Shown one piece after another: positions 1-64,000 of a DNA stretch of 64,000 nt. The notes under the pieces were generated by a model, which was not told the origin of the DNA, ran no database searches, and saw only the letters and a list, made by a program, of their open reading frames with translations. Location: the NCBI RefSeq assembly GCF_003150835.1, contig NZ_CP029479.1:1116001-1180000 (forward strand). Reading direction: 5' to 3'. The DNA is from Phenylobacterium parvum (GTDB taxonomy: Bacteria > Pseudomonadota > Alphaproteobacteria > Caulobacterales > Caulobacteraceae). The position numbers and the translations under genes are program-made. Positions within the stretch are counted from its first letter, which is position 1. Each line of letters starts with the position of its first letter.

Positions 1-2369
1 CCATCGAGACGCCGGAAGGCCCGAACATCGGCCTGATCAACTCGCTGGCCACCCACGCGGTGGTCAACAAGTACGGCTTCATCGAAAGCCCCTACCGCCG
101 CATCAAGGACGGCCGGATCACCGACGAGGTGGTCTACATGTCCGCGATGGAAGAGGCCAAGCACGTCATCGCCCAGGCCAACATCAAGCTGGAAAAGGGC
201 GAGATCGCCGAGGACCTCGTCCCGGGCCGGATCAATGGCGAACCCTCGCTCCTGCCCAAGGCCGACGTCGACCTGATGGACGTTTCGCCCAAGCAGGTGG
301 TCTCGGTCGCCGCCTCGCTGATCCCCTTCCTTGAGAACGACGACGCCAACCGGGCCCTGATGGGCTCGAACATGCAGAAGCAGGCCGTGCCGCTGATCCA
401 GTCGGACGCCCCCCTGGTCGGCACCGGCATGGAAAGCGTCGTGGCCGTGGACTCCGGCGCCGTGGTCGTCGCCCGCCGCACCGGCGTGGTCGAGCAGATC
501 GACGGCACCCGTATCGTCATCCGGGCCACCGAGGAGAGCGATCCCTCAAAGTCCGGCGTCGATATCTACCGCCTGCAGAAGTTCCAGCGCTCCAACACCT
601 CGACCTGCATCAACCAGCGTCCGCTGGTCCAGGTGGGCGACAAGGTCGCGACGGGCGACGTCATCGCCGACGGCCCGTCCACGGAGCTCGGCGAACTGGC
701 CCTGGGACGGAACGTCCTCGTCGCCTTCATGCCCTGGAACGGCTACAACTTCGAGGACTCGATCCTGATCTCCGAGCGCATCGTTCGCGATGACGTCTTC
801 ACCTCGATCCACATCGAGGAATTCGAGGTCATGGCCCGCGACACGAAGCTCGGGCCCGAGGAAATCACCCGCGACATCCCGAACGTCGGCGAGGAGGCCC
901 TGCGCAACCTCGACGAGGCCGGGATCGTGGCTATCGGCGCCGAGGTCCTGCCTGGCGACATCCTGGTCGGCAAGGTCACGCCCAAGGGCGAGAGCCCGAT
1001 GACCCCCGAGGAAAAGCTTCTCCGGGCGATCTTCGGGGAAAAGGCCTCTGACGTGCGGGATACCTCGCTTCGCCTGCCCCCCGGCGTCGCCGGCACGGTG
1101 GTCGAGGTCCGGGTGTTCAACCGCCATGGCGTCGACAAGGATGAGCGCGCCCAGGCCATCGAGCGCGACGAGATCGAGCGTCTCGGTAAGGACCGTGACG
1201 ACGAGTTCGCCATCCTGAACCGCAACATGACCACCCGCCTTCGCACCCTGCTGACCGGCAAGGTCGCTATCTCCGGGCCCAAGGGCGTCGGGCGCGGGGA
1301 GATCACGGCGGCGAAGCTCGAGGAGGTCGCCCCCGGCCTGTGGTGGCAGATCGCCCTCGAGGACGAGAAGGCCATGGGCGAGCTGGAGGCCATGCGCCGC
1401 CAGTTCGACGAGGCCCGCAAGCGCCTCGACCGCCGCTTCGACGACAAGGTCGAGAAGCTGAAGCGCGGCGACGAACTGCCCCCCGGCGTCATGAAGATGG
1501 TCAAGGTCTTCGTGGCCGTGAAGCGCAAGCTGCAGCCGGGCGACAAGATGGCCGGCCGTCACGGCAACAAGGGCGTCATTTCCAAGATCCTGCCGATCGA
1601 GGACATGCCCTACCTGGAGGATGGCCGGAACGTCGACATCGTGCTCAACCCGCTGGGCGTGCCCAGCCGGATGAACGTGGGCCAGATCTTCGAGACCCAT
1701 CTTGGCTGGGCCGCCGCCGGCCTTGGCCGCCAGATCGCCGAGGTCCTTGAGGCCTGGCGGAACGGCGGCCAGCGCAAGGCGCTGGTTGACCATCTGCGCG
1801 GCATCTATGGTCCCGACCAGGAGCTGCCGGACACGGACGAGGAACTGGTCGAACTGGCCCGGAACCTGTCCAAGGGCGTGCCCTTCGCCACGCCGGTCTT
1901 CGACGGCGCGCACATCGAGGACATCGAGAACCTGCTGGAGCAGGCGGGCCTTGCCCGTTCGGGCCAGTCGATCCTTTACGACGGCCAGACGGGAGAGCAG
2001 TTCAAGCGTCCCGTCACGGTGGGCTACATCTACATGCTGAAGCTGCACCACCTGGTCGACGACAAGATCCACGCCCGGTCGATCGGTCCTTACTCCCTGG
2101 TCACCCAGCAGCCGCTGGGCGGCAAGGCCCAGTTTGGCGGCCAGCGCTTCGGGGAGATGGAGGTCTGGGCCCTGGAGGCCTACGGCGCCGCCTACACCCT
2201 GCAGGAAATGCTGACGGTGAAGTCCGACGACGTGGCCGGCCGGACCAAGGTCTACGAGTCCATCGTCCGCGGCGACGACACCTTCGAGGCGGGCATCCCC
2301 GAGAGCTTCAACGTGCTGGTCAAGGAAATGCGTTCCCTTGGCCTCAACGTGGAGCTCGAGAACACCTGA
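1..2369 (+). CDS. rpoB: RNA polymerase beta subunit, 5' end missing
   Basis: This is the C-terminal part of the beta subunit of DNA-dependent RNA polymerase. The frame is open from base 3, where the conserved stretch [14 protein letters not shown] begins. By comparison with E. coli this is near residue 561, just past the main rifampicin-resistance cluster, which lies outside the window. The P and I of cluster II (E. coli P564 and I572 equivalents) are unchanged. Further conserved blocks follow, including GRHGNKGV and the C-terminal clamp segment [21 protein letters not shown]. The protein ends in ELENT and stops at TGA 2367-2369. rpoC follows after 89 nt, as in the usual rpoBC operon. Identification is certain; only the missing 5' part limits the entry. 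Confidence 0.98.
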
Positions 2370-2398
2370 GGCCCGCCCGCCTCCCGTCCCAGCGCGGG

Positions 2399-2421
2399 GG
2401 GAGGGGCCGTCAGCCCCTCCC
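2399..2421 (+). other. rpoB-rpoC junction hairpin
   Basis: A perfect 9-bp inverted repeat (GGGAGGGGC at 2399-2407 and GCCCCTCCC at 2413-2421) with a 5-nt loop lies between rpoB and rpoC. No T-run follows, so it does not look like an intrinsic terminator. It could be an RNA-processing or pausing site. The role is inferred. Confidence 0.5.
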
Positions 2422-2458
2422 GACCCGCTTCCGGAATCTCTGACGAACTGGAAGACCC

Positions 2459-6652
<4,194 letters not shown>

Positions 6653-6678
6653 GCCCCAGGATCATCCCAGGCAGATCG

Positions 6679-6714
6679 AGGGGCGGTTCCGCGGGTCGGG
6701 GCCGCCCCTTCTTC
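6679..6714 (+). terminator. Possible intrinsic terminator after rpoC
   Basis: An 8-bp inverted repeat (AGGGGCGG at 6679-6686, CCGCCCCT at 6702-6709) with a 15-nt loop is followed by TTCTTC. It lies 26 nt past the rpoC stop and would separate rpoBC from the zinc-ribbon gene. The loop is long and the T-tract short, so termination may be partial. Confidence 0.5.
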
Positions 6715-6775
6715 ATGCGTGGTTGTGATCCGGCGGGAGCTTCCCACATGGGGTGGGGGAATAACGGAGACACCC

Positions 6776-7105
6776 ATGCCGCTGCTGCTTTGCCCAAACT
6801 GCAACACCTCCATGCAGACCGTGTCACGGTCGGGCGTCGAACTGGACATGTGCCCGTCCTGCCGGGGGATCTGGATGGATCGGGGCGAACTCGAGAAGGT
6901 CCTGGGCGCCGTCCGTGACGAATCCGATGACCAGGGCCGGGCCCGACAGTCCCTGGAGCGCGAGGCGGACGCCTTCCGGCGGGATCCGCAGGAATGGGTC
7001 CGGCGCCACCCGTACGATGAGGGCCGGCGCAGCTACAAGTGGGACGACGACGACCACTGGAAGAAGAAAAAGAAGCGTTTCGACATCTTCGACATCTTCG
7101 ACTGA
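6776..7105 (+). CDS. Zinc-ribbon protein (zf-TFIIB type)
   Basis: A 109-residue protein with an N-terminal zinc ribbon: CPNC at residues 6-9 and CPSC about 17-20 residues later, followed by RGIWMDRGELEKVL, the typical zf-TFIIB pattern. The rest is charged: a basic and acidic linker, then a DDDDHW segment, five lysines and a tandem FDIFDIFD end. Start ATG 6776 was chosen because GGAG at 6766-6769 lies at good spacing and the ribbon follows at once; an earlier in-frame start at 6719 would add residues unlike the family. The partner is unknown. Its position between rpoC and the str operon suggests a link to transcription or nucleic acids, but this is inference. Confidence 0.85.
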   Translation: MPLLLCPNCNTSMQTVSRSGVELDMCPSCRGIWMDRGELEKVLGAVRDESDDQGRARQSLEREADAFRRDPQEWVRRHPYDEGRRSYKWDDDDHWKKKKKRFDIFDIFD

Positions 7106-7135
7106 CGGGGATGATCCCGCAGGCCCCCGCCAGCG

Positions 7136-7161
7136 TTGACGGCGGCGGGCCTTGCGAGTAT
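7136..7161 (+). promoter_or_regulatory. Possible promoter for the str operon
   Basis: TTGACG at 7136-7141, then 14 nt, then GAGTAT at 7156-7161. The -35 element is a full match to the Caulobacter-type TTGACGS, while the -10 is weak. It lies about 210 nt before rpsL in a 265-nt gap that contains no gene. A shift in expression between rpoBC and the str genes would need a promoter here. Confidence 0.35.
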
Positions 7162-7370
7162 GAACCGCGCTCTTTCGAGGCCGGGGGGAGTCGCCCCGGT
7201 TACCGATGAACGCCGCTGTTCCCGTGAACCTCGGCAAGCCCGTCGGAGCGATGATCATCGCGCCGGCGAGTTTTTGCGTTCAGAGGTCCCGGCGCCGGAA
7301 GAGAGAATGTAACTGGAACCCCCAAGAGGCGCCCCGGCCCAACGGCACACGCCTCCAGAGCAGAGAATAG

Positions 7371-7742
7371 ATGCCCACAGTCAACCAGCTCATCCGCAAG
7401 CCCAGGCAAGACAAGCCTTCGCGGAACAAGGTCCCGGCCCTCAAGGGGTGCCCCCAGCGTCGCGGCGTTTGCACGCGCGTCTACACCACGACACCGAAGA
7501 AGCCGAACTCGGCCCTCCGGAAGGTGGCCAAGGTCCGTCTGACGACGGGCATCGAGGCGGTGTGCTACATCCCCGGCGAAGGCCACAACCTGCAGGAGCA
7601 CTCGGTTGTGCTCATCCGCGGCGGCCGGGTGAAGGACCTTCCGGGTGTCCGCTACCACATCCTGCGCGGCGTTCTCGACACCCAGGGGGTGAAGGACCGC
7701 AAGCAGCGCCGTTCGCTCTATGGCGCCAAGCGTCCGAAGTAA
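7371..7742 (+). CDS. rpsL: 30S ribosomal protein S12
   Basis: S12 sits at the decoding centre of the small subunit. The protein has 123 residues, the usual length, with the conserved [11 protein letters not shown] loop. Both residues commonly altered in streptomycin resistance are the sensitive form here: K43 and K88, with P91 intact. It is the first gene of the str operon and is followed 12 nt later by rpsG, which has a clear GGAG ribosome site. Confidence 0.99.
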
Positions 7743-7754
7743 GGAGACGAGTCC

Positions 7755-8228
7755 ATGTCCCGCCGCCGTCGCGCCGAGAAACGTGAAGTCCTGCCGGATC
7801 CGAAGTTTGGCGACCTCACTGTCACGAAATTCATGAATTACGTCATGTACGAGGGGAAGAAGGCGGTCGCCGAGAACATCCTCTATGGCGCCTTCGACAT
7901 CCTTGAGGCCAAGCGCAAGGACCAGGGTCCCCTGGAAACCTTCCACGCCGCCCTCGACAACGTCGCCCCCGGCATCGAGGTCCGCTCCCGCCGGGTTGGC
8001 GGCGCGACCTATCAGGTGCCGGTGGAGGTCCGTCCGGACCGCCGCAAGGCCCTGGCCATCCGTTGGCTTGTGACCGCCGCCCGCAAGCGCGGCGAGAACA
8101 CCATGACGGAGAAGCTTGCCGGCGAACTTCTCGACGCCGCCTCCAACCGGGGCACCGCCGTGAAGAAGCGCGAAGACACCCACAAGATGGCGGAAGCCAA
8201 CCGGGCCTTCTCGCACTACCGCTGGTAA
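7755..8228 (+). CDS. rpsG: 30S ribosomal protein S7
   Basis: S7 binds the 3' major domain of 16S rRNA and starts assembly of the 30S head. The 157-residue length is normal for alphaproteobacteria and the start [10 protein letters not shown] is typical. GGAG at 7743-7746 supports ATG 7755. It lies in the str operon between rpsL and fusA. In E. coli S7 also represses its own operon; no matching site was looked for here beyond the downstream hairpin. Confidence 0.99.
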
Positions 8229-8251
8229 GTTCCGCACAAGCCTGAGTTCAC

Positions 8252-8292
8252 CGGCGCGGGTGGTTCCCCAAAGACCGCCCGCGCCGTTCTTG
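8252..8292 (+). terminator. Strong hairpin between rpsG and fusA
   Basis: A 13-bp stem with one G-T pair: 5' arm 8252-8264, 9-nt loop 8265-8273, 3' arm 8274-8286, followed by TTCTTG. It looks like a partial terminator or attenuator inside the str operon and lies 36 nt before fusA. Because fusA and tuf must still be expressed, read-through, processing or an extra promoter is implied. Confidence 0.5.
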
Positions 8293-8327
8293 CAAGACAC
8301 CGACGCCCCTCAAACCGAGCGCCCGCG

Positions 8328-10406
<2,079 letters not shown>

Positions 10407-10459
10407 CCCCGAACCAACCCCAATCTAGAGGACAGGCCCGGAGAGGGCTGGAGCTTGAA

Positions 10460-11650
<1,191 letters not shown>

Positions 11651-11687
11651 GTCTTCGTCCACCCCCGGCCCAGCCGGGAAACAACAG

Positions 11688-11718
11688 GGGCCGCGGAGGA
11701 AACTCCGCGGCCCTTTTT
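11688..11718 (+). terminator. Intrinsic terminator after tuf
   Basis: A perfect 11-bp GC-rich stem (11688-11698 and 11703-11713) with a GAAA tetraloop is followed directly by TTTTT at 11714-11718. It lies 38 nt past the tuf stop and closes the str operon. This is one of the two clearest terminators in the window. Confidence 0.93.
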
Positions 11719-11769
11719 GCTGGATGCGCCGCCTCTTGGAAGAAGCTTCGGGAATGGGGGAGGGCGCGC

Positions 11770-11798
11770 TTGACGGAGGCGAGTCGGGCACGTATACC
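11770..11798 (+). promoter_or_regulatory. Sigma-70-type promoter of the S10 operon
   Basis: TTGACG at 11770-11775, a 17-nt spacer and TATACC at 11793-11798. This is the best promoter match in the window. It comes after the tuf terminator and is the likely start of the long rpsJ to rplO transcript, with initiation near 11805. Confidence 0.7.
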
Positions 11799-11804
11799 CG
11801 CGCC

Positions 11805-12049
11805 TCCTGTTGGACCGGCTGTGCCTGTCGACCTTGTGTCGGAAGGCAGACGCGGTTCGCGGAGCGGCCCTTTTCCGGGACTTAGGTCCAGGGGAGGGGC
11901 GGGAGCCGGCGCGGTCCTTCGCGCAGGCTTCGTTTCGTTTTGCGGACTTTCGTGTGCGGATGCCTCGCAAGAGGGGTCCGGAGTTGGTCTTTGAAATGGT
12001 CAATTGCACGCGGACGGACCGCCGTCTGTAGGGGAAACTGAAGAGCGAT
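11805..12049 (+). promoter_or_regulatory. Long 5' leader of the S10 operon
   Basis: About 245 nt lie between the predicted start of transcription and rpsJ, with no convincing gene. The leader can fold locally: one hairpin has TGCCT at 11822-11826 with AGGCA at 11844-11848 and an inner CGAC/GTCG pair. Further short GC-rich hairpins follow. In gammaproteobacteria ribosomal protein L4 binds the S10 leader; whether anything similar happens here cannot be told from this sequence. The stretch 11719-11769 before the promoter shows nothing recognisable. Confidence 0.4.
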
Positions 12050-12358
<309 letters not shown>

Positions 12359-12370
12359 GGGGATCGGTCG

Positions 12371-13114
12371 ATGCGTACCGGCGTGATCGCCAAGAAACTC
12401 GGCATGGCCCGCTTCTTTGATGAGGATGGGGTCCACGTGCCCGTGACCGTCCTCAGCCTGGACGGCTGCGCCGTGACGGGCCACCGCACGGCTGAGCGCG
12501 ACGGTTATGTCGCCCTCCAGCTGGGCGCGGGCCTCCGCAAGCCCAAGAACGTGACCAAGCCCCTCCGCGGACACTTCGCGAAGGCAGAGGTCGAGCCCCG
12601 CCAGAAGGTGGTGGAGTTCCGGGTGTCCCCCGAGAACCTCATCGAGGTCGGCGCTGAGCTGACGGCGGACCACTTCCTGGTCGGCCAGAAGGTGGACGTC
12701 ACCGGAACCACCATCGGCAAGGGCTTCGCCGGCGCCATGAAGCGGTGGAACTTCGGGGGCATGCGCGCCACGCACGGCGTGTCCGTGTCGCACCGCGCCC
12801 ACGGCTCCACCGGCCAGCGCCAGGATCCGGGCAAGACCTTCCGGGGCAAGAAGATGGCCGGCCATCTTGGCCAGGAAACCGTGACCACCCTGGGTCTCAC
12901 CGTGTGGCGCATCGACGCCGAACGCGGCCTGATCATGGTCAAGGGTTCGGTTCCCGGTTCGGAAGGCTCGTGGGTTCGCATCCGCGACGCCGTGAAGGCC
13001 CCGCCGGCTGGCGTTCCCACGCCGGGCGCCTTCCGCAAGGCTGGACAGGCTGCGGCTCCCGCCGCTGAAGCCGCGCCCGCCGAAGAGGCTCCGCAAGCCG
13101 AGGGTCAGGAATAA
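12371..13114 (+). CDS. rplC: 50S ribosomal protein L3
   Basis: L3 binds near the peptidyl-transferase centre of 23S rRNA. The 247-residue protein has the conserved central loop around [18 protein letters not shown]. The last 30 or so residues are an alanine- and glutamate-rich tail, seen in many alphaproteobacterial L3 proteins and probably disordered. GGGG upstream of ATG 12371 serves as the ribosome site. Its TAA stop overlaps the rplD start by one base. Confidence 0.99.
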
Positions 13115-13752
13115 TGAAACTCGACGTCATCAAGCTCGACGGCGGGAAGGGCGGTTCGATCGAACTGTCCGACGCCATCTTCGGGATCGAAGAGATCCGC
13201 GGGGATATCCTTCAGCGGGTCGTGACCTGGCAGCTGGCCAAGCGCCGCGCCGGGACGCACAAGATCCAGGTCCGGAATGAAGTCTCCCGGACCAGCAAGA
13301 AGATGTACAAGCAGAAGGGCACCGGCGGCGCCCGTCACGGTTCGCGCCGTGCGGCCCAGTTCGTCGGCGGCGCCAAGGCCCACGGGCCCGTGGTCCGCAG
13401 CCACGCCTTTGACCTGCCCAAGAAGGTCCGGGCCCTGGCCCTGCGCCACGCCCTGTCTTCCAAGGCGCGCTCTGGCGACCTCATGGTGGTCGACAGCCTG
13501 GCCCTGTCGGAAGCCAAGACTGCGGCTCTCCGTACGACCCTGGGCAAGATCGGCCTGGTCAACGCCCTGGTGATCGCCGGCCCCGAGGTCGACGGCAACT
13601 TCCGCCTGGCGGCCCGGAATATCCCGAATGTGGACGTGCTGCCGAACGCCGGCCTCAATGTCTACGACGTGCTGCGTCGCCGGACCCTCGTCCTGACCAA
13701 GGATGCGGTCGAGGCGATCAACGCCCGCTTCGCCGAGAAGGAGGCCGCCTGA
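13114..13752 (+). CDS. rplD: 50S ribosomal protein L4
   Basis: L4 lines the peptide exit tunnel; in E. coli it also represses the S10 operon. The 212-residue protein includes the tunnel loop with [18 protein letters not shown]. The start TAATG overlap with rplC and the TGATG overlap with rplW indicate coupled translation. The N-terminus [10 protein letters not shown] fits the alphaproteobacterial family. Confidence 0.98.
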
Positions 13753-14051
13753 TGGCCACGCCCTCCGCCCGCCACTACGACACCATCCTGTCCCCGGTGA
13801 TCACCGAGAAGGCGACCCTGCTCTCGGAGCAGAACAAGGTGGTCTTCCGCGTCGCCGGCGACGCCACGAAGGACGAGATCGCGGCCGCCGTCGAGGCGCT
13901 GTTCAAGGTCTCGGTTACCAAGGTCAACACCCTCAACGTGAAGGGCAAGACCAAGCGTTTCCGCGGCCGCGAAGGCCGTCGTTCCGACGTCAAGAAGGCT
14001 GTCGTGACCCTGGCCGAAGGCCAGTCCATCGACATCACCACGGGGCTCTGA
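13752..14051 (+). CDS. rplW: 50S ribosomal protein L23
   Basis: L23 sits at the exit-tunnel mouth and is a docking point for trigger factor and SRP. It has 99 residues with the typical N-terminal segment [14 protein letters not shown] and the C-terminal basic loop [14 protein letters not shown]. It starts at the TGATG overlap with rplD and ends 4 nt before rplB. Confidence 0.98.
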
Positions 14052-14055
14052 ACCG

Positions 14056-14892
14056 ATGGCTCTGAAGCAGTACAATCCGACTTCGCCCGGTCGCCGCAGC
14101 CTTGTGCTGATCGACCGGTCCGAGCTCCACAAGGGGCGTCCCGAGAAGTCCCTCGTCGAAGGTCTGACCAAGACCGGCGGTCGGGGCGGCGGCGGCCGCA
14201 TTGCTGTGCGTTTCCGCGGCGGCGGCGCCAAGCGCCTCTACCGCAAGGTGGACTTCAAGCGTCGCAAGTTCGACGTGGCCGGTACGGTCGAGCGGATCGA
14301 GTACGATCCGAACCGGACCGCCTTCATCGCCCTGATCCGCTACGCGGACGGTGAGATGGCCTACATCCTGGCCCCGCAGCGCCTGAAGGCCGGCGACCAG
14401 GTGATCGCCTCGGACCGCGCCGACGTGAAGCCGGGCAACGCCATGCCGCTGCGCTCCATGCCGATCGGCTCGATCATCCATAACATCGAGCTGAAGCCCC
14501 TGAAGGGGGGCCAGATCGCCCGTTCGGCCGGCGCCTACGCCCAGCTGGTCGGCCGCGACGCCGGTTACGCCCAGATCCGCCTGAACTCGGGCGAGCTGCG
14601 GATGGTTCCGGACGGCTGTATGGCCACCGTCGGCGCCGTGTCCAACCCGGACCACATGAACGAGGTCCTGGGCAAGGCCGGCCGCTCGCGCCACAAGGGT
14701 CGTCGCCCGCACGTCCGCGGCGTCGCCATGAACCCGGTCGACCACCCGCACGGCGGCGGTGAAGGCCGCACCTCGGGCGGCCGTCACCCGGTCACGCCCT
14801 GGGGCAAGCCGACCAAGGGGTCGCGCACCCGCACCAACAAGGCGACGGACAAGTTCATTATCCGCTCGCGTCACGCCCGGAAGGCTCGCTGA
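14056..14892 (+). CDS. rplB: 50S ribosomal protein L2
   Basis: L2 is needed for subunit joining and peptidyl-transferase activity. The 278-residue protein has the C-terminal conserved block [16 protein letters not shown], including the histidine important in E. coli L2. Length and start [14 protein letters not shown] are normal. Its codon use (ACC for most threonines) is a useful contrast with tuf. Confidence 0.99.
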
Positions 14893-14895
14893 TCC

Positions 14896-15174
14896 ATGAC
14901 CCGTTCCGTCTGGAAAGGACCGTTTGTCGACGGTTACCTGCTCAAGAAGGCGGAGGCCGCGCAGGTCTCCGGCCGCAAGGACGTCATCAAGACCTGGTCG
15001 CGCCGCTCGACCATCATGCCGCAGTTCGTCGGCCTGACCTTCGGCGTGCACAACGGCCAGAAGCACGTGCCCGTCCTCGTTTCCGAGGACATGGTCGGCA
15101 TGAAGCTCGGTGAGTTCGCCCCGACCCGGTATTTCCCGGGTCACGCCGCGGACAAGAAGGCAAAGAGGAAGTAG
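14896..15174 (+). CDS. rpsS: 30S ribosomal protein S19
   Basis: S19 binds 16S rRNA in the 30S head with S13. It has 92 residues with [16 protein letters not shown] at the start and the usual [12 protein letters not shown] motif. It begins 3 nt after rplB and ends 2 nt before rplV, so the three are one translational unit. Confidence 0.99.
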
Positions 15175-15176
15175 GC

Positions 15177-15557
15177 ATGTCCAAGCCAGCCAATCCCCGC
15201 CGCCTGAAGCCCGCCGAGGCCATGGCCAAGGCCACGACCCTGCGGGTCAGCCCCCGCAAGCTCAACCTGGTCGCCCAGTCGATCCGGGGCCTCAAGGTCC
15301 AGCGCGCGCTCAACGAGCTCGAGTTCAGCCACAAGCGGATCGCCCGCGACGTGCGCAAGGCGCTCTACTCCGCGATCTCGAACGCCGAGAACAACCACAA
15401 CCTCGACATCGACTCCCTGGTCGTGGCCGAGGCCTATGTGGGCAAGAACCTGGTGATGAAGCGTTTCGCGGCCCGCGCCCGCGGCCGTGCATCCCGCATC
15501 CAGAAGCCTTTCAGCGAGATCACCATCGTGGTCCGCGAACTCGGTGAGGCCGCCTGA
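15177..15557 (+). CDS. rplV: 50S ribosomal protein L22
   Basis: L22 extends a beta-hairpin into the exit tunnel. The 126-residue protein has the family pattern [19 protein letters not shown] and the C-terminal [20 protein letters not shown]. The N-terminal region is slightly longer than in E. coli, as is usual in alphaproteobacteria. It overlaps rpsC by TGATG. Confidence 0.99.
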
Positions 15558-16318
15558 TGGGTCAGAAAGTCAATCCTGTCGGGCTCCGCCTCGGCGTCAA
15601 CCGCACCTGGGACAGCCGCTGGTTCGCCGACGGCGCCGACTATGGGAAGCTTCTCCACGAAGACCTGCGGGTCCGCGCCGAGCTGAAGAAGCGCCTCTAC
15701 CAGGCGGGTGTCAGCCGGATCATCATCGAGCGTCCGCACAAGAAGTGCCGCATCACCATCTATGCCGCGCGCCCTGGCGTGATCATCGGCAAGAAGGGCG
15801 CGGACATCGAGAAGCTGCGCAAGGACGTCGCGGCCATCACCGGTGGCGAAGTTCACCTCAACATCGTTGAGATCCGCAAGCCTGAGGCCGACGCCCAGCT
15901 GATCGCCGAGAACATCACGGCCCAGCTCGAGCGCCGGATCGCCTTCCGTCGCGCCATGAAGCGGGCCATGCAGTCCGCCATGCGCCTGGGCGCCAAGGGT
16001 ATCCGGATCAACGTTTCGGGCCGCCTCGGCGGCGCGGAGATCGCCCGGATGGAGTGGTACAAGGAAGGCCGCGTGCCGCTCCACACCCTCCGTGCGGACA
16101 TGGACTTCGGCTTCGCCGAGGCCAAGACGACCTACGGCATCATCGGCGTGAAGGTCTGGGTCTTCAAGGGCGAGGTCCTCGAGCACGATCCCATGGCCAT
16201 GGACAAGCGCCTGGCCTCCGAGTCCGGCCCGGCCGGCGAGGGCGGTGGACGTGAACGCTCCGGCGACCGGCCGGACCGCGGTCCGCGTCGCGACCGCCGC
16301 GAGAGCGCGGGAGCCTAA
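15557..16318 (+). CDS. rpsC: 30S ribosomal protein S3
   Basis: S3 lies at the mRNA entry channel and has KH domains. The protein has 253 residues: KH type 2 region with [14 protein letters not shown] near residues 75-90, then the S3 C-terminal domain with [18 protein letters not shown] charged tail rich in Arg, Gly and Asp follows. It starts at the TGATG overlap with rplV. Confidence 0.99.
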
Positions 16319-16327
16319 GAGACAGCC

Positions 16328-16756
16328 ATGCTTTCCCCGAAGAAGACCAAGTACCGCAAGCAGTTCAAGGGCAAGATCCATGGGACTGCCAAGGGCGGCT
16401 TCACGCTGAACTTCGGCTCCTATGGACTGAAGTCGGTTGAACCCGAGCGGATCACCGCCCGCCAGATCGAAGCCGCCCGTCGGGCCATCACCCGCCAGAT
16501 GAAGCGTCAGGGCCGGGTCTGGATCCGGATCTTCCCGGACGTTCCGGTCACGGACAAGCCGGCCGAAGTGCGGATGGGCAAGGGCAAGGGTTCGGTCGAG
16601 TACTGGGCCGCCCGGGTGCATCCTGGCCGGATCATGTTCGAGATCGACGGCGTGCCGGACGACATCGCCCGTGAGGCCCTGCGTCTCGGCGCCGCCAAGC
16701 TGCCGGTGAAGACCCGTATCGTCACCCGCATCGACGCTGTCGCGGAGCACGCGTGA
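16328..16756 (+). CDS. rplP: 50S ribosomal protein L16
   Basis: L16 helps place A-site tRNA on the large subunit. It has 142 residues and opens [15 protein letters not shown], with [22 protein letters not shown] in the middle. Nine bases separate it from rpsC, and its TGA overlaps the start of rpmC. Confidence 0.99.
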
Positions 16757-16950
16757 TGAAGACCGAAGACCTTAGGGCCATGACCCCTGACCAGCTGGCC
16801 GAGAGCCTGCTCAGCCTGAAGAAGGAGCAGTTCAACCTGCGCTTCCAGGCGGCCACGGGCCAGGTCGACAAGACCCATCGCGCCGGGGAGATCCGCAAGG
16901 ACATCGCCCGGATCAAGACCGTCCTGCGCAGCCGCCAGGCCACGGCCTAG
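16756..16950 (+). CDS. rpmC: 50S ribosomal protein L29
   Basis: L29 is a small helical protein near the tunnel exit. The best start is ATG 16756, which forms a TGATG overlap with the rplP stop; a GTG one codon earlier is also open. The product of 64 residues (MKTEDLRAM...) has the family signature [15 protein letters not shown]. Placement between rplP and rpsQ is standard. Confidence 0.97.
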
Positions 16951-16961
16951 GGAGTACGAAC

Positions 16962-17213
16962 ATGCCGAAACGCATCCTTGAAGGCGTTGTCGTCTCCGAC
17001 AAGGGCGACAAGACCGTCGTTGTGAAGGTGGAGCGCACCTTCCTGCATCCGGTGCTGAAGAAGCCGGTCCGCCGGTCCAAGAAGTACCATGCCCATGACG
17101 AGGGCAACGTCTACCAGGCGGGCGATCTCGCCCGCATCATCGAGTGCGCTCCGCGCTCCAAGACCAAGACCTGGGAAGTCCTGCCTAAGGCAGGCGCTTC
17201 GCAGGCGTCCTGA
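16962..17213 (+). CDS. rpsQ: 30S ribosomal protein S17
   Basis: S17 is an OB-fold protein binding 16S rRNA early in assembly. It has 83 residues, starting [21 protein letters not shown], with the family motif [12 protein letters not shown] 8 nt upstream supports ATG 16962. Confidence 0.98.
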
Positions 17214-17226
17214 GGGAGGCTGATCC

Positions 17227-17595
17227 ATGATCCAGATGCAGACCAACCTCGAAGTCGCTGACAACTCCGGCGCCCGCCGTGTCATGTGCATCAAGGTCCT
17301 TGGCGGCGCGGGTCGCCGCTACGCCGGCGTTGGCGACAAGATTGTCGTCTCGGTTAAGGAAGCCATTCCGCGTGGCCGCGTGAAGAAGGGCGACGTGCTG
17401 CAGGCAATCGTCGTCAGGACCTCGCAGGCGATCAAGCGCAAGGACGGGTCGCTGATCCGGTTCGACCGCAACGCCGCCGTGATCGTCAACAAGCAGAGCG
17501 AGCCGATCGGCACCCGCATCTTCGGACCGGTTCCGCGTGAACTTCGCGCCAAGAACCACATGAAGATCATCTCGCTCGCCCCCGAGGTGCTGTAA
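17227..17595 (+). CDS. rplN: 50S ribosomal protein L14
   Basis: L14 forms an intersubunit bridge with 16S rRNA. It has 122 residues, the universal length, with [19 protein letters not shown] at the start. GGGAGG precedes the start codon. Its TAA overlaps the ATG of rplX. Confidence 0.99.
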
Positions 17596-17909
17596 TGGCC
17601 GCGAAGATCAAGAAGGGGGACCGCGTCGTGGTCCTGACCGGCAAGGACAAGGGCCGCCAGGGCGCTGTCCTGAAGGTCCTGCCCAAGGAAGACCGGGTGG
17701 TCGTGCAGGGGATCAACATGATCCAGCGCCACACCCGGCCCACCCAGGCTGATCCCCAGGGAGGCATCCGCACCCGCGAGGCCGCCCTCCATGTCTCCAA
17801 CGTCGCCATCGTCGACTCCAAGGGCAAGCCGACTCGCGTCGGTTTCCGGGTCGAGGACGGCAAGAAGGTCCGCGTGGCCAAGACCACCGGCGAGGTCATC
17901 AATGGCTGA
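17595..17909 (+). CDS. rplX: 50S ribosomal protein L24
   Basis: L24 starts assembly of the large subunit and lies near the tunnel exit. It has 104 residues with a KOW motif at residues 6-33 ([20 protein letters not shown]). It overlaps rplN by TAATG and runs 8 nt into rplE. Confidence 0.99.
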
Positions 17910-18459
17910 GCAAGCTTATGAGCCGCGGCTGAAGACCGAGTATCGCCAGCGCATCCGCGGGGCGATGAAGGAAAAGTTCGGCTATTCCAACGAGATGCAG
18001 ATCCCGCGCCTGGACAAGATTGTCCTGAACATGGGCATCGGCGAGGCCGTGGCTGACTCCAAGAAGGTCCAGGCCGCGATCGCCGACCTGACCCGGATCG
18101 CGGGCCAGAAGCCGGTCACGACCAAGGCCCGCAACTCCATCGCCGGCTTCAAGCTGCGCGAGGGAATGGTGATCGGCGCCAAGGTCACCCTGCGCAAGGA
18201 TCGCATGTATGAGTTCCTGGACCGTCTCATCACCATCGCGCTGCCGCGGGTGAAGGACTTCCGGGGCCTCAAGCCCACCTCTTTCGATGGTCGCGGCAAC
18301 TACGCCATGGGTCTGAAGGAGCACATCGTGTTCCCGGAGATCAACTACGACCAGATCGATCAACTGTGGGGCATGGACATCATCGTCGCCACGACTGCGA
18401 AGACCGATGAGGAGGCTCGCCAGCTTCTTCGGGAATTCCAGTTCCCGTTCAACGCTTAA
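17902..18459 (+). CDS. rplE: 50S ribosomal protein L5
   Basis: L5 binds 5S rRNA and contacts the P-site tRNA. ATG 17902 ([15 protein letters not shown]) gives the normal 185 residues; a longer reading from 17791 would overlap most of the end of rplX and is not credible. The conserved segment [16 protein letters not shown] is present. The 8-nt overlap with rplX suggests coupled translation. Confidence 0.98.
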
Positions 18460-18480
18460 GGGACGGGAAGGAAAGGTAAC

Positions 18481-18786
18481 ATGGCCAAGAAGAGCGCCGT
18501 CAACCGCAACGAGAAGGTCAAGCTGCTCGTCCAGCGCTACGCCGCGCGCCGTGAGGCGCTGAAGGCGATCGCCAATGACGAGAGCCTGCCTCTCGAGGAT
18601 CGTTTTGAGGCTCGCCTCAAGCTCGCCGAGCTGCCCCGCAGTTCGTCGAAGGTCCGGATCCGTAACCGCTGCGAGGTCACGGGCCGTCCGCGCGCCTACT
18701 ACCGCAAGCTGAAGATGAGCCGGATCGCCCTGCGCGAACTGGGTTCCCAGGGCCAGATTCCTGGCCTCGTGAAGTCGAGCTGGTGA
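18481..18786 (+). CDS. rpsN: 30S ribosomal protein S14 (zinc-free form)
   Basis: S14 belongs to the 30S head. At 101 residues and with no CxxC pairs this is the long, zinc-independent form; a single cysteine is seen in [15 protein letters not shown]. The upstream GGGAAGGAAAGG gives a strong ribosome site for ATG 18481. Position between rplE and rpsH is standard. Confidence 0.99.
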
Positions 18787-18796
18787 GGAGGGTCCC

Positions 18797-19192
18797 ATGG
18801 TGAACGACCCCGTCGGCGACATGATCGCCCGTATCAAGAACGCCGCCACCCGCGGACGTTCCAAGGTTGCCTGCCCGGCTTCGAAGATGCGCGCGCGCGT
18901 GCTCGACGTGCTGGCCGAGGAGGGCTACATCCGCGGCTACCAGCTGGTGGAAAAGCCCGGCGCCTTCCCCGAGTTCGAGATCGAGCTGAAGTATTTCGAC
19001 GGCCGTCCGGTGATCGTCGAGATCCGGCGTGTCTCGAAGCCCGGCCGTCGCGTCTACTCGTCCATCAAGGACCTGAAGCCGATCAAGAACGGCCTGGGCA
19101 TCTCTGTCCTGTCGACGCCCAAGGGCGTCATGTCCGACTCGGCGGCGCGTGACGCCAACGTGGGCGGCGAAGTCCTGCTGCGGGTGTACTGA
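18797..19192 (+). CDS. rpsH: 30S ribosomal protein S8
   Basis: S8 binds the central domain of 16S rRNA; in E. coli it represses the spc operon. It has 131 residues from [16 protein letters not shown] to the conserved C-terminal block [24 protein letters not shown] upstream gives a strong ribosome site. Confidence 0.99.
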
Positions 19193-19193
19193 C

Positions 19194-19727
19194 ATGTCCC
19201 GGATCGGAAAGAAGGCGGTTCCTACGCCCGCTGGCGTGACGGTTACCATCGATGGCCAGGCCCTCGCGGTGAAGGGGCCCAAGGGGCAACTGTCCTGGAC
19301 CCTGCCGGAAGAGATCGAGCTTCGCCAGGAAGGCGCCGAGCTGGTCCTGGCAAAGCGTGTGGACACCACCCGCGCCCAGGCCATGTGGGGCCTGTCTCGC
19401 ACCCTGGTGAGCAATATGGTGGTCGGCGTTTCCGCCGGCTACGAGGAAGTTCTGGAACTGGTCGGCGTCGGCTACCGTGCGCAGATGAAGGGCGACGCCC
19501 TGAACATGCAGCTCGGGTTCAGCCACGAGGTCGACCTGCCTCCGCCTGAAGGCATCGCCTTCGCGGTTCCCAAGCAGACCGAAATCAGGATCAGCGGGAT
19601 CGACAAGCAGGCGGTCGGCGAGATCGCCGCCCGCATCCGCCGGATTCGTCCCCCCGAGCCCTACAAGGGCAAGGGCGTTCGCTATCTCGGCGAGAAGGTC
19701 CGTCGCAAGGAAGGCAAGAAGAAGTAA
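19194..19727 (+). CDS. rplF: 50S ribosomal protein L6
   Basis: L6 lies near the factor-binding site of the large subunit. ATG 19194, one base past the rpsH stop, gives [15 protein letters not shown] and 177 residues, the normal length. A reading from 19149 would overlap rpsH and is rejected. The C-terminal block [18 protein letters not shown] is diagnostic. Confidence 0.99.
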
Positions 19728-19730
19728 GCC

Positions 19731-20087
19731 ATGGCTGTCTCCACCCGTGACTCCGCCAAGCGGCGCGCCGAGCGCACCCGCATCCGGCTCCGCAAGCTGG
19801 CCAACGGCCGGCCGCGCCTGTCCGTGTTCCGCTCGTCCAAGAACATCTACGCCCAGGTCATCGATGACGAGAACGGCGTGACGCTCGCCTCGGCCTCGAC
19901 CCTCGAGGGTGATGCGCCCCAGAAGGGCTCCGACAAGGCCGCTGCGGCCCGGATCGGCGCCCTCGTGGCCCAGCGCGCCCTGGAAAAGGGCGTCAAGGAA
20001 GTCGTCTTCGACCGGGGCGGCTACATCTATCACGGCCGGGTCAAGGCCCTTGCCGACGCCGCGCGTGAAGCCGGCCTGAACTTCTAG
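19731..20087 (+). CDS. rplR: 50S ribosomal protein L18
   Basis: L18 brings 5S rRNA to the large subunit. It has 118 residues with the family pattern [16 protein letters not shown] and the C-terminal block [20 protein letters not shown]. It starts 3 nt after rplF. Confidence 0.99.
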
Positions 20088-20096
20088 GGGTAACTG

Positions 20097-20699
20097 ATGG
20101 CTCGTGGAAACGAACAGCGTGGCGAAGGCGGTCAACGCCGCGGCCGGGACCGGGGCGCCCCCGTCGAGGAGCGCGCCGAATCCGACATCGTCGAGAAGCT
20201 GGTTCACATCAACCGCGTCGCGGCGACCGTGAAGGGTGGCCGTAGGTTCTCCTTCGCCGCCCTCATGGTGGTTGGAGACCAGAAGGGCCGGGTGGGCTTC
20301 GGTCACGGCAAGGCCCGCGAGGTCCCCGAGGCCATCCGCAAGGCCACGGAAGAGGCCAAGAAGACCATGATCCGCGTGCCGCTCCGCGAGAGCCGCACCC
20401 TGCACCACGACGGCGCTGGCCGTTGGGGCGCGGGCAAGGTGATGGTCCGTTCCGCCCCTCCCGGCACCGGCGTCATCGCTGGGGGCCCGATGCGCGCGGT
20501 CCTTGAAACCCTGGGCGTCCAGGACGTCGTGGGCAAGTCGGTGGGCTCTTCCAACCCCTACAACATGGTCCGTGCGACCTTCGAGGCGCTGAAGGCCCAG
20601 TCTTCTCCGCGCCAGATCGCCTCCAAGCGGGGCAAGAAGGTCGCCGATGTCATCGGTCGTCGCGCCGACGGCGCCTCGGCCGCTGCTGACGGAGAATGA
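20097..20699 (+). CDS. rpsE: 30S ribosomal protein S5
   Basis: S5 acts in decoding accuracy and mRNA unwinding. The protein has 200 residues: a charged N-terminal extension of about 25 residues, then the double-stranded RNA-binding fold (VVKG-type block [16 protein letters not shown]) and the C-terminal domain with [21 protein letters not shown] upstream supports ATG 20097. Its stop overlaps the first possible start of rpmD. Confidence 0.99.
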
Positions 20700-20701
20700 A
20701 A

Positions 20702-20881
20702 ATGGCTACGGTCACCGTTCGCCAGATCGCCAGCCCGATCCGCCGTAAGAAGGACCAGCGCGCGACCCTCGTCGGCCTGGGCCTGAACCGTATTGGTCGT
20801 GTCTCGACCCTTGAAGACACGCCCTCGGTGCGCGGCATGATCGCCAAGGTCCACCACCTGGTCGAGGTGGTGCCCGCCTGA
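20702..20881 (+). CDS. rpmD: 50S ribosomal protein L30
   Basis: L30 is a small large-subunit protein found in many but not all bacteria. ATG 20702 gives [15 protein letters not shown] and 59 residues, and places GGAG (20691-20694) 7 nt away. The in-frame ATG at 20696 is too near that site. The motif [12 protein letters not shown] is typical. Confidence 0.96.
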
Positions 20882-20885
20882 CTTC

Positions 20886-20907
20886 CGGCGGGCCTTCGGG
20901 CCTGCCG
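20886..20907 (+). other. rpmD-rplO junction hairpin with TTCG loop
   Basis: A 9-bp stem with one G-T pair (20886-20894 and 20899-20907) is closed by a TTCG tetraloop, a very stable RNA form. No T-run follows. It lies 5 nt past the rpmD stop and 64 nt before rplO. A role in pausing, processing or mRNA stability is inferred. Confidence 0.5.
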
Positions 20908-20970
20908 TCGACCCCGTCAAAGCCGAGTCGGGCCTGCGCCCGGCGACAGATCTCAGGAGAGAGGCGCCCC

Positions 20971-21483
20971 ATGACCAAGCTCAACGAACTCGCCCCCCGT
21001 CCCGGTTCCGTAAAGGGCCGCATGCGTGTCGGCCGTGGCCCCGGATCGGGCAAGGGCAAGACCGCCGGTCGCGGCGTCAAGGGCCAGAAGTCCCGCACCG
21101 GCGTTTCCATCGCTGGCTTCGAGGGCGGCCAGATGCCGCTTCACATGCGGATGCCCAAGCGCGGCTTCAACAATCCCTTCGCCCTGGAGTTCGCGGAAGT
21201 GAACCTGTGGCGCCTGGAGCAGGCCGTGGCCGCGGGCAAGCTGGACGCCAAGGCTCCCGTCGACGCCGCCGCCCTCGTGGCCGCCGGCGTGATCCGCCGC
21301 GAGCTCGATGGCGTGAAGCTGCTGGGCAAGGGCGAACTGAAGGCCAAGCTCAACCTCACCGTGTACGCCGCCTCTGCGGCGGCCAAGGCCGCGGTCGAGA
21401 AGGCGGGCGGTTCGGTCATCACCACCGCCCCCGTCGACACGGGTGAGCCCAAGGGCAAGCTCCAGAAGAAGGTCCGCGCCTGA
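20971..21483 (+). CDS. rplO: 50S ribosomal protein L15
   Basis: L15 is a late-assembly protein of the large subunit. It has 170 residues, starting [21 protein letters not shown], with the glycine-rich block [18 protein letters not shown]. The C-terminal part is slightly longer than in E. coli. GGAGAG upstream supports ATG 20971. secY follows after 80 nt. Confidence 0.99.
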
Positions 21484-21563
21484 TCCCGCGGTCGGCGACC
21501 GGCAAGGGCTGACAGTCCGCCGGCCGCACCCTATCTTGGACTGGTCACCAGTGAGGGCGTCCC

Positions 21564-22913
21564 ATGGCTTCGGCCGCTGAGCAGCTTGCCGCGAACATGA
21601 ACTTCGGCGCCTTCCAGAAGGCGACCGAACTTCACAAGCGGATCTACTTCACGCTGATCGTGCTGGTGGTCTACCGGCTCGGGACCTACCTGCCGATCCC
21701 CGGGATCGATGCTGCAGCCTTCGCGGCGGCCTTCAAGGGTCAGTCGCAGGGCATCCTCGGGATGTTCAACCTCTTCTCCGGCGGCGCCGTCGAGCGGATG
21801 GCCGTCTTCGCCCTGAACGTCGGTCCCTACATCTCCGCCTCCATCATCGTACAGCTTCTGGGGGCCATCTATCCGCCCTGGGAGAAGCTTCGGAAGGAAG
21901 GCGGGGAGGCGGGTCGCAAGACCCTGAACCAGTATACGCGCTACCTGACCGTGGTCCTGGCCGTCGTCCAGGCGGCGGCCATCGCGGCAAGCCTCCAGGC
22001 CAGCCCTGGCCTGGTCGTGAACCCGGGGCCGTTCTTCACCCTCTCGACCGTGGTCACCCTGACCGGCGGCACCATGCTCCTCATGTGGCTGGGCGAGCAG
22101 ATCACCAGCCGCGGCGTCGGCAACGGCGTCTCCCTCATCATCTTCGCCGGCATCGTCGCCGGTCTCCCGACCGGCGTGATGCAGCTGCTGACCGTGATGC
22201 GGACGGGCCAGGTCTCCAGCTTCGGCGGGGTGATGATCTTCCTCCTCGCCATCGCGGTGATCTTCGCCATCGTCTTCATGGAGCGTTCGCAGCGCCGGAT
22301 CCTGGTCCAGTATCCCAAGCGCCAGCAGGGCAACCGCATGTTCGGCGGCGAGAGCTCCTTCCTGCCCCTGAAGGTGAACACCGCCGGGGTGATCCCGCCG
22401 ATCTTCGCTTCGTCGCTCCTGCTCCTGCCGGCCACGGCCATGGGCTTCCTCGCCACGGCGAACCTGCCCCAGTGGCTGCAGTGGCTGCCCGGTGCGGTCG
22501 CCCAGCTGCAGCACGGGCAGCCGGTCTTCATGATCTTCTACGGCGCCCTGATCGTCTTCTTCTGCTTCTTCTACACGTCGATCGTGTTCAATCCGGAGGA
22601 GACCGCGGAGAACCTGCGCAAGTACGGCGGCTTCCTGCCGGGCATTTCCCCGGGCAAGCGCACGGCCGCTTACCTTGACCATGTCCTGACCCGCCTCACC
22701 GTGATCGGCGCCGCCTACATCACAGCAGTCTGCCTGCTGCCCGAGGCCCTGATCGCTTTCTACAAGGCGCCCTTCTACCTGGGCGGCACGTCCATCCTCA
22801 TCGTGGTCAGCGTGACGATGGACACGGTGACGCAGATCCAGTCACATCTCCTTTCGCACCAGTACGAGGGGCTGATCCGCAAGTCGCGCCTTCGTGGCGG
22901 TCGGGAACGCTAG
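21564..22913 (+). CDS. secY: Protein translocase channel subunit SecY
   Basis: SecY forms the protein-conducting channel of the inner membrane with SecE and SecG. The 449-residue protein has the ten expected membrane segments; the first follows LHKRIYFTLIVLVVYRLGTY and the plug-region block IPGIDAAAF is present. The cytoplasmic loop QRRILVQYPKRQQGNRM contacts the ribosome and SecA. Length matches the family. It sits between rplO and adk as in most proteobacteria. A weak promoter-like sequence is found in the 80-nt gap before it but is not strong enough to list. Confidence 0.99.
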   Translation: MASAAEQLAANMNFGAFQKATELHKRIYFTLIVLVVYRLGTYLPIPGIDAAAFAAAFKGQSQGILGMFNLFSGGAVERMAVFALNVGPYISASIIVQLLGAIYPPWEKLRKEGGEAGRKTLNQYTRYLTVVLAVVQAAAIAASLQASPGLVVNPGPFFTLSTVVTLTGGTMLLMWLGEQITSRGVGNGVSLIIFAGIVAGLPTGVMQLLTVMRTGQVSSFGGVMIFLLAIAVIFAIVFMERSQRRILVQYPKRQQGNRMFGGESSFLPLKVNTAGVIPPIFASSLLLLPATAMGFLATANLPQWLQWLPGAVAQLQHGQPVFMIFYGALIVFFCFFYTSIVFNPEETAENLRKYGGFLPGISPGKRTAAYLDHVLTRLTVIGAAYITAVCLLPEALIAFYKAPFYLGGTSILIVVSVTMDTVTQIQSHLLSHQYEGLIRKSRLRGGRER

Positions 22914-22970
22914 GCCTTCAGGCGAAAACACGGGCCGGGGACAGGGCCTGAGGACGGGGAGCGGCGCATC

Positions 22971-23537
22971 ATGAACCTAATCCTTTTCGGCCCGCCTGCG
23001 GCGGGGAAGGGCACCCAGGCCAAGCGGCTCGTCGAGACCCGCAACATGGTTCAGCTCTCCACCGGTGACATGCTCCGTGCGGCGATCGCGTCGGGCTCCG
23101 AACTCGGCAAGCGGGTCGAAGGCGTCATGCAGCGGGGTGAACTCGTCACAGACGAGATCGTGATCGCCCTGATCGAGGACCGTCTTCCTGAGGCCGAGGC
23201 CGCGGGCGGCGCCATCTTTGACGGTTTTCCCCGGACCCTGGCCCAGGCCGAGGCGCTGGACGCCATGCTGAAGGGCAGGGGGGCGGCCATCGACCTGGTG
23301 ATCCGGCTGAAGGTGGATGATGCCGCGCTGACGCAGCGCATCGCCGGCCGTTTCGCGGAATCCGGACGCCCCGACGACAATCCCGACAGCTTCAAGGTCC
23401 GGCTGGACGCCTACAACGCCCAGACTGCACCCTTGATTCCCTACTACGCGGACGCCGGGAAGCTTTTGGAGATCGACGGCATGGGGTCGATCGACTCCGT
23501 GGCCGCCGGCATCGACGACGCCCTCGGGCGTCTCTGA
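22971..23537 (+). CDS. adk: Adenylate kinase
   Basis: Adk converts AMP and ATP to two ADP and sets adenylate balance. It has 188 residues with the P-loop GPPAAGKGTQ at 7-16 and the AMP-binding block FDGFPRTLAQAEAL. The LID is the short type without zinc cysteines, as usual in alphaproteobacteria. GGGGAG upstream supports ATG 22971. It follows secY after 57 nt. Confidence 0.99.
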   Translation: MNLILFGPPAAGKGTQAKRLVETRNMVQLSTGDMLRAAIASGSELGKRVEGVMQRGELVTDEIVIALIEDRLPEAEAAGGAIFDGFPRTLAQAEALDAMLKGRGAAIDLVIRLKVDDAALTQRIAGRFAESGRPDDNPDSFKVRLDAYNAQTAPLIPYYADAGKLLEIDGMGSIDSVAAGIDDALGRL

Positions 23538-23552
23538 GGAGAGGTAAGGGGA

Positions 23553-23574
23553 CCGGGGCCAGGGTGGCCCCCGG
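23553..23574 (+). other. Hairpin after adk
   Basis: CCGGGGCC at 23553-23560 pairs with GGCCCCCGG at 23566-23574, with one bulged C and a 5-nt loop. No T-run follows, so any termination would be weak. It lies 16 nt past the adk stop in a 219-nt gap that otherwise holds only a promoter-like site. Confidence 0.4.
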
Positions 23575-23632
23575 CCCGTCGGAGGCGTTCCTCAAGGATA
23601 GAGCCTGCTGCTGAAAAATGGCGCCCATGCCA

Positions 23633-23659
23633 TTGACGCGGAGGGAACTATTCCATACA
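23633..23659 (+). promoter_or_regulatory. Possible promoter of the alpha operon
   Basis: TTGACG at 23633-23638, 15 nt, then CATACA at 23654-23659. It lies about 98 nt before rpsM in the longest gap of the spc-alpha region, so it could give rpsM, rpsK, rpoA and rplQ their own transcript. The -35 is strong, the -10 moderate. Confidence 0.45.
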
Positions 23660-23756
23660 CGAGGCGCTTCCGCGAAACGCGCGAGGGACGTTCTGGCCTA
23701 TTGACCCGGTCAGGGCGACGCTCGCGCATCTTTGCGTGACCAGGAGAGCATCAGAC

Positions 23757-24125
23757 GTGGCCCGTATCGCCGGCGTAAACATCCCTACGAACAAGCGCGT
23801 CGTCATCGCGCTTCAGTACATCCACGGCATCGGCCAGGCCAAGGCCTCCGAGATCGTGCGCAAGGTCGGAATCGAGGATTCCCGCCGCGTCAACCAGCTG
23901 AGCGACGCGGAGGTCCTGCAAATCCGTGAGACCATCGACCGTGACTACACGGTCGAGGGCGACCTGCGCCGGGACACCGCGGTCAACATCAAGCGGCTGA
24001 TGGATCTGGCCTGCTACCGCGGCCTGCGTCACCGCAAGGGCCTGCCGGTCCGCGGCCAGCGCACCCACACAAACGCCCGCACCCGCAAGGGTCCGGCCAA
24101 GCCGATCGCCGGCAAGAAGAAGTAA
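23757..24125 (+). CDS. rpsM: 30S ribosomal protein S13
   Basis: S13 contacts P-site tRNA and bridges the subunits. GTG 23757 gives the canonical N-terminus [10 protein letters not shown] and 122 residues; AGGAG at 23742-23746 is 10 nt upstream. A reading from ATG 23736 adds seven residues not seen in the family. The C-terminal tail [17 protein letters not shown] is conserved. No rpmJ or infA lies between secY and rpsM, unlike in E. coli. Confidence 0.97.
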
Positions 24126-24137
24126 GAGAAACAAGCG

Positions 24138-24527
24138 ATGGCCAAGGAACCGGCTCGCGTCAAAAGGCGCGAACGCAAGAACATCACCTCCGGCGTGGCG
24201 CACGTGAACGCCTCGTTCAACAACACCATGATCACCATCACGGACGCTCAGGGGAACGCCATCTCCTGGTCGTCCGCTGGCATGATGGGGTTCAAGGGCT
24301 CCCGTAAGTCCACGCCCTACGCCGCCCAGATGGCGGCCGAGGATGCGGGTCGCAAGGCGGCCGAGCATGGCGTGAAGACCCTGGAGGTCAACGTCTCCGG
24401 TCCGGGTTCGGGGCGCGAGTCCGCCCTGCGGGCCCTGCAGTCGGTGGGCATGACCATCACCACCATCCGCGACGTCACTCCGATTCCGCACAACGGCTGC
24501 CGTCCGCCGAAGCGGCGTCGGGTCTGA
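24138..24527 (+). CDS. rpsK: 30S ribosomal protein S11
   Basis: S11 forms part of the mRNA exit path of the platform. It has 129 residues with [17 protein letters not shown] and the C-terminal [18 protein letters not shown]. It starts 12 nt after rpsM. Confidence 0.99.
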
Positions 24528-24552
24528 GTAGCATACCACCGCATTTCTCCTT

Positions 24553-24580
24553 CGCCGGACCGCGCCATTCGCGTCCGGCG
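24553..24580 (+). other. rpsK-rpoA junction hairpin
   Basis: CGCCGGAC at 24553-24560 pairs perfectly with GTCCGGCG at 24573-24580, and three inner pairs extend the stem past a bulged C. No T-run follows. It lies 26 nt before the rpoA GTG start and, like the hairpin before rpoC, precedes an RNA polymerase subunit gene. Confidence 0.5.
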
Positions 24581-24606
24581 ATCCTGCGTTCGAGGGACAT
24601 TCATCC

Positions 24607-25623
24607 GTGATCGAAAGAAACTGGAACGAACTCACCCGTCCCGAGAAGCCGGCTATCGAGCTTGGCGCCGACCCCGCCCGCAAGGCGCGGCTGGTGGCCG
24701 AACCCCTCGAGCGCGGCTTCGGCGTGACCCTGGGCAACAGCCTGCGTCGGGTCCTCCTGTCATCGCTCCAGGGCGCGGCCGTCACCGCCGTCCAGATCGA
24801 CGGCGTGGTGCATGAGTTCTCCTCGCTCGAGGGCGTCCGCGAGGACGTCGTCGACATCGTCCTGAACATCAAGCAACTGGCTCTCCGCATGCACGCGGAA
24901 GGTGTCCGTCGCATGACGCTTCGCGCCCAGGGCCCTGGCCCCGTGACCGCCAGCCAGATCGAGACGGGCTCGGACATCGAGATCCTGAACCCGGACCACG
25001 TGCTCTGCACCCTCGACGAGGGCGCGAGCGTGCGGATGGAGTTCACGGTCCAGAACGGCAAGGGCTATGTCCCCGCCGAGATGAACCGTCCCGAGGACGC
25101 ACCTATCGGCCTGATCGCCGTGGACAGCCTCTATTCCCCGGTCAAGCGCGTCGCCTACCGCGTCGAGCCGACCCGCCAGGGCCAGAGCCTGGACTACGAC
25201 AAGCTCATCATCGAGGTGGAGACCAACGGCGCCGTTTCGCCGGTGGACGCCGTCGCCTACGCGGCGCGGATCCTGCAGGACCAACTGCAGATCTTCATCA
25301 CCTTCGAGGAGCCCAAGAAGAAGTCCGATGCGGACTCCAAGCCGGAGCTGCCCTTCAATCCGGCCCTGCTCAAGAAGGTGGACGAGCTGGAGCTTTCCGT
25401 CCGCTCCGCCAACTGCCTGAAGAACGACAATATCGTCTACATCGGCGACCTGATCCAGAAGACCGAGGCGGAGATGCTCCGCACGCCGAACTTCGGTCGG
25501 AAGTCGCTGAACGAGATCAAGGAAGTGCTGGCCGGCATGAACCTGCATCTCGGCATGGACGTTCCCAACTGGCCCCCCGAGAACATCGAGGAACTGGCCA
25601 AGAAGTTCGAAGACCAGATGTAA
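24607..25623 (+). CDS. rpoA: RNA polymerase alpha subunit
   Basis: Alpha dimerises to scaffold RNA polymerase, and its C-terminal domain contacts UP elements and activators. The protein has 338 residues: the N-terminal domain with [20 protein letters not shown] near 32-56, a linker around [10 protein letters not shown], and the C-terminal domain with [14 protein letters not shown] and [12 protein letters not shown]. The start is GTG 24607, giving MIERNWNEL as in other alphaproteobacteria. Confidence 0.99.
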
Positions 25624-25626
25624 TCC

Positions 25627-25650
25627 GCGGCGCGTCGAGAGACGCCCCGC
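25627..25650 (+). other. rpoA-rplQ junction hairpin
   Basis: Four pairs (GCGG/CCGC), a C-C mismatch and five pairs (GCGTC/GACGC) enclose a GAGA tetraloop. It starts 4 nt past the rpoA stop and ends 18 nt before rplQ, just upstream of the rplQ ribosome site. No T-run follows. Confidence 0.45.
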
Positions 25651-25668
25651 TCCCGAGGAGAGACCGCC

Positions 25669-26085
25669 ATGCGCCACGGAAATGCGCACCGCAAGCTGGG
25701 ACGGACCAGTGCCCACAGGACGGCCATGTTCGCCAACATGGCCGCGAGCCTGATCAAGCACGAGCAGATCGTCACCACCCTGCCCAAGGCCAAGGAGCTT
25801 CGGCCCGTGGTCGAAAAGCTGGTGACCCTGGCCAAGCGCGGCGACCTGCACGCCCGTCGCCAGGCCATCAGCCAGATCCGCGACGTGGAACAGGTGGGCA
25901 AGCTGTTCGCCACCCTGGGTCCGCGCTACGCCGAGCGCCGCGGCGGCTACACCCGGGTGCTGAAGGCGGGTTTCCGCTATGGCGACAATGCGGCCATGGC
26001 CGTCATCGAGTTCGTCGATCGCGATCCGGCTGAAAAGGGCAAGGACTCTGGTCCGGTCCAGGCTCCGGCCTTCGCCGACGCCTGA
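25669..26085 (+). CDS. rplQ: 50S ribosomal protein L17
   Basis: L17 lies near the exit tunnel. The 138-residue protein starts [17 protein letters not shown] and carries the usual L17 fold to about residue 118, then an acidic, proline- and alanine-containing tail. GAGGAG supports ATG 25669. It is the last gene of the ribosomal series and is followed by a strong terminator. Confidence 0.99.
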
Positions 26086-26108
26086 CGGCGATCTCCTGCG
26101 AATTCGGG

Positions 26109-26141
26109 GACCCCGGCGCTTGCGCCGGGGTCTTCTTTTTT
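26109..26141 (+). terminator. Intrinsic terminator after rplQ
   Basis: A perfect 10-bp stem (26109-26118 and 26123-26132) with a CTTG loop is followed by TTCTTTTTT at 26133-26141. It ends the ribosomal-protein region and separates it from the accessory genes to the right. Confidence 0.93.
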
Positions 26142-26166
26142 GGCGTTGACCCGGGCAGTGTCAGGC

Positions 26167-27417
26167 ATGATTTCCATCCTGCCCCTCCGCGCCATCAGGG
26201 CCGTTTTCGCCCTGGCCCTGGCCTTCATGCTCCCCGCCGCCGCCCTGGCCCGGGAGCCGGTCATACTGGTGTCCATAGACGGCTTCAGGGCGGACTACCT
26301 GGGGAAGGGATCCACTCCGGTCCTGGACAGCCTCGCTGAACGGGGCGTCCGGGCGGAGGGACTGCGTCCCTCTTTTCCCAGCCTGACCTTTCCGAACCAC
26401 TACACCCTGGTCACCGGTCTCCGCCCGGATCACCACGGCATGGTCGACAACGTGATGCGGGATGCCCGCCGGCCGGGCGTCACCTACACCATGTCCAACC
26501 GCAGCGAGACCAATGACCGCTTCTGGTGGGATGGGGCGGAACCCGTCTGGGTGACCGCGGAGAAGGCTGGCCTGCAGACCGCCACCCTTTTCTGGCCGGG
26601 CTCGGAATCCGACATCCGTGGTGTCCGGCCAGGGACCTGGCTGACCTATGACAAATCCATGCCGGCGGAGGCGAGGGTCGACCGGTTGCTGGAATGGATG
26701 GGCCGCCCCGCTGGCGAGCGGCCGGACTTCGCCACCCTCTACTTCGACGACGTCGACACGGTCGGGCACCAATACGGCCCGGAGTCCGAGGTCACCCGTG
26801 CCTCGATCGCCCGGATTGACCGGGCCATCGGGATCCTGGTCGCCGGGCTGGAGCGCCTGGGCCTGAAGGTCAATCTCGTCGTGACGGCGGATCATGGCAT
26901 GAGGGCGACCTCCCCGGACCGCGTGATTGAACTCGAAGCCCTGGTCCCGGCGGGATCCTTCGAGCTCGTCACCCAGGGCTCGTCCGCCGGCTTCGCGGCC
27001 CTGCCCGGTCGGGAGGCCGAGATCCGCAGGGCCTTGCGCCACCCCCACCCCCAGGCCGACTGCTGGGCCAAGGCGGATATCCCGGAGCCCCTGCACTATG
27101 GAAGCCACCCTCGGGTTCCCCCCTTCGTCTGCCTGGCGAGGCCTGGCTGGCTGATCCTGACCCGGGCGGCCCTTGCCCGTCGTCCTGTCCAGGCCGGCGG
27201 CGCCCATGGCTACGATCCACGCGATCCCGAGATGGCGGGCCTCTTCATCGCCAATGGTCCCGGCTTCCGTTCAGGCGTCGTCGTGCCCGCCTTCGACAAC
27301 ATTCATGTCCACCCGCTTCTCATCCGCCTGCTCGACCTTCCGCCAATGCGTGTCGACGGGAATGACAGCGTCACGCGCCGCGCCCTCGCTCCGGGCGCCT
27401 TGCGGGACGCACCGTAA
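26167..27417 (+). CDS. Secreted nucleotide pyrophosphatase/phosphodiesterase (ENPP-like)
   Basis: This is an alkaline-phosphatase-fold phosphodiesterase of the nucleotide pyrophosphatase family, which splits nucleotide or phosphodiester substrates outside the cytoplasm. From ATG 26167 it has 416 residues, with a signal peptide ending near ALA at 26-28. All expected metal and nucleophile residues are seen: D38 (SIDGFRADY), T74 in SLTFPNH, D197 and H201 (DVDTVGHQYGP), D242 and H243 (TADHGM), and H347 (GGAHGYDP). The start has no good ribosome site; an in-frame TTG at 26140 falls in the terminator and is rejected. The true substrate cannot be told. An MFS gene follows after 32 nt. Confidence 0.88.
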   Translation: MISILPLRAIRAVFALALAFMLPAAALAREPVILVSIDGFRADYLGKGSTPVLDSLAERGVRAEGLRPSFPSLTFPNHYTLVTGLRPDHHGMVDNVMRDARRPGVTYTMSNRSETNDRFWWDGAEPVWVTAEKAGLQTATLFWPGSESDIRGVRPGTWLTYDKSMPAEARVDRLLEWMGRPAGERPDFATLYFDDVDTVGHQYGPESEVTRASIARIDRAIGILVAGLERLGLKVNLVVTADHGMRATSPDRVIELEALVPAGSFELVTQGSSAGFAALPGREAEIRRALRHPHPQADCWAKADIPEPLHYGSHPRVPPFVCLARPGWLILTRAALARRPVQAGGAHGYDPRDPEMAGLFIANGPGFRSGVVVPAFDNIHVHPLLIRLLDLPPMRVDGNDSVTRRALAPGALRDAP

Positions 27418-27449
27418 GGGGCCAAGGTCAGGGCAGGGGACCCCAAGGC

Positions 27450-28736
27450 ATGAACACCTCCGACACCGCGCCCGCCGGCCGTAAGGCCGCGTTCGGCTTC
27501 ATCTTCGCGTCCGCGCTCCTGAATGCAGTCTCGTTCGGCGTGACGATCCCCGTCCTGCCGGCGCTCATCAAGGAGTTCGCAGGCGGGGACACCGCTTCTG
27601 CGGCCGAGTGGCAAATGATGTTCGGGGCCGTCTGGGGCCTGATGCAGTTCGTCTTCGGTCCCATACTTGGAGTGCTGTCGGACCGGATCGGACGCCGTCC
27701 GGTGCTCCTGATCTCCTTCCTGGGCCTCGCCTTCGACTTCCTCTTCCTGGTCTTTGCGCCCAGCCTGATGTGGCTCTTCGTGGCGAGGATCGTGAATGGC
27801 ATGACGGCGGCCAGCTTCTCGACCGCCAACGCCTATGTCGCAGATGTCACCCCGCCGGAGCAAAGGGCGCGGTACTTCGGGTTCATGGGCGCGTCCTTCG
27901 GCTTCGGCTTCCTGATCGGCCCGGTCCTGGGCGGGTTGCTGGCGGGACCCTTCATGGAGTCCCTCGTCGGGGACTTCGCCATCCGGCTGCCCTTCGCCGT
28001 AGCTGGCGCACTGGCCCTACTGAACTTCCTCTACGGCCTGTTCGTCCTCCCCGAGTCCCTTCCGCCGGAGAAGCGCAGCGCGCGGTTCGACTGGCGTCGC
28101 GCCAATCCGGTGGGATCGCTCCAATTCCTGCGGGAACAGGGCCGGCTGGTCGGCCTGGCCACGGTGGGCTTCCTGTTTCAGATCGCCCACAACGTCCTGC
28201 CGGCGATCTTCGTCCTCTACACAGGTCACCGCTACGGCTGGGACATCCAGACCATCAGCCTGACCATGTTCCTGACCGGCGGCCTGGGAATCCTCATGCA
28301 GACCCTCGCCGTGGGCCCCATCGTTCGCCGGTTGGGCGAGCGGGGCGCCCTGTTGATCGGTTGCGCGGGCGCAGCCCTGGGCTTCCTCGCCTACGGGCTG
28401 GCCCCGACCGGCATCGCCTACCTTGCAGCGGCGCCGGTCTTCGCCCTCAGCAACCTCCTGGCTCCCGGCCTCCAGGGCCTGATGTCGCGAAGGGTGGGTC
28501 CCGAGGTCCAGGGGCGCCTGCAGGGCGCCAACCAGAGCCTGTCGGGCATCGCCACCATCATCGGCCCCTTCCTGTTCGGCGGAAGCTTCGCCTACGCCCT
28601 GCGGCACCCGGCGCTGTCGGCCTGGCCAGGCCTTCCCATCCTTATCGCCTCGGCCCTCATGTTCATCGCCCTGGGCGTCGCCTGGCGCTATGGCCGCAAC
28701 GATGCGCCGTCTCCCGCCGCCGGCCCGCCGCCATGA
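27450..28736 (+). CDS. MFS transporter, TetA/TCR-like
   Basis: A 428-residue major facilitator with about 12 predicted membrane segments. The cytoplasmic motif A, GVLSDRIGRRP, is at residues 74-84 after the second segment. The first segments (ALLNAVSFGVTIPVLPALI) and ARIVNGMTAASFSTANAYVAD resemble the TCR/Tet subgroup of proton-driven exporters. Such relatives are common on chromosomes and many do not confer tetracycline resistance, so the substrate is left open. AGGGGA precedes ATG 27450. It lies between the phosphodiesterase and the protease gene on one strand. Confidence 0.85.
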   Translation: MNTSDTAPAGRKAAFGFIFASALLNAVSFGVTIPVLPALIKEFAGGDTASAAEWQMMFGAVWGLMQFVFGPILGVLSDRIGRRPVLLISFLGLAFDFLFLVFAPSLMWLFVARIVNGMTAASFSTANAYVADVTPPEQRARYFGFMGASFGFGFLIGPVLGGLLAGPFMESLVGDFAIRLPFAVAGALALLNFLYGLFVLPESLPPEKRSARFDWRRANPVGSLQFLREQGRLVGLATVGFLFQIAHNVLPAIFVLYTGHRYGWDIQTISLTMFLTGGLGILMQTLAVGPIVRRLGERGALLIGCAGAALGFLAYGLAPTGIAYLAAAPVFALSNLLAPGLQGLMSRRVGPEVQGRLQGANQSLSGIATIIGPFLFGGSFAYALRHPALSAWPGLPILIASALMFIALGVAWRYGRNDAPSPAAGPPP

Positions 28737-28785
28737 TTGCGCCGGAAAGCTGGGGGATCAGGAAGGACGTCTCGTGAGGAGTCCC

Positions 28786-30198
28786 ATGCGTCTTCACCGC
28801 CTTCTTGTCCCGGCCATCGTCCTCCTGGCCGCCTGTTCGGGACCCACCAGCCGCTCGGAAGCCCAGCCGCCGCCCCTGGCCCAGCCCACCCGGGCGGCCC
28901 CCTCCGACGCCCTGAACATGAAGGCGTCGTTCGCGCCGGTGGTTCGGCGCGCGGCGCCGGCCGTGGTCAATATCTCGGCCAAGCGGGTGGTCCGTCAGCA
29001 GGTCGACCCCTTCTGGCAGATGTTCGGCATGGGGGTGCCGCCCAGCCGGGTGGAAGGCTCCCTCGGGTCCGGGGTCATCGTCCGGGCGGACGGGATCATC
29101 ATCACCAACAACCACGTCATCCAGGGCGGGCAGGAGATCACGGTCGCTCTTTCTGACCGCCGGGAGTTCCCGGCCAAGGTCCTTCTTGTCGATCCTCGGG
29201 GCGACCTGGCGGTCCTCAAGATCGATGTCGGATCCGAGCGCCTGCCGGTCATGCCCATCGACGACTCCGACGAGGCCCAGGTCGGGGACCTGGTGCTGGC
29301 CATCGGCGATCCCTTCGGCGTTGGGCAGACCGTCACCAACGGGATCATCTCGGCCCTGAACCGGGCGGCCGATCCCCAGGGCGGCCCCATGACCTACATC
29401 CAGACTGACGCCGCCATCAATCCGGGCAATTCGGGCGGGGCCCTGGTCGACATGGACGGGGACCTGATCGGCGTAAACAGCTTCATCGTCTCCCGGTCCG
29501 GTGGTTCCGCCGGGGTCGGCTTCGCCATCCCCGCGGCAATGGTGCGCCGTGTGGTCGAGGCCGCCGCCGGGGGCGGCCATGTCCTCGTCCGCTCCTGGCT
29601 GGGCGCCCGCACCCAGCCGGTGACGCCGGACATCGCCCGCAGCCTGGGTCTGGACACGCCCCAGGGCGCCCTGGTGGCCGACATCTGGCCGGGCGGTCCT
29701 GCCGAACGCGCCGGATTGAAGTCAGGCGACATCATCCTCTCCGTCAATGGCCGTCCCGCAGCGGACCCCGCCGCCGTGTCCTTCGCCGTGGGCGCCGCCC
29801 GTCCCGGCGAGGTGCTCAAGCTTGGTGTCCGCCGGGGCGCCGGGCTCATGACCGCCAGCCTCCGCGCCGAGACCCCGCCCAACCGCCCCGCGCGGGACGA
29901 CTGGCAGGTCGAGGGTCGCAATCCCTTCCAGGGGGCTACCGTGGTCAACGTCTCGCCTGCCGTGGCGGACGAGATCGGCGTGGATCCCTTCTTGGCGCGC
30001 GGCGTCCTCGTCCTCAACATCTCCCGCGGGTTCGCCATGAACGCCGGCCTGCGTCCCGGGGATGTTGTCCGGCGGGTCAATGGCCGCGAGATCGGGACGG
30101 TCGCAGACCTGCGCGCGGCCCTGTCGGCGCCGGCGCCGGCCTGGCAGGTCACGATTCTGCGCGGCGACCGCGAGATCACAGCCAATTTCCGGACCTGA
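28786..30198 (+). CDS. HtrA/Do-like serine protease with lipoprotein signal
   Basis: A trypsin-fold quality-control protease of the DegP/HtrA family acting in the envelope. The 470-residue product has the catalytic triad H110 (TNNHVIQG), D140 (PRGDLAVLK) and S216 (NPGNSGGA). Two PDZ domains follow, near residues 270-360 and 385-465. The N-terminus MRLHRLLVPAIVLLAAC has a lipobox with C17, so the protein is probably lipid-anchored, unlike soluble DegP. ATG 28786 was chosen because GAGGAG lies just upstream and the lipobox is then well placed; GTG 28774 is an alternative. It ends 31 nt before rarA. Confidence 0.9.
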   Translation: MRLHRLLVPAIVLLAACSGPTSRSEAQPPPLAQPTRAAPSDALNMKASFAPVVRRAAPAVVNISAKRVVRQQVDPFWQMFGMGVPPSRVEGSLGSGVIVRADGIIITNNHVIQGGQEITVALSDRREFPAKVLLVDPRGDLAVLKIDVGSERLPVMPIDDSDEAQVGDLVLAIGDPFGVGQTVTNGIISALNRAADPQGGPMTYIQTDAAINPGNSGGALVDMDGDLIGVNSFIVSRSGGSAGVGFAIPAAMVRRVVEAAAGGGHVLVRSWLGARTQPVTPDIARSLGLDTPQGALVADIWPGGPAERAGLKSGDIILSVNGRPAADPAAVSFAVGAARPGEVLKLGVRRGAGLMTASLRAETPPNRPARDDWQVEGRNPFQGATVVNVSPAVADEIGVDPFLARGVLVLNISRGFAMNAGLRPGDVVRRVNGREIGTVADLRAALSAPAPAWQVTILRGDREITANFRT

Positions 30199-30223
30199 CC
30201 CGGCCCTGCGAAGCCGCTAGTCT
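30195..30223 (+). promoter_or_regulatory. Possible leaderless promoter of rarA
   Basis: CTGACCC at 30195-30201, 14 nt, then GCTAGTCT at 30216-30223, resembling the Caulobacter housekeeping form. Transcription would start at or very near the rarA ATG at 30230. No Shine-Dalgarno site precedes that ATG, which fits a leaderless message. Confidence 0.4.
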
Positions 30224-30229
30224 GCCGTC

Positions 30230-31546
30230 ATGGCCGACCTGTTCGAAGCTGCGGGACTGACGCCGCCCAACCCTGCGCCGCTGGCAGAGCGCCTGCGGCC
30301 GCGGACCCTGGGCGAGGTGGCGGGCCAGGATCACCTCCTGTCGCCTGAAGGCCCCATTGGGCGCATGGCGGCCAGCCGCCGTCTGGCCTCCATGGTGCTC
30401 TGGGGCCCTCCGGGGGTCGGCAAGACCACCATCGCCCGCCTGCTGGCCCAGGCGGCGGGCTATGAGTTCCAGCAGATCTCCGCCGTCTTCTCCGGGGTGG
30501 CGGACCTCAAGAAGGCGTTCGAGCAGGCCCGCCTCCGGCGTCAGGCCGGGCAGGCCACCCTCCTGTTCGTGGACGAGATCCACCGGTTCAACCGGGCCCA
30601 GCAGGACGGCTTCCTGCCCTGGGTGGAGGAGGGTGTCATCACCCTGGTCGGGGCCACCACCGAGAATCCGTCCTTCGAGCTGAACGGCGCCCTCCTGTCC
30701 CGCTGCCAGGTCTTCGTCCTGAGGCGGCTGGACGAGCCCGCCCAGGAAGCCCTCCTGGCGCGCGCCGAGGCCGCCGAGGGGCGGGCGCTTCCCCTCACCG
30801 ACGCCGCCCGTTCGGCCCTGGTCGCCCTGGCGGATGGCGATGGACGCTACCTGCTGACCCTGGCTGAGACGCTTTTCGGCATCGACTCGGCGACACCCCT
30901 GGATCCGGCCGCTCTAGGGCGCCTCCTCCAGAAACGCAGCCCGGCCTACGACAAGGACCGCGAAGGGCACTACAACCTCATCTCCGCCCTGCACAAGTCG
31001 ATCCGGGGCTCTGACCCCGACGCCGCCCTCTACTGGCTCGCCCGCATGCTCGAGGGGGGTGAGGAGCCGCTCTTCATCGCCCGCCGGCTGGTCCGGGCGG
31101 CGCTGGAGGACATCGGCTCGGCGGACCCCATGTCCCTCGTCCTGGCCAACGCCGCACGGGAAGCCTACGAGCACCTGGGCTCGCCCGAGGGCGAACTCGC
31201 CCTCGCCCAGTTGACCCTTCATCTGGCCTGTGCGCCCAAGTCGAACGCCGTCTACTCGGCCTTCAGCCGCGCCCGTAAGGCTGCGCGGGAGACCGGGTCG
31301 CTGCCGCCGCCCGCCCACATCCTGAACGCCCCGACCCGCCTGATGAAGTCGCTCGGCTACGGCGAGGGCTATGTCTACGACCACGACGCCGAGGGGGGCT
31401 TCTCCGGGCAGGACTACTTCCCCGAAGGGATGAGCCGCCGGACCTTCTATGAGCCGCGGGGCGAGGGCTCTGAGGCCCGGGTGCGCGAGCGGCTGGAGCG
31501 CTGGTCCGGCATGCGCGCGAAGCGGCAGGGTGGGGAGCGATCGTGA
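30230..31546 (+). CDS. rarA: Replication-associated recombination protein A (RarA/MgsA)
   Basis: RarA is a clamp-loader-like AAA+ ATPase that acts at stalled replication forks, probably with SSB. The 438-residue protein has Walker A GPPGVGKT at 59-66 and Walker B FVDEIH with D115 and E116. Sensor region TTENPSFELNGALLSRCQVF follows, then the C-terminal tetramerisation domain, ending in the typical block GYGEGYVYDHDAEGGFSGQ. Start ATG 30230 gives MADLFEAAG. The stop overlaps the GTG of the acetyltransferase gene. Confidence 0.96.
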   Translation: MADLFEAAGLTPPNPAPLAERLRPRTLGEVAGQDHLLSPEGPIGRMAASRRLASMVLWGPPGVGKTTIARLLAQAAGYEFQQISAVFSGVADLKKAFEQARLRRQAGQATLLFVDEIHRFNRAQQDGFLPWVEEGVITLVGATTENPSFELNGALLSRCQVFVLRRLDEPAQEALLARAEAAEGRALPLTDAARSALVALADGDGRYLLTLAETLFGIDSATPLDPAALGRLLQKRSPAYDKDREGHYNLISALHKSIRGSDPDAALYWLARMLEGGEEPLFIARRLVRAALEDIGSADPMSLVLANAAREAYEHLGSPEGELALAQLTLHLACAPKSNAVYSAFSRARKAARETGSLPPPAHILNAPTRLMKSLGYGEGYVYDHDAEGGFSGQDYFPEGMSRRTFYEPRGEGSEARVRERLERWSGMRAKRQGGERS

Positions 31547-32145
31547 GCGGGCCGGAACCGAAGCGCATACTTCTCCGCCCCATTGGGCAGTGCACCGCCT
31601 CTCAGACCGAGGCGCTGAGGGGCCTGCGCAACCATCCCGCGATCCGCGGGGCGATGTACACAGACCACATCATCTCCGAGGACGAGCACGCGCGATGGCT
31701 GTCCGGGCTCGTTGGGGACGAAAGCCGGCGCATCTTCGTCGTCCTTGCACCGGAGATGGAGGTTGCCGGCCTGGTCAGCGTTACGGCCATCGACCGCATC
31801 CACCTCAGGGCCGACTGGGCCTTCTACCTGGCCCCGGAGGCGCGAGGCGGGCTCGGCGCAGCCCTTGAATACCACCTGCTGGAATTCGTCTTCGGGGACC
31901 TGGGTCTGGAAAAGCTGAACTGCGAGGTCCTGGAGACCAATCCTGCCGTGGTGCGCATGCATGGAAAATTCCTCTTCCAGGAGGAAGGCTTCCGCCGATC
32001 CAACCTGGTGAAGGCGGGCGTGCGGGTGGGTGTGCATTTCCTGGGGCTCACCCGGGAGCACTGGCTGGCTGGCCGGGACTCCGTGCGCGCCAGGATCCAG
32101 GAGATCCTGGACCGGTTCGATATCGTTCTTGAGGCGACGGACTGA
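31543..32145 (+). CDS. GNAT acetyltransferase, PseH-like
   Basis: A 200-residue GNAT-fold acetyltransferase. The central part, from WAFYLAPEARGGLGAALEYHLL to LNCEVLETNPAVVRMHGKF, resembles PseH, the enzyme that N-acetylates an amino sugar nucleotide in pseudaminic acid synthesis for flagellin glycosylation. The acetyl-CoA loop is atypical (RGGLGAA instead of Q/RxxGxG/A). No other sugar-nucleotide gene is nearby. It starts at GTG 31543, overlapping rarA by 4 nt. The family assignment is firm; the PseH role is an inference from pattern only. Confidence 0.75.
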   Translation: MSGPEPKRILLRPIGQCTASQTEALRGLRNHPAIRGAMYTDHIISEDEHARWLSGLVGDESRRIFVVLAPEMEVAGLVSVTAIDRIHLRADWAFYLAPEARGGLGAALEYHLLEFVFGDLGLEKLNCEVLETNPAVVRMHGKFLFQEEGFRRSNLVKAGVRVGVHFLGLTREHWLAGRDSVRARIQEILDRFDIVLEATD

Positions 32146-32176
32146 GATCCGACGTAGCCCACGGTTGGACCCGCGC

Positions 32177-32206
32177 GTGACGGAGGGCCATCAACTCCGC
32201 TAAATG
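32177..32206 (+). promoter_or_regulatory. Possible leaderless promoter of the RluA-crcB run
   Basis: GTGACGG at 32177-32183 (6 of 7 to TTGACGS), 15 nt, then GCTAAATG at 32199-32206 (7 of 8 to GCTANAWC). The GTG start of the next gene begins 6 nt past the -10 element. The same geometry is seen before rarA. Confidence 0.5.
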
Positions 32207-32211
32207 GCGCG

Positions 32212-32967
32212 GTGAAACCCCTTCGACCCGTCCCCCTCAGCCCTGAACAGGTCGACCTTGTCCGGTCCCTGGTCTTCCACGAGGACGCCCACATCCTGGC
32301 TCTCAACAAGCCTGCGGGCCTGTCGAGCCAGGGCGGGCGAGGGCAGGTCGTGACACTGGACGAGATGCTGTGGGCCTTCGCCCGGCCCGGCAAGGCGCGC
32401 CCACGGCTGATCCACCGCCTGGATCGCGACACTTCAGGGGTGATCCTGGCGGCCCGCACCCAGCCGGCGGCGAGCTTCCTGGGCAAGGCCATGATGGCGC
32501 GGAAGATCCGCAAGGCCTACCTGGCCCTGGTCACGCCGGGGGCTCCTGTCCCTCCGTCGGGCCGGATCACGGCGGCCCTGCGGCGGGTGGAAACCGGGCG
32601 CGAGGCCCGGATGCAGGTCTGCGCACCCGACGCCCCCGACGCAGAGGCCTCAGAGACCCGTTACCGGACCCTCGGGGAGACTGAGGGCGCCGCCCTCCTG
32701 GAGGCCTCGCCGGTCACCGGGCGCATGCACCAGATCCGGGTCCATCTCGCCTCGATCCAGCGTCCCATCGCCGGCGATGCATGGTATGGAGGCGCCCTGA
32801 TGGTCGGGGGCCTGCCGGCGCCGAGGCTCATGCTTCACGCCTGGGCCCTGACGTTCCCGCACCCGGAAGGGGGACAGATGACGCTCCGCGCACCGCCGCC
32901 GGAAGACCTCGCCGGGCTCCTGTCCGGACTTGGCCTTCAGGCGCCCCCGGAACCGACCGTCCCATGA
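32212..32967 (+). CDS. RluA-family pseudouridine synthase without S4 domain
   Basis: This enzyme converts uridine to pseudouridine in rRNA or tRNA. The 251-residue protein begins directly with the catalytic domain, as in RluA. The active-site motif HRLDRDTSG is at 68-76 with D71 the catalytic aspartate. The ILALNKPAGLSSQGG and GRMHQIRVHL blocks are conserved. GTG 32212 is the only good start; the ATG at 32204 is in another frame and stops after three codons. It overlaps crcB by ATGA. The target base is unknown. Confidence 0.9.
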   Translation: MKPLRPVPLSPEQVDLVRSLVFHEDAHILALNKPAGLSSQGGRGQVVTLDEMLWAFARPGKARPRLIHRLDRDTSGVILAARTQPAASFLGKAMMARKIRKAYLALVTPGAPVPPSGRITAALRRVETGREARMQVCAPDAPDAEASETRYRTLGETEGAALLEASPVTGRMHQIRVHLASIQRPIAGDAWYGGALMVGGLPAPRLMLHAWALTFPHPEGGQMTLRAPPPEDLAGLLSGLGLQAPPEPTVP

Positions 32968-33347
32968 GCGGCAACCTCATGCTCGTCGCGGCCGGCGGCG
33001 GCGCGGGCGCGGTCCTGCGCTACCTCCTGTCCCAGGCCCTGTCCCGGCCGGGCGTCGGCTGGCCCTGGGCCACCTTCACCGCCAACCTGGCGGGAGGTCT
33101 CCTCATGGGCCTGCTGGCCGGATGGCTGGCCCTTCGCGCCGGGGCTGAGGGCGAGCGGGTCCGTCTCCTCCTCGGGGTTGGCGTCCTGGGCGGCTTCACG
33201 ACCTTCTCGGCCTTCTCCATTGAGACCCTCATGATGATCGAGCGGCGGGCCTGGGCCCAGGCTGGGCTCTACGCCCTCCTGTCCGTCCTCCTGTCCACGG
33301 CGGCGGTCTTCCTCGGGCTTCTGATCATGCGCCGGTGGGCGGCATGA
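32964..33347 (+). CDS. crcB: Fluoride channel CrcB/Fluc
   Basis: Fluc proteins are dimeric fluoride exporters of the inner membrane. From ATG 32964 the product has 127 residues and four membrane segments. The family motifs AGGGAGAVLRY, a central NLAGGLLMG with the pore asparagine, and GGFTTFSAFS with the phenylalanine pair are all present. Translation is coupled on both sides by ATGA overlaps with the two pseudouridine synthases. No fluoride riboswitch is seen because the start lies inside the preceding gene. Confidence 0.95.
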   Translation: MSGNLMLVAAGGGAGAVLRYLLSQALSRPGVGWPWATFTANLAGGLLMGLLAGWLALRAGAEGERVRLLLGVGVLGGFTTFSAFSIETLMMIERRAWAQAGLYALLSVLLSTAAVFLGLLIMRRWAA

Positions 33348-34345
33348 GGGAGGTCCGCACCCTGACCGTGGACCCGGGGGAGGGCGGGGTCCGGCTGGAC
33401 CGCTGGTTCCGCCGGCGTTGGCCGCACCTGACCCAGGTCCAGATCCAGAAGCTCACCCGTTCGGGCCAGATCCGCGTGGGCGGGGCCAGGGTGCGTCCGG
33501 ACACCCGGCTCGAGGCCGGCGACGAGGTCCGGGTTCCGCCCCTGCCGGATGCGCCGGCCGCCGATGCGCCCCGGCCCGCTCTGCCGTCCCGCGACGCCGC
33601 CTATGCCCGGAGCCTGGTGCTGCACGAGGACGAGGTGGTGCTGGCCCTCAACAAGCCCGCCGGCCTCGCCGTGCAGGGGGGAACCAAGACCCGCAACCAC
33701 GTGGACCGCCTCCTGTCCGCCTGGGGGGAGGGGCTCGATCGACCCCGCCTGGTGCATCGCCTGGACCGCGACACTTCCGGCGTGCTGGTGGCCGGAAAGA
33801 CCCCCGCCGCCGCAGCGCGCCTTGCCGGCGCCTTTGCCCGTCGCAAGGCCGAGAAGACCTACTGGGCCCTGGTCCTCGGTCACCCCCGACCGCAGGACGG
33901 GATCCTCAGCCTGCCCCTCGTGAAGAAGGGCGTGGGCGACCGCGAACTGGTTGTGCCCGCCGAGCTCAAGGATCCCCGCGCCGAACCGGCTGAGACCGAG
34001 TTCACCCTGATTTCGCGCGCAGGAGACCGGGTCTCCTGGATGGCCCTGCGGCCCCACACGGGCCGGACCCACCAGCTGCGCGCCCACATGCTGGCTATGG
34101 GACATCCGATCCTGGGGGACCCCAAGTACAATACCCCGGAGTCGATGGCCCTTTCGGCGGGGCTGGGCCTGCAACTTCATGCCCGGCGCCTGAGCCTGCC
34201 CCATCCCACCGGCGGCCTCCTGGTCCTGGAGGCCCCCCTGAGCCCTGAGATGAAGGCGGGCTTCACCCGCTTTGGATTCGAGGCCTCGGAGGCCGATCCC
34301 GATCCGTTCCGGCGTTCGGGGCGCGGCGGGCGCCGAGGCGGCTGA
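33344..34345 (+). CDS. RluA-family pseudouridine synthase with S4 domain (RluC/RluD-like)
   Basis: A 333-residue pseudouridine synthase for large-subunit rRNA. The N-terminal S4 RNA-binding domain spans about residues 10-70 (RLDRWFRRRWPHLTQVQIQ). The catalytic motif HRLDRDTSG has D141 as the active aspartate, and HTGRTHQLRAHM follows. ATG 33344 overlaps the crcB stop; GTG 33335 is a weaker choice. It resembles RluC more than RluA because of the S4 domain. A short arginine- and glycine-rich tail closes it. Confidence 0.9.
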   Translation: MREVRTLTVDPGEGGVRLDRWFRRRWPHLTQVQIQKLTRSGQIRVGGARVRPDTRLEAGDEVRVPPLPDAPAADAPRPALPSRDAAYARSLVLHEDEVVLALNKPAGLAVQGGTKTRNHVDRLLSAWGEGLDRPRLVHRLDRDTSGVLVAGKTPAAAARLAGAFARRKAEKTYWALVLGHPRPQDGILSLPLVKKGVGDRELVVPAELKDPRAEPAETEFTLISRAGDRVSWMALRPHTGRTHQLRAHMLAMGHPILGDPKYNTPESMALSAGLGLQLHARRLSLPHPTGGLLVLEAPLSPEMKAGFTRFGFEASEADPDPFRRSGRGGRRGG

Positions 34346-34406
34346 CGGCGGGCTTGCCTCGCCTCGGCTCCAGCGGCATTCAGCACGGACTCCGGGAGAT
34401 CTGAGC

Positions 34407-35156
34407 ATGGTCCAGAAGGGCTTCATCGAGCCGGGCGAGAAGCCCCGCCGCTTCTACGAGACGGTGGCCGTCGAGGCCGGGGAGGGGGGCTGGCGCGTCC
34501 TGCTCGACGGTCGCCCGCCTCGCTCGTCCCGAGGCGCCGCCCTCTTGGCCCCCACCCGGGCCCTTGCAGAACTGGTGGCGGCGGAGTGGGAGGCCCAGGC
34601 CCGGCATGTGGACCTGGCCGTCATGCACGCCACCCGCCTGGCCTTCACCGCCCTCGAGGCGGTGCCCACGGCCCGCGAGGCGGTCGCCGACCAGATCGTC
34701 CGCTACGCCGGCAATGACCTGCTCTGCTATCCCGCCGAGGCCCCCGAGGGGCTTCGCGCCCGCCAGGCGGCCGAGTGGGGCCCCGTCCTCGAGCGCGCCC
34801 GGGCCGAGCTTGGGGTGGCCCTTGAGCCCTCCCAGGGCATCCTGCACCGGGAGCAGCCGGCTCACGCCCTGGAGGCCGTCCGGCGGCACGCCCTGTCTGC
34901 AGACGACTTCACCCTTTCCGGTCTGGCCTTTGGCGTCCCCCTGTTCGGGTCAGCGGTCCTGGCCCTTGGGCTCTGGCGCGGCTGGTTCAGCGGCGAGGAC
35001 GCCTTCGCCCTCTCCCGCGTCGATGAGGCCTGGCAGGAATCCCAGTGGGGGATCGATGAGGAGGCTGCAGAGCGGACGGCCCGCCTTCTGTCGGAGGCCC
35101 GGATGCTGGAGGCCTGGTTCCGGGGACTGGAGGCAGGTCCGGTTTCCCCGGCGTGA
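34407..35156 (+). CDS. ATP12-family chaperone for F1-ATPase assembly
   Basis: ATP12 proteins help assemble the F1 alpha subunit and are found in mitochondria and alphaproteobacteria. From ATG 34407 the product has 249 residues with the conserved segments KPRRFYETVAV, DGRPPRSSRGAALLAPTRALAELVAAEW split around the middle, and RYAGNDLLCYPAEAP. GGGAG 9 nt upstream supports this start; a longer reading from 34272 would overlap the pseudouridine synthase gene. Its place after RluC is common in this class. Confidence 0.92.
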   Translation: MVQKGFIEPGEKPRRFYETVAVEAGEGGWRVLLDGRPPRSSRGAALLAPTRALAELVAAEWEAQARHVDLAVMHATRLAFTALEAVPTAREAVADQIVRYAGNDLLCYPAEAPEGLRARQAAEWGPVLERARAELGVALEPSQGILHREQPAHALEAVRRHALSADDFTLSGLAFGVPLFGSAVLALGLWRGWFSGEDAFALSRVDEAWQESQWGIDEEAAERTARLLSEARMLEAWFRGLEAGPVSPA

Positions 35157-35223
35157 CCTTGCGCCCCGGCTCTGCTCCGACTAGGGCTTTGCGCCTGTCG
35201 TCAATGCGTCACGGGGTTCTGCG

Positions 35224-36756
35224 GTGAAGGAAATCCTTGAAGAGCTCGAGCGGCGGCGTTCGGAAGCGCGAGCCGGCGGCGGCGGGCGCCGCATCGACGC
35301 CCAGCACGCCAAGGGCAAGCTGACCGCGCGGGAGCGTCTCGACCTGCTTCTGGACGAAGGCTCCTTCGAGGAGTTCGACATGTTCGTCGAACACCGCGCC
35401 GTGGACTTCGGCATGGCCGAGCAGAAGGTCGCCGGCGATGGCGTCGTCACCGGCTGGGGGACCATCAACGGCCGGGTGGTCTTTGTCTTCTCCAAGGACT
35501 TCACGGTCTTCGGCGGGTCGCTGTCGAACGCGCACGCCCGCAAGATCGTCAAGGTCCAGGAGCAGGCGCTGAAGGTCGGCGCCCCGATCATCGGCCTCTT
35601 TGACGCCGGCGGCGCCCGCATCCAGGAAGGCGTCGACGGCCTGGCCGGATATGCCGACATCTTCCTCCAGAACACCCTGGCCTCCGGCGTGATCCCGCAG
35701 ATCAGCGTCATCATGGGCCCCTGCGCCGGCGGCGACGTCTATTCGCCGGCCATCACCGACTTCATCTTCATGGTGAAGGACACCAGCTACATGTACGTCA
35801 CCGGTCCGGACGTCGTCCGCACCGTGACCCATGAAGAGGTCACCCACGAGGAACTGGGCGGCTACCGGGTCCACGCCCTGAAGTCCGGCGTCGCGGACGG
35901 CGCCTTCGAGAACGACCTCGAGGCCCTGACCCAGGTGCGCCGTCTCGTCGACTTCCTGCCGCTTTCCAACCGCGAAGCGGCGCCGATGCGGGAATGCTAC
36001 GACGACGCCGAGCGCGCCGAGCCTTCGCTCGACACCCTGGTGCCGGCCAACCCGAACAAGCCCTACGACATGAAGGAGCTGATCCTCAAGATTGTCGACG
36101 AGGCGGATTTCTTCGAGATTTCTCCAGATTACGCCAAGAACATCATCTGCGGTTTCGCCCGGATGGAAGGGGCGACGGTCGGCATCGTCGCCAACCAGCC
36201 CCAGGTCCTGGCCGGGGTGCTCGATATCGACTCCTCGCGCAAGGCCGCCCGCTTCGTGCGGTTCTGCGACGCCTTTGACATTCCCCTGGTGACCCTGGTG
36301 GACGTGCCCGGCTTCATGCCCGGCACCAAGCAGGAGCAGGGGGGGCTGATCCGGCACGGGGCCAAGCTGCTCTTCGCCTACGCCGAGGCCACAGTGCCCA
36401 AGGTCACCCTGATCACCCGCAAGGCTTACGGCGGCGCCTACGACGTGATGAGTTCCAAGCACATCCGGGGCGACATCAACTACGCCTGGCCTTCGGCGGA
36501 GATCGCCGTCATGGGCTCAAAAGGCGCGGTGGAGATCATCTTCCGTTCCGAGATCGGCGATCCGGAGGCCATCGCCGCCCGGGAGGCCGAGTACAAGGCG
36601 CGCTTCGCCAATCCGTTCGTGGCGGCCTCCAGGGGCTACATCGACGATGTGATCTCGCCGCACTCCACGCGTCGCAGGATCGCCCGGGCCCTGCGCAACC
36701 TCCGGGGCAAGGAGCTTTCCAACCCCTGGAAGAAGCACGACAACATTCCGCTTTGA
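35224..36756 (+). CDS. pccB: Propionyl-CoA carboxylase beta subunit
   Basis: PccB is the carboxyltransferase subunit that moves carboxyl from biotin to propionyl-CoA, giving methylmalonyl-CoA. The 510-residue protein has both crotonase-like halves. [20 protein letters not shown] lies in the first, and [15 protein letters not shown] in the second with [16 protein letters not shown] further on. The start is GTG 35224, which opens [12 protein letters not shown]. The biotin carboxylase partner pccA is 1.1 kb downstream on the same strand. Acetyl-CoA could be an extra substrate, but the sequence fits propionyl-CoA best. Confidence 0.93.
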
Positions 36757-36782
36757 CGGGGCTGCGGCCCGGGAGGTCCTGA

Positions 36783-37268
36783 GTGCACAACCTCGCCGCC
36801 CAGCTCGCCCTCTCGACCCTCTTGGTCTCGGTCACGGTGGTCATGCACCTGGTCGGGCTCGGGGTGCTGCGCCGGCTCGTGCGCCTGCATCTCGAGCGCT
36901 TCCTGCTCCTGGTGCACCTGGACCGCGTCATCGTGCCCCTGGGCGTGGTGCTCGGCCTGTTCGTCGTGCACGGGGCGGAGATCTGGATGTACGCCCTGAC
37001 CTATGAGCTCATGGGCCTGACCGACACCCTCGAGGACGCCCTGTTCATTTCCACCAGTTCCTACTCGACCATCGGCGAGGCGGCCGGCCTCATGCCGGCG
37101 GACTGGAGGCTCGTCGGGGTCCTGGAGGGCGTGAACGGCATGCTGCTGATCGGCTGGTCCACGGCCTTCCTCTTCCAGTTGCTCGACCACCTCATGAACG
37201 ACGAGGAGGAGGTCGAGGCCCAGAGGGGCGCCATTTCCCGCCGTCGCCGGGCGCGGAAACCCGACTGA
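36783..37268 (+). CDS. Small ion-channel-like membrane protein
   Basis: A 161-residue protein with about three hydrophobic segments (5-28, 48-68 and 110-135) and a re-entrant-type loop at 85-101. That loop, ISTSSYSTIGEA, resembles the pore loop of two-helix potassium channels, but the usual TVGYG filter is degraded to STIGE. The C-terminal tail is charged (DEEEVE then RRRRAR). It starts at GTG 36783, 26 nt after pccB, and ends one base before the msrB stop on the other strand. Ion selectivity cannot be predicted. Confidence 0.7.
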   Translation: MHNLAAQLALSTLLVSVTVVMHLVGLGVLRRLVRLHLERFLLLVHLDRVIVPLGVVLGLFVVHGAEIWMYALTYELMGLTDTLEDALFISTSSYSTIGEAAGLMPADWRLVGVLEGVNGMLLIGWSTAFLFQLLDHLMNDEEEVEAQRGAISRRRRARKPD

Positions 37269-37757
37269 TCAGCTGGCCAGCGCGGAAAGGCTGTCGCCAC
37301 GTCCCAGGGGATCGCGAAGGGCCCCGTCCGCCGGCGTGAACTCCAGCGACACCGAGTTGATGCAGTATCTCAGCCGGGTCGGCGGCGGCCCGTCAGGGAA
37401 GACGTGCCCCTGGTGGCTGTCGCACCGGGCGCAACGGGTCTCGATCCGGAGCATGCCGTAGCTGGTGTCGCGAACCCCGATCACGTGGGCCGGGTGGATC
37501 GGCGCCCAGAAGCTGGGCCAGCCCGTCCCGCTCTCGAACTTGGTCCCCGCCCGGAACAGGGGCAGGGCGCAGAGGCGGCAGCAATAGACCCCGTCGGCCT
37601 TGTTGTTTAGAAGGCCTCCGCAGAACGGCGCTTCGGTGCCGTGTCGGAGCAGGACCTCTGCCTCCTCGGTCGTGAGACCGGACTCAAGACGCTTGCGTTC
37701 CGCAGCGTCCGGTGGGGTGAGGTCGAAGGAAGTCTGAGAGGTTGCGGGCGTGTTCAT
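37269..37757 (-). CDS. msrB: Peptide-methionine (R)-S-oxide reductase
   Basis: MsrB reduces methionine-R-sulfoxide in proteins. The 162-residue product has two zinc-binding pairs, C60/C63 and C109/C112, and the catalytic cysteine C132 in RYCINSVSLEF. The SGTGWPSFW block (76-84) binds the substrate methyl group. No signal peptide is seen, so it acts in the cytoplasm. It is divergent from pccA, with 80 nt between the start codons. Confidence 0.96.
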   Translation of the reverse strand: MNTPATSQTSFDLTPPDAAERKRLESGLTTEEAEVLLRHGTEAPFCGGLLNNKADGVYCCRLCALPLFRAGTKFESGTGWPSFWAPIHPAHVIGVRDTSYGMLRIETRCARCDSHQGHVFPDGPPPTRLRYCINSVSLEFTPADGALRDPLGRGDSLSALAS

Positions 37758-37837
37758 GCCTGTAATCTAGGGGCCGGACGTCGCGGGTGGAAGCACCTGA
37801 TGCGGCCGCCTGCTGGGAACTGATCAAGGGGCGCTTG

Positions 37838-39820
37838 ATGTTCAGGAAAATCCTCATTGCCAACCGCGGCGAGATCGCCGTGCGGATCATCAAGACCTGC
37901 CGCCGCCTGGGGATCGCCACCGTGGTCGTCTATTCCGAGGCTGACGCCGACTCCATGGCCGTGGAGATGGCGGACGAGAGCGTCTTCATCGGACCGGCCC
38001 CGGCCTCGGCCAGCTACCTGGTGGCCGACAAGATCGTCGAGGCCTGCCGCGCCACGGGCGCCGAGGCCGTCCATCCCGGCTTCGGCTTCCTCTCCGAGAA
38101 CGCCGGCTTCGCCAAGCGTCTTGCGGACGAAGGCATCGTCTTCATCGGTCCCAATCCCCACGCCATCGAGGCCATGGGTGACAAGATCGAGTCCAAGAAG
38201 TTCGCGGCGCGCGCCAACGTTTCGGTCGTTCCCGGCCATGTCGGCGAGATCGACGACACTGCCCACGCCATCCGCATCTCCGAGGACATCGGCTATCCGG
38301 TGATGATCAAGGCCTCCGCCGGCGGCGGCGGCAAGGGCATCCGGGTGGCCTGGAACCGCCAGGACGTCGAGGAGGGCTTCCCCGCCGTCCGCGCTGAGGC
38401 CAAGGCCAGCTTTGGCGACGACCGCATCTTCATTGAGAAGTTCATCGAGAGCCCCCGGCACATCGAGATCCAGGTGCTGGGCGACAAGCATGGCAATGTC
38501 ATTCACCTCTTCGAGCGCGAGTGCTCCATCCAGCGCCGGAACCAGAAGGTGATCGAGGAGGCCCCTTCTCCCCTGCTTGACGAGGCGACCCGCGCCGCCA
38601 TGGGCGCCCAGGCCGTCGCCCTGGCCAAGGCCGTCAACTACGACAGCGCCGGGACGGTGGAGTTCGTCGCGGGCCAGGACCGCAGCTTCTACTTCCTGGA
38701 GATGAACACCCGACTTCAGGTCGAGCATCCCGTCACCGAGCTGATCACAGGCGTAGACCTGGTCGAGCAGATGATCCGGTCGGCGGCCGGAGAACCCCTG
38801 GCCTTCAGCCAGGCCGACCTGGCCATCAATGGCTGGGCCATGGAGAGCCGCATCTACGCAGAGGATCCCTACAGGGGCTTCCTGCCCTCGATCGGGCGGC
38901 TGGTCCGCTACAGCCCTCCTGAGGAGGGCGAGTCCGCCGACGGGACCCTCGTCCGGAACGACGCCGGGGTTCGCGAGGGCGACGAAATCTCGATGTACTA
39001 CGACCCGATGATCTCCAAGCTCTCCACCTGGGGGCCTGACCGGATCGCCGCCATCGACGCCATGGGCGAGGCCCTCGAGAATTTCCACATTGAGGGGCTG
39101 GGCCAGAACATCCCCTTCCTGGCCGCCGTCATGGACCAGGACCGTTTCCGCTCGGGCCGGATCTCCACAGCCTACATCAAGGACGAGTTCCCCGACGGCT
39201 TCCAGGGGACAGTCCCGGACGCCTTCCAGAAAGACCTGATGACCGCGGTGGCCTGCGCCATGCACCGGGTCGTCGCCGGACGCGCCGCCGGCGGCCGCCT
39301 GCGCGACGACTGGATTGTGATCGGCGCCGGTGAACACCGGCCGGTCCTGGTCGAGACCGCGGACGGAGGGCTCAAGATCGACCTCCTCGAAGAGGGGCGG
39401 GCCCTCAGCCTGTCGGGCATTGACTGGCGGCCCGGGCTGCCGGTCTTCCGGGCCGTTCTCGATGGCCGGGCCTTCGCCTGCGCCGTCCAGCCGGCGGCCG
39501 AGGGCTATGTTATCCGGCATCGCGCCGCGACCAGCCGGATCCTCGTCCTGTCGCCACGTTCGGCCCAGCTGCACGACATGCTGCCGCCCAAGAAGGCGGC
39601 GGACACGGCCAAGCTGGTCATCTCCCCCATGCCGGGCCTTGTGGTCACCCTCGATGTCGAGGCGGGCCAGTCGGTGCGGTCGGGCGAGCAGGTGGCCATC
39701 ATCGAGGCGATGAAGATGCAGAACATCATCCGGGCGGAGCGCGACGGGGTGGTGAAGGCCGTCCTCGTGGCCGCCGGCGCCTCGGTGGCCGCCGACGAAG
39801 TGCTGATAGAGTTCGGGTGA
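37838..39820 (+). CDS. pccA: Propionyl-CoA carboxylase alpha subunit
   Basis: PccA carries the biotin carboxylase and biotin-carrier parts of propionyl-CoA carboxylase. From ATG 37838 it has 660 residues: biotin carboxylase domain at about 1-450 with MFRKILIANRGEIA and KASAGGGGKGIRV; a BT linker domain; and the biotinyl domain, with the biotin attached at K626 in EAMKMQN. AAGGGG lies 6 nt before this ATG; an upstream in-frame start at 37787 lacks a ribosome site. Acting with PccB, it supplies methylmalonyl-CoA from propionyl-CoA, for example after odd-chain fatty acid or branched amino acid breakdown. Confidence 0.95.
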   Translation: MFRKILIANRGEIAVRIIKTCRRLGIATVVVYSEADADSMAVEMADESVFIGPAPASASYLVADKIVEACRATGAEAVHPGFGFLSENAGFAKRLADEGIVFIGPNPHAIEAMGDKIESKKFAARANVSVVPGHVGEIDDTAHAIRISEDIGYPVMIKASAGGGGKGIRVAWNRQDVEEGFPAVRAEAKASFGDDRIFIEKFIESPRHIEIQVLGDKHGNVIHLFERECSIQRRNQKVIEEAPSPLLDEATRAAMGAQAVALAKAVNYDSAGTVEFVAGQDRSFYFLEMNTRLQVEHPVTELITGVDLVEQMIRSAAGEPLAFSQADLAINGWAMESRIYAEDPYRGFLPSIGRLVRYSPPEEGESADGTLVRNDAGVREGDEISMYYDPMISKLSTWGPDRIAAIDAMGEALENFHIEGLGQNIPFLAAVMDQDRFRSGRISTAYIKDEFPDGFQGTVPDAFQKDLMTAVACAMHRVVAGRAAGGRLRDDWIVIGAGEHRPVLVETADGGLKIDLLEEGRALSLSGIDWRPGLPVFRAVLDGRAFACAVQPAAEGYVIRHRAATSRILVLSPRSAQLHDMLPPKKAADTAKLVISPMPGLVVTLDVEAGQSVRSGEQVAIIEAMKMQNIIRAERDGVVKAVLVAAGASVAADEVLIEFG

Positions 39821-39851
39821 CAGGGCTCGGTCGTCCGGAAGCCGTCCAGGC

Positions 39852-40604
39852 GTGAGCCTCTCCGCTGCACTTGTCCTCCTGGCGGCGGCCTTCGGGACGG
39901 CCCTCCTGTCGAGCGTCTTCGGCATGGCCGGAGGCCTCGTCCTCATGGGGGTGCTGGCGGTCCTTCTCCCGGTCCAGGCGGCCTTTGTGACGCACGGCGT
40001 CCTGCAGCTGGCCGCCAATGGCTCCCGCGCTATTCTTCAGCGCCAACATGTCCGCTGGCGCATCCTTCTCGCCTACGCCCTGGGGAGTCTGGCGGCGTGC
40101 GGGCTGGTCCTGCTCCTGGCCTTCACGCCGTCGCGACCGTTCCTCTATCTCTGCCTTGGGCTGACGCCGCTCCTGACCTGGCTTCCGGGGGACCGCCTGC
40201 GCCTGGATGCAGAGCGGCCGGGCCACGCCATCCTGGCGGGAGTGTCGGTGACGGGGCTCAACCTGACCGCCGGGGTGGCGGGACCCCTGCTCGACATCTT
40301 CTTTGTCCGCACGTCGTTGAGCCGCCACGCCGTGGTCGCGACCAAGGCTGCGACCCAGGTCCTGGCCCACCTCGCCAAGATCGTCGTCTATGGAGCGGCC
40401 CTGCTGGCGCCGGGCGGGGAGGGCATGCCTGCGCCCTGGATCCTGCTCCTGGCCCTTCCCCTGTCCTTGGTGGGGACCTATGCGGGCGGGCGGCTACTGG
40501 ACCGCATGAGTGATGCAGGCTTCCGGCGTTGGACGCGCTGGATCGTTACCGGGATCGGCGTCGTCTACCTGGCCCAGGCGGCGAGGCTCCTCCTCGCCGC
40601 CTGA
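39852..40604 (+). CDS. TauE/SafE-family membrane permease
   Basis: A 250-residue membrane protein with about seven to eight hydrophobic segments, in the TauE/SafE family of anion exporters linked to sulfonates and sulfite. The first segment carries SSVFGMAGGLVLMGVLAVLLP and the second half repeats the fold with TGLNLTAGVAGPLLDIF, as expected. It starts at GTG 39852, 31 nt after pccA. The sulfur-related metY gene lies next to it on the other strand, but the transported substrate is not known. Confidence 0.82.
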   Translation: MSLSAALVLLAAAFGTALLSSVFGMAGGLVLMGVLAVLLPVQAAFVTHGVLQLAANGSRAILQRQHVRWRILLAYALGSLAACGLVLLLAFTPSRPFLYLCLGLTPLLTWLPGDRLRLDAERPGHAILAGVSVTGLNLTAGVAGPLLDIFFVRTSLSRHAVVATKAATQVLAHLAKIVVYGAALLAPGGEGMPAPWILLLALPLSLVGTYAGGRLLDRMSDAGFRRWTRWIVTGIGVVYLAQAARLLLAA

Positions 40605-40616
40605 CGCCCCTGGGGT

Positions 40617-41915
40617 TCAGCCCAGGGCCGCCCGGATCGCCTGGTCGAGGTCGGCGATGATGTCGTCCACGTGTTCGATGCCGATGGAAAGGCGCACATA
40701 GCCCGCCGACACGCCGGTGGTCTCCTGCTCCTCCGGCGAGAGCTGGGAGTGGGTGGTGGAGGCCGGATGGATGGCCAAGCTTCGGGCATCCCCGATGTTG
40801 GCCACGTGGTACAGCAGCTTCAGGTTGTCGATGAACTTGCGGCCAGCCTCGACGCCGCCTTCGAGCTCAAACCCGACCAGGCCGCCATAGCCGCCCTTCA
40901 TGATGCGATCCGCCCGGGCCCGGGCCTCGCCGGTCTGCTGCGAGGGGTGGATCACCCGCGAGACGCCTTTGCGGGCCTTCAGCCAGGCCGCCACGGCCGT
41001 GGCGTTGGCGCAGTGCCGCTCCATGCGCAGGGCCAGGGTCTCGACCCCCTGCAGGATCTGGAAGGCGTTGAAGGGCGACAGGGCCGCGCCCAGGTCGCGC
41101 AGCAGGATGACCCGCGCCCGCAGGATGTACGCAATGGGTCCCAGCGGCTTCACGGCCTGGGTCCAGACCGCGCCGTGGTAGGAGGCGTCGGGCGTGTTGA
41201 GCAGGGGCTGGCGCTCGGGCCGGCTCTCCCAGTCGAACTTTCCGGAATCGACGATCAGGCCGCCGATCGAAGTGCCGTGTCCGCCCAGGTACTTGGTGGC
41301 GGAATAGACGACGATGGCCGCCCCATGGTCGAAGGGGCGGACCAGCAGGGGCGCGGCGGTGTTGTCCATGATCAGCGGGATGCCGAATTCCCGCCCGATC
41401 GCCGCCACCTCTGCAATGGGGAAGGCCTCAAGCTTCGGGTTGGGCAGGGTCTCGGCATAGTAGGCGCGGGTCCGGTCGTCCGTCGCCCGGCGGAAGTTCT
41501 CAGGATCGGCCGGGTCCACGAAGCGGACTTCGATACCCTGGTCTTTCAGGGTGTTGGCGAACAGGTTCCAGGTGCCCCCGTAGAGGGCGGTTGAGGACAC
41601 GACATTGTCCCCCGCCCGGGCCAGGTTCTGAAGGGCGAAGGCCGAGGCGGCCTGTCCCGACGCCACCGCCAGGGCGCCCACGCCGCCTTCAAGGGCCGCG
41701 ATGCGCTGCTCCAGCACATCCGTCGTGGGGTTCATGATGCGCGTGTAGATGTTGCCCAGCTCCTGCAGGGCGAACAGGGACGATGCATGGCCGGTGTCGC
41801 GGAACTGGTAGGAGGTGGTCTGGTGGATGGGCACGGCCACCGACCCGGTGGTGGGATCAGCCCGCCAGCCGGCGTGCAGGACCAGGGTTTCGGGATGCTG
41901 GGGGGCGTCGGACAT
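40617..41915 (-). CDS. metY: O-acetylhomoserine sulfhydrylase (aminocarboxypropyltransferase)
   Basis: A PLP enzyme of the Cys/Met metabolism family that makes homocysteine from O-acetylhomoserine and sulfide. The 432-residue length, longer than cystathionine synthases, and the opening PETLVLHAGWRADPTTGSVAVP split pattern fit MetY. The PLP lysine is K208 in YSATKYLGGHG, with D184 holding the pyridine nitrogen. It would use the sulfide made by the cysI/cysH operon 3 kb to the right. MetZ-type function is less likely. Confidence 0.92.
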   Translation of the reverse strand: MSDAPQHPETLVLHAGWRADPTTGSVAVPIHQTTSYQFRDTGHASSLFALQELGNIYTRIMNPTTDVLEQRIAALEGGVGALAVASGQAASAFALQNLARAGDNVVSSTALYGGTWNLFANTLKDQGIEVRFVDPADPENFRRATDDRTRAYYAETLPNPKLEAFPIAEVAAIGREFGIPLIMDNTAAPLLVRPFDHGAAIVVYSATKYLGGHGTSIGGLIVDSGKFDWESRPERQPLLNTPDASYHGAVWTQAVKPLGPIAYILRARVILLRDLGAALSPFNAFQILQGVETLALRMERHCANATAVAAWLKARKGVSRVIHPSQQTGEARARADRIMKGGYGGLVGFELEGGVEAGRKFIDNLKLLYHVANIGDARSLAIHPASTTHSQLSPEEQETTGVSAGYVRLSIGIEHVDDIIADLDQAIRAALG

Positions 41916-41950
41916 CGCGGGCTCCTTGCGCGCAGGACGGGGGCGTCCGT

Positions 41951-41976
41951 CCTAACAGTCGCCGGAAGGCGGTCAA
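41951..41976 (-). promoter_or_regulatory. Possible metY promoter
   Basis: Read on the minus strand: TTGACC (41976-41971), 14 nt, then GTTAGG (41956-41951). Transcription would begin about 30 nt before the metY ATG at 41915. AAGGAG lies just before the start codon. Confidence 0.4.
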
Positions 41977-42105
41977 GCAAGCGGGCCGCGCGGGCGTTTC
42001 AGAAAATCCGGCTGCGACCGGGGCGACCCTGGGGTGGAGGGATGGTCTCCGACCATTCTACCCGGGGTTGTCCACCCTTCCTCTGCCGGGCTTCCGGCGG
42101 GAAGA

Positions 42106-42181
<76 letters not shown>

Positions 42182-42273
42182 ACGCCGAACGGCGCCTTGC
42201 GGCCCCGGGGCGAGGGCGCGGAAAATACTGGAAACCGCGTCGAACGCAAGGGCGTGGAAGGGGAGTGTTGAAG

Positions 42274-42594
42274 ATGAGTTCGCCAGGCGATGCAGGCCGC
42301 GTGGATTTCGGGTTCCTGGACAGGCTGGCCGCAGGCGACAGGGGCCTGATGCGCGAGGTCCTGGAGATCTTCCTGGAAGAGGCCGAAGGCTGGAAGGCGC
42401 GCCTGGGTGATGGCCGCGGGCCGGAGGCGGCCGACGTCATCCATACCCTGAAGGGCTCCGGTCGCGCGGTCGGCGCCCATGCCCTGGGCGACCTGTGCGA
42501 GGACTGGGAGATGGGCGAGTTCGAGGAGGTCGACGGGATCCTCTTGGAACTGGCGCAAGCGGAGGCTGAAATCCGCGACTGGCTGGCCGGCTAG
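42274..42594 (+). CDS. Stand-alone Hpt (histidine phosphotransfer) protein
   Basis: A 106-residue helical protein that would pass phosphoryl groups in a phosphorelay. The phospho-acceptor is H57 in VIHTLKGSGRAVGA, matching the HxLKGS pattern. ATG 42274 has GGGGAG (42260-42265) 8 nt upstream; GTG 42265 overlaps that site and is rejected. No histidine kinase or response regulator is encoded nearby, so its partners are unknown. Its end overlaps the LysR gene end by 4 nt, the two being convergent. Confidence 0.87.
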   Translation: MSSPGDAGRVDFGFLDRLAAGDRGLMREVLEIFLEEAEGWKARLGDGRGPEAADVIHTLKGSGRAVGAHALGDLCEDWEMGEFEEVDGILLELAQAEAEIRDWLAG

Positions 42595-43547
42595 ATTCCG
42601 GCGCCGTTATCCAGGGTGCGCAGGGCCGCCTCATGGGCCTCGGCCTCTGCGGTGATCCAGCTGATGAAGGCCTTCACCTGGGGCAGTCGACCCTTGGCCT
42701 TGGGGTGGACAAGGTAATAGGCGAAGTCCACCGCCGTGGCGATCTGGAGCGGAGCCACCAGGCGACCGGCGTCCAGGTCGTCCTGGGCCAGGGTGCGCTT
42801 GGCCAGGGCCACCCCGCGACCGTTGACCGCCGCCTCGATCACCAGGCTGGACTGGTTGAAGCGCGGACCGCGCGCACCCTCCACGTCGCGGACGCCCCGG
42901 GCCGCCAGCCACATGGTCCAGTCCGGGCAGGAATCGTCCGGGTCCGGCGAGCCGTCGTGCAGGAGCAGGTGGCGCGTCAGGTCCTCGGGCCGATCCAGGG
43001 GGTTGGCGGCGTGAAGCTCGGGACTGAGCACCGGGATCACGGTCTCGCCGATCAGCCGGCGCACCTCCATGCCCGGATAGCGACCGGCGCCGTAACGCAG
43101 GGCGATGTCGACCTCGCCCGCCGTCAGGTCCACCAGGTCCAGTCCCGCGGAAAGCCAGACATCGACCTGGGGGTGGGCGGCCTCGAAACGCCCCAGGCGC
43201 GGCACCAGCCACTTGGCGGCGAAGGAGGGCGCGGCGGTCAGGGTCAGGCGCCGGCCGTCGACGGCGGCGGTCAAGAGGGAGGCGGCCTCGGCGAGTCCAT
43301 CGAAGGCCTCGCGCAGGGCGGGCAGGGCGGTCTGGGCGGCGTCGGTCAGCAGGAGGCCCTTGGGGGTCCGACGAAAAAGGGGCGCGCCGACATAGTCCTC
43401 GAGGTTCTGTATCTGCTGGGAGACAGCGCCGGGCGTCACGGAAAGCTCATCGGCCGCCCGGGAGAAGTTCAGGTGCCGCGCGGCGGCCTCAAAGGCGCGC
43501 AGGGCGTTGAGGGGCGGCAGACGGCGACGGTCCTGGGAACGCTTCAC
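42591..43547 (-). CDS. LysR-family transcriptional regulator (GcvA-like)
   Basis: A 318-residue LysR regulator with the winged helix at about 10-70 (LNALRAFEAAARHLNFSRAADELSVTPGAVSQ region) and an effector domain after about residue 95. The RRLPPLNALRAFE opening is typical of the GcvA subgroup. It is transcribed away from cobA with 157 nt between them. LysR regulators often control the divergent neighbour, so regulation of the sulfite operon is possible, but it does not look like CysB. Confidence 0.9.
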   Translation of the reverse strand: MKRSQDRRRLPPLNALRAFEAAARHLNFSRAADELSVTPGAVSQQIQNLEDYVGAPLFRRTPKGLLLTDAAQTALPALREAFDGLAEAASLLTAAVDGRRLTLTAAPSFAAKWLVPRLGRFEAAHPQVDVWLSAGLDLVDLTAGEVDIALRYGAGRYPGMEVRRLIGETVIPVLSPELHAANPLDRPEDLTRHLLLHDGSPDPDDSCPDWTMWLAARGVRDVEGARGPRFNQSSLVIEAAVNGRGVALAKRTLAQDDLDAGRLVAPLQIATAVDFAYYLVHPKAKGRLPQVKAFISWITAEAEAHEAALRTLDNGAGI

Positions 43548-43639
43548 GAGATTTCCTGAAGGCTGGGGGAGAAGTCTTCGGGTTGCGAATTGAGCCCTGG
43601 GCGTTCAGTTTGCAAGCCTTCCGCCCTCCGTCCCGCGCT

Positions 43640-43664
43640 TTGTCTGGGGCGGCGGCCATAGTCT
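43640..43664 (+). promoter_or_regulatory. Possible promoter of the sulfite-reduction operon
   Basis: TTGTCTG at 43640-43646, 10 nt, then CATAGTCT at 43657-43664. It loosely fits the Caulobacter form and would give a leader of about 33 nt before cobA at 43705. It lies in the intergenic space shared with the LysR gene. Confidence 0.3.
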
Positions 43665-43704
43665 TTCGGGGCCCTGGGCCCGTTTCCAGGGGTGAGTTTC
43701 CAGC

Positions 43705-44547
43705 ATGTCAGGCCGTTCAGCCGCCCCCAGGCGCCGGAACCTGGTTGTCGTCGAAGGCGGCGTCGCCGGTCGCCCGCGTGTGCTGGGCGGGACCGGCAAG
43801 GTCTGGCTCACGGGGGCCGGGCCCGGAGACCCGGACCTCATGACCGTCCGCGCCGTACGGGTGCTGTCCGAGGCCGAGGTCGTTGTGCACGACGGCCTGG
43901 TTCCCGCCGCCATACTGGACCTGGCCCCGCCCTCGGCGCGGCGCATCTCCGTGGCCAAGCGCAAGTCCCGCCACACCTACGCCCAGGACGAGATCAACCG
44001 GCTGCTGGTCGGCCTGGCCCTGGAGGGCCTGAGGGTTGTCCGTCTGAAGGGCGGCGATCCCTTTATCTTCGGTCGCGGGGGCGAGGAGCTTGAGGCCTGC
44101 CGCGCCGCCGGCGTGCCCTGCGAGGTGGTGCCGGGCGTGACCGCAGCCCTCGCGGCCTCCGCGTCGGCCGGTGCGCCCCTGACCCACCGGGACTCGGCCC
44201 AGGCGGTCACCTTCGTTACCGGACACGCCGCAGGGGAGGGAGAGCCCGACCTTGACTGGGACGCCCTGGCGCGCGCCAACCACACCGTGGCGGTCTACAT
44301 GGGCGCCAGCACCGCAGGACGCATAGCCGGGCGCCTGATCGCCGCGGGTCGCTCGGCCTCGACGCCGGCCCTGGTCGTGTTTCGCGCCAGCCAGCCGGAC
44401 GAGCGGCGCGTAAGCGTCCGCCTGGGCGACCTGGCGGACGCAGCCGCCTCCGACACCGGTCCGGCCCTGCTGCTTATCGGAGAGGCCATGGCCGGCGCCG
44501 TCGCCAGCCTGCCTGACCTTCCCGCGGTGCGGGAGGAGCGCGCATGA
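43705..44547 (+). CDS. cobA: Uroporphyrinogen-III C-methyltransferase
   Basis: This SAM-dependent enzyme makes precorrin-2, here most likely for the siroheme of sulfite reductase encoded two genes on. The 280-residue protein has VWLTGAGPGDPDLMTVRAV near residue 33, the RLKGGDPFIFGRGGEE block and the DSAQAVTFVTGH segment. An N-terminal extension of about 30 residues precedes the core. It lacks the CysG dehydrogenase/ferrochelatase part, so those steps must be encoded elsewhere. It overlaps the DUF2849 gene by ATGA. Confidence 0.95.
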   Translation: MSGRSAAPRRRNLVVVEGGVAGRPRVLGGTGKVWLTGAGPGDPDLMTVRAVRVLSEAEVVVHDGLVPAAILDLAPPSARRISVAKRKSRHTYAQDEINRLLVGLALEGLRVVRLKGGDPFIFGRGGEELEACRAAGVPCEVVPGVTAALAASASAGAPLTHRDSAQAVTFVTGHAAGEGEPDLDWDALARANHTVAVYMGASTAGRIAGRLIAAGRSASTPALVVFRASQPDERRVSVRLGDLADAAASDTGPALLLIGEAMAGAVASLPDLPAVREERA

Positions 44548-44903
44548 AGGCCCTGACTGCAAACCGGCTCAGCGATGGCGAGGTCGTCTTCTGGCGATCG
44601 GGCGCCTGGGTTGAGCGCCTGTCCGACGCCCAGATCTTCGCGGAGGACGATCCCGCCGCGGAGGCCGAGGGCGCCGCCCGATCCCAGCCGACGATCGTTA
44701 TCGATCCCTACCTGATCGACCTGATCGACAGTGGTGGCTTCTGGGCGCCGGTCAGCTACCGCGAACGCATCCGCGCCCTGGGGCCGACCAATCATGAAAG
44801 CCACGGCAAGCAGGCAGAGGGGGGAGGCGCCGTCGAGGCCCTTCGCCAGGCCCACGGCGCCGCCCGGTCCTCGGGTCGCGTCAACCTGATCCGCCGCAAG
44901 TAG
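44544..44903 (+). CDS. DUF2849 protein of the sulfite-reduction operon
   Basis: A 119-residue protein of the DUF2849 type, starting MKALTANRLSDGEVVFWRSG and holding a central PVSYRERIRALGPT block. No catalytic motif or membrane segment is seen. The gene overlaps cobA by 4 nt and is 8 nt from cysI, a placement found in many alphaproteobacteria. It may support sulfite reductase assembly or activity, but its function is not known. Confidence 0.85.
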   Translation: MKALTANRLSDGEVVFWRSGAWVERLSDAQIFAEDDPAAEAEGAARSQPTIVIDPYLIDLIDSGGFWAPVSYRERIRALGPTNHESHGKQAEGGGAVEALRQAHGAARSSGRVNLIRRK

Positions 44904-44911
44904 GAGGGCGA

Positions 44912-46564
44912 ATGTACCGCTACGACGCCGTCGACCGCGCGGTCCTGGCCGACCGCACCGCCGAGTTCCGCGACCAGGTGCAGCGCCGCCTTTCCGGCGA
45001 ACTCACCGAGGACCAGTTCAAGCCCCTGAGGCTGATGAACGGACTCTACCTGCAGTTACACGCCTACATGCTGCGGGTGGCTGTGCCCTACGGGTCGCTC
45101 AACCCGGTCCAGATGCGGGCCCTGGCCGACATCGCCCGGCGGTTTGACCGCGGCTACGGCCACTTCACGACCCGGACCAACATCCAGTTCAACTGGGTTA
45201 AGCTGGCGGATGCGCCCGATATCCTGGACGCCCTGGCGGCGGTGGACCTCCACGCCATCCAGACCAGCGGCAACTGCATCCGCAACGTCACCGCCGACCC
45301 CTATGCCGGTGCGGCGGCCGATGAACTGGAAGACCCCCGCGTCTGGTGCGAGGCCATCCGCCAGTGGTCGAGCCTGCACCCCGAGTTCTCCTTCCTGCCC
45401 CGGAAGTTCAAGATCGCCGTGACCGCCTCGCCCCATGACCGGACGGCGGCCAGGGTGCATGACATCGGCCTGCTGCTGAGGCGCGGCCGCGACGGCGGGA
45501 CCGGGTTCGAGGTGATCGTGGGCGGCGGCATGGGCCGGACGCCGCATGTCGGCCCGACCATCCGTTCGTACCTGCCGGCGGAGCGGCTGTTCTCCTACTT
45601 GGAAGCCATTCTCCGCGTCTACAATCGCCACGGTCGACGGGACAACATCTACAAGGCCCGCATCAAGATTCTGGTCTCGGCCCTGGGGGCGGAGGCCTTC
45701 GCCCGCGAGGTGGAGGCCGAGTGGGAAAAGATCGGGACGGAGGGCGACGTGCCGGCCGGCGAGATCGACCGCATCCGCGCAGCTTTCACCCGGCCAGGCT
45801 TCGAGCCTCCGGCCTCAACTGGAGACTTCGAGGCCCGCCGCGCCGCCGAGCCGGCCTTCGCCCGCTTCGTTCGCAACAACCTCAAGGCCCATGTCCGCCC
45901 CGGCTACGGAATTGTCGACATCTCGCTGAAGGGGATCGGCGAGACCCCGGGCGACATCTCCGCCGAACAGATGGAAGTGGTCGCCGACCTTGCCGAGCGC
46001 TTTGGCCAGGGCGACATCCGCGCCACCCACGAGCAGAACCTGGTCCTGCCCCACATCCGGCTGGAGCACGTCCACGCGGTCTGGAAGGCGCTGGAGGCCG
46101 TGGGACTCGCCACCCCCAACATCAACCTGATCAGCGATATCATCGCCTGCCCGGGCCTGGACTACTGCGCCCTCGCCAACGCCCGGGCCATCTGCGTGGC
46201 CCAGGACATCGCCAGGCGCTTCGAGGCGCCGGACCGCGCCGAGACCATCGGCGAGCTGAAGATCAAGATCTCCGGCTGCATCAACGCCTGCGGTCACCAC
46301 CATGTGGGCCACATCGGGATCCTGGGCGTCGACAAGAAGGGCGAGGAATTCTACCAACTCACCCTCGGCGGCTCGGGAGCGGAAGACGCCGCGGTCGGCA
46401 AGATCCTGGGTCCGGCCCTTCCCATCGACAAGGTGACGGACGCCGTGGAGGCCATCGTCGGGGCCTACCTGCGCGAGCGGCAGGAGGGTGAGCGCTTCCT
46501 CGACACCCTTCGCCGGACCGGGGACGCCCCCTTCAAGGAGGCCGTCTATGCCGATGCTCATTAA
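44912..46564 (+). CDS. cysI: Ferredoxin-type nitrite/sulfite reductase
   Basis: The siroheme and [4Fe-4S] enzyme that reduces sulfite to sulfide by six electrons. The 550-residue protein has the cluster cysteines C413, C419, C456 and C460 in ACPGLDYC and SGCINACGHHHVG. The substrate-binding basic residues lie in HFTTRTNIQFNWVK and NVTADPYAG. No flavoprotein CysJ is encoded here, so electrons probably come from a ferredoxin reduced by Fpr. Nitrite reductase (NirA) is the close alternative, but cysH next door favours sulfite. Confidence 0.93.
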   Translation: MYRYDAVDRAVLADRTAEFRDQVQRRLSGELTEDQFKPLRLMNGLYLQLHAYMLRVAVPYGSLNPVQMRALADIARRFDRGYGHFTTRTNIQFNWVKLADAPDILDALAAVDLHAIQTSGNCIRNVTADPYAGAAADELEDPRVWCEAIRQWSSLHPEFSFLPRKFKIAVTASPHDRTAARVHDIGLLLRRGRDGGTGFEVIVGGGMGRTPHVGPTIRSYLPAERLFSYLEAILRVYNRHGRRDNIYKARIKILVSALGAEAFAREVEAEWEKIGTEGDVPAGEIDRIRAAFTRPGFEPPASTGDFEARRAAEPAFARFVRNNLKAHVRPGYGIVDISLKGIGETPGDISAEQMEVVADLAERFGQGDIRATHEQNLVLPHIRLEHVHAVWKALEAVGLATPNINLISDIIACPGLDYCALANARAICVAQDIARRFEAPDRAETIGELKIKISGCINACGHHHVGHIGILGVDKKGEEFYQLTLGGSGAEDAAVGKILGPALPIDKVTDAVEAIVGAYLRERQEGERFLDTLRRTGDAPFKEAVYADAH

Positions 46565-47054
46565 AGCAGCCGGGGCCGACTTCGTCGCCGCAGACGACTC
46601 CTTCGTCTTCCTTGAGGACGGCGCGCTGGACCCCGGCGGCGACATCCTCGTGAGCCTGGCCCGGTTCCTGGAGGCCGGGAACGCCCTGGCGTCCGGGCGG
46701 GCCGGCCGCCTTGGAGTTCGCCTGTCGCCTGACGACGCCGTGGAGTCGCTGGAGGGGCGCCTGGGCGGGGTTTCCGTTGTCGCCCTGGACTTTCCCAAGT
46801 TCCGCGATGGCCGGGCCTTCACCTCGGCGCACCTGCTCCGGACCCGCCTGGGCTTCCAGGGCGAGGTCCGGGCCGTAGGCGACGTGCTGCGGGACCAGGC
46901 GGGGTTCATGGTTCGCTGCGGCTTCGACGCCTTCGTTCCCTCGGACGGGTCGGACCCGGAAACCTGGGCTGCGGCCGTCGCGCGCCACCGGCACGTCTAC
47001 CAGAGGGCCGCCGATGGCCGCCCGCCGGCCTTTGATGAAAGACGCGGAGCCTGA
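46548..47054 (+). CDS. DUF934 protein of the sulfite-reduction operon
   Basis: A 168-residue DUF934 protein. ATG 46548 has AAGGAGG (46535-46541) six bases upstream and overlaps cysI by 17 nt, so translation is coupled. Conserved features include LSPDDAVESLEGRL, DFPKFRDGRAFTSAHLLR and RCGFDAFVPSDG. No enzyme motif is recognised. It always tends to sit between a sulfite reductase and cysH, and may be an assembly or accessory factor; that is inference. Confidence 0.85.
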   Translation: MPMLIKAAGADFVAADDSFVFLEDGALDPGGDILVSLARFLEAGNALASGRAGRLGVRLSPDDAVESLEGRLGGVSVVALDFPKFRDGRAFTSAHLLRTRLGFQGEVRAVGDVLRDQAGFMVRCGFDAFVPSDGSDPETWAAAVARHRHVYQRAADGRPPAFDERRGA

Positions 47055-47056
47055 GA

Positions 47057-47794
47057 ATGGCCTACGATCCCGCTCAACTTCCCGGCCTTGAGGCCAGGCT
47101 GGACGCCGAACTGCGCAGGGCCGATCCCGAGGCGATCCTGGCGCGGGCGGTCGAGGTGTTTCCCCAGGGCCTGGCCCTGGTCTCGTCCTTCGGCGCGGAG
47201 TCCGCCGTCCTCCTGCACATGGCGGCGCAGGTCCGGCCTGACCTGCCCATCCTGTTCCTCGACACTGGCATGCTGTTCGCCCAGACCCTGGACTATCGCC
47301 GCGCCCTGACAGCCCGGCTGGGCCTTACGGACGTGCGCGACCTGCGCCCGGCCTTTGCCGACCTGGCCACCGCCGACCCCCGGAGCGACCTGTGGCGGAC
47401 GAGTACGGACGCCTGCTGCGAGGTCCGCAAGGTCCTGCCCCTCGAGCGCGGGCTGGAGGGCTTCGGGGCCTGGATCACCGGGCGCAAGCGGTTCCACGGC
47501 GGCGACCGCCTGTCCCTGCCGGTGGTCGAGAGCGCCGAAGGACGGATCAAGTTCAATCCCCTGGCGAACTGGGACAAGTCCGACCTCGACGCCTACATGG
47601 AGCGCCATGCCCTGCCGCCCCATCCCCTGGTCGAGCACGGCTATCCGTCGCTGGGCTGCTGGCCCTGCACCCAGCCCGTGGAAGCCGGCCAGGACGTCCG
47701 CGCCGGCCGCTGGGCGGGTTCCGAAAAGACCGAATGCGGGATACACGTCGCCCGCACGCCCGGGGCGGTGAACGACCTTGGCGGCGACATCTGA
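47057..47794 (+). CDS. cysH: Adenylylsulfate (APS) reductase
   Basis: CysH reduces activated sulfate to sulfite. The 245-residue protein has the nucleotide-binding SSFGAESAVLLHM block, the cysteine pair C120/C121 and C201/C204, which together bind a [4Fe-4S] cluster, and the catalytic C227 in KTECGIH. The cluster cysteines mark the assimilatory APS type rather than the PAPS type of E. coli. It begins 2 nt after the DUF934 gene. The sulfite made goes to CysI. Confidence 0.94.
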   Translation: MAYDPAQLPGLEARLDAELRRADPEAILARAVEVFPQGLALVSSFGAESAVLLHMAAQVRPDLPILFLDTGMLFAQTLDYRRALTARLGLTDVRDLRPAFADLATADPRSDLWRTSTDACCEVRKVLPLERGLEGFGAWITGRKRFHGGDRLSLPVVESAEGRIKFNPLANWDKSDLDAYMERHALPPHPLVEHGYPSLGCWPCTQPVEAGQDVRAGRWAGSEKTECGIHVARTPGAVNDLGGDI

Positions 47795-47824
47795 CCTCGC
47801 TCTCCCCAGTCCTGGATCCTTCAA

Positions 47825-48631
47825 GTGACCGAAGCCGCCGCCGCGCCCGCCAAGAAGTCGGGCGCTTTCGCCGAAGAGACCGTGACCTGGGTCCGGCACT
47901 GGACTGACAAGCTCTTTTCCTTCCGTACGACGCGGGATCCGGGCTTCCGGTTCCAGAGCGGACAGTTCGTGATGGTGGGCCTGATGGTCGAGGGCAAGCC
48001 GCTGGTGCGGGCCTATTCCATCGCCAGCCCGTCCTGGCACGACGAGCTTGAGTTTTATTCCATCAAGGCGCCCAACGGGCCGCTGACCTCGCGCCTGTGC
48101 GACATCGAGGTCGGCCAGACCGTGCTGATCGGGCGCAAGCCAACCGGGACCCTGGTGCTCGACGGCCTGAAGCCGGGGCGCAGGCTCTACATGCTGGGTA
48201 CGGGAACGGGCCTTGCGCCCTGGCTGTCCCTGGCCCGCGACCCCGAGGTCTACGACCGGTTCGAGACCATTGTGGTCACCCACACGGTGCGCGAGGTCGC
48301 CGATCTGAACTACCGCGACCTCTTCGAACAGGAGCTGCCGAACGACGAGATCCTCGGCGAGATCGTCGCGCCCAAGCTTCGGTACTATCCCACGGTGACA
48401 CGCGAGCCCTTCCCGACCCAGGGCCGGATCACCGACCTGATCGCCTCGGGCCAGATGTGCCGCGACCTCGGCCTGCCGGACCTCGACCCTGCACAGGACA
48501 GGCTGATGCTGTGTGGCGGCCCATCGGTTCTCGGCGACCTGAAGCCGCTTCTCGAGGCGAAGGGCTTTGTCGAGGGCTCGCTCTCGCAGCCGGGCGACTA
48601 TGTGCTTGAGCGGGCTTTCGTGGAGAGCTGA
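47825..48631 (+). CDS. fpr: Ferredoxin-NADP+ reductase
   Basis: Fpr passes electrons between NADPH and ferredoxin or flavodoxin. The 268-residue FAD protein has RAYSIASPSW for flavin binding, GTGTGLAPWLSLARDP for NADP and the C-terminal end YVLERAFVES typical of the bacterial subclass. The start is GTG 47825, 30 nt after cysH. Its place in the sulfite operon suggests it feeds CysI through a ferredoxin. The gene ends 8 nt from the convergent 3D-domain gene. Confidence 0.93.
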   Translation: MTEAAAAPAKKSGAFAEETVTWVRHWTDKLFSFRTTRDPGFRFQSGQFVMVGLMVEGKPLVRAYSIASPSWHDELEFYSIKAPNGPLTSRLCDIEVGQTVLIGRKPTGTLVLDGLKPGRRLYMLGTGTGLAPWLSLARDPEVYDRFETIVVTHTVREVADLNYRDLFEQELPNDEILGEIVAPKLRYYPTVTREPFPTQGRITDLIASGQMCRDLGLPDLDPAQDRLMLCGGPSVLGDLKPLLEAKGFVEGSLSQPGDYVLERAFVES

Positions 48632-48639
48632 GGCCGGCC

Positions 48640-49128
48640 TCAGGCGGGCGGGCAGCCCTTGAAGTCGCCGATCTTGCTGACCGTCAGGTGGGACATGTTG
48701 AGCCCCATGATCGGCTTCATCGAGGCCGCGCCCGAACCCGTGAAGAGGTCGATCCGGTTGCCCTTGATCGCCCCGCCCGTGTCGGAGGCGTACCAGTAGC
48801 CATCGTGCAGCCGGCCGTCGGGCATCTTCAGTCCCACGGTTTCCTGGATGAACAGGACGGTGCGGCGGGGAATGACACGGGGGTCGATCGCCGCGGTGCG
48901 CATGGCGACGACCCGGCAGCCCAGGGAATCGAGTACGCCGACGCCGCGGGCGCCGACATGGTAGAGCGAGGCCTTCAACCGGAACTGGGGAGATCCGGGC
49001 ACTGCGCCGGTCAGGGCGCCGACGAGCAGGTCGCCGATCGGGTCCGAAGGGGTGTTCTGGCTGGCGTAGGCGGGGGCTGCGGCGAGGCCGGCGAGGATGG
49101 CGGCCAGGGCGGCGAGGCGGCGTCGCAT
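48640..49128 (-). CDS. Secreted 3D-domain protein
   Basis: A 162-residue exported protein with a signal peptide (MRRRLAALAAILAGLAAAPAYA) and a 3D domain, the fold shared with MltA-type lytic transglycosylases. The three aspartates are D82 (IDPRVIP), D116 (SDTGGAIKGNR) and D127 (RIDLF). ATG 49128 was chosen because GGAGGAG lies just upstream and the signal peptide then starts correctly; a longer reading up to 49431 crosses the divergent GST gene. A peptidoglycan or polysaccharide target is likely but unproven. Confidence 0.85.
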   Translation of the reverse strand: MRRRLAALAAILAGLAAAPAYASQNTPSDPIGDLLVGALTGAVPGSPQFRLKASLYHVGARGVGVLDSLGCRVVAMRTAAIDPRVIPRRTVLFIQETVGLKMPDGRLHDGYWYASDTGGAIKGNRIDLFTGSGAASMKPIMGLNMSHLTVSKIGDFKGCPPA

Positions 49129-49222
49129 GACGTCTCCTCCTTCGTCGTTGATCTGTCGTCGCTCGCCTTTTAACGATTGCGCCCGCCCCGGGCAACCTTG
49201 GCCGGGCTGAGGAGTGGGCGCT

Positions 49223-49822
49223 ATGAAGATCTTCGGGGACTCGATATCCGGCAATTGCCTGAAGGTTCTGTGGACGGCGAAGCTTCTCGGGCTGCCCCAC
49301 GAGTGGATCGAGACCGGGGTCCTGACGGGCGAAACCCGCACGCCGGCATTCCTGGCCATGAACCCCGCCGGACAGGTTCCCCTTGTCCTCCTGGATGACG
49401 GTCGGCCGCTGGCCCAGTCCAACGCCATCATCCTGCACCTGTCCCGGGGGTCCGACCTGATCCCCAGGGATGCCTACCTCGAGGCCCGCATGCTCGAGTG
49501 GATGTTCTGGGAGCAGTACAGCCACGAGCCCTACGTGGCGGTCGCCCGGTTCCAGGTCCGATACCTGGGCAAGTCGCCGGACTCCCTGGGTCCGGATCTC
49601 TTCCGCCGGGCCGAGGCGGCCCTGGATCGCCTGGACTCGGCCCTCGACGGCGTCGACTGGCTGGTGGGCGACCGGTTCACCCTCGCCGACATGGCCCTGG
49701 CGCCCTACACACGGTTCGCGCCGGAGGCCGGGCTGGCGCTTGAGGCCTGGCCCCGCATCCGGGAATGGATCGACCGCTTCGAGACCTTCCTGGGTCTCCC
49801 TCGCCTTGGAGACGACAGATGA
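49223..49822 (+). CDS. Glutathione S-transferase family protein
   Basis: A 199-residue GST with the thioredoxin-like domain at about 1-78, including MNPAGQVPLVLLDDG and LAQSNAIILHL, and a helical C-terminal domain with GDRFTLADMALAPY. GAGGAG 8 nt before ATG 49223 supports the start; GTG 49214 overlaps that site. The N-terminal SGNCLK pattern suggests a Ser or Cys active residue. The substrate is unknown. It overlaps the nuclease gene by ATGA. Confidence 0.92.
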   Translation: MKIFGDSISGNCLKVLWTAKLLGLPHEWIETGVLTGETRTPAFLAMNPAGQVPLVLLDDGRPLAQSNAIILHLSRGSDLIPRDAYLEARMLEWMFWEQYSHEPYVAVARFQVRYLGKSPDSLGPDLFRRAEAALDRLDSALDGVDWLVGDRFTLADMALAPYTRFAPEAGLALEAWPRIREWIDRFETFLGLPRLGDDR

Positions 49823-50832
49823 CCCGCCGGTTTCCTTCCCTCGTCGTCGCCCTGGCTCTGGTCTGCGGCATGCCCGCCACCGCCCTGGCCTGGGGGTCTT
49901 CTGGCCACAGGATGGTGGGCGTCGCCGCAGTGGAGGCCCTGCCGTCCGACCTGCCCGCCTTCCTGCGGACCCGCTCGGCCGCCGCCGACGTCGGTGAGTT
50001 CTCGCGGGAGCTGGATCGCTCCAAGGGCTCGGGCCGTGCACACGGGGTGTCGCTGGATTCCGGCCACTTCATCGACCTGTACGACGATGGCACGGTGATG
50101 GGCGGGCCCCGGCTTGAGGCCATGCCGGCCGACCGCGAGGCCTTCGAGACCGCCCTCAGAGCCGCCGGGACCAACGCCTGGAAGGCGGGATGGCTCTACT
50201 ATTCCATCCTGGAGACCCAGCAGCAGCTGACCCGTGACCTCGCCATGTGGCGGGTCCTCGACTACGCCGTGCGGACTGAGAAGAACCCCGAGCGCCGGGC
50301 CTGGTTCCGGGCGGACCTGCGTCGGCGCGAGGCGGTGGTCCTTCAGACCATGGGCCGGCTCTCGCACTACGTCTCTGACGGCTCCCAGCCCCTGCACGTG
50401 ACCATCCACTACAATGGCTGGTCGGGAGAGGCCAATCCTGAGGGCTTCACCCGCAGCCGGATCCACGGCCCCTTCGAAGGCGAGCTCGTGGCGGCGGGCG
50501 TCCGGCTGGACGACATCCGCAAGGCCATGCCCCCGCGCGCGCCGAACGCAGTCGGCCTTGAGGTGCGGATCGCCGACTACCTCACCGTCGCCTGGAAGGA
50601 GGTCCCCACCCTCTACCGTCTGGAGAAGGCCGGCGCCCTGATCCCCGGCCACCCGCAGGGGACCGCCTTTGCCCGCGACCGCCTGGCCGCAGGGGCCGGC
50701 GCCCTGCGCGACCTTGTCGACCTCGCCTGGAAGACGTCGGCCGGGGCCAAGCTCGGCTGGCCCGAGATGACGGTCCAGGACGCCCTGGCCGGGCGCGCCG
50801 ACATCTGGACCTCGCTCTACGGCAAGGACTGA
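49819..50832 (+). CDS. Secreted S1/P1-type nuclease
   Basis: A zinc-dependent single-strand nuclease of the S1/P1 family. The 337-residue precursor has a signal peptide ending TALA at 21-24. The predicted mature protein starts WGSSGH, so its N-terminal tryptophan and H6 match the W1 and H6 zinc ligands of P1 nuclease. Further ligands are seen in HYVSDGSQPLH and nearby DSGHFIDL. It starts at the ATGA overlap with the GST gene and is followed by a TGATG overlap with the Nudix gene. Confidence 0.9.
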   Translation: MTRRFPSLVVALALVCGMPATALAWGSSGHRMVGVAAVEALPSDLPAFLRTRSAAADVGEFSRELDRSKGSGRAHGVSLDSGHFIDLYDDGTVMGGPRLEAMPADREAFETALRAAGTNAWKAGWLYYSILETQQQLTRDLAMWRVLDYAVRTEKNPERRAWFRADLRRREAVVLQTMGRLSHYVSDGSQPLHVTIHYNGWSGEANPEGFTRSRIHGPFEGELVAAGVRLDDIRKAMPPRAPNAVGLEVRIADYLTVAWKEVPTLYRLEKAGALIPGHPQGTAFARDRLAAGAGALRDLVDLAWKTSAGAKLGWPEMTVQDALAGRADIWTSLYGKD

Positions 50833-51335
50833 TGGCGCCGCCGCAGTTCGGCCTTCCGGAAGACGGGAGGGCGTGGCCCGAGCGGCCCTCCGCCTTCGGG
50901 CTCGCCCGGAGGGGACAGAGACTCGCCCTGGTCGAGATCGGCGATCCTGCCGAGCAGGTCTGGCTGGCGCTGCCGGGCGGCGGCCTGGAGCCCGGGGAAT
51001 CGGCCGAAGTCGCCCTGGTCAGGGAATTCGCCGAGGAGACAGGGCTGGTGGTCAGGCCCACGGGCCTTGTCGGGGACTCCTCGGACCGGGTGATCATCAA
51101 TGCGGGCCGGGCCTTCAATGTCCGCGGCCGCTTCTTCGCGGTCGACATCCTGGGCCCCGCGCCGGGAGGGGCGACCGAGCCGGATCACCGGCTGGTCTGG
51201 AAGACGCCCCTTGAGGCGATCCGGGGGCTGCACCGGCCTTCCCACGCCTGGGCGGTCGTCGAGTGGCTCCGCGGTTTGCAAGGCGCCGGCGGGCATAGTA
51301 GGCCGGCCCGGGGACAGGGACGGAGGACGTCATGA
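50832..51335 (+). CDS. Nudix hydrolase
   Basis: A 167-residue Nudix-fold pyrophosphohydrolase. The Nudix box runs from [12 protein letters not shown] to REFAEETGL, with all the conserved Gly, Glu and Arg residues in place. The substrate cannot be told. It overlaps the nuclease gene by TGATG and folD by ATGA, so all three are translated together. Confidence 0.9.
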
Positions 51336-52225
51336 GCGAGGCCACACTGATCGATGGAAGGGCGGAGGCCGAGGCCCTTCGGGCGCGGGTCGCCGCGGAC
51401 GTCGCTGAGCTCAAGGCCCGCCATGGGCTGGTCCCGGGACTGGCTGTGGTGCTGGTGGGCGAGGACCCGGCCTCCGAGGTCTATGTGCGCTCCAAGGGCG
51501 AGCAGTCGAGGGCCGCCGGCATGCACTCGGTGACCCACAAGCTTCCCGCGGACACGTCGCAGGCCGACCTCGTAAACCTGGTGCGCCAGCTCAACGCAGA
51601 TCCTTCGATCCATGGCATCCTGGTGCAGATGCCCCTCCCGCCGGGCCTGGACGAGAAGGCGGTGATCGAGGCCATCGACCCGGACAAGGACGTGGATGGC
51701 CTGCATGTCGTCAACGCCGGCCGGCTGTCGCAGGGTCTTCCATCCCTCGCCCCCTGCACGCCGGTGGGCTGCATGATCCTCCTGCGACAGACCCTGGGCG
51801 ACAACCTGTCTGGTCTTCGCGCCGTGGTGCTCGGGCGCTCCATCCTGGTTGGCCGGCCGGTGGCCCAACTTCTGCTTCAGGCGGACTGCACGGTGACCAT
51901 CGCCCATTCCCGGACTCGCGACCTGGCGTCCGTCTGCCGCGAGGCCGACATCCTCGTCGCGGCGGTCGGTAGACCGCGGATGATCCCGGGGGACTGGATC
52001 CGTCCAGGAGCCACCGTGATCGACGTGGGCATCAACCGGGTGCCCTTCGACGACCCTGCCAAGGCGGCGGAGGGACGGACCAAGCTGGTCGGCGACGTCG
52101 ACTTCAAGAGCGCGCGGCGCGTCGCGGGCGCGATCACGCCGGTGCCGAACGGCGTCGGCCCGATGACCGTGGCCTGCCTCCTCGCCAACACCGTGACGGC
52201 GGCGCGGCGGATCCGCGGGGTCTAG
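51332..52225 (+). CDS. folD: Methylenetetrahydrofolate dehydrogenase/cyclohydrolase
   Basis: FolD interconverts methylene-, methenyl- and formyl-tetrahydrofolate using NADP. The 297-residue protein has the active residues Y51 and K55 in [12 protein letters not shown], the [10 protein letters not shown] block, APCTPVG, and the dinucleotide-binding [14 protein letters not shown]. Start ATG 51332 overlaps the Nudix gene. It ends with a 4-nt overlap of the convergent Mla lipoprotein gene. Confidence 0.97.
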
Positions 52226-52869
52226 CCGCCGACCGGCGCGACGCTGGTCGCCACGCCTTCGTCCGCCGTCCTGATGATGGCGGCGAGGGCTTCACGGGTC
52301 GCCTCCTGGAAGGCCTCCGCGATGGCGCCGCCCCGGTTCTCGTCCGCCCGGCGCGTGAAGGACAGGGACTCCTCGCGAACAACCTTCTGGTCCCGGAGAC
52401 GGGTGACCACGACATGCAGGTCGATCCGGACCTCCGGTGCGGCGCGTGGGCCCTGGTCATAGTCGGCCTCGAACCGGGAGACATCGACCCTGAGCCCGAA
52501 GGCCGGCCGGCCGAGTTCGCCGGGCGTGATGAGCCGCGCAGGACCCCGGCTGGAGGCGAAGGCGGCGACGAGGGCCTGGTCGAAGAGTACGGAGGCCGAC
52601 TGCGTCCAGCGGGCGTTGGCCAGGTAGGCCGCCTCGGCTCCATCGGCCGTGAGGATCCGGTCCCCCGCCGCGGCGGGGTGGAAGCTTCCGCCGCCCCGGA
52701 TCATCGGGATGCGGCCCTCGGTAGGCGTCGAGGCGGCCAGGGGCGCGGTTTCCGGGGTGAACCGGTAGAGCTGCGCCGGCTTGGCGTCGGGCAGGAGGGT
52801 GATGCACCCCGCCAGGGTCAGCGCCGCCCCAGCGGCGGACAGTCGGAGGAGGTTCCGGGTCAGGGTCAC
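52222..52869 (-). CDS. ABC transport auxiliary lipoprotein (LinN/PqiC-like)
   Basis: A 215-residue outer-membrane or periplasmic lipoprotein of the DUF330 type, related to PqiC and to LinN of the sphingomonad LinKLMN system. The signal ends in a lipobox with C22 (LTLAGC). The LYRFTPE block and the [17 protein letters not shown] segment fit the family. It is the last gene of the Mla-type operon and overlaps mlaD by 4 nt. It probably links the MCE ring to the outer membrane. Confidence 0.85.
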
Positions 52870-53804
52870 GGGCGGACTTCCTTTTCCTTGCCGGGGCTCT
52901 TTGTGATCAGGCCGCGGGGGTTGGCTTCCAGTTCGCGGGACAGTCGGGTCAGCGAGTCTGCGGCCCCCTGCAGGGCGCCGATGGCGGCGGTGAACTGGGA
53001 CAGGCTGCTGGCGGTGTAGTCGCCGCCGGGCCCGTCGACCCGGGCGATGACCCCCCTCAGCTCCTTCACGGCGACCTGGGTCTCGGCGGCGGCCTCGCCC
53101 AGGCTCTTGAGCGTCCGCGCCCCATCGCCTTCCACCAGGGTCCGGCTCGAGGCCGAAAGGGCCGCGATCTCCGTGGCGGCGTTGTCGAGGCTCTTCAGGG
53201 CCGCCTCGGTCTCGCTGATCACCTGCTTGCGCTTGGCCAGCTCGCTGGAGAACTGCTCCACGTTCTTGAGTGACGACTGGAAGGCGGCGATGTTCTCGGG
53301 CGTCAGCATGGCGTTGACGCCCTGCAGGGCCTTCACCGTCTCGGTCAGGACCGACTCCCCCCCGGTCAGGAAGCCCGAGAGGGCAGAGGGCCGGGAGGCG
53401 ATCATCGGCGTCTTGCCAAACGGGGTCTGCTGCCGGACGAGGGGATTGGCCCGGGTCCCGGAACTGACCTGGATGAAGTTCACCCCGGTGATGCCCAGGG
53501 GCTCGATGGTGGCGACAGAGTCGGTGCGGACCGGCACGCCAGCGCTCATGCGGACATGGGCGATGACCTTCTCGGTGTTCTGCGACCAGAGCTCAATCTG
53601 GGTGATTTCACCCACCTTGATGCCGTTGAACCGTACCTCGCCGCCCTTGCTGAGGCCGTTCACCGGTCCCTGGAAGACGATGTCGTAGTTCTGGAAATCG
53701 CGCTTGAGGTTGAACTGGGCGAGCCAGATCCCGAAGGCCAGCAGCCCCACGAGGAGGAGGAGGGAGAACAGGCCCACGAGGGCGTAGTTGGCGTCTTTTT
53801 CCAT
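52866..53804 (-). CDS. mlaD: MCE-domain protein MlaD
   Basis: MlaD-type proteins are anchored in the inner membrane and form a periplasmic lipid-binding ring. The 312-residue product has one N-terminal membrane segment (about 6-28) and an MCE domain at about 38-115 with VNGLSKGGEVRFNGIKVG and a VNFIQV hairpin. The long C-terminal part (about 150-300) is predicted helical, longer than in E. coli MlaD. It shares its base with the end of the ATPase gene (53804). Confidence 0.92.
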   Translation of the reverse strand: MEKDANYALVGLFSLLLLVGLLAFGIWLAQFNLKRDFQNYDIVFQGPVNGLSKGGEVRFNGIKVGEITQIELWSQNTEKVIAHVRMSAGVPVRTDSVATIEPLGITGVNFIQVSSGTRANPLVRQQTPFGKTPMIASRPSALSGFLTGGESVLTETVKALQGVNAMLTPENIAAFQSSLKNVEQFSSELAKRKQVISETEAALKSLDNAATEIAALSASSRTLVEGDGARTLKSLGEAAAETQVAVKELRGVIARVDGPGGDYTASSLSQFTAAIGALQGAADSLTRLSRELEANPRGLITKSPGKEKEVRP

Positions 53805-54610
53805 CAGGCCTGGGTCCGGGTTTGCTGGGCGGCGGCGCGTCCCCGGGGTCCGAGGAAGTACTCCCGGATCCAGGGATGGGTGGAGGTTTCGAGGGTCCGC
53901 ACGGGTTCTGCGGCGACCACGTGCTTGTCGGCCAGCACCGCCACCCGGGTGGTGATCGCATAGAGGCTGTCGAGGTCGTGGGTGATCATGAAGACGGTCA
54001 GGCCCAGGCTGCGCGACAGTTCCAGGATGAGGTCATCGAAGGCGGCGGCGCCAATGGGGTCCAGGCCTGCGGTGGGCTCGTCCAGGAAGAGGAGTTCCGG
54101 GTCGAGGGCCAGGGCGCGCGCCAGACCCGCCCGCTTTCGCATTCCGCCGGACAGCTCCGAAGGCTTGAGGTCGCAGGCCTCGGGCGGCAGGCCGACCAGG
54201 CCGATGCGGATCTCCGCGAGTTCGCGGATCGTTTTGCGGGACAGCCGGGTATGCTCGGCCAGGGGCGCCTCGACATTCTCGGCTACCGTCAGGTTGGAGA
54301 ACAAGGCGCCCTGCTGGAAGAGCACGCCCCACCGCCGCTCAATCGCGCCCCAGTTACGGCCCGGGTCGGCGTGGATGTCGTGGCCGAAGACCCGCACCGA
54401 GCCGCCTTCCGGGCGCTTGAGGCCAATGATGGTGTTGAGCATGACCGACTTGCCCGAGCCGGACCCGCCCACGACGCCCAGGATCTCGCCCCGTTCGACG
54501 GTCAGGTCGAGGTTCTCGTGGATCACCCTGGACCCGAACTGAGAGCGAAGGCCGCGGATCTCGATGGCCGGCGGCTCATCCCCGGCGTCCTGGAGCCCGG
54601 CGCCGGTCAC
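53804..54610 (-). CDS. mlaF: Lipid-transport ABC ATPase MlaF
   Basis: The ATPase of the Mla-type lipid ABC transporter. The 268-residue protein has Walker A GGSGSGKS at 48-55, the signature LSGGMRKRAGLARAL, and Walker B LLFLDEPTAGLDP. The MRKRAG form of the signature is typical of Mla ATPases. It overlaps mlaE by 4 nt and touches mlaD by one base. Confidence 0.94.
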   Translation of the reverse strand: MTGAGLQDAGDEPPAIEIRGLRSQFGSRVIHENLDLTVERGEILGVVGGSGSGKSVMLNTIIGLKRPEGGSVRVFGHDIHADPGRNWGAIERRWGVLFQQGALFSNLTVAENVEAPLAEHTRLSRKTIRELAEIRIGLVGLPPEACDLKPSELSGGMRKRAGLARALALDPELLFLDEPTAGLDPIGAAAFDDLILELSRSLGLTVFMITHDLDSLYAITTRVAVLADKHVVAAEPVRTLETSTHPWIREYFLGPRGRAAAQQTRTQA

Positions 54611-55722
54611 AGGTCAAGCTCCATGTAGATCATGGCGAAGATGGCATCGATCAGGATGATGGCGAAGATCGCCTGCACGACCGCGGCGGTGACCCGCTGG
54701 CCCAGGGACAGGACATCACCCTCCACCAGCATGCCCTGCCGGCAGCCGATCCCGGCGATCGCGATGGCCATGACGGGCGCCTTGGACAGGGCGATCCAGA
54801 AATGCGTGGCGCCGACGCTCTCCACGAGGCGGGTCATGAAGAAGCTGGGGCCCAGTCCCAGCATCGACCAGGTCACCATGGCCCCGCCCATGAGGCCGGC
54901 GACCGTCGCCACGAAGGTGAGCAGCGGAATGGTGAGCAGAAGGGCGGCGACGCGGGGGAAGACGAGGGCCTCGAAGGGATCGACCCCCATTACCTTCATG
55001 GCGTCGACCTCCTGGGTCATCTTCATCGAACCGATCTCCGCCGCGAAGGCCGACGCCGAGCGTCCAGCGAGCAGGACGGCGGTGATCACGATGCCGAACT
55101 CCCGGGTGACGGCGATGCCAATCAGCTCGACGGCGAAGACCTCGGCCCCGAACTGACGCAGGGTGTTCACGCCGAGGAGGCCGACCACCGCGCCGATGAA
55201 GAAGGTGGTGACCGTTATGATGGGCAGGGCGTCCAGGCCGGCGCGCTCGGCCATCGAGATGCAGGGCGCCCAACGGATGCGCCGGGGGTTCATCAGCGTC
55301 CGGGCGGTCACCACCATGAGCTGGCCCGCAAAGGCGAGGGTGCCGTAGGTCTCCTGCGCGACCGAGGCGACGCCGCGGCCAAGCCGTTCCAGGAAGGCGC
55401 GGAAGGGCCCGGGACCGGTCTTCCTCTTGGGCCGTGAAGCGTCGGCCCTGGCGACCATGTCGAGCAGGCGCAGATGGTCATCACGCCCGCTCACCCGGGC
55501 CAGGTCAGGCTCTGCGCCGAGGGCGCGCAGGATCGCCAGCGCGCCCGCGATGTCCATGCGGCGAACCCCGTTCAGGTCGAGCCGGGCTGCCGGCTCCGGA
55601 CGCACCGTGGCGATGAGGGTCTCCCCGATCGCCTGGACGGGGGCGCCGCACCAGTCGCCGGTGAGCCTGAATGCCTCGGGATCTTGGGGGTCAGGCGGTG
55701 TGAAGGCGGGGGTCAGGCTCAT
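54607..55722 (-). CDS. mlaE: MlaE permease with fused STAS domain
   Basis: The inner-membrane permease of the Mla-type transporter. The 371-residue protein carries an N-terminal STAS-like domain (about 30-110, with LDLNGVRRMDIAGALAIL), which in E. coli is the separate protein MlaB. The permease part follows with GLLGVNTLRQFGAEVFAVELIGIAVTREF split across two helices and EIGSMKMTQEVDAMKVMGVDP, typical of the family. It is the first gene of the operon, downstream of a good promoter-like site. Confidence 0.93.
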   Translation of the reverse strand: MSLTPAFTPPDPQDPEAFRLTGDWCGAPVQAIGETLIATVRPEPAARLDLNGVRRMDIAGALAILRALGAEPDLARVSGRDDHLRLLDMVARADASRPKRKTGPGPFRAFLERLGRGVASVAQETYGTLAFAGQLMVVTARTLMNPRRIRWAPCISMAERAGLDALPIITVTTFFIGAVVGLLGVNTLRQFGAEVFAVELIGIAVTREFGIVITAVLLAGRSASAFAAEIGSMKMTQEVDAMKVMGVDPFEALVFPRVAALLLTIPLLTFVATVAGLMGGAMVTWSMLGLGPSFFMTRLVESVGATHFWIALSKAPVMAIAIAGIGCRQGMLVEGDVLSLGQRVTAAVVQAIFAIILIDAIFAMIYMELDL

Positions 55723-55771
55723 GGATCATTCCGCACGGCGGTCCGGGACGTGCGGCCCCGCGCGCACCGGC

Positions 55772-55797
55772 ACACTAGTCCAGGCCCATGGCGCCAA
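55772..55797 (-). promoter_or_regulatory. Likely promoter of the Mla operon
   Basis: Read on the minus strand: TTGGCGC (55797-55791), 11 nt, then ACTAGTGT (55779-55772). The -35 matches TTGACGS at six of seven positions and the spacing fits. Transcription would start near 55765, about 43 nt before mlaE. The site is in the 100-nt gap before the oxygenase gene end. Confidence 0.45.
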
Positions 55798-55822
55798 GCA
55801 AACCCTTGTTCGGCCGCAGGTT

Positions 55823-56749
55823 TCACCCAAGTCCAATCTCCCTGAGTCGCTCGGCGAGGAAGTCCCCCGCCGTGACCGGGGGCAGTGGGGGCCGGGCGCT
55901 GCGGCAGGAGGGGAGGGCGTCCAGCGACAGGTCCGAGTGCGGGTGAAGGAAGAAGGGCATCGAGTAGCGACTGACATTGGGGCCGTCAGGGTTCACCACC
56001 CGATGGGTTGTCGCCGGGATCACCCCATTGGTCAGGCGGGCCAGCATGTCGCCGGAGTCCACGATCAGCTTGCCCGGCTCTGTCTCCACGGCCAGCCAGC
56101 CGCCATCGCGGTCGAGGAGTTGCAGGCCTGCGCCGCGCGCCGCCACCAGGATGGTCAGGAAGTTGATGTCCTCGTGGGCTGCAGACCTGACGGCGCCGGC
56201 CGGCGCGTCCGCGGGGACAGGCGGGTAATGGAGCAGCCGCAGGATCGAGGGGCCGTGGCGGACCCGGTCCTCGAACCAGTCCTCCGGCAGGTCCAGGGAC
56301 GGCGCGAGGGCCGCGAGCAGGAGGCGGCCGGTCTGGTCCAGGCCCTGGTAGAGGGCCTCGAAGGTCACGCGGAATCCCTCGGGCGACTCCGGCCAGACAT
56401 TCGGCGGCAGCGGCTCGACCGCCAGCGCCTCCGGCGAGGGTTCGCGGCCGATTTGCCAGAATTCCTTTAGGTCCGGTGCGCGGCTGTCCCGGGCGTGCTC
56501 GGCGCCGAAGGGCGTGTAGCCCCTCAGGCCCCCGGCGAGCGCGCCCTTGACGGCCAGGGGCTGCCTGAAGAGGGCTGCGGACTGGGCGTAGGCTTGGTCC
56601 AGGAGGTCGGTGGGAACATTGTGGTCGGCCAGGACGACGAAGCCCCAGCGGCGGAGGCTGGCGAACAGGTCCGACCGGAACCGTGCGCGGGCGCCGGGGT
56701 CTCCGCCGGTGAAATCCGAGAGGCGCAGTTCGGGCACCGTCCGGCTCAT
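55823..56749 (-). CDS. 2-Oxoglutarate/Fe(II) oxygenase, isopenicillin N synthase family
   Basis: A 308-residue non-heme iron oxygenase of the isopenicillin N synthase-like family. The iron ligands are H192 and D194 (AAHEDINFLT) and H249 (ATTHRVVNP); R261 in RYSMPFF is the residue that usually binds 2-oxoglutarate. The gene overlaps ribokinase by 4 nt at the end of a nucleoside salvage run. This family includes thymine 7-hydroxylase, so a base or nucleoside substrate is a fair guess; gibberellin- or antibiotic-type roles are other options. Confidence 0.87.
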   Translation of the reverse strand: MSRTVPELRLSDFTGGDPGARARFRSDLFASLRRWGFVVLADHNVPTDLLDQAYAQSAALFRQPLAVKGALAGGLRGYTPFGAEHARDSRAPDLKEFWQIGREPSPEALAVEPLPPNVWPESPEGFRVTFEALYQGLDQTGRLLLAALAPSLDLPEDWFEDRVRHGPSILRLLHYPPVPADAPAGAVRSAAHEDINFLTILVAARGAGLQLLDRDGGWLAVETEPGKLIVDSGDMLARLTNGVIPATTHRVVNPDGPNVSRYSMPFFLHPHSDLSLDALPSCRSARPPLPPVTAGDFLAERLREIGLG

Positions 56750-57609
56750 GATCCTTCTCCTGAAAGCAGCGCCTCGACGTCCTGGCGGCGCGGGCAGGCA
56801 GGCTGTGCGCCTGGCCGGGTCGTGGACAAGGCTGCAGCGACGCAGGCGAACCGCAGGGCCTCGGAGTCGCTGCGCCCTTCCAGGAGGGCGACCACCAGGG
56901 CCGCCGTGAACACATCACCCGCCCCCGTCGCGTCCACGGGTTCGACACGGGGCGGTTGGGCCTGTGCAGTCAGACTTCCCCTCCGGAAAAGCTGTGCGCC
57001 CGCGGCCCCGAGGGTGACGGCGAGAGCGCCGCCGATCCTGGCCGCCGCAGCGCCCAGGGCCTCGGCTTCGATCTGGTTCACCACCACCAGGTCCGCCCGC
57101 TCCAGGCAGTCCTGTGGAAGCGCGGCGAAGGGCGCCAGGTTCAGCGCCACGAATCCCTCCGCCCGGCGCACCGCCGCGGCTACGACGTCGAGCGGACATT
57201 CCAGCTGGCAGAGCAGGGCGCGGTCGATACCCGCGGGAAGGTCCCCCGGTGTCGGAAGGGCGTTGGCGCCGGAGGCGACGAGAATCTGGTTCTCCCCCGC
57301 TCCGTCGACGCCGATCAGGGCCACGCCGGTAGTCGCGCCGGGCAGGCGGGTCACCCCCGTCAAGTCCACGCCCTCGGCCTCCAGGAGCGCCAGGGCCTCG
57401 TCGGCGAAGGCGTCGTCCCCCACGCGCGCCCAGAGCCGGACCTCCGCGCCCAGGCGGGCGAGGGCCAGGGCCTGGTTGGCCCCCTTGCCGCCGGGATGGC
57501 GTTGCAGGGTGGCGCCGATCACGGTTTCTCCCGGGCGCGGCAGGGTGGGCGCCGTCGCCACGATGTCGAGATTCACCGACCCGACCACCAGGACGCTTGC
57601 GGCCTTCAC
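56746..57609 (-). CDS. rbsK: Ribokinase
   Basis: A PfkB-family sugar kinase that would phosphorylate ribose to ribose-5-phosphate. The 287-residue protein has the opening VLVVGSVNLDIVA, the substrate block RHPGGKGANQALALARLGA (38-56) and the catalytic VDATGAGDVFTAAL with its aspartate. It overlaps the nucleoside hydrolase and oxygenase genes by 4 nt each, so ribose released from nucleosides is the likely substrate. Confidence 0.9.
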   Translation of the reverse strand: MKAASVLVVGSVNLDIVATAPTLPRPGETVIGATLQRHPGGKGANQALALARLGAEVRLWARVGDDAFADEALALLEAEGVDLTGVTRLPGATTGVALIGVDGAGENQILVASGANALPTPGDLPAGIDRALLCQLECPLDVVAAAVRRAEGFVALNLAPFAALPQDCLERADLVVVNQIEAEALGAAAARIGGALAVTLGAAGAQLFRRGSLTAQAQPPRVEPVDATGAGDVFTAALVVALLEGRSDSEALRFACVAAALSTTRPGAQPACPRRQDVEALLSGEGS

Positions 57610-58550
57610 GCGCCGCGTCCGAGAAGGTCGCAGATCAGGTCAAAGGCCCCGTCCGAATCCGCTCCCGTCGCCCAGCGGGCGTTGGCGGCTCGCTGTTCGC
57701 CCAGGCGGAACTCCACGGCGGTGTGGCCAAGGGTCAGGGGGGACTCCGTCTCTATGGCGAGGTGGCAGTCCCGAAGGGTGAAGAGATGGGGGGCCAGCAG
57801 CCACAGGATCACGCACGGGTCATGCAGGGGCGGAGGTCCGCCGGTTCCCAGCTCAACCTCGGTCCGGGCGCTGAAGGCCATCAGCTGGCTGGCGACCTTG
57901 GCCGGCGTGTTGGTGATGCCGGCGATGCGCGCCCTGCGGGCCTCTGTGGCCGTGACCTGGTGGGTGACGTCCAGCCCCATCAGGACCAGGTCCACGCCGG
58001 ACCGGGCCACGATGTCTGCGGCATGGGGGTCGGCGTGGATGTTGTACTCGGCGGAGGCGGTGATGTTGCCGCCTTCGCGCCGCGCCCCGCCCATGGCGAC
58101 CACGCGGCCGATCCGGGGACCGATGTCGGGAGCCGTTTGGAGGGCCCTGGCCAGGTTGGTCATGGGTCCCGTCACCGCCAGGGTGACCTCGCCCGCGGGG
58201 CGAGCCCGAAGGGTGCGGACCAGGAAATCGACGGCGCCTTCCTCTTCCGGCCCCCGCAAGGGCTGGCCCACCGGCAGGTCGCCGAGGCCCGTGGGGCCGT
58301 GGAAATGATCGGCCGCAACGGGCGCGCGGACCAGGGGGCGAGCCTCGCCGGCATGGACCGGAATGTCCGGCCGGCCGGCGATCTCCCGGACCAGGCAGGC
58401 GTTCCGCGCCGTCAGGTCGCCGCCGACATTGCCGGCGACCGTGGTGATGGCCAAGACGTCCAGACGCTCCGGCGCCGCGAGGGCCAGAAGCAGGGCGACC
58501 GTGTCGTCGACCCCGGGGTCGCAGTCGATGATGAGGGGGAGGCCGGGCAT
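57606..58550 (-). CDS. Nucleoside hydrolase
   Basis: A calcium-dependent N-ribohydrolase that splits nucleosides into base and ribose. The 314-residue protein has the metal-binding IDCDPGVDD at 8-16 and further family blocks VAGNVGGDLTARNA and TGPMTNLARAL. The protein has no signal peptide, so it acts on internal nucleosides. It begins a three-gene unit with ribokinase and the oxygenase. Preference for purines, pyrimidines or inosine cannot be read from the sequence. Confidence 0.92.
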   Translation of the reverse strand: MPGLPLIIDCDPGVDDTVALLLALAAPERLDVLAITTVAGNVGGDLTARNACLVREIAGRPDIPVHAGEARPLVRAPVAADHFHGPTGLGDLPVGQPLRGPEEEGAVDFLVRTLRARPAGEVTLAVTGPMTNLARALQTAPDIGPRIGRVVAMGGARREGGNITASAEYNIHADPHAADIVARSGVDLVLMGLDVTHQVTATEARRARIAGITNTPAKVASQLMAFSARTEVELGTGGPPPLHDPCVILWLLAPHLFTLRDCHLAIETESPLTLGHTAVEFRLGEQRAANARWATGADSDGAFDLICDLLGRGA

Positions 58551-58604
58551 GGCCCAGCTTCCCCCGCTTCGCCCCTCAACGGCAAGTCACCGCCAGGCCC
58601 AGCC

Positions 58605-60254
58605 TCAGTTATCCCAGAGGATATACTCCTGACCCGCCTTCTGCGGCCGTCCGGAGGGCTGGTCGATGAAGACCGGCCCCTGCAGCAGCGAGGGCCAGAG
58701 CGGCTTCACGCTGCGGGCGTCCTGCTGGGCCAGGAGGGCGAGCATGGCCTTGACCCGCTCGGGTTCCTTGGTCGACAGGTCGGTCTGCTCGGTGGGGTCA
58801 ACGGCGAGGTTATGCAGCCAGACCTTCGAGCGGGCCTCGTTGCTCTGCAGCTTCCAGTCCCCGTCGCGCACGGCCTTGTACTGGCCGGATCGCCAGAAGA
58901 GTGTCTGGTGCGGACGTTCCGTCTTCTCGCCCTTGACGTAGGGCAGCAGGTTCACGCCGTCGATCTCGCGGTCTGTGGGAAGGGCGGCTCCGGCCGCTCC
59001 GGCGACGGTCGAGAAGACGTCGATATGCCCCACAGGGTAGGGGTAGCGCTGGCCAGAGGGCATCCCCTTGGGCCACTTCATCAGGAAGGGCGTTTGGATC
59101 CCGCCCTCGAAGAAGGTCGACTTCCAGCCCCGGTAGGGCTTGTTGATGTCGTCAAGCCCGATGTAGCCGGCGCCGCCGTTATCGCTGGTGAAGATGATGA
59201 GGGTGTCCTTCTCGAGGCCCTCGTCACGCAGGGTTTGGAGGAGCTTGCCGACATTCCTGTCCAGGTTTCGGACCATGGCGGCGTAGACCCTCAAGCGATG
59301 GTCCTTGATCTGCGGCAGGGCGTCGTAGTCCTCCCGCGTCGCCTGCAGGGGCGTGTGGATAGCGTTCGGCGCGAAGTACATGAAGAACGGACGGTTGCGG
59401 TTGGCCTTCACCGCCCGGACCGCCTCATCGGTGAGGTAGTCGGTCATGTAGCCCTTCGGGGCGAACATCTCCGAGCCGTTGTACTGGACCATGTAGGGCA
59501 GGTTCGGCCACAGGAAGCGGTCGATGGGGTCCCAGTCCTGCTTGGAGTTGACGACGCCCTTGTCCTTCACGGGAAGGAAGAGCGAGCCGCCGGCCATGAA
59601 GCCGAGGCTTTCGTCGAACCCCCGGTCCTCGGGCCGGGAGCCCGGTTTCGCGCCCAGGTGCCACTTGCCAAAATGCAGGGTGTGGTAGCCCTGCTGTTTC
59701 AGCACGTTGGCGATGGTGATCTCGTTGGCGGGAACCGCCATCGAGTCCATCGGGGGCACATCCTTGACCCGATCCTTGAAGAACCGGGGACTGACGATGG
59801 AGCCGCCCTCGGCCTCGGTGCCGACCATCCGCTGGAAGGCGACCGGCGCCGGCGTGAACTCGAAGCCGAAGCGGGTCGCATACCGCCCCGTCATAAGTGA
59901 GGCGCGGGACGGCGCGCAGGTCGCGTTACCAGCGTACCCATTCTCGAAAATCACCCCATCCTTTCCGAGCGAGTCCATGTTCGGGGTCGGCACCGCACCG
60001 CCGGCGACGCCGCCGTTCAGGGTCAGGTCGTTGAAGCCCATGTCGTCGACCAGGATGAGGATGACGTTGGGCTGACGACGGACCGGAGGGGGATCTGCGG
60101 GTCCCTCCAGCCAGGTCACCGGCCGGTTGGGGGCCACGTCGGGCAGGCGCGCCTGGGCAATGAGGCCAAGGACGGTCGAGCGGTTGCTCCAGGCGAGGGC
60201 GCCTATGCCCACGAGGAGCAGCAGGACGAGAGCAAGGACTTTCAGGATCTTCAT
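58605..60254 (-). CDS. Membrane-anchored sulfatase
   Basis: A 549-residue type I sulfatase of the alkaline phosphatase superfamily. The active-site motif C113-A-P-S-R is the cysteine form that must be converted to formylglycine. D70 and D71 in LVDDMGFND, and FTSDNGGAGY later on, are metal ligands. The N-terminus (about 5-22) is one hydrophobic segment without a clear cleavage site, so the enzyme is probably tethered facing the periplasm. No formylglycine-generating enzyme is in the window. It begins 12 nt after the isomerase gene. The sulfated substrate is unknown. Confidence 0.92.
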   Translation of the reverse strand: MKILKVLALVLLLLVGIGALAWSNRSTVLGLIAQARLPDVAPNRPVTWLEGPADPPPVRRQPNVILILVDDMGFNDLTLNGGVAGGAVPTPNMDSLGKDGVIFENGYAGNATCAPSRASLMTGRYATRFGFEFTPAPVAFQRMVGTEAEGGSIVSPRFFKDRVKDVPPMDSMAVPANEITIANVLKQQGYHTLHFGKWHLGAKPGSRPEDRGFDESLGFMAGGSLFLPVKDKGVVNSKQDWDPIDRFLWPNLPYMVQYNGSEMFAPKGYMTDYLTDEAVRAVKANRNRPFFMYFAPNAIHTPLQATREDYDALPQIKDHRLRVYAAMVRNLDRNVGKLLQTLRDEGLEKDTLIIFTSDNGGAGYIGLDDINKPYRGWKSTFFEGGIQTPFLMKWPKGMPSGQRYPYPVGHIDVFSTVAGAAGAALPTDREIDGVNLLPYVKGEKTERPHQTLFWRSGQYKAVRDGDWKLQSNEARSKVWLHNLAVDPTEQTDLSTKEPERVKAMLALLAQQDARSVKPLWPSLLQGPVFIDQPSGRPQKAGQEYILWDN

Positions 60255-60266
60255 CGGTGCGGTTCC

Positions 60267-60926
60267 TCAGGTGGTCTTGCGGGGGGCGAGGCCCTGCTGT
60301 TCCAGGCGCCAGCGGAGCGTATCCACCCTGTCCTGGCCAAAGAAGGGCTCGTTATTGAAAACCATCATGGGGACCCCGTAGTGGCCCCCGGCGCGCTGGG
60401 CGTCCTGGTTGTCCTCGATGACGGCGTGGAGGCGATCAGCCTCTGTCTCGACGCGGGCGAAGAGATCGTCCGGATCCAGCCCCGCCCGGCGGGTCGCCTC
60501 GGCCAGGTGATCGCCCTCGTGCCAGTTGTCGACCTGGCCGCTCCAGATCATCGCGCTGACCTCCTTGAGGAAGGGCAGTCCCCGGCCGGCCTCGGCCGCA
60601 AGCACTCCCAGGCGAGTCAGGCGATGGATGTGGGGTTGCTCGGCGGGATAGGTCCCGGTCGCCATGTCCATGTAGACGGGATCGGGGCGGGGCCAGCGGT
60701 AGGGCATGCCGAGGATCTCGGCCTCCCTGCGGGTATCAAGCATGAGGTACGAGAACCAGAGCGGGTCCCGACCCTCAAAGAAGACCGGGGTGCGCACTGC
60801 GAGGGGATAGACCGGGCGCACCCGGCAACGGACGTCGAACCCGGCTTCCAACTCGAGGAGGCGGGGCGTGATGAGGTACGAGTAAGGGGACCTGAAGGAC
60901 CAGTAGAGGTCGTATTCCAGCGTCAT
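60267..60926 (-). CDS. DsbA-like 2-hydroxychromene-2-carboxylate isomerase family protein
   Basis: A 219-residue thioredoxin-fold protein of the DsbA/HCCA-isomerase (kappa GST) type. The opening LYWSFRSPYSYLITPRLLEL has serine in place of the DsbA CxxC, as in HCCA isomerases. The C-terminal block with AGGHYGVPMMVFNNEPFFGQDRVD is typical. It probably acts on aromatic or glutathione-linked compounds in the cytoplasm. It is the first gene of a minus-strand run that continues with the sulfatase, and is divergent from the small membrane protein. Confidence 0.86.
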   Translation of the reverse strand: MTLEYDLYWSFRSPYSYLITPRLLELEAGFDVRCRVRPVYPLAVRTPVFFEGRDPLWFSYLMLDTRREAEILGMPYRWPRPDPVYMDMATGTYPAEQPHIHRLTRLGVLAAEAGRGLPFLKEVSAMIWSGQVDNWHEGDHLAEATRRAGLDPDDLFARVETEADRLHAVIEDNQDAQRAGGHYGVPMMVFNNEPFFGQDRVDTLRWRLEQQGLAPRKTT

Positions 60927-61010
60927 GCGCGAACTCCGGGGGTGGGCGGTGGCGAGTCGGTTCTGCCTGGCCTAGGCTGGCGCAAGGGAACCAGGGAAAG
61001 GGAGGACCCA

Positions 61011-61406
61011 ATGCTGGCCTTGAGGATCGTTCTGGGAGCGCTTGGGCTCCTGTCACTGCTGCTGGCGGCGCGTATCTGGGCGGACCCCACCGCTGTCGCC
61101 GTCCAGCTTGGCCTGCTCGTGAATGGACCACTGGGCCAGGCGACGCTGCGGGCCGACGTCGCGGGGCTCTTTGCAGCGACAGGCGGGCTCTCGGTCTTCG
61201 CCGCGCTGAAAGGTGACGGGCGGTTGCTGTTGGGGCCCCTGTGCCTGATCGGTGCGGCCCTGGCCGGACGGCTCCTGAACCTCGGGGTGGCGGGCTTCAC
61301 CGTCAACCAGGTGGCTCCAATCCTCATCGAGGTGGTGACCCTGGCCGTTCTCGCGGCGGGCTTCAGAGGGCTGCGGCGGCCCGTTCCGCCGGTCGAGCCG
61401 GTCTGA
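61011..61406 (+). CDS. Small four-helix membrane protein (DUF4345-like)
   Basis: A 131-residue protein with about four hydrophobic segments, starting MLALRIVLGALGLLSLLLAAR and including RADVAGLFAATGGLSVFAAL. The layout resembles DUF4345 proteins, but the match is by eye only. GGAGG 5 nt upstream supports ATG 61011; a longer reading from 60381 runs opposite the isomerase gene and is rejected. No function is known. Confidence 0.7.
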   Translation: MLALRIVLGALGLLSLLLAARIWADPTAVAVQLGLLVNGPLGQATLRADVAGLFAATGGLSVFAALKGDGRLLLGPLCLIGAALAGRLLNLGVAGFTVNQVAPILIEVVTLAVLAAGFRGLRRPVPPVEPV

Positions 61407-61538
61407 CCCCGGACGCAAGCCTGGCTTCCCGGCGCCATCCGGCGTCGGGCGCAGGCGGCGGCGCGCAGGCGTTTCCTTTCCCTCATCCGGGGAGATTGAG
61501 ATATCGGCACGCCAAGTGCAACTATTTTGGCGCCGGGC

Positions 61539-62525
61539 CTACTGCTGCTGTTGCTGCTGCTGTTGGCGCTCCAGCAGTGAGGCTCCCCCGCCGGGCCGTC
61601 TCCGCCCCCCGCCACGGGCGAAGCTCGGGCTGGCCAGGCGCATGAACTCTGGTTCCCCCGCCGTCGGGCGGGCCCGGCGGACGTTCACCCCCACAGCCAA
61701 CTGGCTCTCGGCCTCGCCCTTGTAGACCCCCCTGGATGGCGGAACGTCGGCATAGTCCCGGCCGATCGCCGCGGAGATGTGCCGCTCGCCGGCCAGGGTG
61801 TTGTTGGTGGGGTCGAATCCGATCCAGCGGGTCGAGGGCAGGAAGACTTCCAGCCAGGCGTGGGAGGCGTCGGGGTCCGAGCGGTCTCCGCCCTCCCGGT
61901 CGGTAAACAGGTAGCCGGACACGTAGCGCGCCGGGATTCCCCAGCTTCGGCAGAGCGTGATCATGATGTGGGCGAAGTCCTGGCAGACGCCACGTCGGGC
62001 GGAGAGGGCCAGGTCGATGGGGCTCTCGGCGTCGGTGACCCCCGGCTCATAGTCAAAGGCGTCGTAGAGGGTCTCCGCCAGTCTCCGCACGGCCGTCAGT
62101 GGATCGCGATCGCGCAGCCGGTCCAGGCCGTGCTCGGCGGCGAAGGTGCGCAGGGCGTCTGTCTCCACGCAGAACCCCTGGTGGCGGAGAAAATCGAAGT
62201 TCTCGACGAGGACCCGGTCACTCTTCAGGCGGTCCCATTCGCCGAGGTCCAGGGCCTCGGGCAAGGGGTCAGGAGCCGACGTCTCGACCACGGACCGGGC
62301 GGTGATGGTCAGCTGGTCGTGGGGATGGGGCACGTCGAAGTGGTAGACCGCATTGCCGAAGGGGTCGGCGTAGGAAAAGACCTGGGCCGCCGGATCCAGC
62401 TCGAGGTCGAAGCTGGCCAGCCTCTGCCGGGGTGTCTTCTGGGGCTGCATCCAGACTTCCATCACGCTCTCCCGCACCGGGGCGGCGTAGTGGTAGCGGG
62501 TGACGTGTCTGACCTCGAGGAGCAT
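61539..62525 (-). CDS. Transglutaminase-like protein with C-terminal poly-Gln
   Basis: A 328-residue transglutaminase/protease-like protein with the bacterial N-terminal beta domain (MLLEVRHVTRYHYAAPVRES) and a catalytic triad of C181 (RRGVCQDFAH), H222 (DASHAWLEVF) and D238 (GFDPTNN). No signal peptide is seen. The protein ends in eight glutamines (321-328) just before TAG, coded by two perfect copies of a 12-bp unit. An RGGGRRRPGGG linker comes before. It lies 8 nt after the alpha-E gene and belongs with it and the ATP-grasp gene. Confidence 0.93.
   Translation of the reverse strand: MLLEVRHVTRYHYAAPVRESVMEVWMQPQKTPRQRLASFDLELDPAAQVFSYADPFGNAVYHFDVPHPHDQLTITARSVVETSAPDPLPEALDLGEWDRLKSDRVLVENFDFLRHQGFCVETDALRTFAAEHGLDRLRDRDPLTAVRRLAETLYDAFDYEPGVTDAESPIDLALSARRGVCQDFAHIMITLCRSWGIPARYVSGYLFTDREGGDRSDPDASHAWLEVFLPSTRWIGFDPTNNTLAGERHISAAIGRDYADVPPSRGVYKGEAESQLAVGVNVRRARPTAGEPEFMRLASPSFARGGGRRRPGGGASLLERQQQQQQQQ
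61542..61565 (-). repeat. Tandem 12-bp repeat coding poly-Gln
   Basis: On the minus strand the unit CAACAGCAGCAG is present twice, end to end, and is followed at once by TAG. On the plus strand it reads as CTG and TTG triplets at 61542-61565. Such repeats can change length by slippage. Confidence 0.95.
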
Positions 62526-62533
62526 GTCGTGAC

Positions 62534-63478
62534 CTAGGCGGGCAGCCGCATTTCAAGGGAATAGGCGACGAAGGTGTCGTAGATGCCGGCGTGCAGGCGG
62601 GCGCACTCCTCCAGCACAGTCGCCACCAGTAGGTCGGAGTCCTCGGGGGTCAGGGTCTCGGCCTCGGCGTAGAGCAGCCGGGCCTTCAGGCGGCCGGCGA
62701 GGCGCTCGGGGCCCGCCGCACCGCCAAGGTCGACATTGCGGCCGACCCCGGAAAGGTGCTCCTCGATGCGCGCTGTCGCAAAACGGAGCGAACGGGGGAA
62801 GTCCTCGTCGAACATCAGGAACTGCCGGATGAGGCGCGGCTGGATGTCGGCGGTGTGCTTGCGCAGGTAGGGCTCCAGCGCGCAGCTCATGCGCAGCAGG
62901 GCGGTCATGGCCGCATGCTCGGTGACCGGCCTTCCGAGGCTTCGGCCAAAGCCGGCCTGCAGGAGGCGTCCGGTCAGCTGGGCCCGCTCGATGAAGACGC
63001 CCAGCTGCAGGAAGCCCCAACCCTCGCCATGGCTCATCGTGGCGTCCGCGGCGCCCTTGAAGAGGTGGAGGTCGGCGATGATGTCGTGCAGGAACTGGGA
63101 GGGGGCGTCGGTGAATTCGCGGCTCGCCTTGGGCCCGGTCACCCGCAGGTAGATCAGGTTCAGGCGCTCCCAGGTCTCGGTGGTCAGCTGGTCGCGGACC
63201 TGGCGGGCGTTCTCCCGGGCCCGGGCCAGGGCGGCGGTCACGGAGTCGCCGTCCTCGCTGTCCATCGTCATGGCCAGGGCCGCATCCCAGGGGGTCAGCT
63301 CTCCCTCCGGTTCGCCGTCCGTGACGGCCGAGATCACCATGCGGGCGACCTGCCCAGAGCTCTCGGTGCGGTCGAGGGTGGCGTTCAGCAGCACGTCCGC
63401 CAACCGGCACATGTGCTCGGCCCGTTCGACGTAGCGGCCGATCCAGTAGAGGCTGTCGGCGACGCGGGCGAGCATCAT
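62534..63478 (-). CDS. Alpha-E domain protein (DUF403)
   Basis: A 314-residue all-helical protein of the alpha-E type, starting [25 protein letters not shown] after the first Met, which is the family hallmark. No membrane or catalytic motif is seen. The gene overlaps the ATP-grasp gene by 4 nt and is 8 nt before the transglutaminase gene. The three families occur together in many bacteria and have been proposed to form a peptide-ligation or protein-modifying unit. The biochemical role is not known. Confidence 0.93.
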
Positions 63479-64000
63479 GGCGAACCCTCCTGTCCCTCAG
63501 CCTCGCCCAGGACCCAGGTGTCCTTGGACCCTCCGCCCTGGCTGGAATTGACCACCAGCGAGCCCTTGCGCAGGGCCACTCGGGTGAGCGCGCCCGGGGT
63601 CACGCGGATCTTGTCGCCCGACAGGATGAAGGGCCGCAGGTCCACGTGTCGGGGATCGATCGCCCCGTCTATCAGGCACGGAGCGGTCGACAGCTGGATG
63701 GTCGGCTGGGCGATGTAGTTGCCGGGGTCGGCCCGGAGCGCCTCGGCGAAGCTCTCGCGCTCGGCCCGGCTGGCGTGGGGCCCGACCAACATGCCGTAGC
63801 CGCCCGAGGCCCCCACCGCCTTGACGACCAGCTTGTCGAGGTTGGCCAGGACATGGGAAAGCTGGGCGGGTTCGCGGCAGAGATAGGTCTCGATGTTCGG
63901 CAGGATGGCGTCCTCGCCGAGGTAGTAGCTGATGATCTCGGGAACATAGGCGTAGACGGCCTTGTCGTCCGCCACGCCGGTGCCCGGGGCGTTGCAGATC
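63475..64000 (-). CDS. Circularly permuted ATP-grasp protein, 5' end missing
   Basis: The C-terminal 175 or so residues of a circularly permuted ATP-grasp type 2 protein (former DUF404/DUF407). The frame is open to the window edge and reads [18 protein letters not shown] there, a strong family signature. Further motifs are [12 protein letters not shown] and [25 protein letters not shown], then [18 protein letters not shown] at the end. Such enzymes would join an amine to an activated carboxylate using ATP. It overlaps the alpha-E gene by 4 nt. Confidence 0.93.

Follow-up and report, generated by a model that had tools for sequence, protein, structure and literature searches.

A nucleoside hydrolase together with a ribokinase forms a familiar route for ribose, and a dedicated 2-oxoglutarate (2OG) oxygenase within such a route was not found in the literature searched. 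Among the described systems closest to the locus reported here, thymine 7-hydroxylase (T7H) acts at the C5 methyl group of thymine, and its mutants N87A and E122A remain active on this base (PMC4787775). The section of that paper on fungal thymidine salvage has thymine ribonucleoside hydrolysed to ribose and thymine and cites, by the title of a reference, a hydroxylase converting thymidine to thymine ribonucleoside (PMC4787775), which is a precedent. In the substrate assays of a second paper, the nucleoside hydrolase RK9NH fully converted uridine, 2'-O-methyluridine and 5-methyluridine and left thymidine, dU and dC unconverted (PMC6278475). For the present locus we propose, with a probability of about 0.38, that its oxygenase oxidises an imported, probably pyrimidine, nucleoside before the hydrolase, most likely at the 2' position of the sugar, in a nucleoside-scavenging operon.

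The three genes lie on the minus strand of the window, the whole 64-kb stretch of DNA that was analysed, and encode a nucleoside hydrolase (NH, 314 aa, 57606..58550), a ribokinase-like PfkB kinase (RK, 287 aa, 56746..57609) and a T7H-like 2OG/Fe(II) oxygenase (OX, 308 aa, 55823..56749). Both neighbouring pairs overlap by 4 nt, confirming what an earlier note on this DNA had stated: the end of NH, with its stop codon, shares GTGA with RK (57606..57609), whose start codon is therefore GTG, and RK and OX share ATGA (56746..56749). A sulfatase gene (58605..60254, minus strand) precedes NH with a gap of 54 nt; it accompanies the trio in close relatives only (L086, L087, L089) and is probably outside the functional unit. 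NH belongs to the Pfam family IU_nuc_hydro (PF01156, E 1.2e-87), and its residues 9-16, DCDPGVDD, represent the N-terminal calcium motif of IU-type nucleoside hydrolases. Its nearest solved relative is the pyrimidine-specific RihA (3g5i, 2.9e-64), with the RihA NCBIfam equivalog model reaching 250.2 bits, under the curated cut-off of 433. RK matched Pfam PfkB (E 3.3e-49) and the ribokinase 6znx (3.8e-59), its best model being TIGR02152 (227.8 bits; cut-off 299.65). NH would cleave ribonucleosides to base and ribose and RK would convert ribose to ribose 5-phosphate, a coherent ribose route, and in this the note's proposal is supported. OX combines the domains DIOX_N (PF14226) and 2OG-FeII_Oxy (PF03171), with H192, D194 and H249 as metal triad and R261 and S263 completing an RxS motif, so that the four residues named in the note are intact exactly as claimed. 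R171, Y175, R261 and S263 are predicted to contact 2OG, on which OX presumably depends. A single-sequence search with OX returned 3oox (2.7e-71), T7H (1.1e-27), 6jyv (1.2e-23; a Pseudomonas protein titled isopenicillin N synthase) and the isopenicillin N synthase (IPNS) of Aspergillus (3.8e-12). The earlier label of an isopenicillin N synthase-type enzyme therefore stands as a broad annotation, whereas close kinship to IPNS was rejected on the last value as compared to that of T7H.

An OX orthologue (E 1.4e-113 or better and at least 59% identity, among 40 family genomes with E <= 1e-82) was found in 34 of the 299 genomes of the family, and all 34 also have an NH orthologue. OX adjoins NH on one contig in 33 of them, including one genome (G204) in which OX follows NH after a 46-nt gap with no RK between, and in the 34th (G360) RK stands beside OX at a contig end. 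The order NH-RK-OX was observed in 13 genera and three families; in the sample of the taxonomic order OX was linked to NH in all 25 OX genomes outside family f5, and a search for spread beyond the order showed OX at E <= 1e-95 in 1 of 385 genomes of the class, this being the window's own. As the same arrangement is kept across three families, the packing of the trio is not due to chance, and the reading of NH, RK and OX as one unit conserved in other genera is borne out. NH and RK overlap by 4 nt in 17 of the 18 loci with both ends measurable (1 nt in the exception), while the 4-nt overlap of RK and OX is usual in the window's genus, present in g7, g26 and g27 and replaced by gaps of 9 to 175 nt in genus g43. 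ORF calls at several compared loci are heuristic, and gaps of -304, -909, -169 and -20 are probably artefacts of the start codon. A TonB receptor as a further operon member was rejected because a GC-rich inverted repeat separates receptor and NH in L088, making co-transcription doubtful.

In the OX tree all 36 rows of NH-linked OX, two identical pairs included, form one clade (SH-aLRT 98); near-duplicate loci were excluded from this tree, and L102, L113 and L115, which have no clean full OX frame, were left out of both the tree and A2. Across 21 operons the NH and OX distances match each other (Mantel r 0.91, 0 of 2000 permutations). The nearest relatives of linked OX, from the Parvularculaceae-like f5, are unlinked in 39 of 39 loci, and 12 of the 13 f5 OX genomes searched gave no NH match, which argues that OX was ancestrally independent of NH. 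Rows without OX are scattered across the NH tree and fit repeated OX loss, where L037 (G360) is labelled OX-less though G360 has OX on another contig. NH positions 39, 82, 127, 237 and 264 vary with the presence of OX, but were dropped as evidence since a single genus supplies 10 of the 14 NH without OX. A mobile element as carrier of OX was also dismissed, plasmids giving no OX match at 1e-50.

Several loci place OX among genes of nucleoside salvage. The order NupC-NH-RK-OX-thymidine kinase (TK) occurs at five loci of genus g12 and NupC-NH-RK-OX at 3 of the 7 f4 loci, and relatives of OX are found as TK-NupC-OX on a contig from Polyangia (L160), as LOG-NupC-OX in Sphingomonadales and, on a gammaproteobacterial contig (L118), directly after cytidine deaminase (CDA; 4-nt overlap), facing NupC and uridine kinase (UDK). 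No match to NH or RK was detected within ~13 kb of sequence in L160 and L118, so the OX substrate there need not be a product of NH. The link of OX to nucleosides is well supported, and the occurrence of its kin in salvage clusters of some unrelated bacteria suggests an oxidative step in nucleoside salvage, probably one that opens nucleosides from DNA or RNA to digestion when they could not be used otherwise. The family as a whole is wide, with at least 578 confirmed stretches in a contig scan, 80 of them taken as named loci, and in the part examined its neighbours are mostly others (TrmO, phosphomannomutase, peptidases and more). NupC is present in only 8 of the 77 named non-trio OX loci, and 20 neighbours annotated from 16 further OX loci contained no recognisable nucleoside gene, four having no match at all. 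Clustering of neighbours (80 named loci and 13 others) for a conserved OX partner in other phyla gave mostly lineage-specific sets; cluster 18, found across separate lineages, is NupC. The window showed no match to NupC, TK, CDA, UDK or LOG, and among the f1 trio loci only L039 shows NupC. Bdellovibrio-like contigs accounted for two occurrences of TrmO among the OX neighbours, and in L117 OX is followed by a sodium:solute symporter.

The varied neighbours of the wide family, the OX relatives in genomes lacking NH and a 64-kb window devoid of nucleoside transporter matches would all agree with OX acting on an unrelated housekeeping compound, its promoter merely common with NH and RK and its nucleoside neighbourhoods coincidental. 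This is nevertheless rather unlikely in view of the constant pairing with NH (34 of 34 within the family), of separate branches in which OX has NupC, TK, CDA, UDK or LOG as a neighbour, and of two pocket positions that, as described below, have changed completely throughout the operon clade.

The earlier note had also pointed to T7H and, from there, to an oxidative route for the released base. Among characterised proteins T7H is indeed the closest to OX, both by profile (3.9e-67, behind only 3oox, whose function is unknown) and by fold (Z 37.1, rmsd 2.2 over 293 residues, ~29% identity), and this part of the lead stood, whereas the base-contact residues are not kept. In the alignment the T7H Fe(II) triad His214, Asp216 and His271 corresponds to H192, D194 and H249, and the 2OG contacts Arg190, Leu192, Tyr194, Arg286 and Ser288 to R171, L173, Y175, R261 and S263, which are kept in 33 of 33 linked OX (L173 in 32). 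The base-stacking Phe292 is retained as F267; Asn87 and Glu122, which contact the base, are met by L, M or R at position 75 and by Q or R at position 99 in all 46 different linked OX, Tyr217 is replaced by I195 in 33 of 33 and Asn294 by H269 in OX. Since the equivalents of Phe292 and Arg190 do not vary in any of the five OX groups compared, their retention is not diagnostic. That OX oxidises the base freed by NH, thymine first, as the fungal enzyme does, is unlikely, even though the kinship to T7H, the kept cosubstrate residues and stacking phenylalanine, a pyrimidine-specific RihA nearest to NH and the activity on thymine kept by the N87A and E122A mutants could be cited in its favour. L75, Q99 and I195 stand in place of Asn87, Glu122 and Tyr217, relatives of OX sit beside nucleoside transporters and kinases in salvage units such as L160 and L118, whose loci gave no NH match, and the searches made with the genome's six PF04909 proteins hit no chain under the name isoorotate decarboxylase, assuming that the library holds such chains; the oxidative route for the released base is thus not supported. 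A D-hydantoinase model gave nine weak matches, none above the cut-off, and the PF01048 matches were AMP nucleosidase-like and MTA/SAH nucleosidase-like only.

Two of the 308 positions, 75 and 99, fully separate linked OX (46 different sequences) from sister OX (59) with no overlap, in a comparison that counted different sequences only, left out rows from Bacteroidota, Xanthomonadales and Sphingomonadales and included 23 sister rows outside f5 chosen by hand from branches adjoining the linked clade. L75 aligns with Asn87 and Q99 with Glu122 of T7H, at the N1/O2 edge of thymine, the place where a nucleoside carries its sugar, and the loop 68-76 is shorter than in sister OX. This change of the pocket is a single event in evolution; Q99 alone is found too in eight unlinked Bacteroidota OX.

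In our preferred reading, the intact nucleoside would be the substrate: OX would work on the imported compound ahead of NH, hydroxylating 2'-deoxynucleosides (thymidine or deoxyuridine class) or stripping a 2'-O-methyl group, and would deliver a ribonucleoside usable by ribo-specific enzymes, namely NH here and uridine kinase or a kinase plus LOG elsewhere. The 2' position is the putative site of attack, to which none of the sequence features examined specifically points. The inactivity of RK9NH on deoxynucleosides and a deoC gene not found in the window's genome argue for the need of a step like that of OX, while the cleavage of 2'-O-methyluridine by RK9NH without demethylation counts against a need for demethylation; a thymidine phosphorylase-family gene above the cut-off in the window's genome also counts against the preferred reading, as do the unlinked f5 relatives, the different neighbours of most OX relatives and a window that gave no nucleoside transporter match. 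Among 74 family genomes deoC occurs in three, all of them with OX (3 of 34 with OX, 0 of 40 without), and OX is therefore not simply a substitute for deoC. The narrower proposal of a bacterial pyrimidine (deoxy)nucleoside 2'-oxygenase, which would make ribonucleosides from thymidine, deoxyuridine or 2'-O-methyl nucleosides as a counterpart of the fungal activity and in several operon designs across phyla, is less probable.

OX might instead act on the base of an intact modified nucleoside, for instance 5-methyluridine or one that is N-methylated and released in tRNA turnover, and hydroxylate or demethylate a methyl group there. The same salvage neighbourhoods and the chemistry of T7H at the C5 methyl (PMC4787775) would suit this, and a change at the N1/O2 edge, the sugar site, would leave C5 towards the iron, provided that OX holds the base the way T7H does; it is nonetheless improbable, as it leaves the recurrence of OX with mostly ribo-specific enzymes and the repeated TK neighbour unexplained. 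A scheme in which NH cleaves a 2'-O-methyl nucleoside, OX demethylates the freed 2-O-methylribose and RK phosphorylates the ribose is very improbable, for although hydrolases of this kind exist and a relative of one such gene has ribokinase and aldolase neighbours (PMC6278475), OX is also seen at loci with NupC and a thymidine or uridine kinase but neither NH nor RK, and in G204 it directly follows NH.

Should the 2'-oxygenase proposal prove true, NH and RK could channel nucleosides that are modified or come from DNA into the pentose phosphate pathway, with no need for deoxyribose-phosphate aldolase. If OX works on the intact nucleoside, bacteria without deoC would gain an oxygen-dependent use of deoxynucleosides or 2'-O-methyl nucleosides, and the wider family, including its nearest solved member 3oox, a testable substrate class. 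Judging by TK, NupC, cytidine deaminase and uridine kinase as neighbours, this class narrows to pyrimidine nucleosides.

Compared with known systems, IPNS shares superfamily and the HxD...H...RxS frame with OX, but is farther (Z ~31 versus 37.1 for T7H), and OX has a predicted 2OG site. Closest by sequence among solved structures is CC_0200 of Caulobacter crescentus (PDB 3oox, function unknown; 2.7e-71). A second OX of the window's genome (L071, 51% identity to the window's OX) forms with Sphingomonadales relatives a branch separate and distant from linked OX, in a tree without 3oox itself, and this branch has mostly Ala75/His99 and a long loop. The 2'-O-methyl nucleoside demethylases FJS and PHYHD1 (PMC12709175) are likewise 2OG oxygenases, whose site of action is the 2' position of free nucleosides and whose product is the ribonucleoside; they belong to PF05721, to which OX (PF03171 and PF14226) had no match at 0.001. 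T7H of Neurospora crassa (PDB 5c3p-5c3s) has the fold in common with OX over 293 residues, with iron triad and 2OG residues alike; in the fungal salvage pathway, as outlined in the section mentioned above, nucleoside hydrolysis to ribose and thymine comes before T7H, whereas OX is bacterial and operon-encoded, and no isoorotate decarboxylase candidate was recognised in the window's genome. Finally, the RK9NH and AgNH clusters (PMC6278475) combine NH with sugar-processing genes, in relatives also ribokinase, for 2'-O-methyl nucleosides; they carry a deoxyribose-phosphate aldolase-like gene, whereas the trio of the window has a 2OG oxygenase as partner.

On the minus strand of the window, a nucleoside hydrolase gene (NH, 58550-57606; 314 aa, Pfam IU_nuc_hydro), a ribokinase-like kinase gene with a GTG start (RK, 57609-56746; 287 aa, Pfam PfkB) and a 2OG-Fe(II) oxygenase gene (OX, 56749-55823; 308 aa, Pfam DIOX_N and 2OG-FeII_Oxy) overlap by 4 nt at NH/RK and RK/OX, as described in the earlier note, and the OX residues H192, D194, H249 and R261 that it had listed as intact match the sequence exactly, with S263 completing an RxS pair with R261. 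The best NCBIfam models were RihA for NH and ribokinase for RK, both scoring below the cut-offs, and the nearest solved relatives are pyrimidine-specific RihA structures and ribokinases respectively. A sulfatase gene and a DsbA-like thioredoxin-domain gene (58605-60926, minus strand) lie directly upstream of NH after a 54-nt gap; this pair adjoins the trio only in the close relatives L086 and L087, and in L089 the contig end cuts the sulfatase. A search of solved structures with a 59-sequence OX profile placed 3oox (CC_0200 of Caulobacter crescentus, without assigned function) first (3.7e-127) and thymine 7-hydroxylase (T7H) of Neurospora crassa second (3.9e-67). Foldseek ranked the AlphaFold2 model of OX (mean pLDDT 92) against 3oox first and T7H next, and the best structural alignment was with T7H (Z 37.1, 2.2 Å over 293 residues; 3oox Z 35.9). 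As the iron triad of T7H is likewise present in OX, and the 2OG contacts listed for T7H (Arg190, Leu192, Tyr194, Arg286 and Ser288; PMC4787775) correspond to R171, L173, Y175, R261 and S263, OX is predicted to depend on 2OG.

An OX orthologue (1.4e-113 or better and identity ≥ 59%; 40 genomes at E ≤ 1e-82) was counted in 34 of 299 sampled genomes of the family, and all 34 also carry an NH orthologue. Both lie on one contig in 33 of them, RK being missing between NH and OX in one (G204); in the 34th (G360) the OX contig stops inside RK. In the order sample, OX was detected at E ≤ 1e-95 in 64 of 348 genomes, with linkage to NH in 25/25 OX genomes of families f1, f3 and f4 and in 0/39 OX of the Parvularculaceae-like family f5 in the stretches read. 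OX sequences also present in named records place a Caulobacter-named MAG in f1 and Aquisalinus luteolus (Parvularculaceae) in f5. The three-gene order, which the earlier note had proposed to check in relatives, is kept in 13 genera (g1, g24, g26, g27, g28, g43; g12, g335, g341; g7, g13, g342, g343), and in a class-wide search of 385 genomes the window's own genome alone passed E ≤ 1e-95 for OX. The dependence is one-sided, OX being absent from NH-RK in 14 loci read (10 in g24, 2 in g1, 2 in g38). OX-less rows are scattered in the NH tree (one, L037 of G360, is wrongly labelled so), which fits several losses of OX. Distances for NH, RK and OX, compared in 21 operons, agree with Mantel r between 0.84 and 0.91 (0/2000 permutations as high), and the NH-linked rows of the OX tree form one clade (36/36 rows, including two identical pairs; SH-aLRT 98) with f5 and Bdellovibrionota rows as neighbours. 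The second OX copy of the window's genome, L071 (G000:C1:203132-203998), lies far from this clade and has no NH or RK match within the 11 kb read. NH residues 39, 82, 127, 237 and 264 set operons with OX apart from most of those that lack it, a difference confounded by phylogeny. Within the window's genus, one sub-lineage has a GC-rich inverted repeat (L088:8640-8690) that separates a TonB-dependent receptor gene from NH, and a contig labelled Janthinobacterium lividum (L115:1-6705) carries an OX fragment 66% identical to that of the window, perhaps a binning error.

When different sequences only were compared (46 linked OX including the window and G360; 59 chosen sister OX), 2 of 308 positions split the groups without overlap: position 75 (L 23, M 22, R 1 vs Q 59) and position 99 (Q 45, R 1 vs H 59). 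These align with Asn87 and Glu122 of T7H (numbering checked), which contact thymine O2 and, via water, N1 (PMC4787775). T7H has five substrate-contact positions apart from its 2OG and iron sites, and two positions drawn at random would both fall among them with a chance of about 2 in 10,000. This estimate was made by hand and post hoc, and the switch counts as a single evolutionary event. Loop 68-76 is 8 residues long in 46/46 linked OX; among unlinked ones, 124/125 have 10 to 12 residues there, the remaining one being a fragment. Residues 75/99 read MQ 22, LQ 20, RQ 1 and LR 1 in linked OX without the window (n=44), and QH 73, AH 41, QQ 8 and KH, EH, fragment and LQ once each in unlinked OX (n=126), the single LQ row being G360. 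As the eight QQ rows are all Bacteroidota and unlinked, Q99 by itself does not depend on linkage to NH.

A concentrative nucleoside transporter gene (NupC) directly precedes NH in eight trio loci (5/7 in f3, 3/7 in f4), and in five loci of genus g12 thymidine kinase (TK, above the curated cut-off) follows OX, giving NupC-NH-RK-OX-TK. In f1, NupC occurs near the trio solely in L039, on the opposite strand, and the full 64 kb of the window gave no match to NupC, TK, cytidine deaminase, uridine kinase or LOG-type nucleosidase. OX relatives whose loci have neither NH nor RK keep comparable neighbours, among them a Polyangia contig (L160) with TK-NupC-OX (gaps 3 and 31 nt), and a gammaproteobacterial MAG contig (L118:5612-8862), a compact pyrimidine-salvage cluster in which cytidine deaminase and an OX relative overlap by 4 nt and face NupC and uridine kinase. 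Of this group, LOG-NupC-OX was found in the Sphingomonadales-like contigs L129 and L137, and L125 has an extra LOG-like gene between NupC and OX. In L125 (2094-6876) and L137 (2840-6879) an upstream PfkB kinase joins these in one run, possibly a non-homologous substitute for NH and ribokinase, with a cytidine deaminase-like match downstream on the other strand. NupC also precedes OX in L130, L159 and L167 and was present, among the matches listed, in 8/77 non-trio OX loci (raw count); 20 other neighbours sampled from 16 OX loci included no recognisable nucleoside gene. In the OX tree, the OX relatives with nucleoside neighbours but without NH/RK occupy three distinct regions, L118 being a long branch. 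A tRNA methyltransferase gene (TrmO) precedes OX in two Bdellovibrio-like contigs (L097:266-1018, L100:5187-5903).

Uptake, ribo-specific processing and OX recur together, base release being sometimes absent. Ribo-specific processing is provided by NH-RK, by uridine kinase, or by a kinase plus LOG. A role of OX in nucleoside metabolism is probable, and the simplest common one would be to modify a pyrimidine nucleoside after its import, making it acceptable to ribo-specific enzymes. The natural target may be the 2' position of the sugar, since another nucleoside hydrolase, RK9NH, fully converts uridine, 2'-O-methyluridine and 5-methyluridine and spares thymidine, deoxyuridine and deoxycytidine entirely (PMC6278475), and no deoxyribose-phosphate aldolase gene (deoC) was found in the window's genome. 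We tentatively give this reading, in which OX acts at 2' and makes a usable ribonucleoside, a probability of about 0.38. Against it count the f5 sisters, without NH in 12/13 genomes searched, the other neighbours of most wide-family OX looked at, the repeated loss of OX, deoC in 3/34 family genomes with OX vs 0/40 without, and a thymidine phosphorylase-family gene in the window's genome. That OX instead oxidises the released base, as T7H does, is unlikely, even though its pocket may permit such a reaction because N87A and E122A leave the thymine activity of T7H not severely impaired (PMC4787775); six PF04909 stretches of the genome matched, at the thresholds used, no chain named isoorotate decarboxylase, of which the structure library may contain none.

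An NH-RK-oxygenase operon was not found described in the open-licence full-text literature searched. For oxidation at 2', a 2025 study (PMC12709175) reported that members of a different 2OG family demethylate 2'-O-methyl nucleosides. The chemistry proposed here for OX exists in fungi, where hydrolysis of thymine ribonucleoside yields ribose and thymine; for the preceding step, from thymidine to thymine ribonucleoside, a hydroxylase is cited by reference title (PMC4787775).
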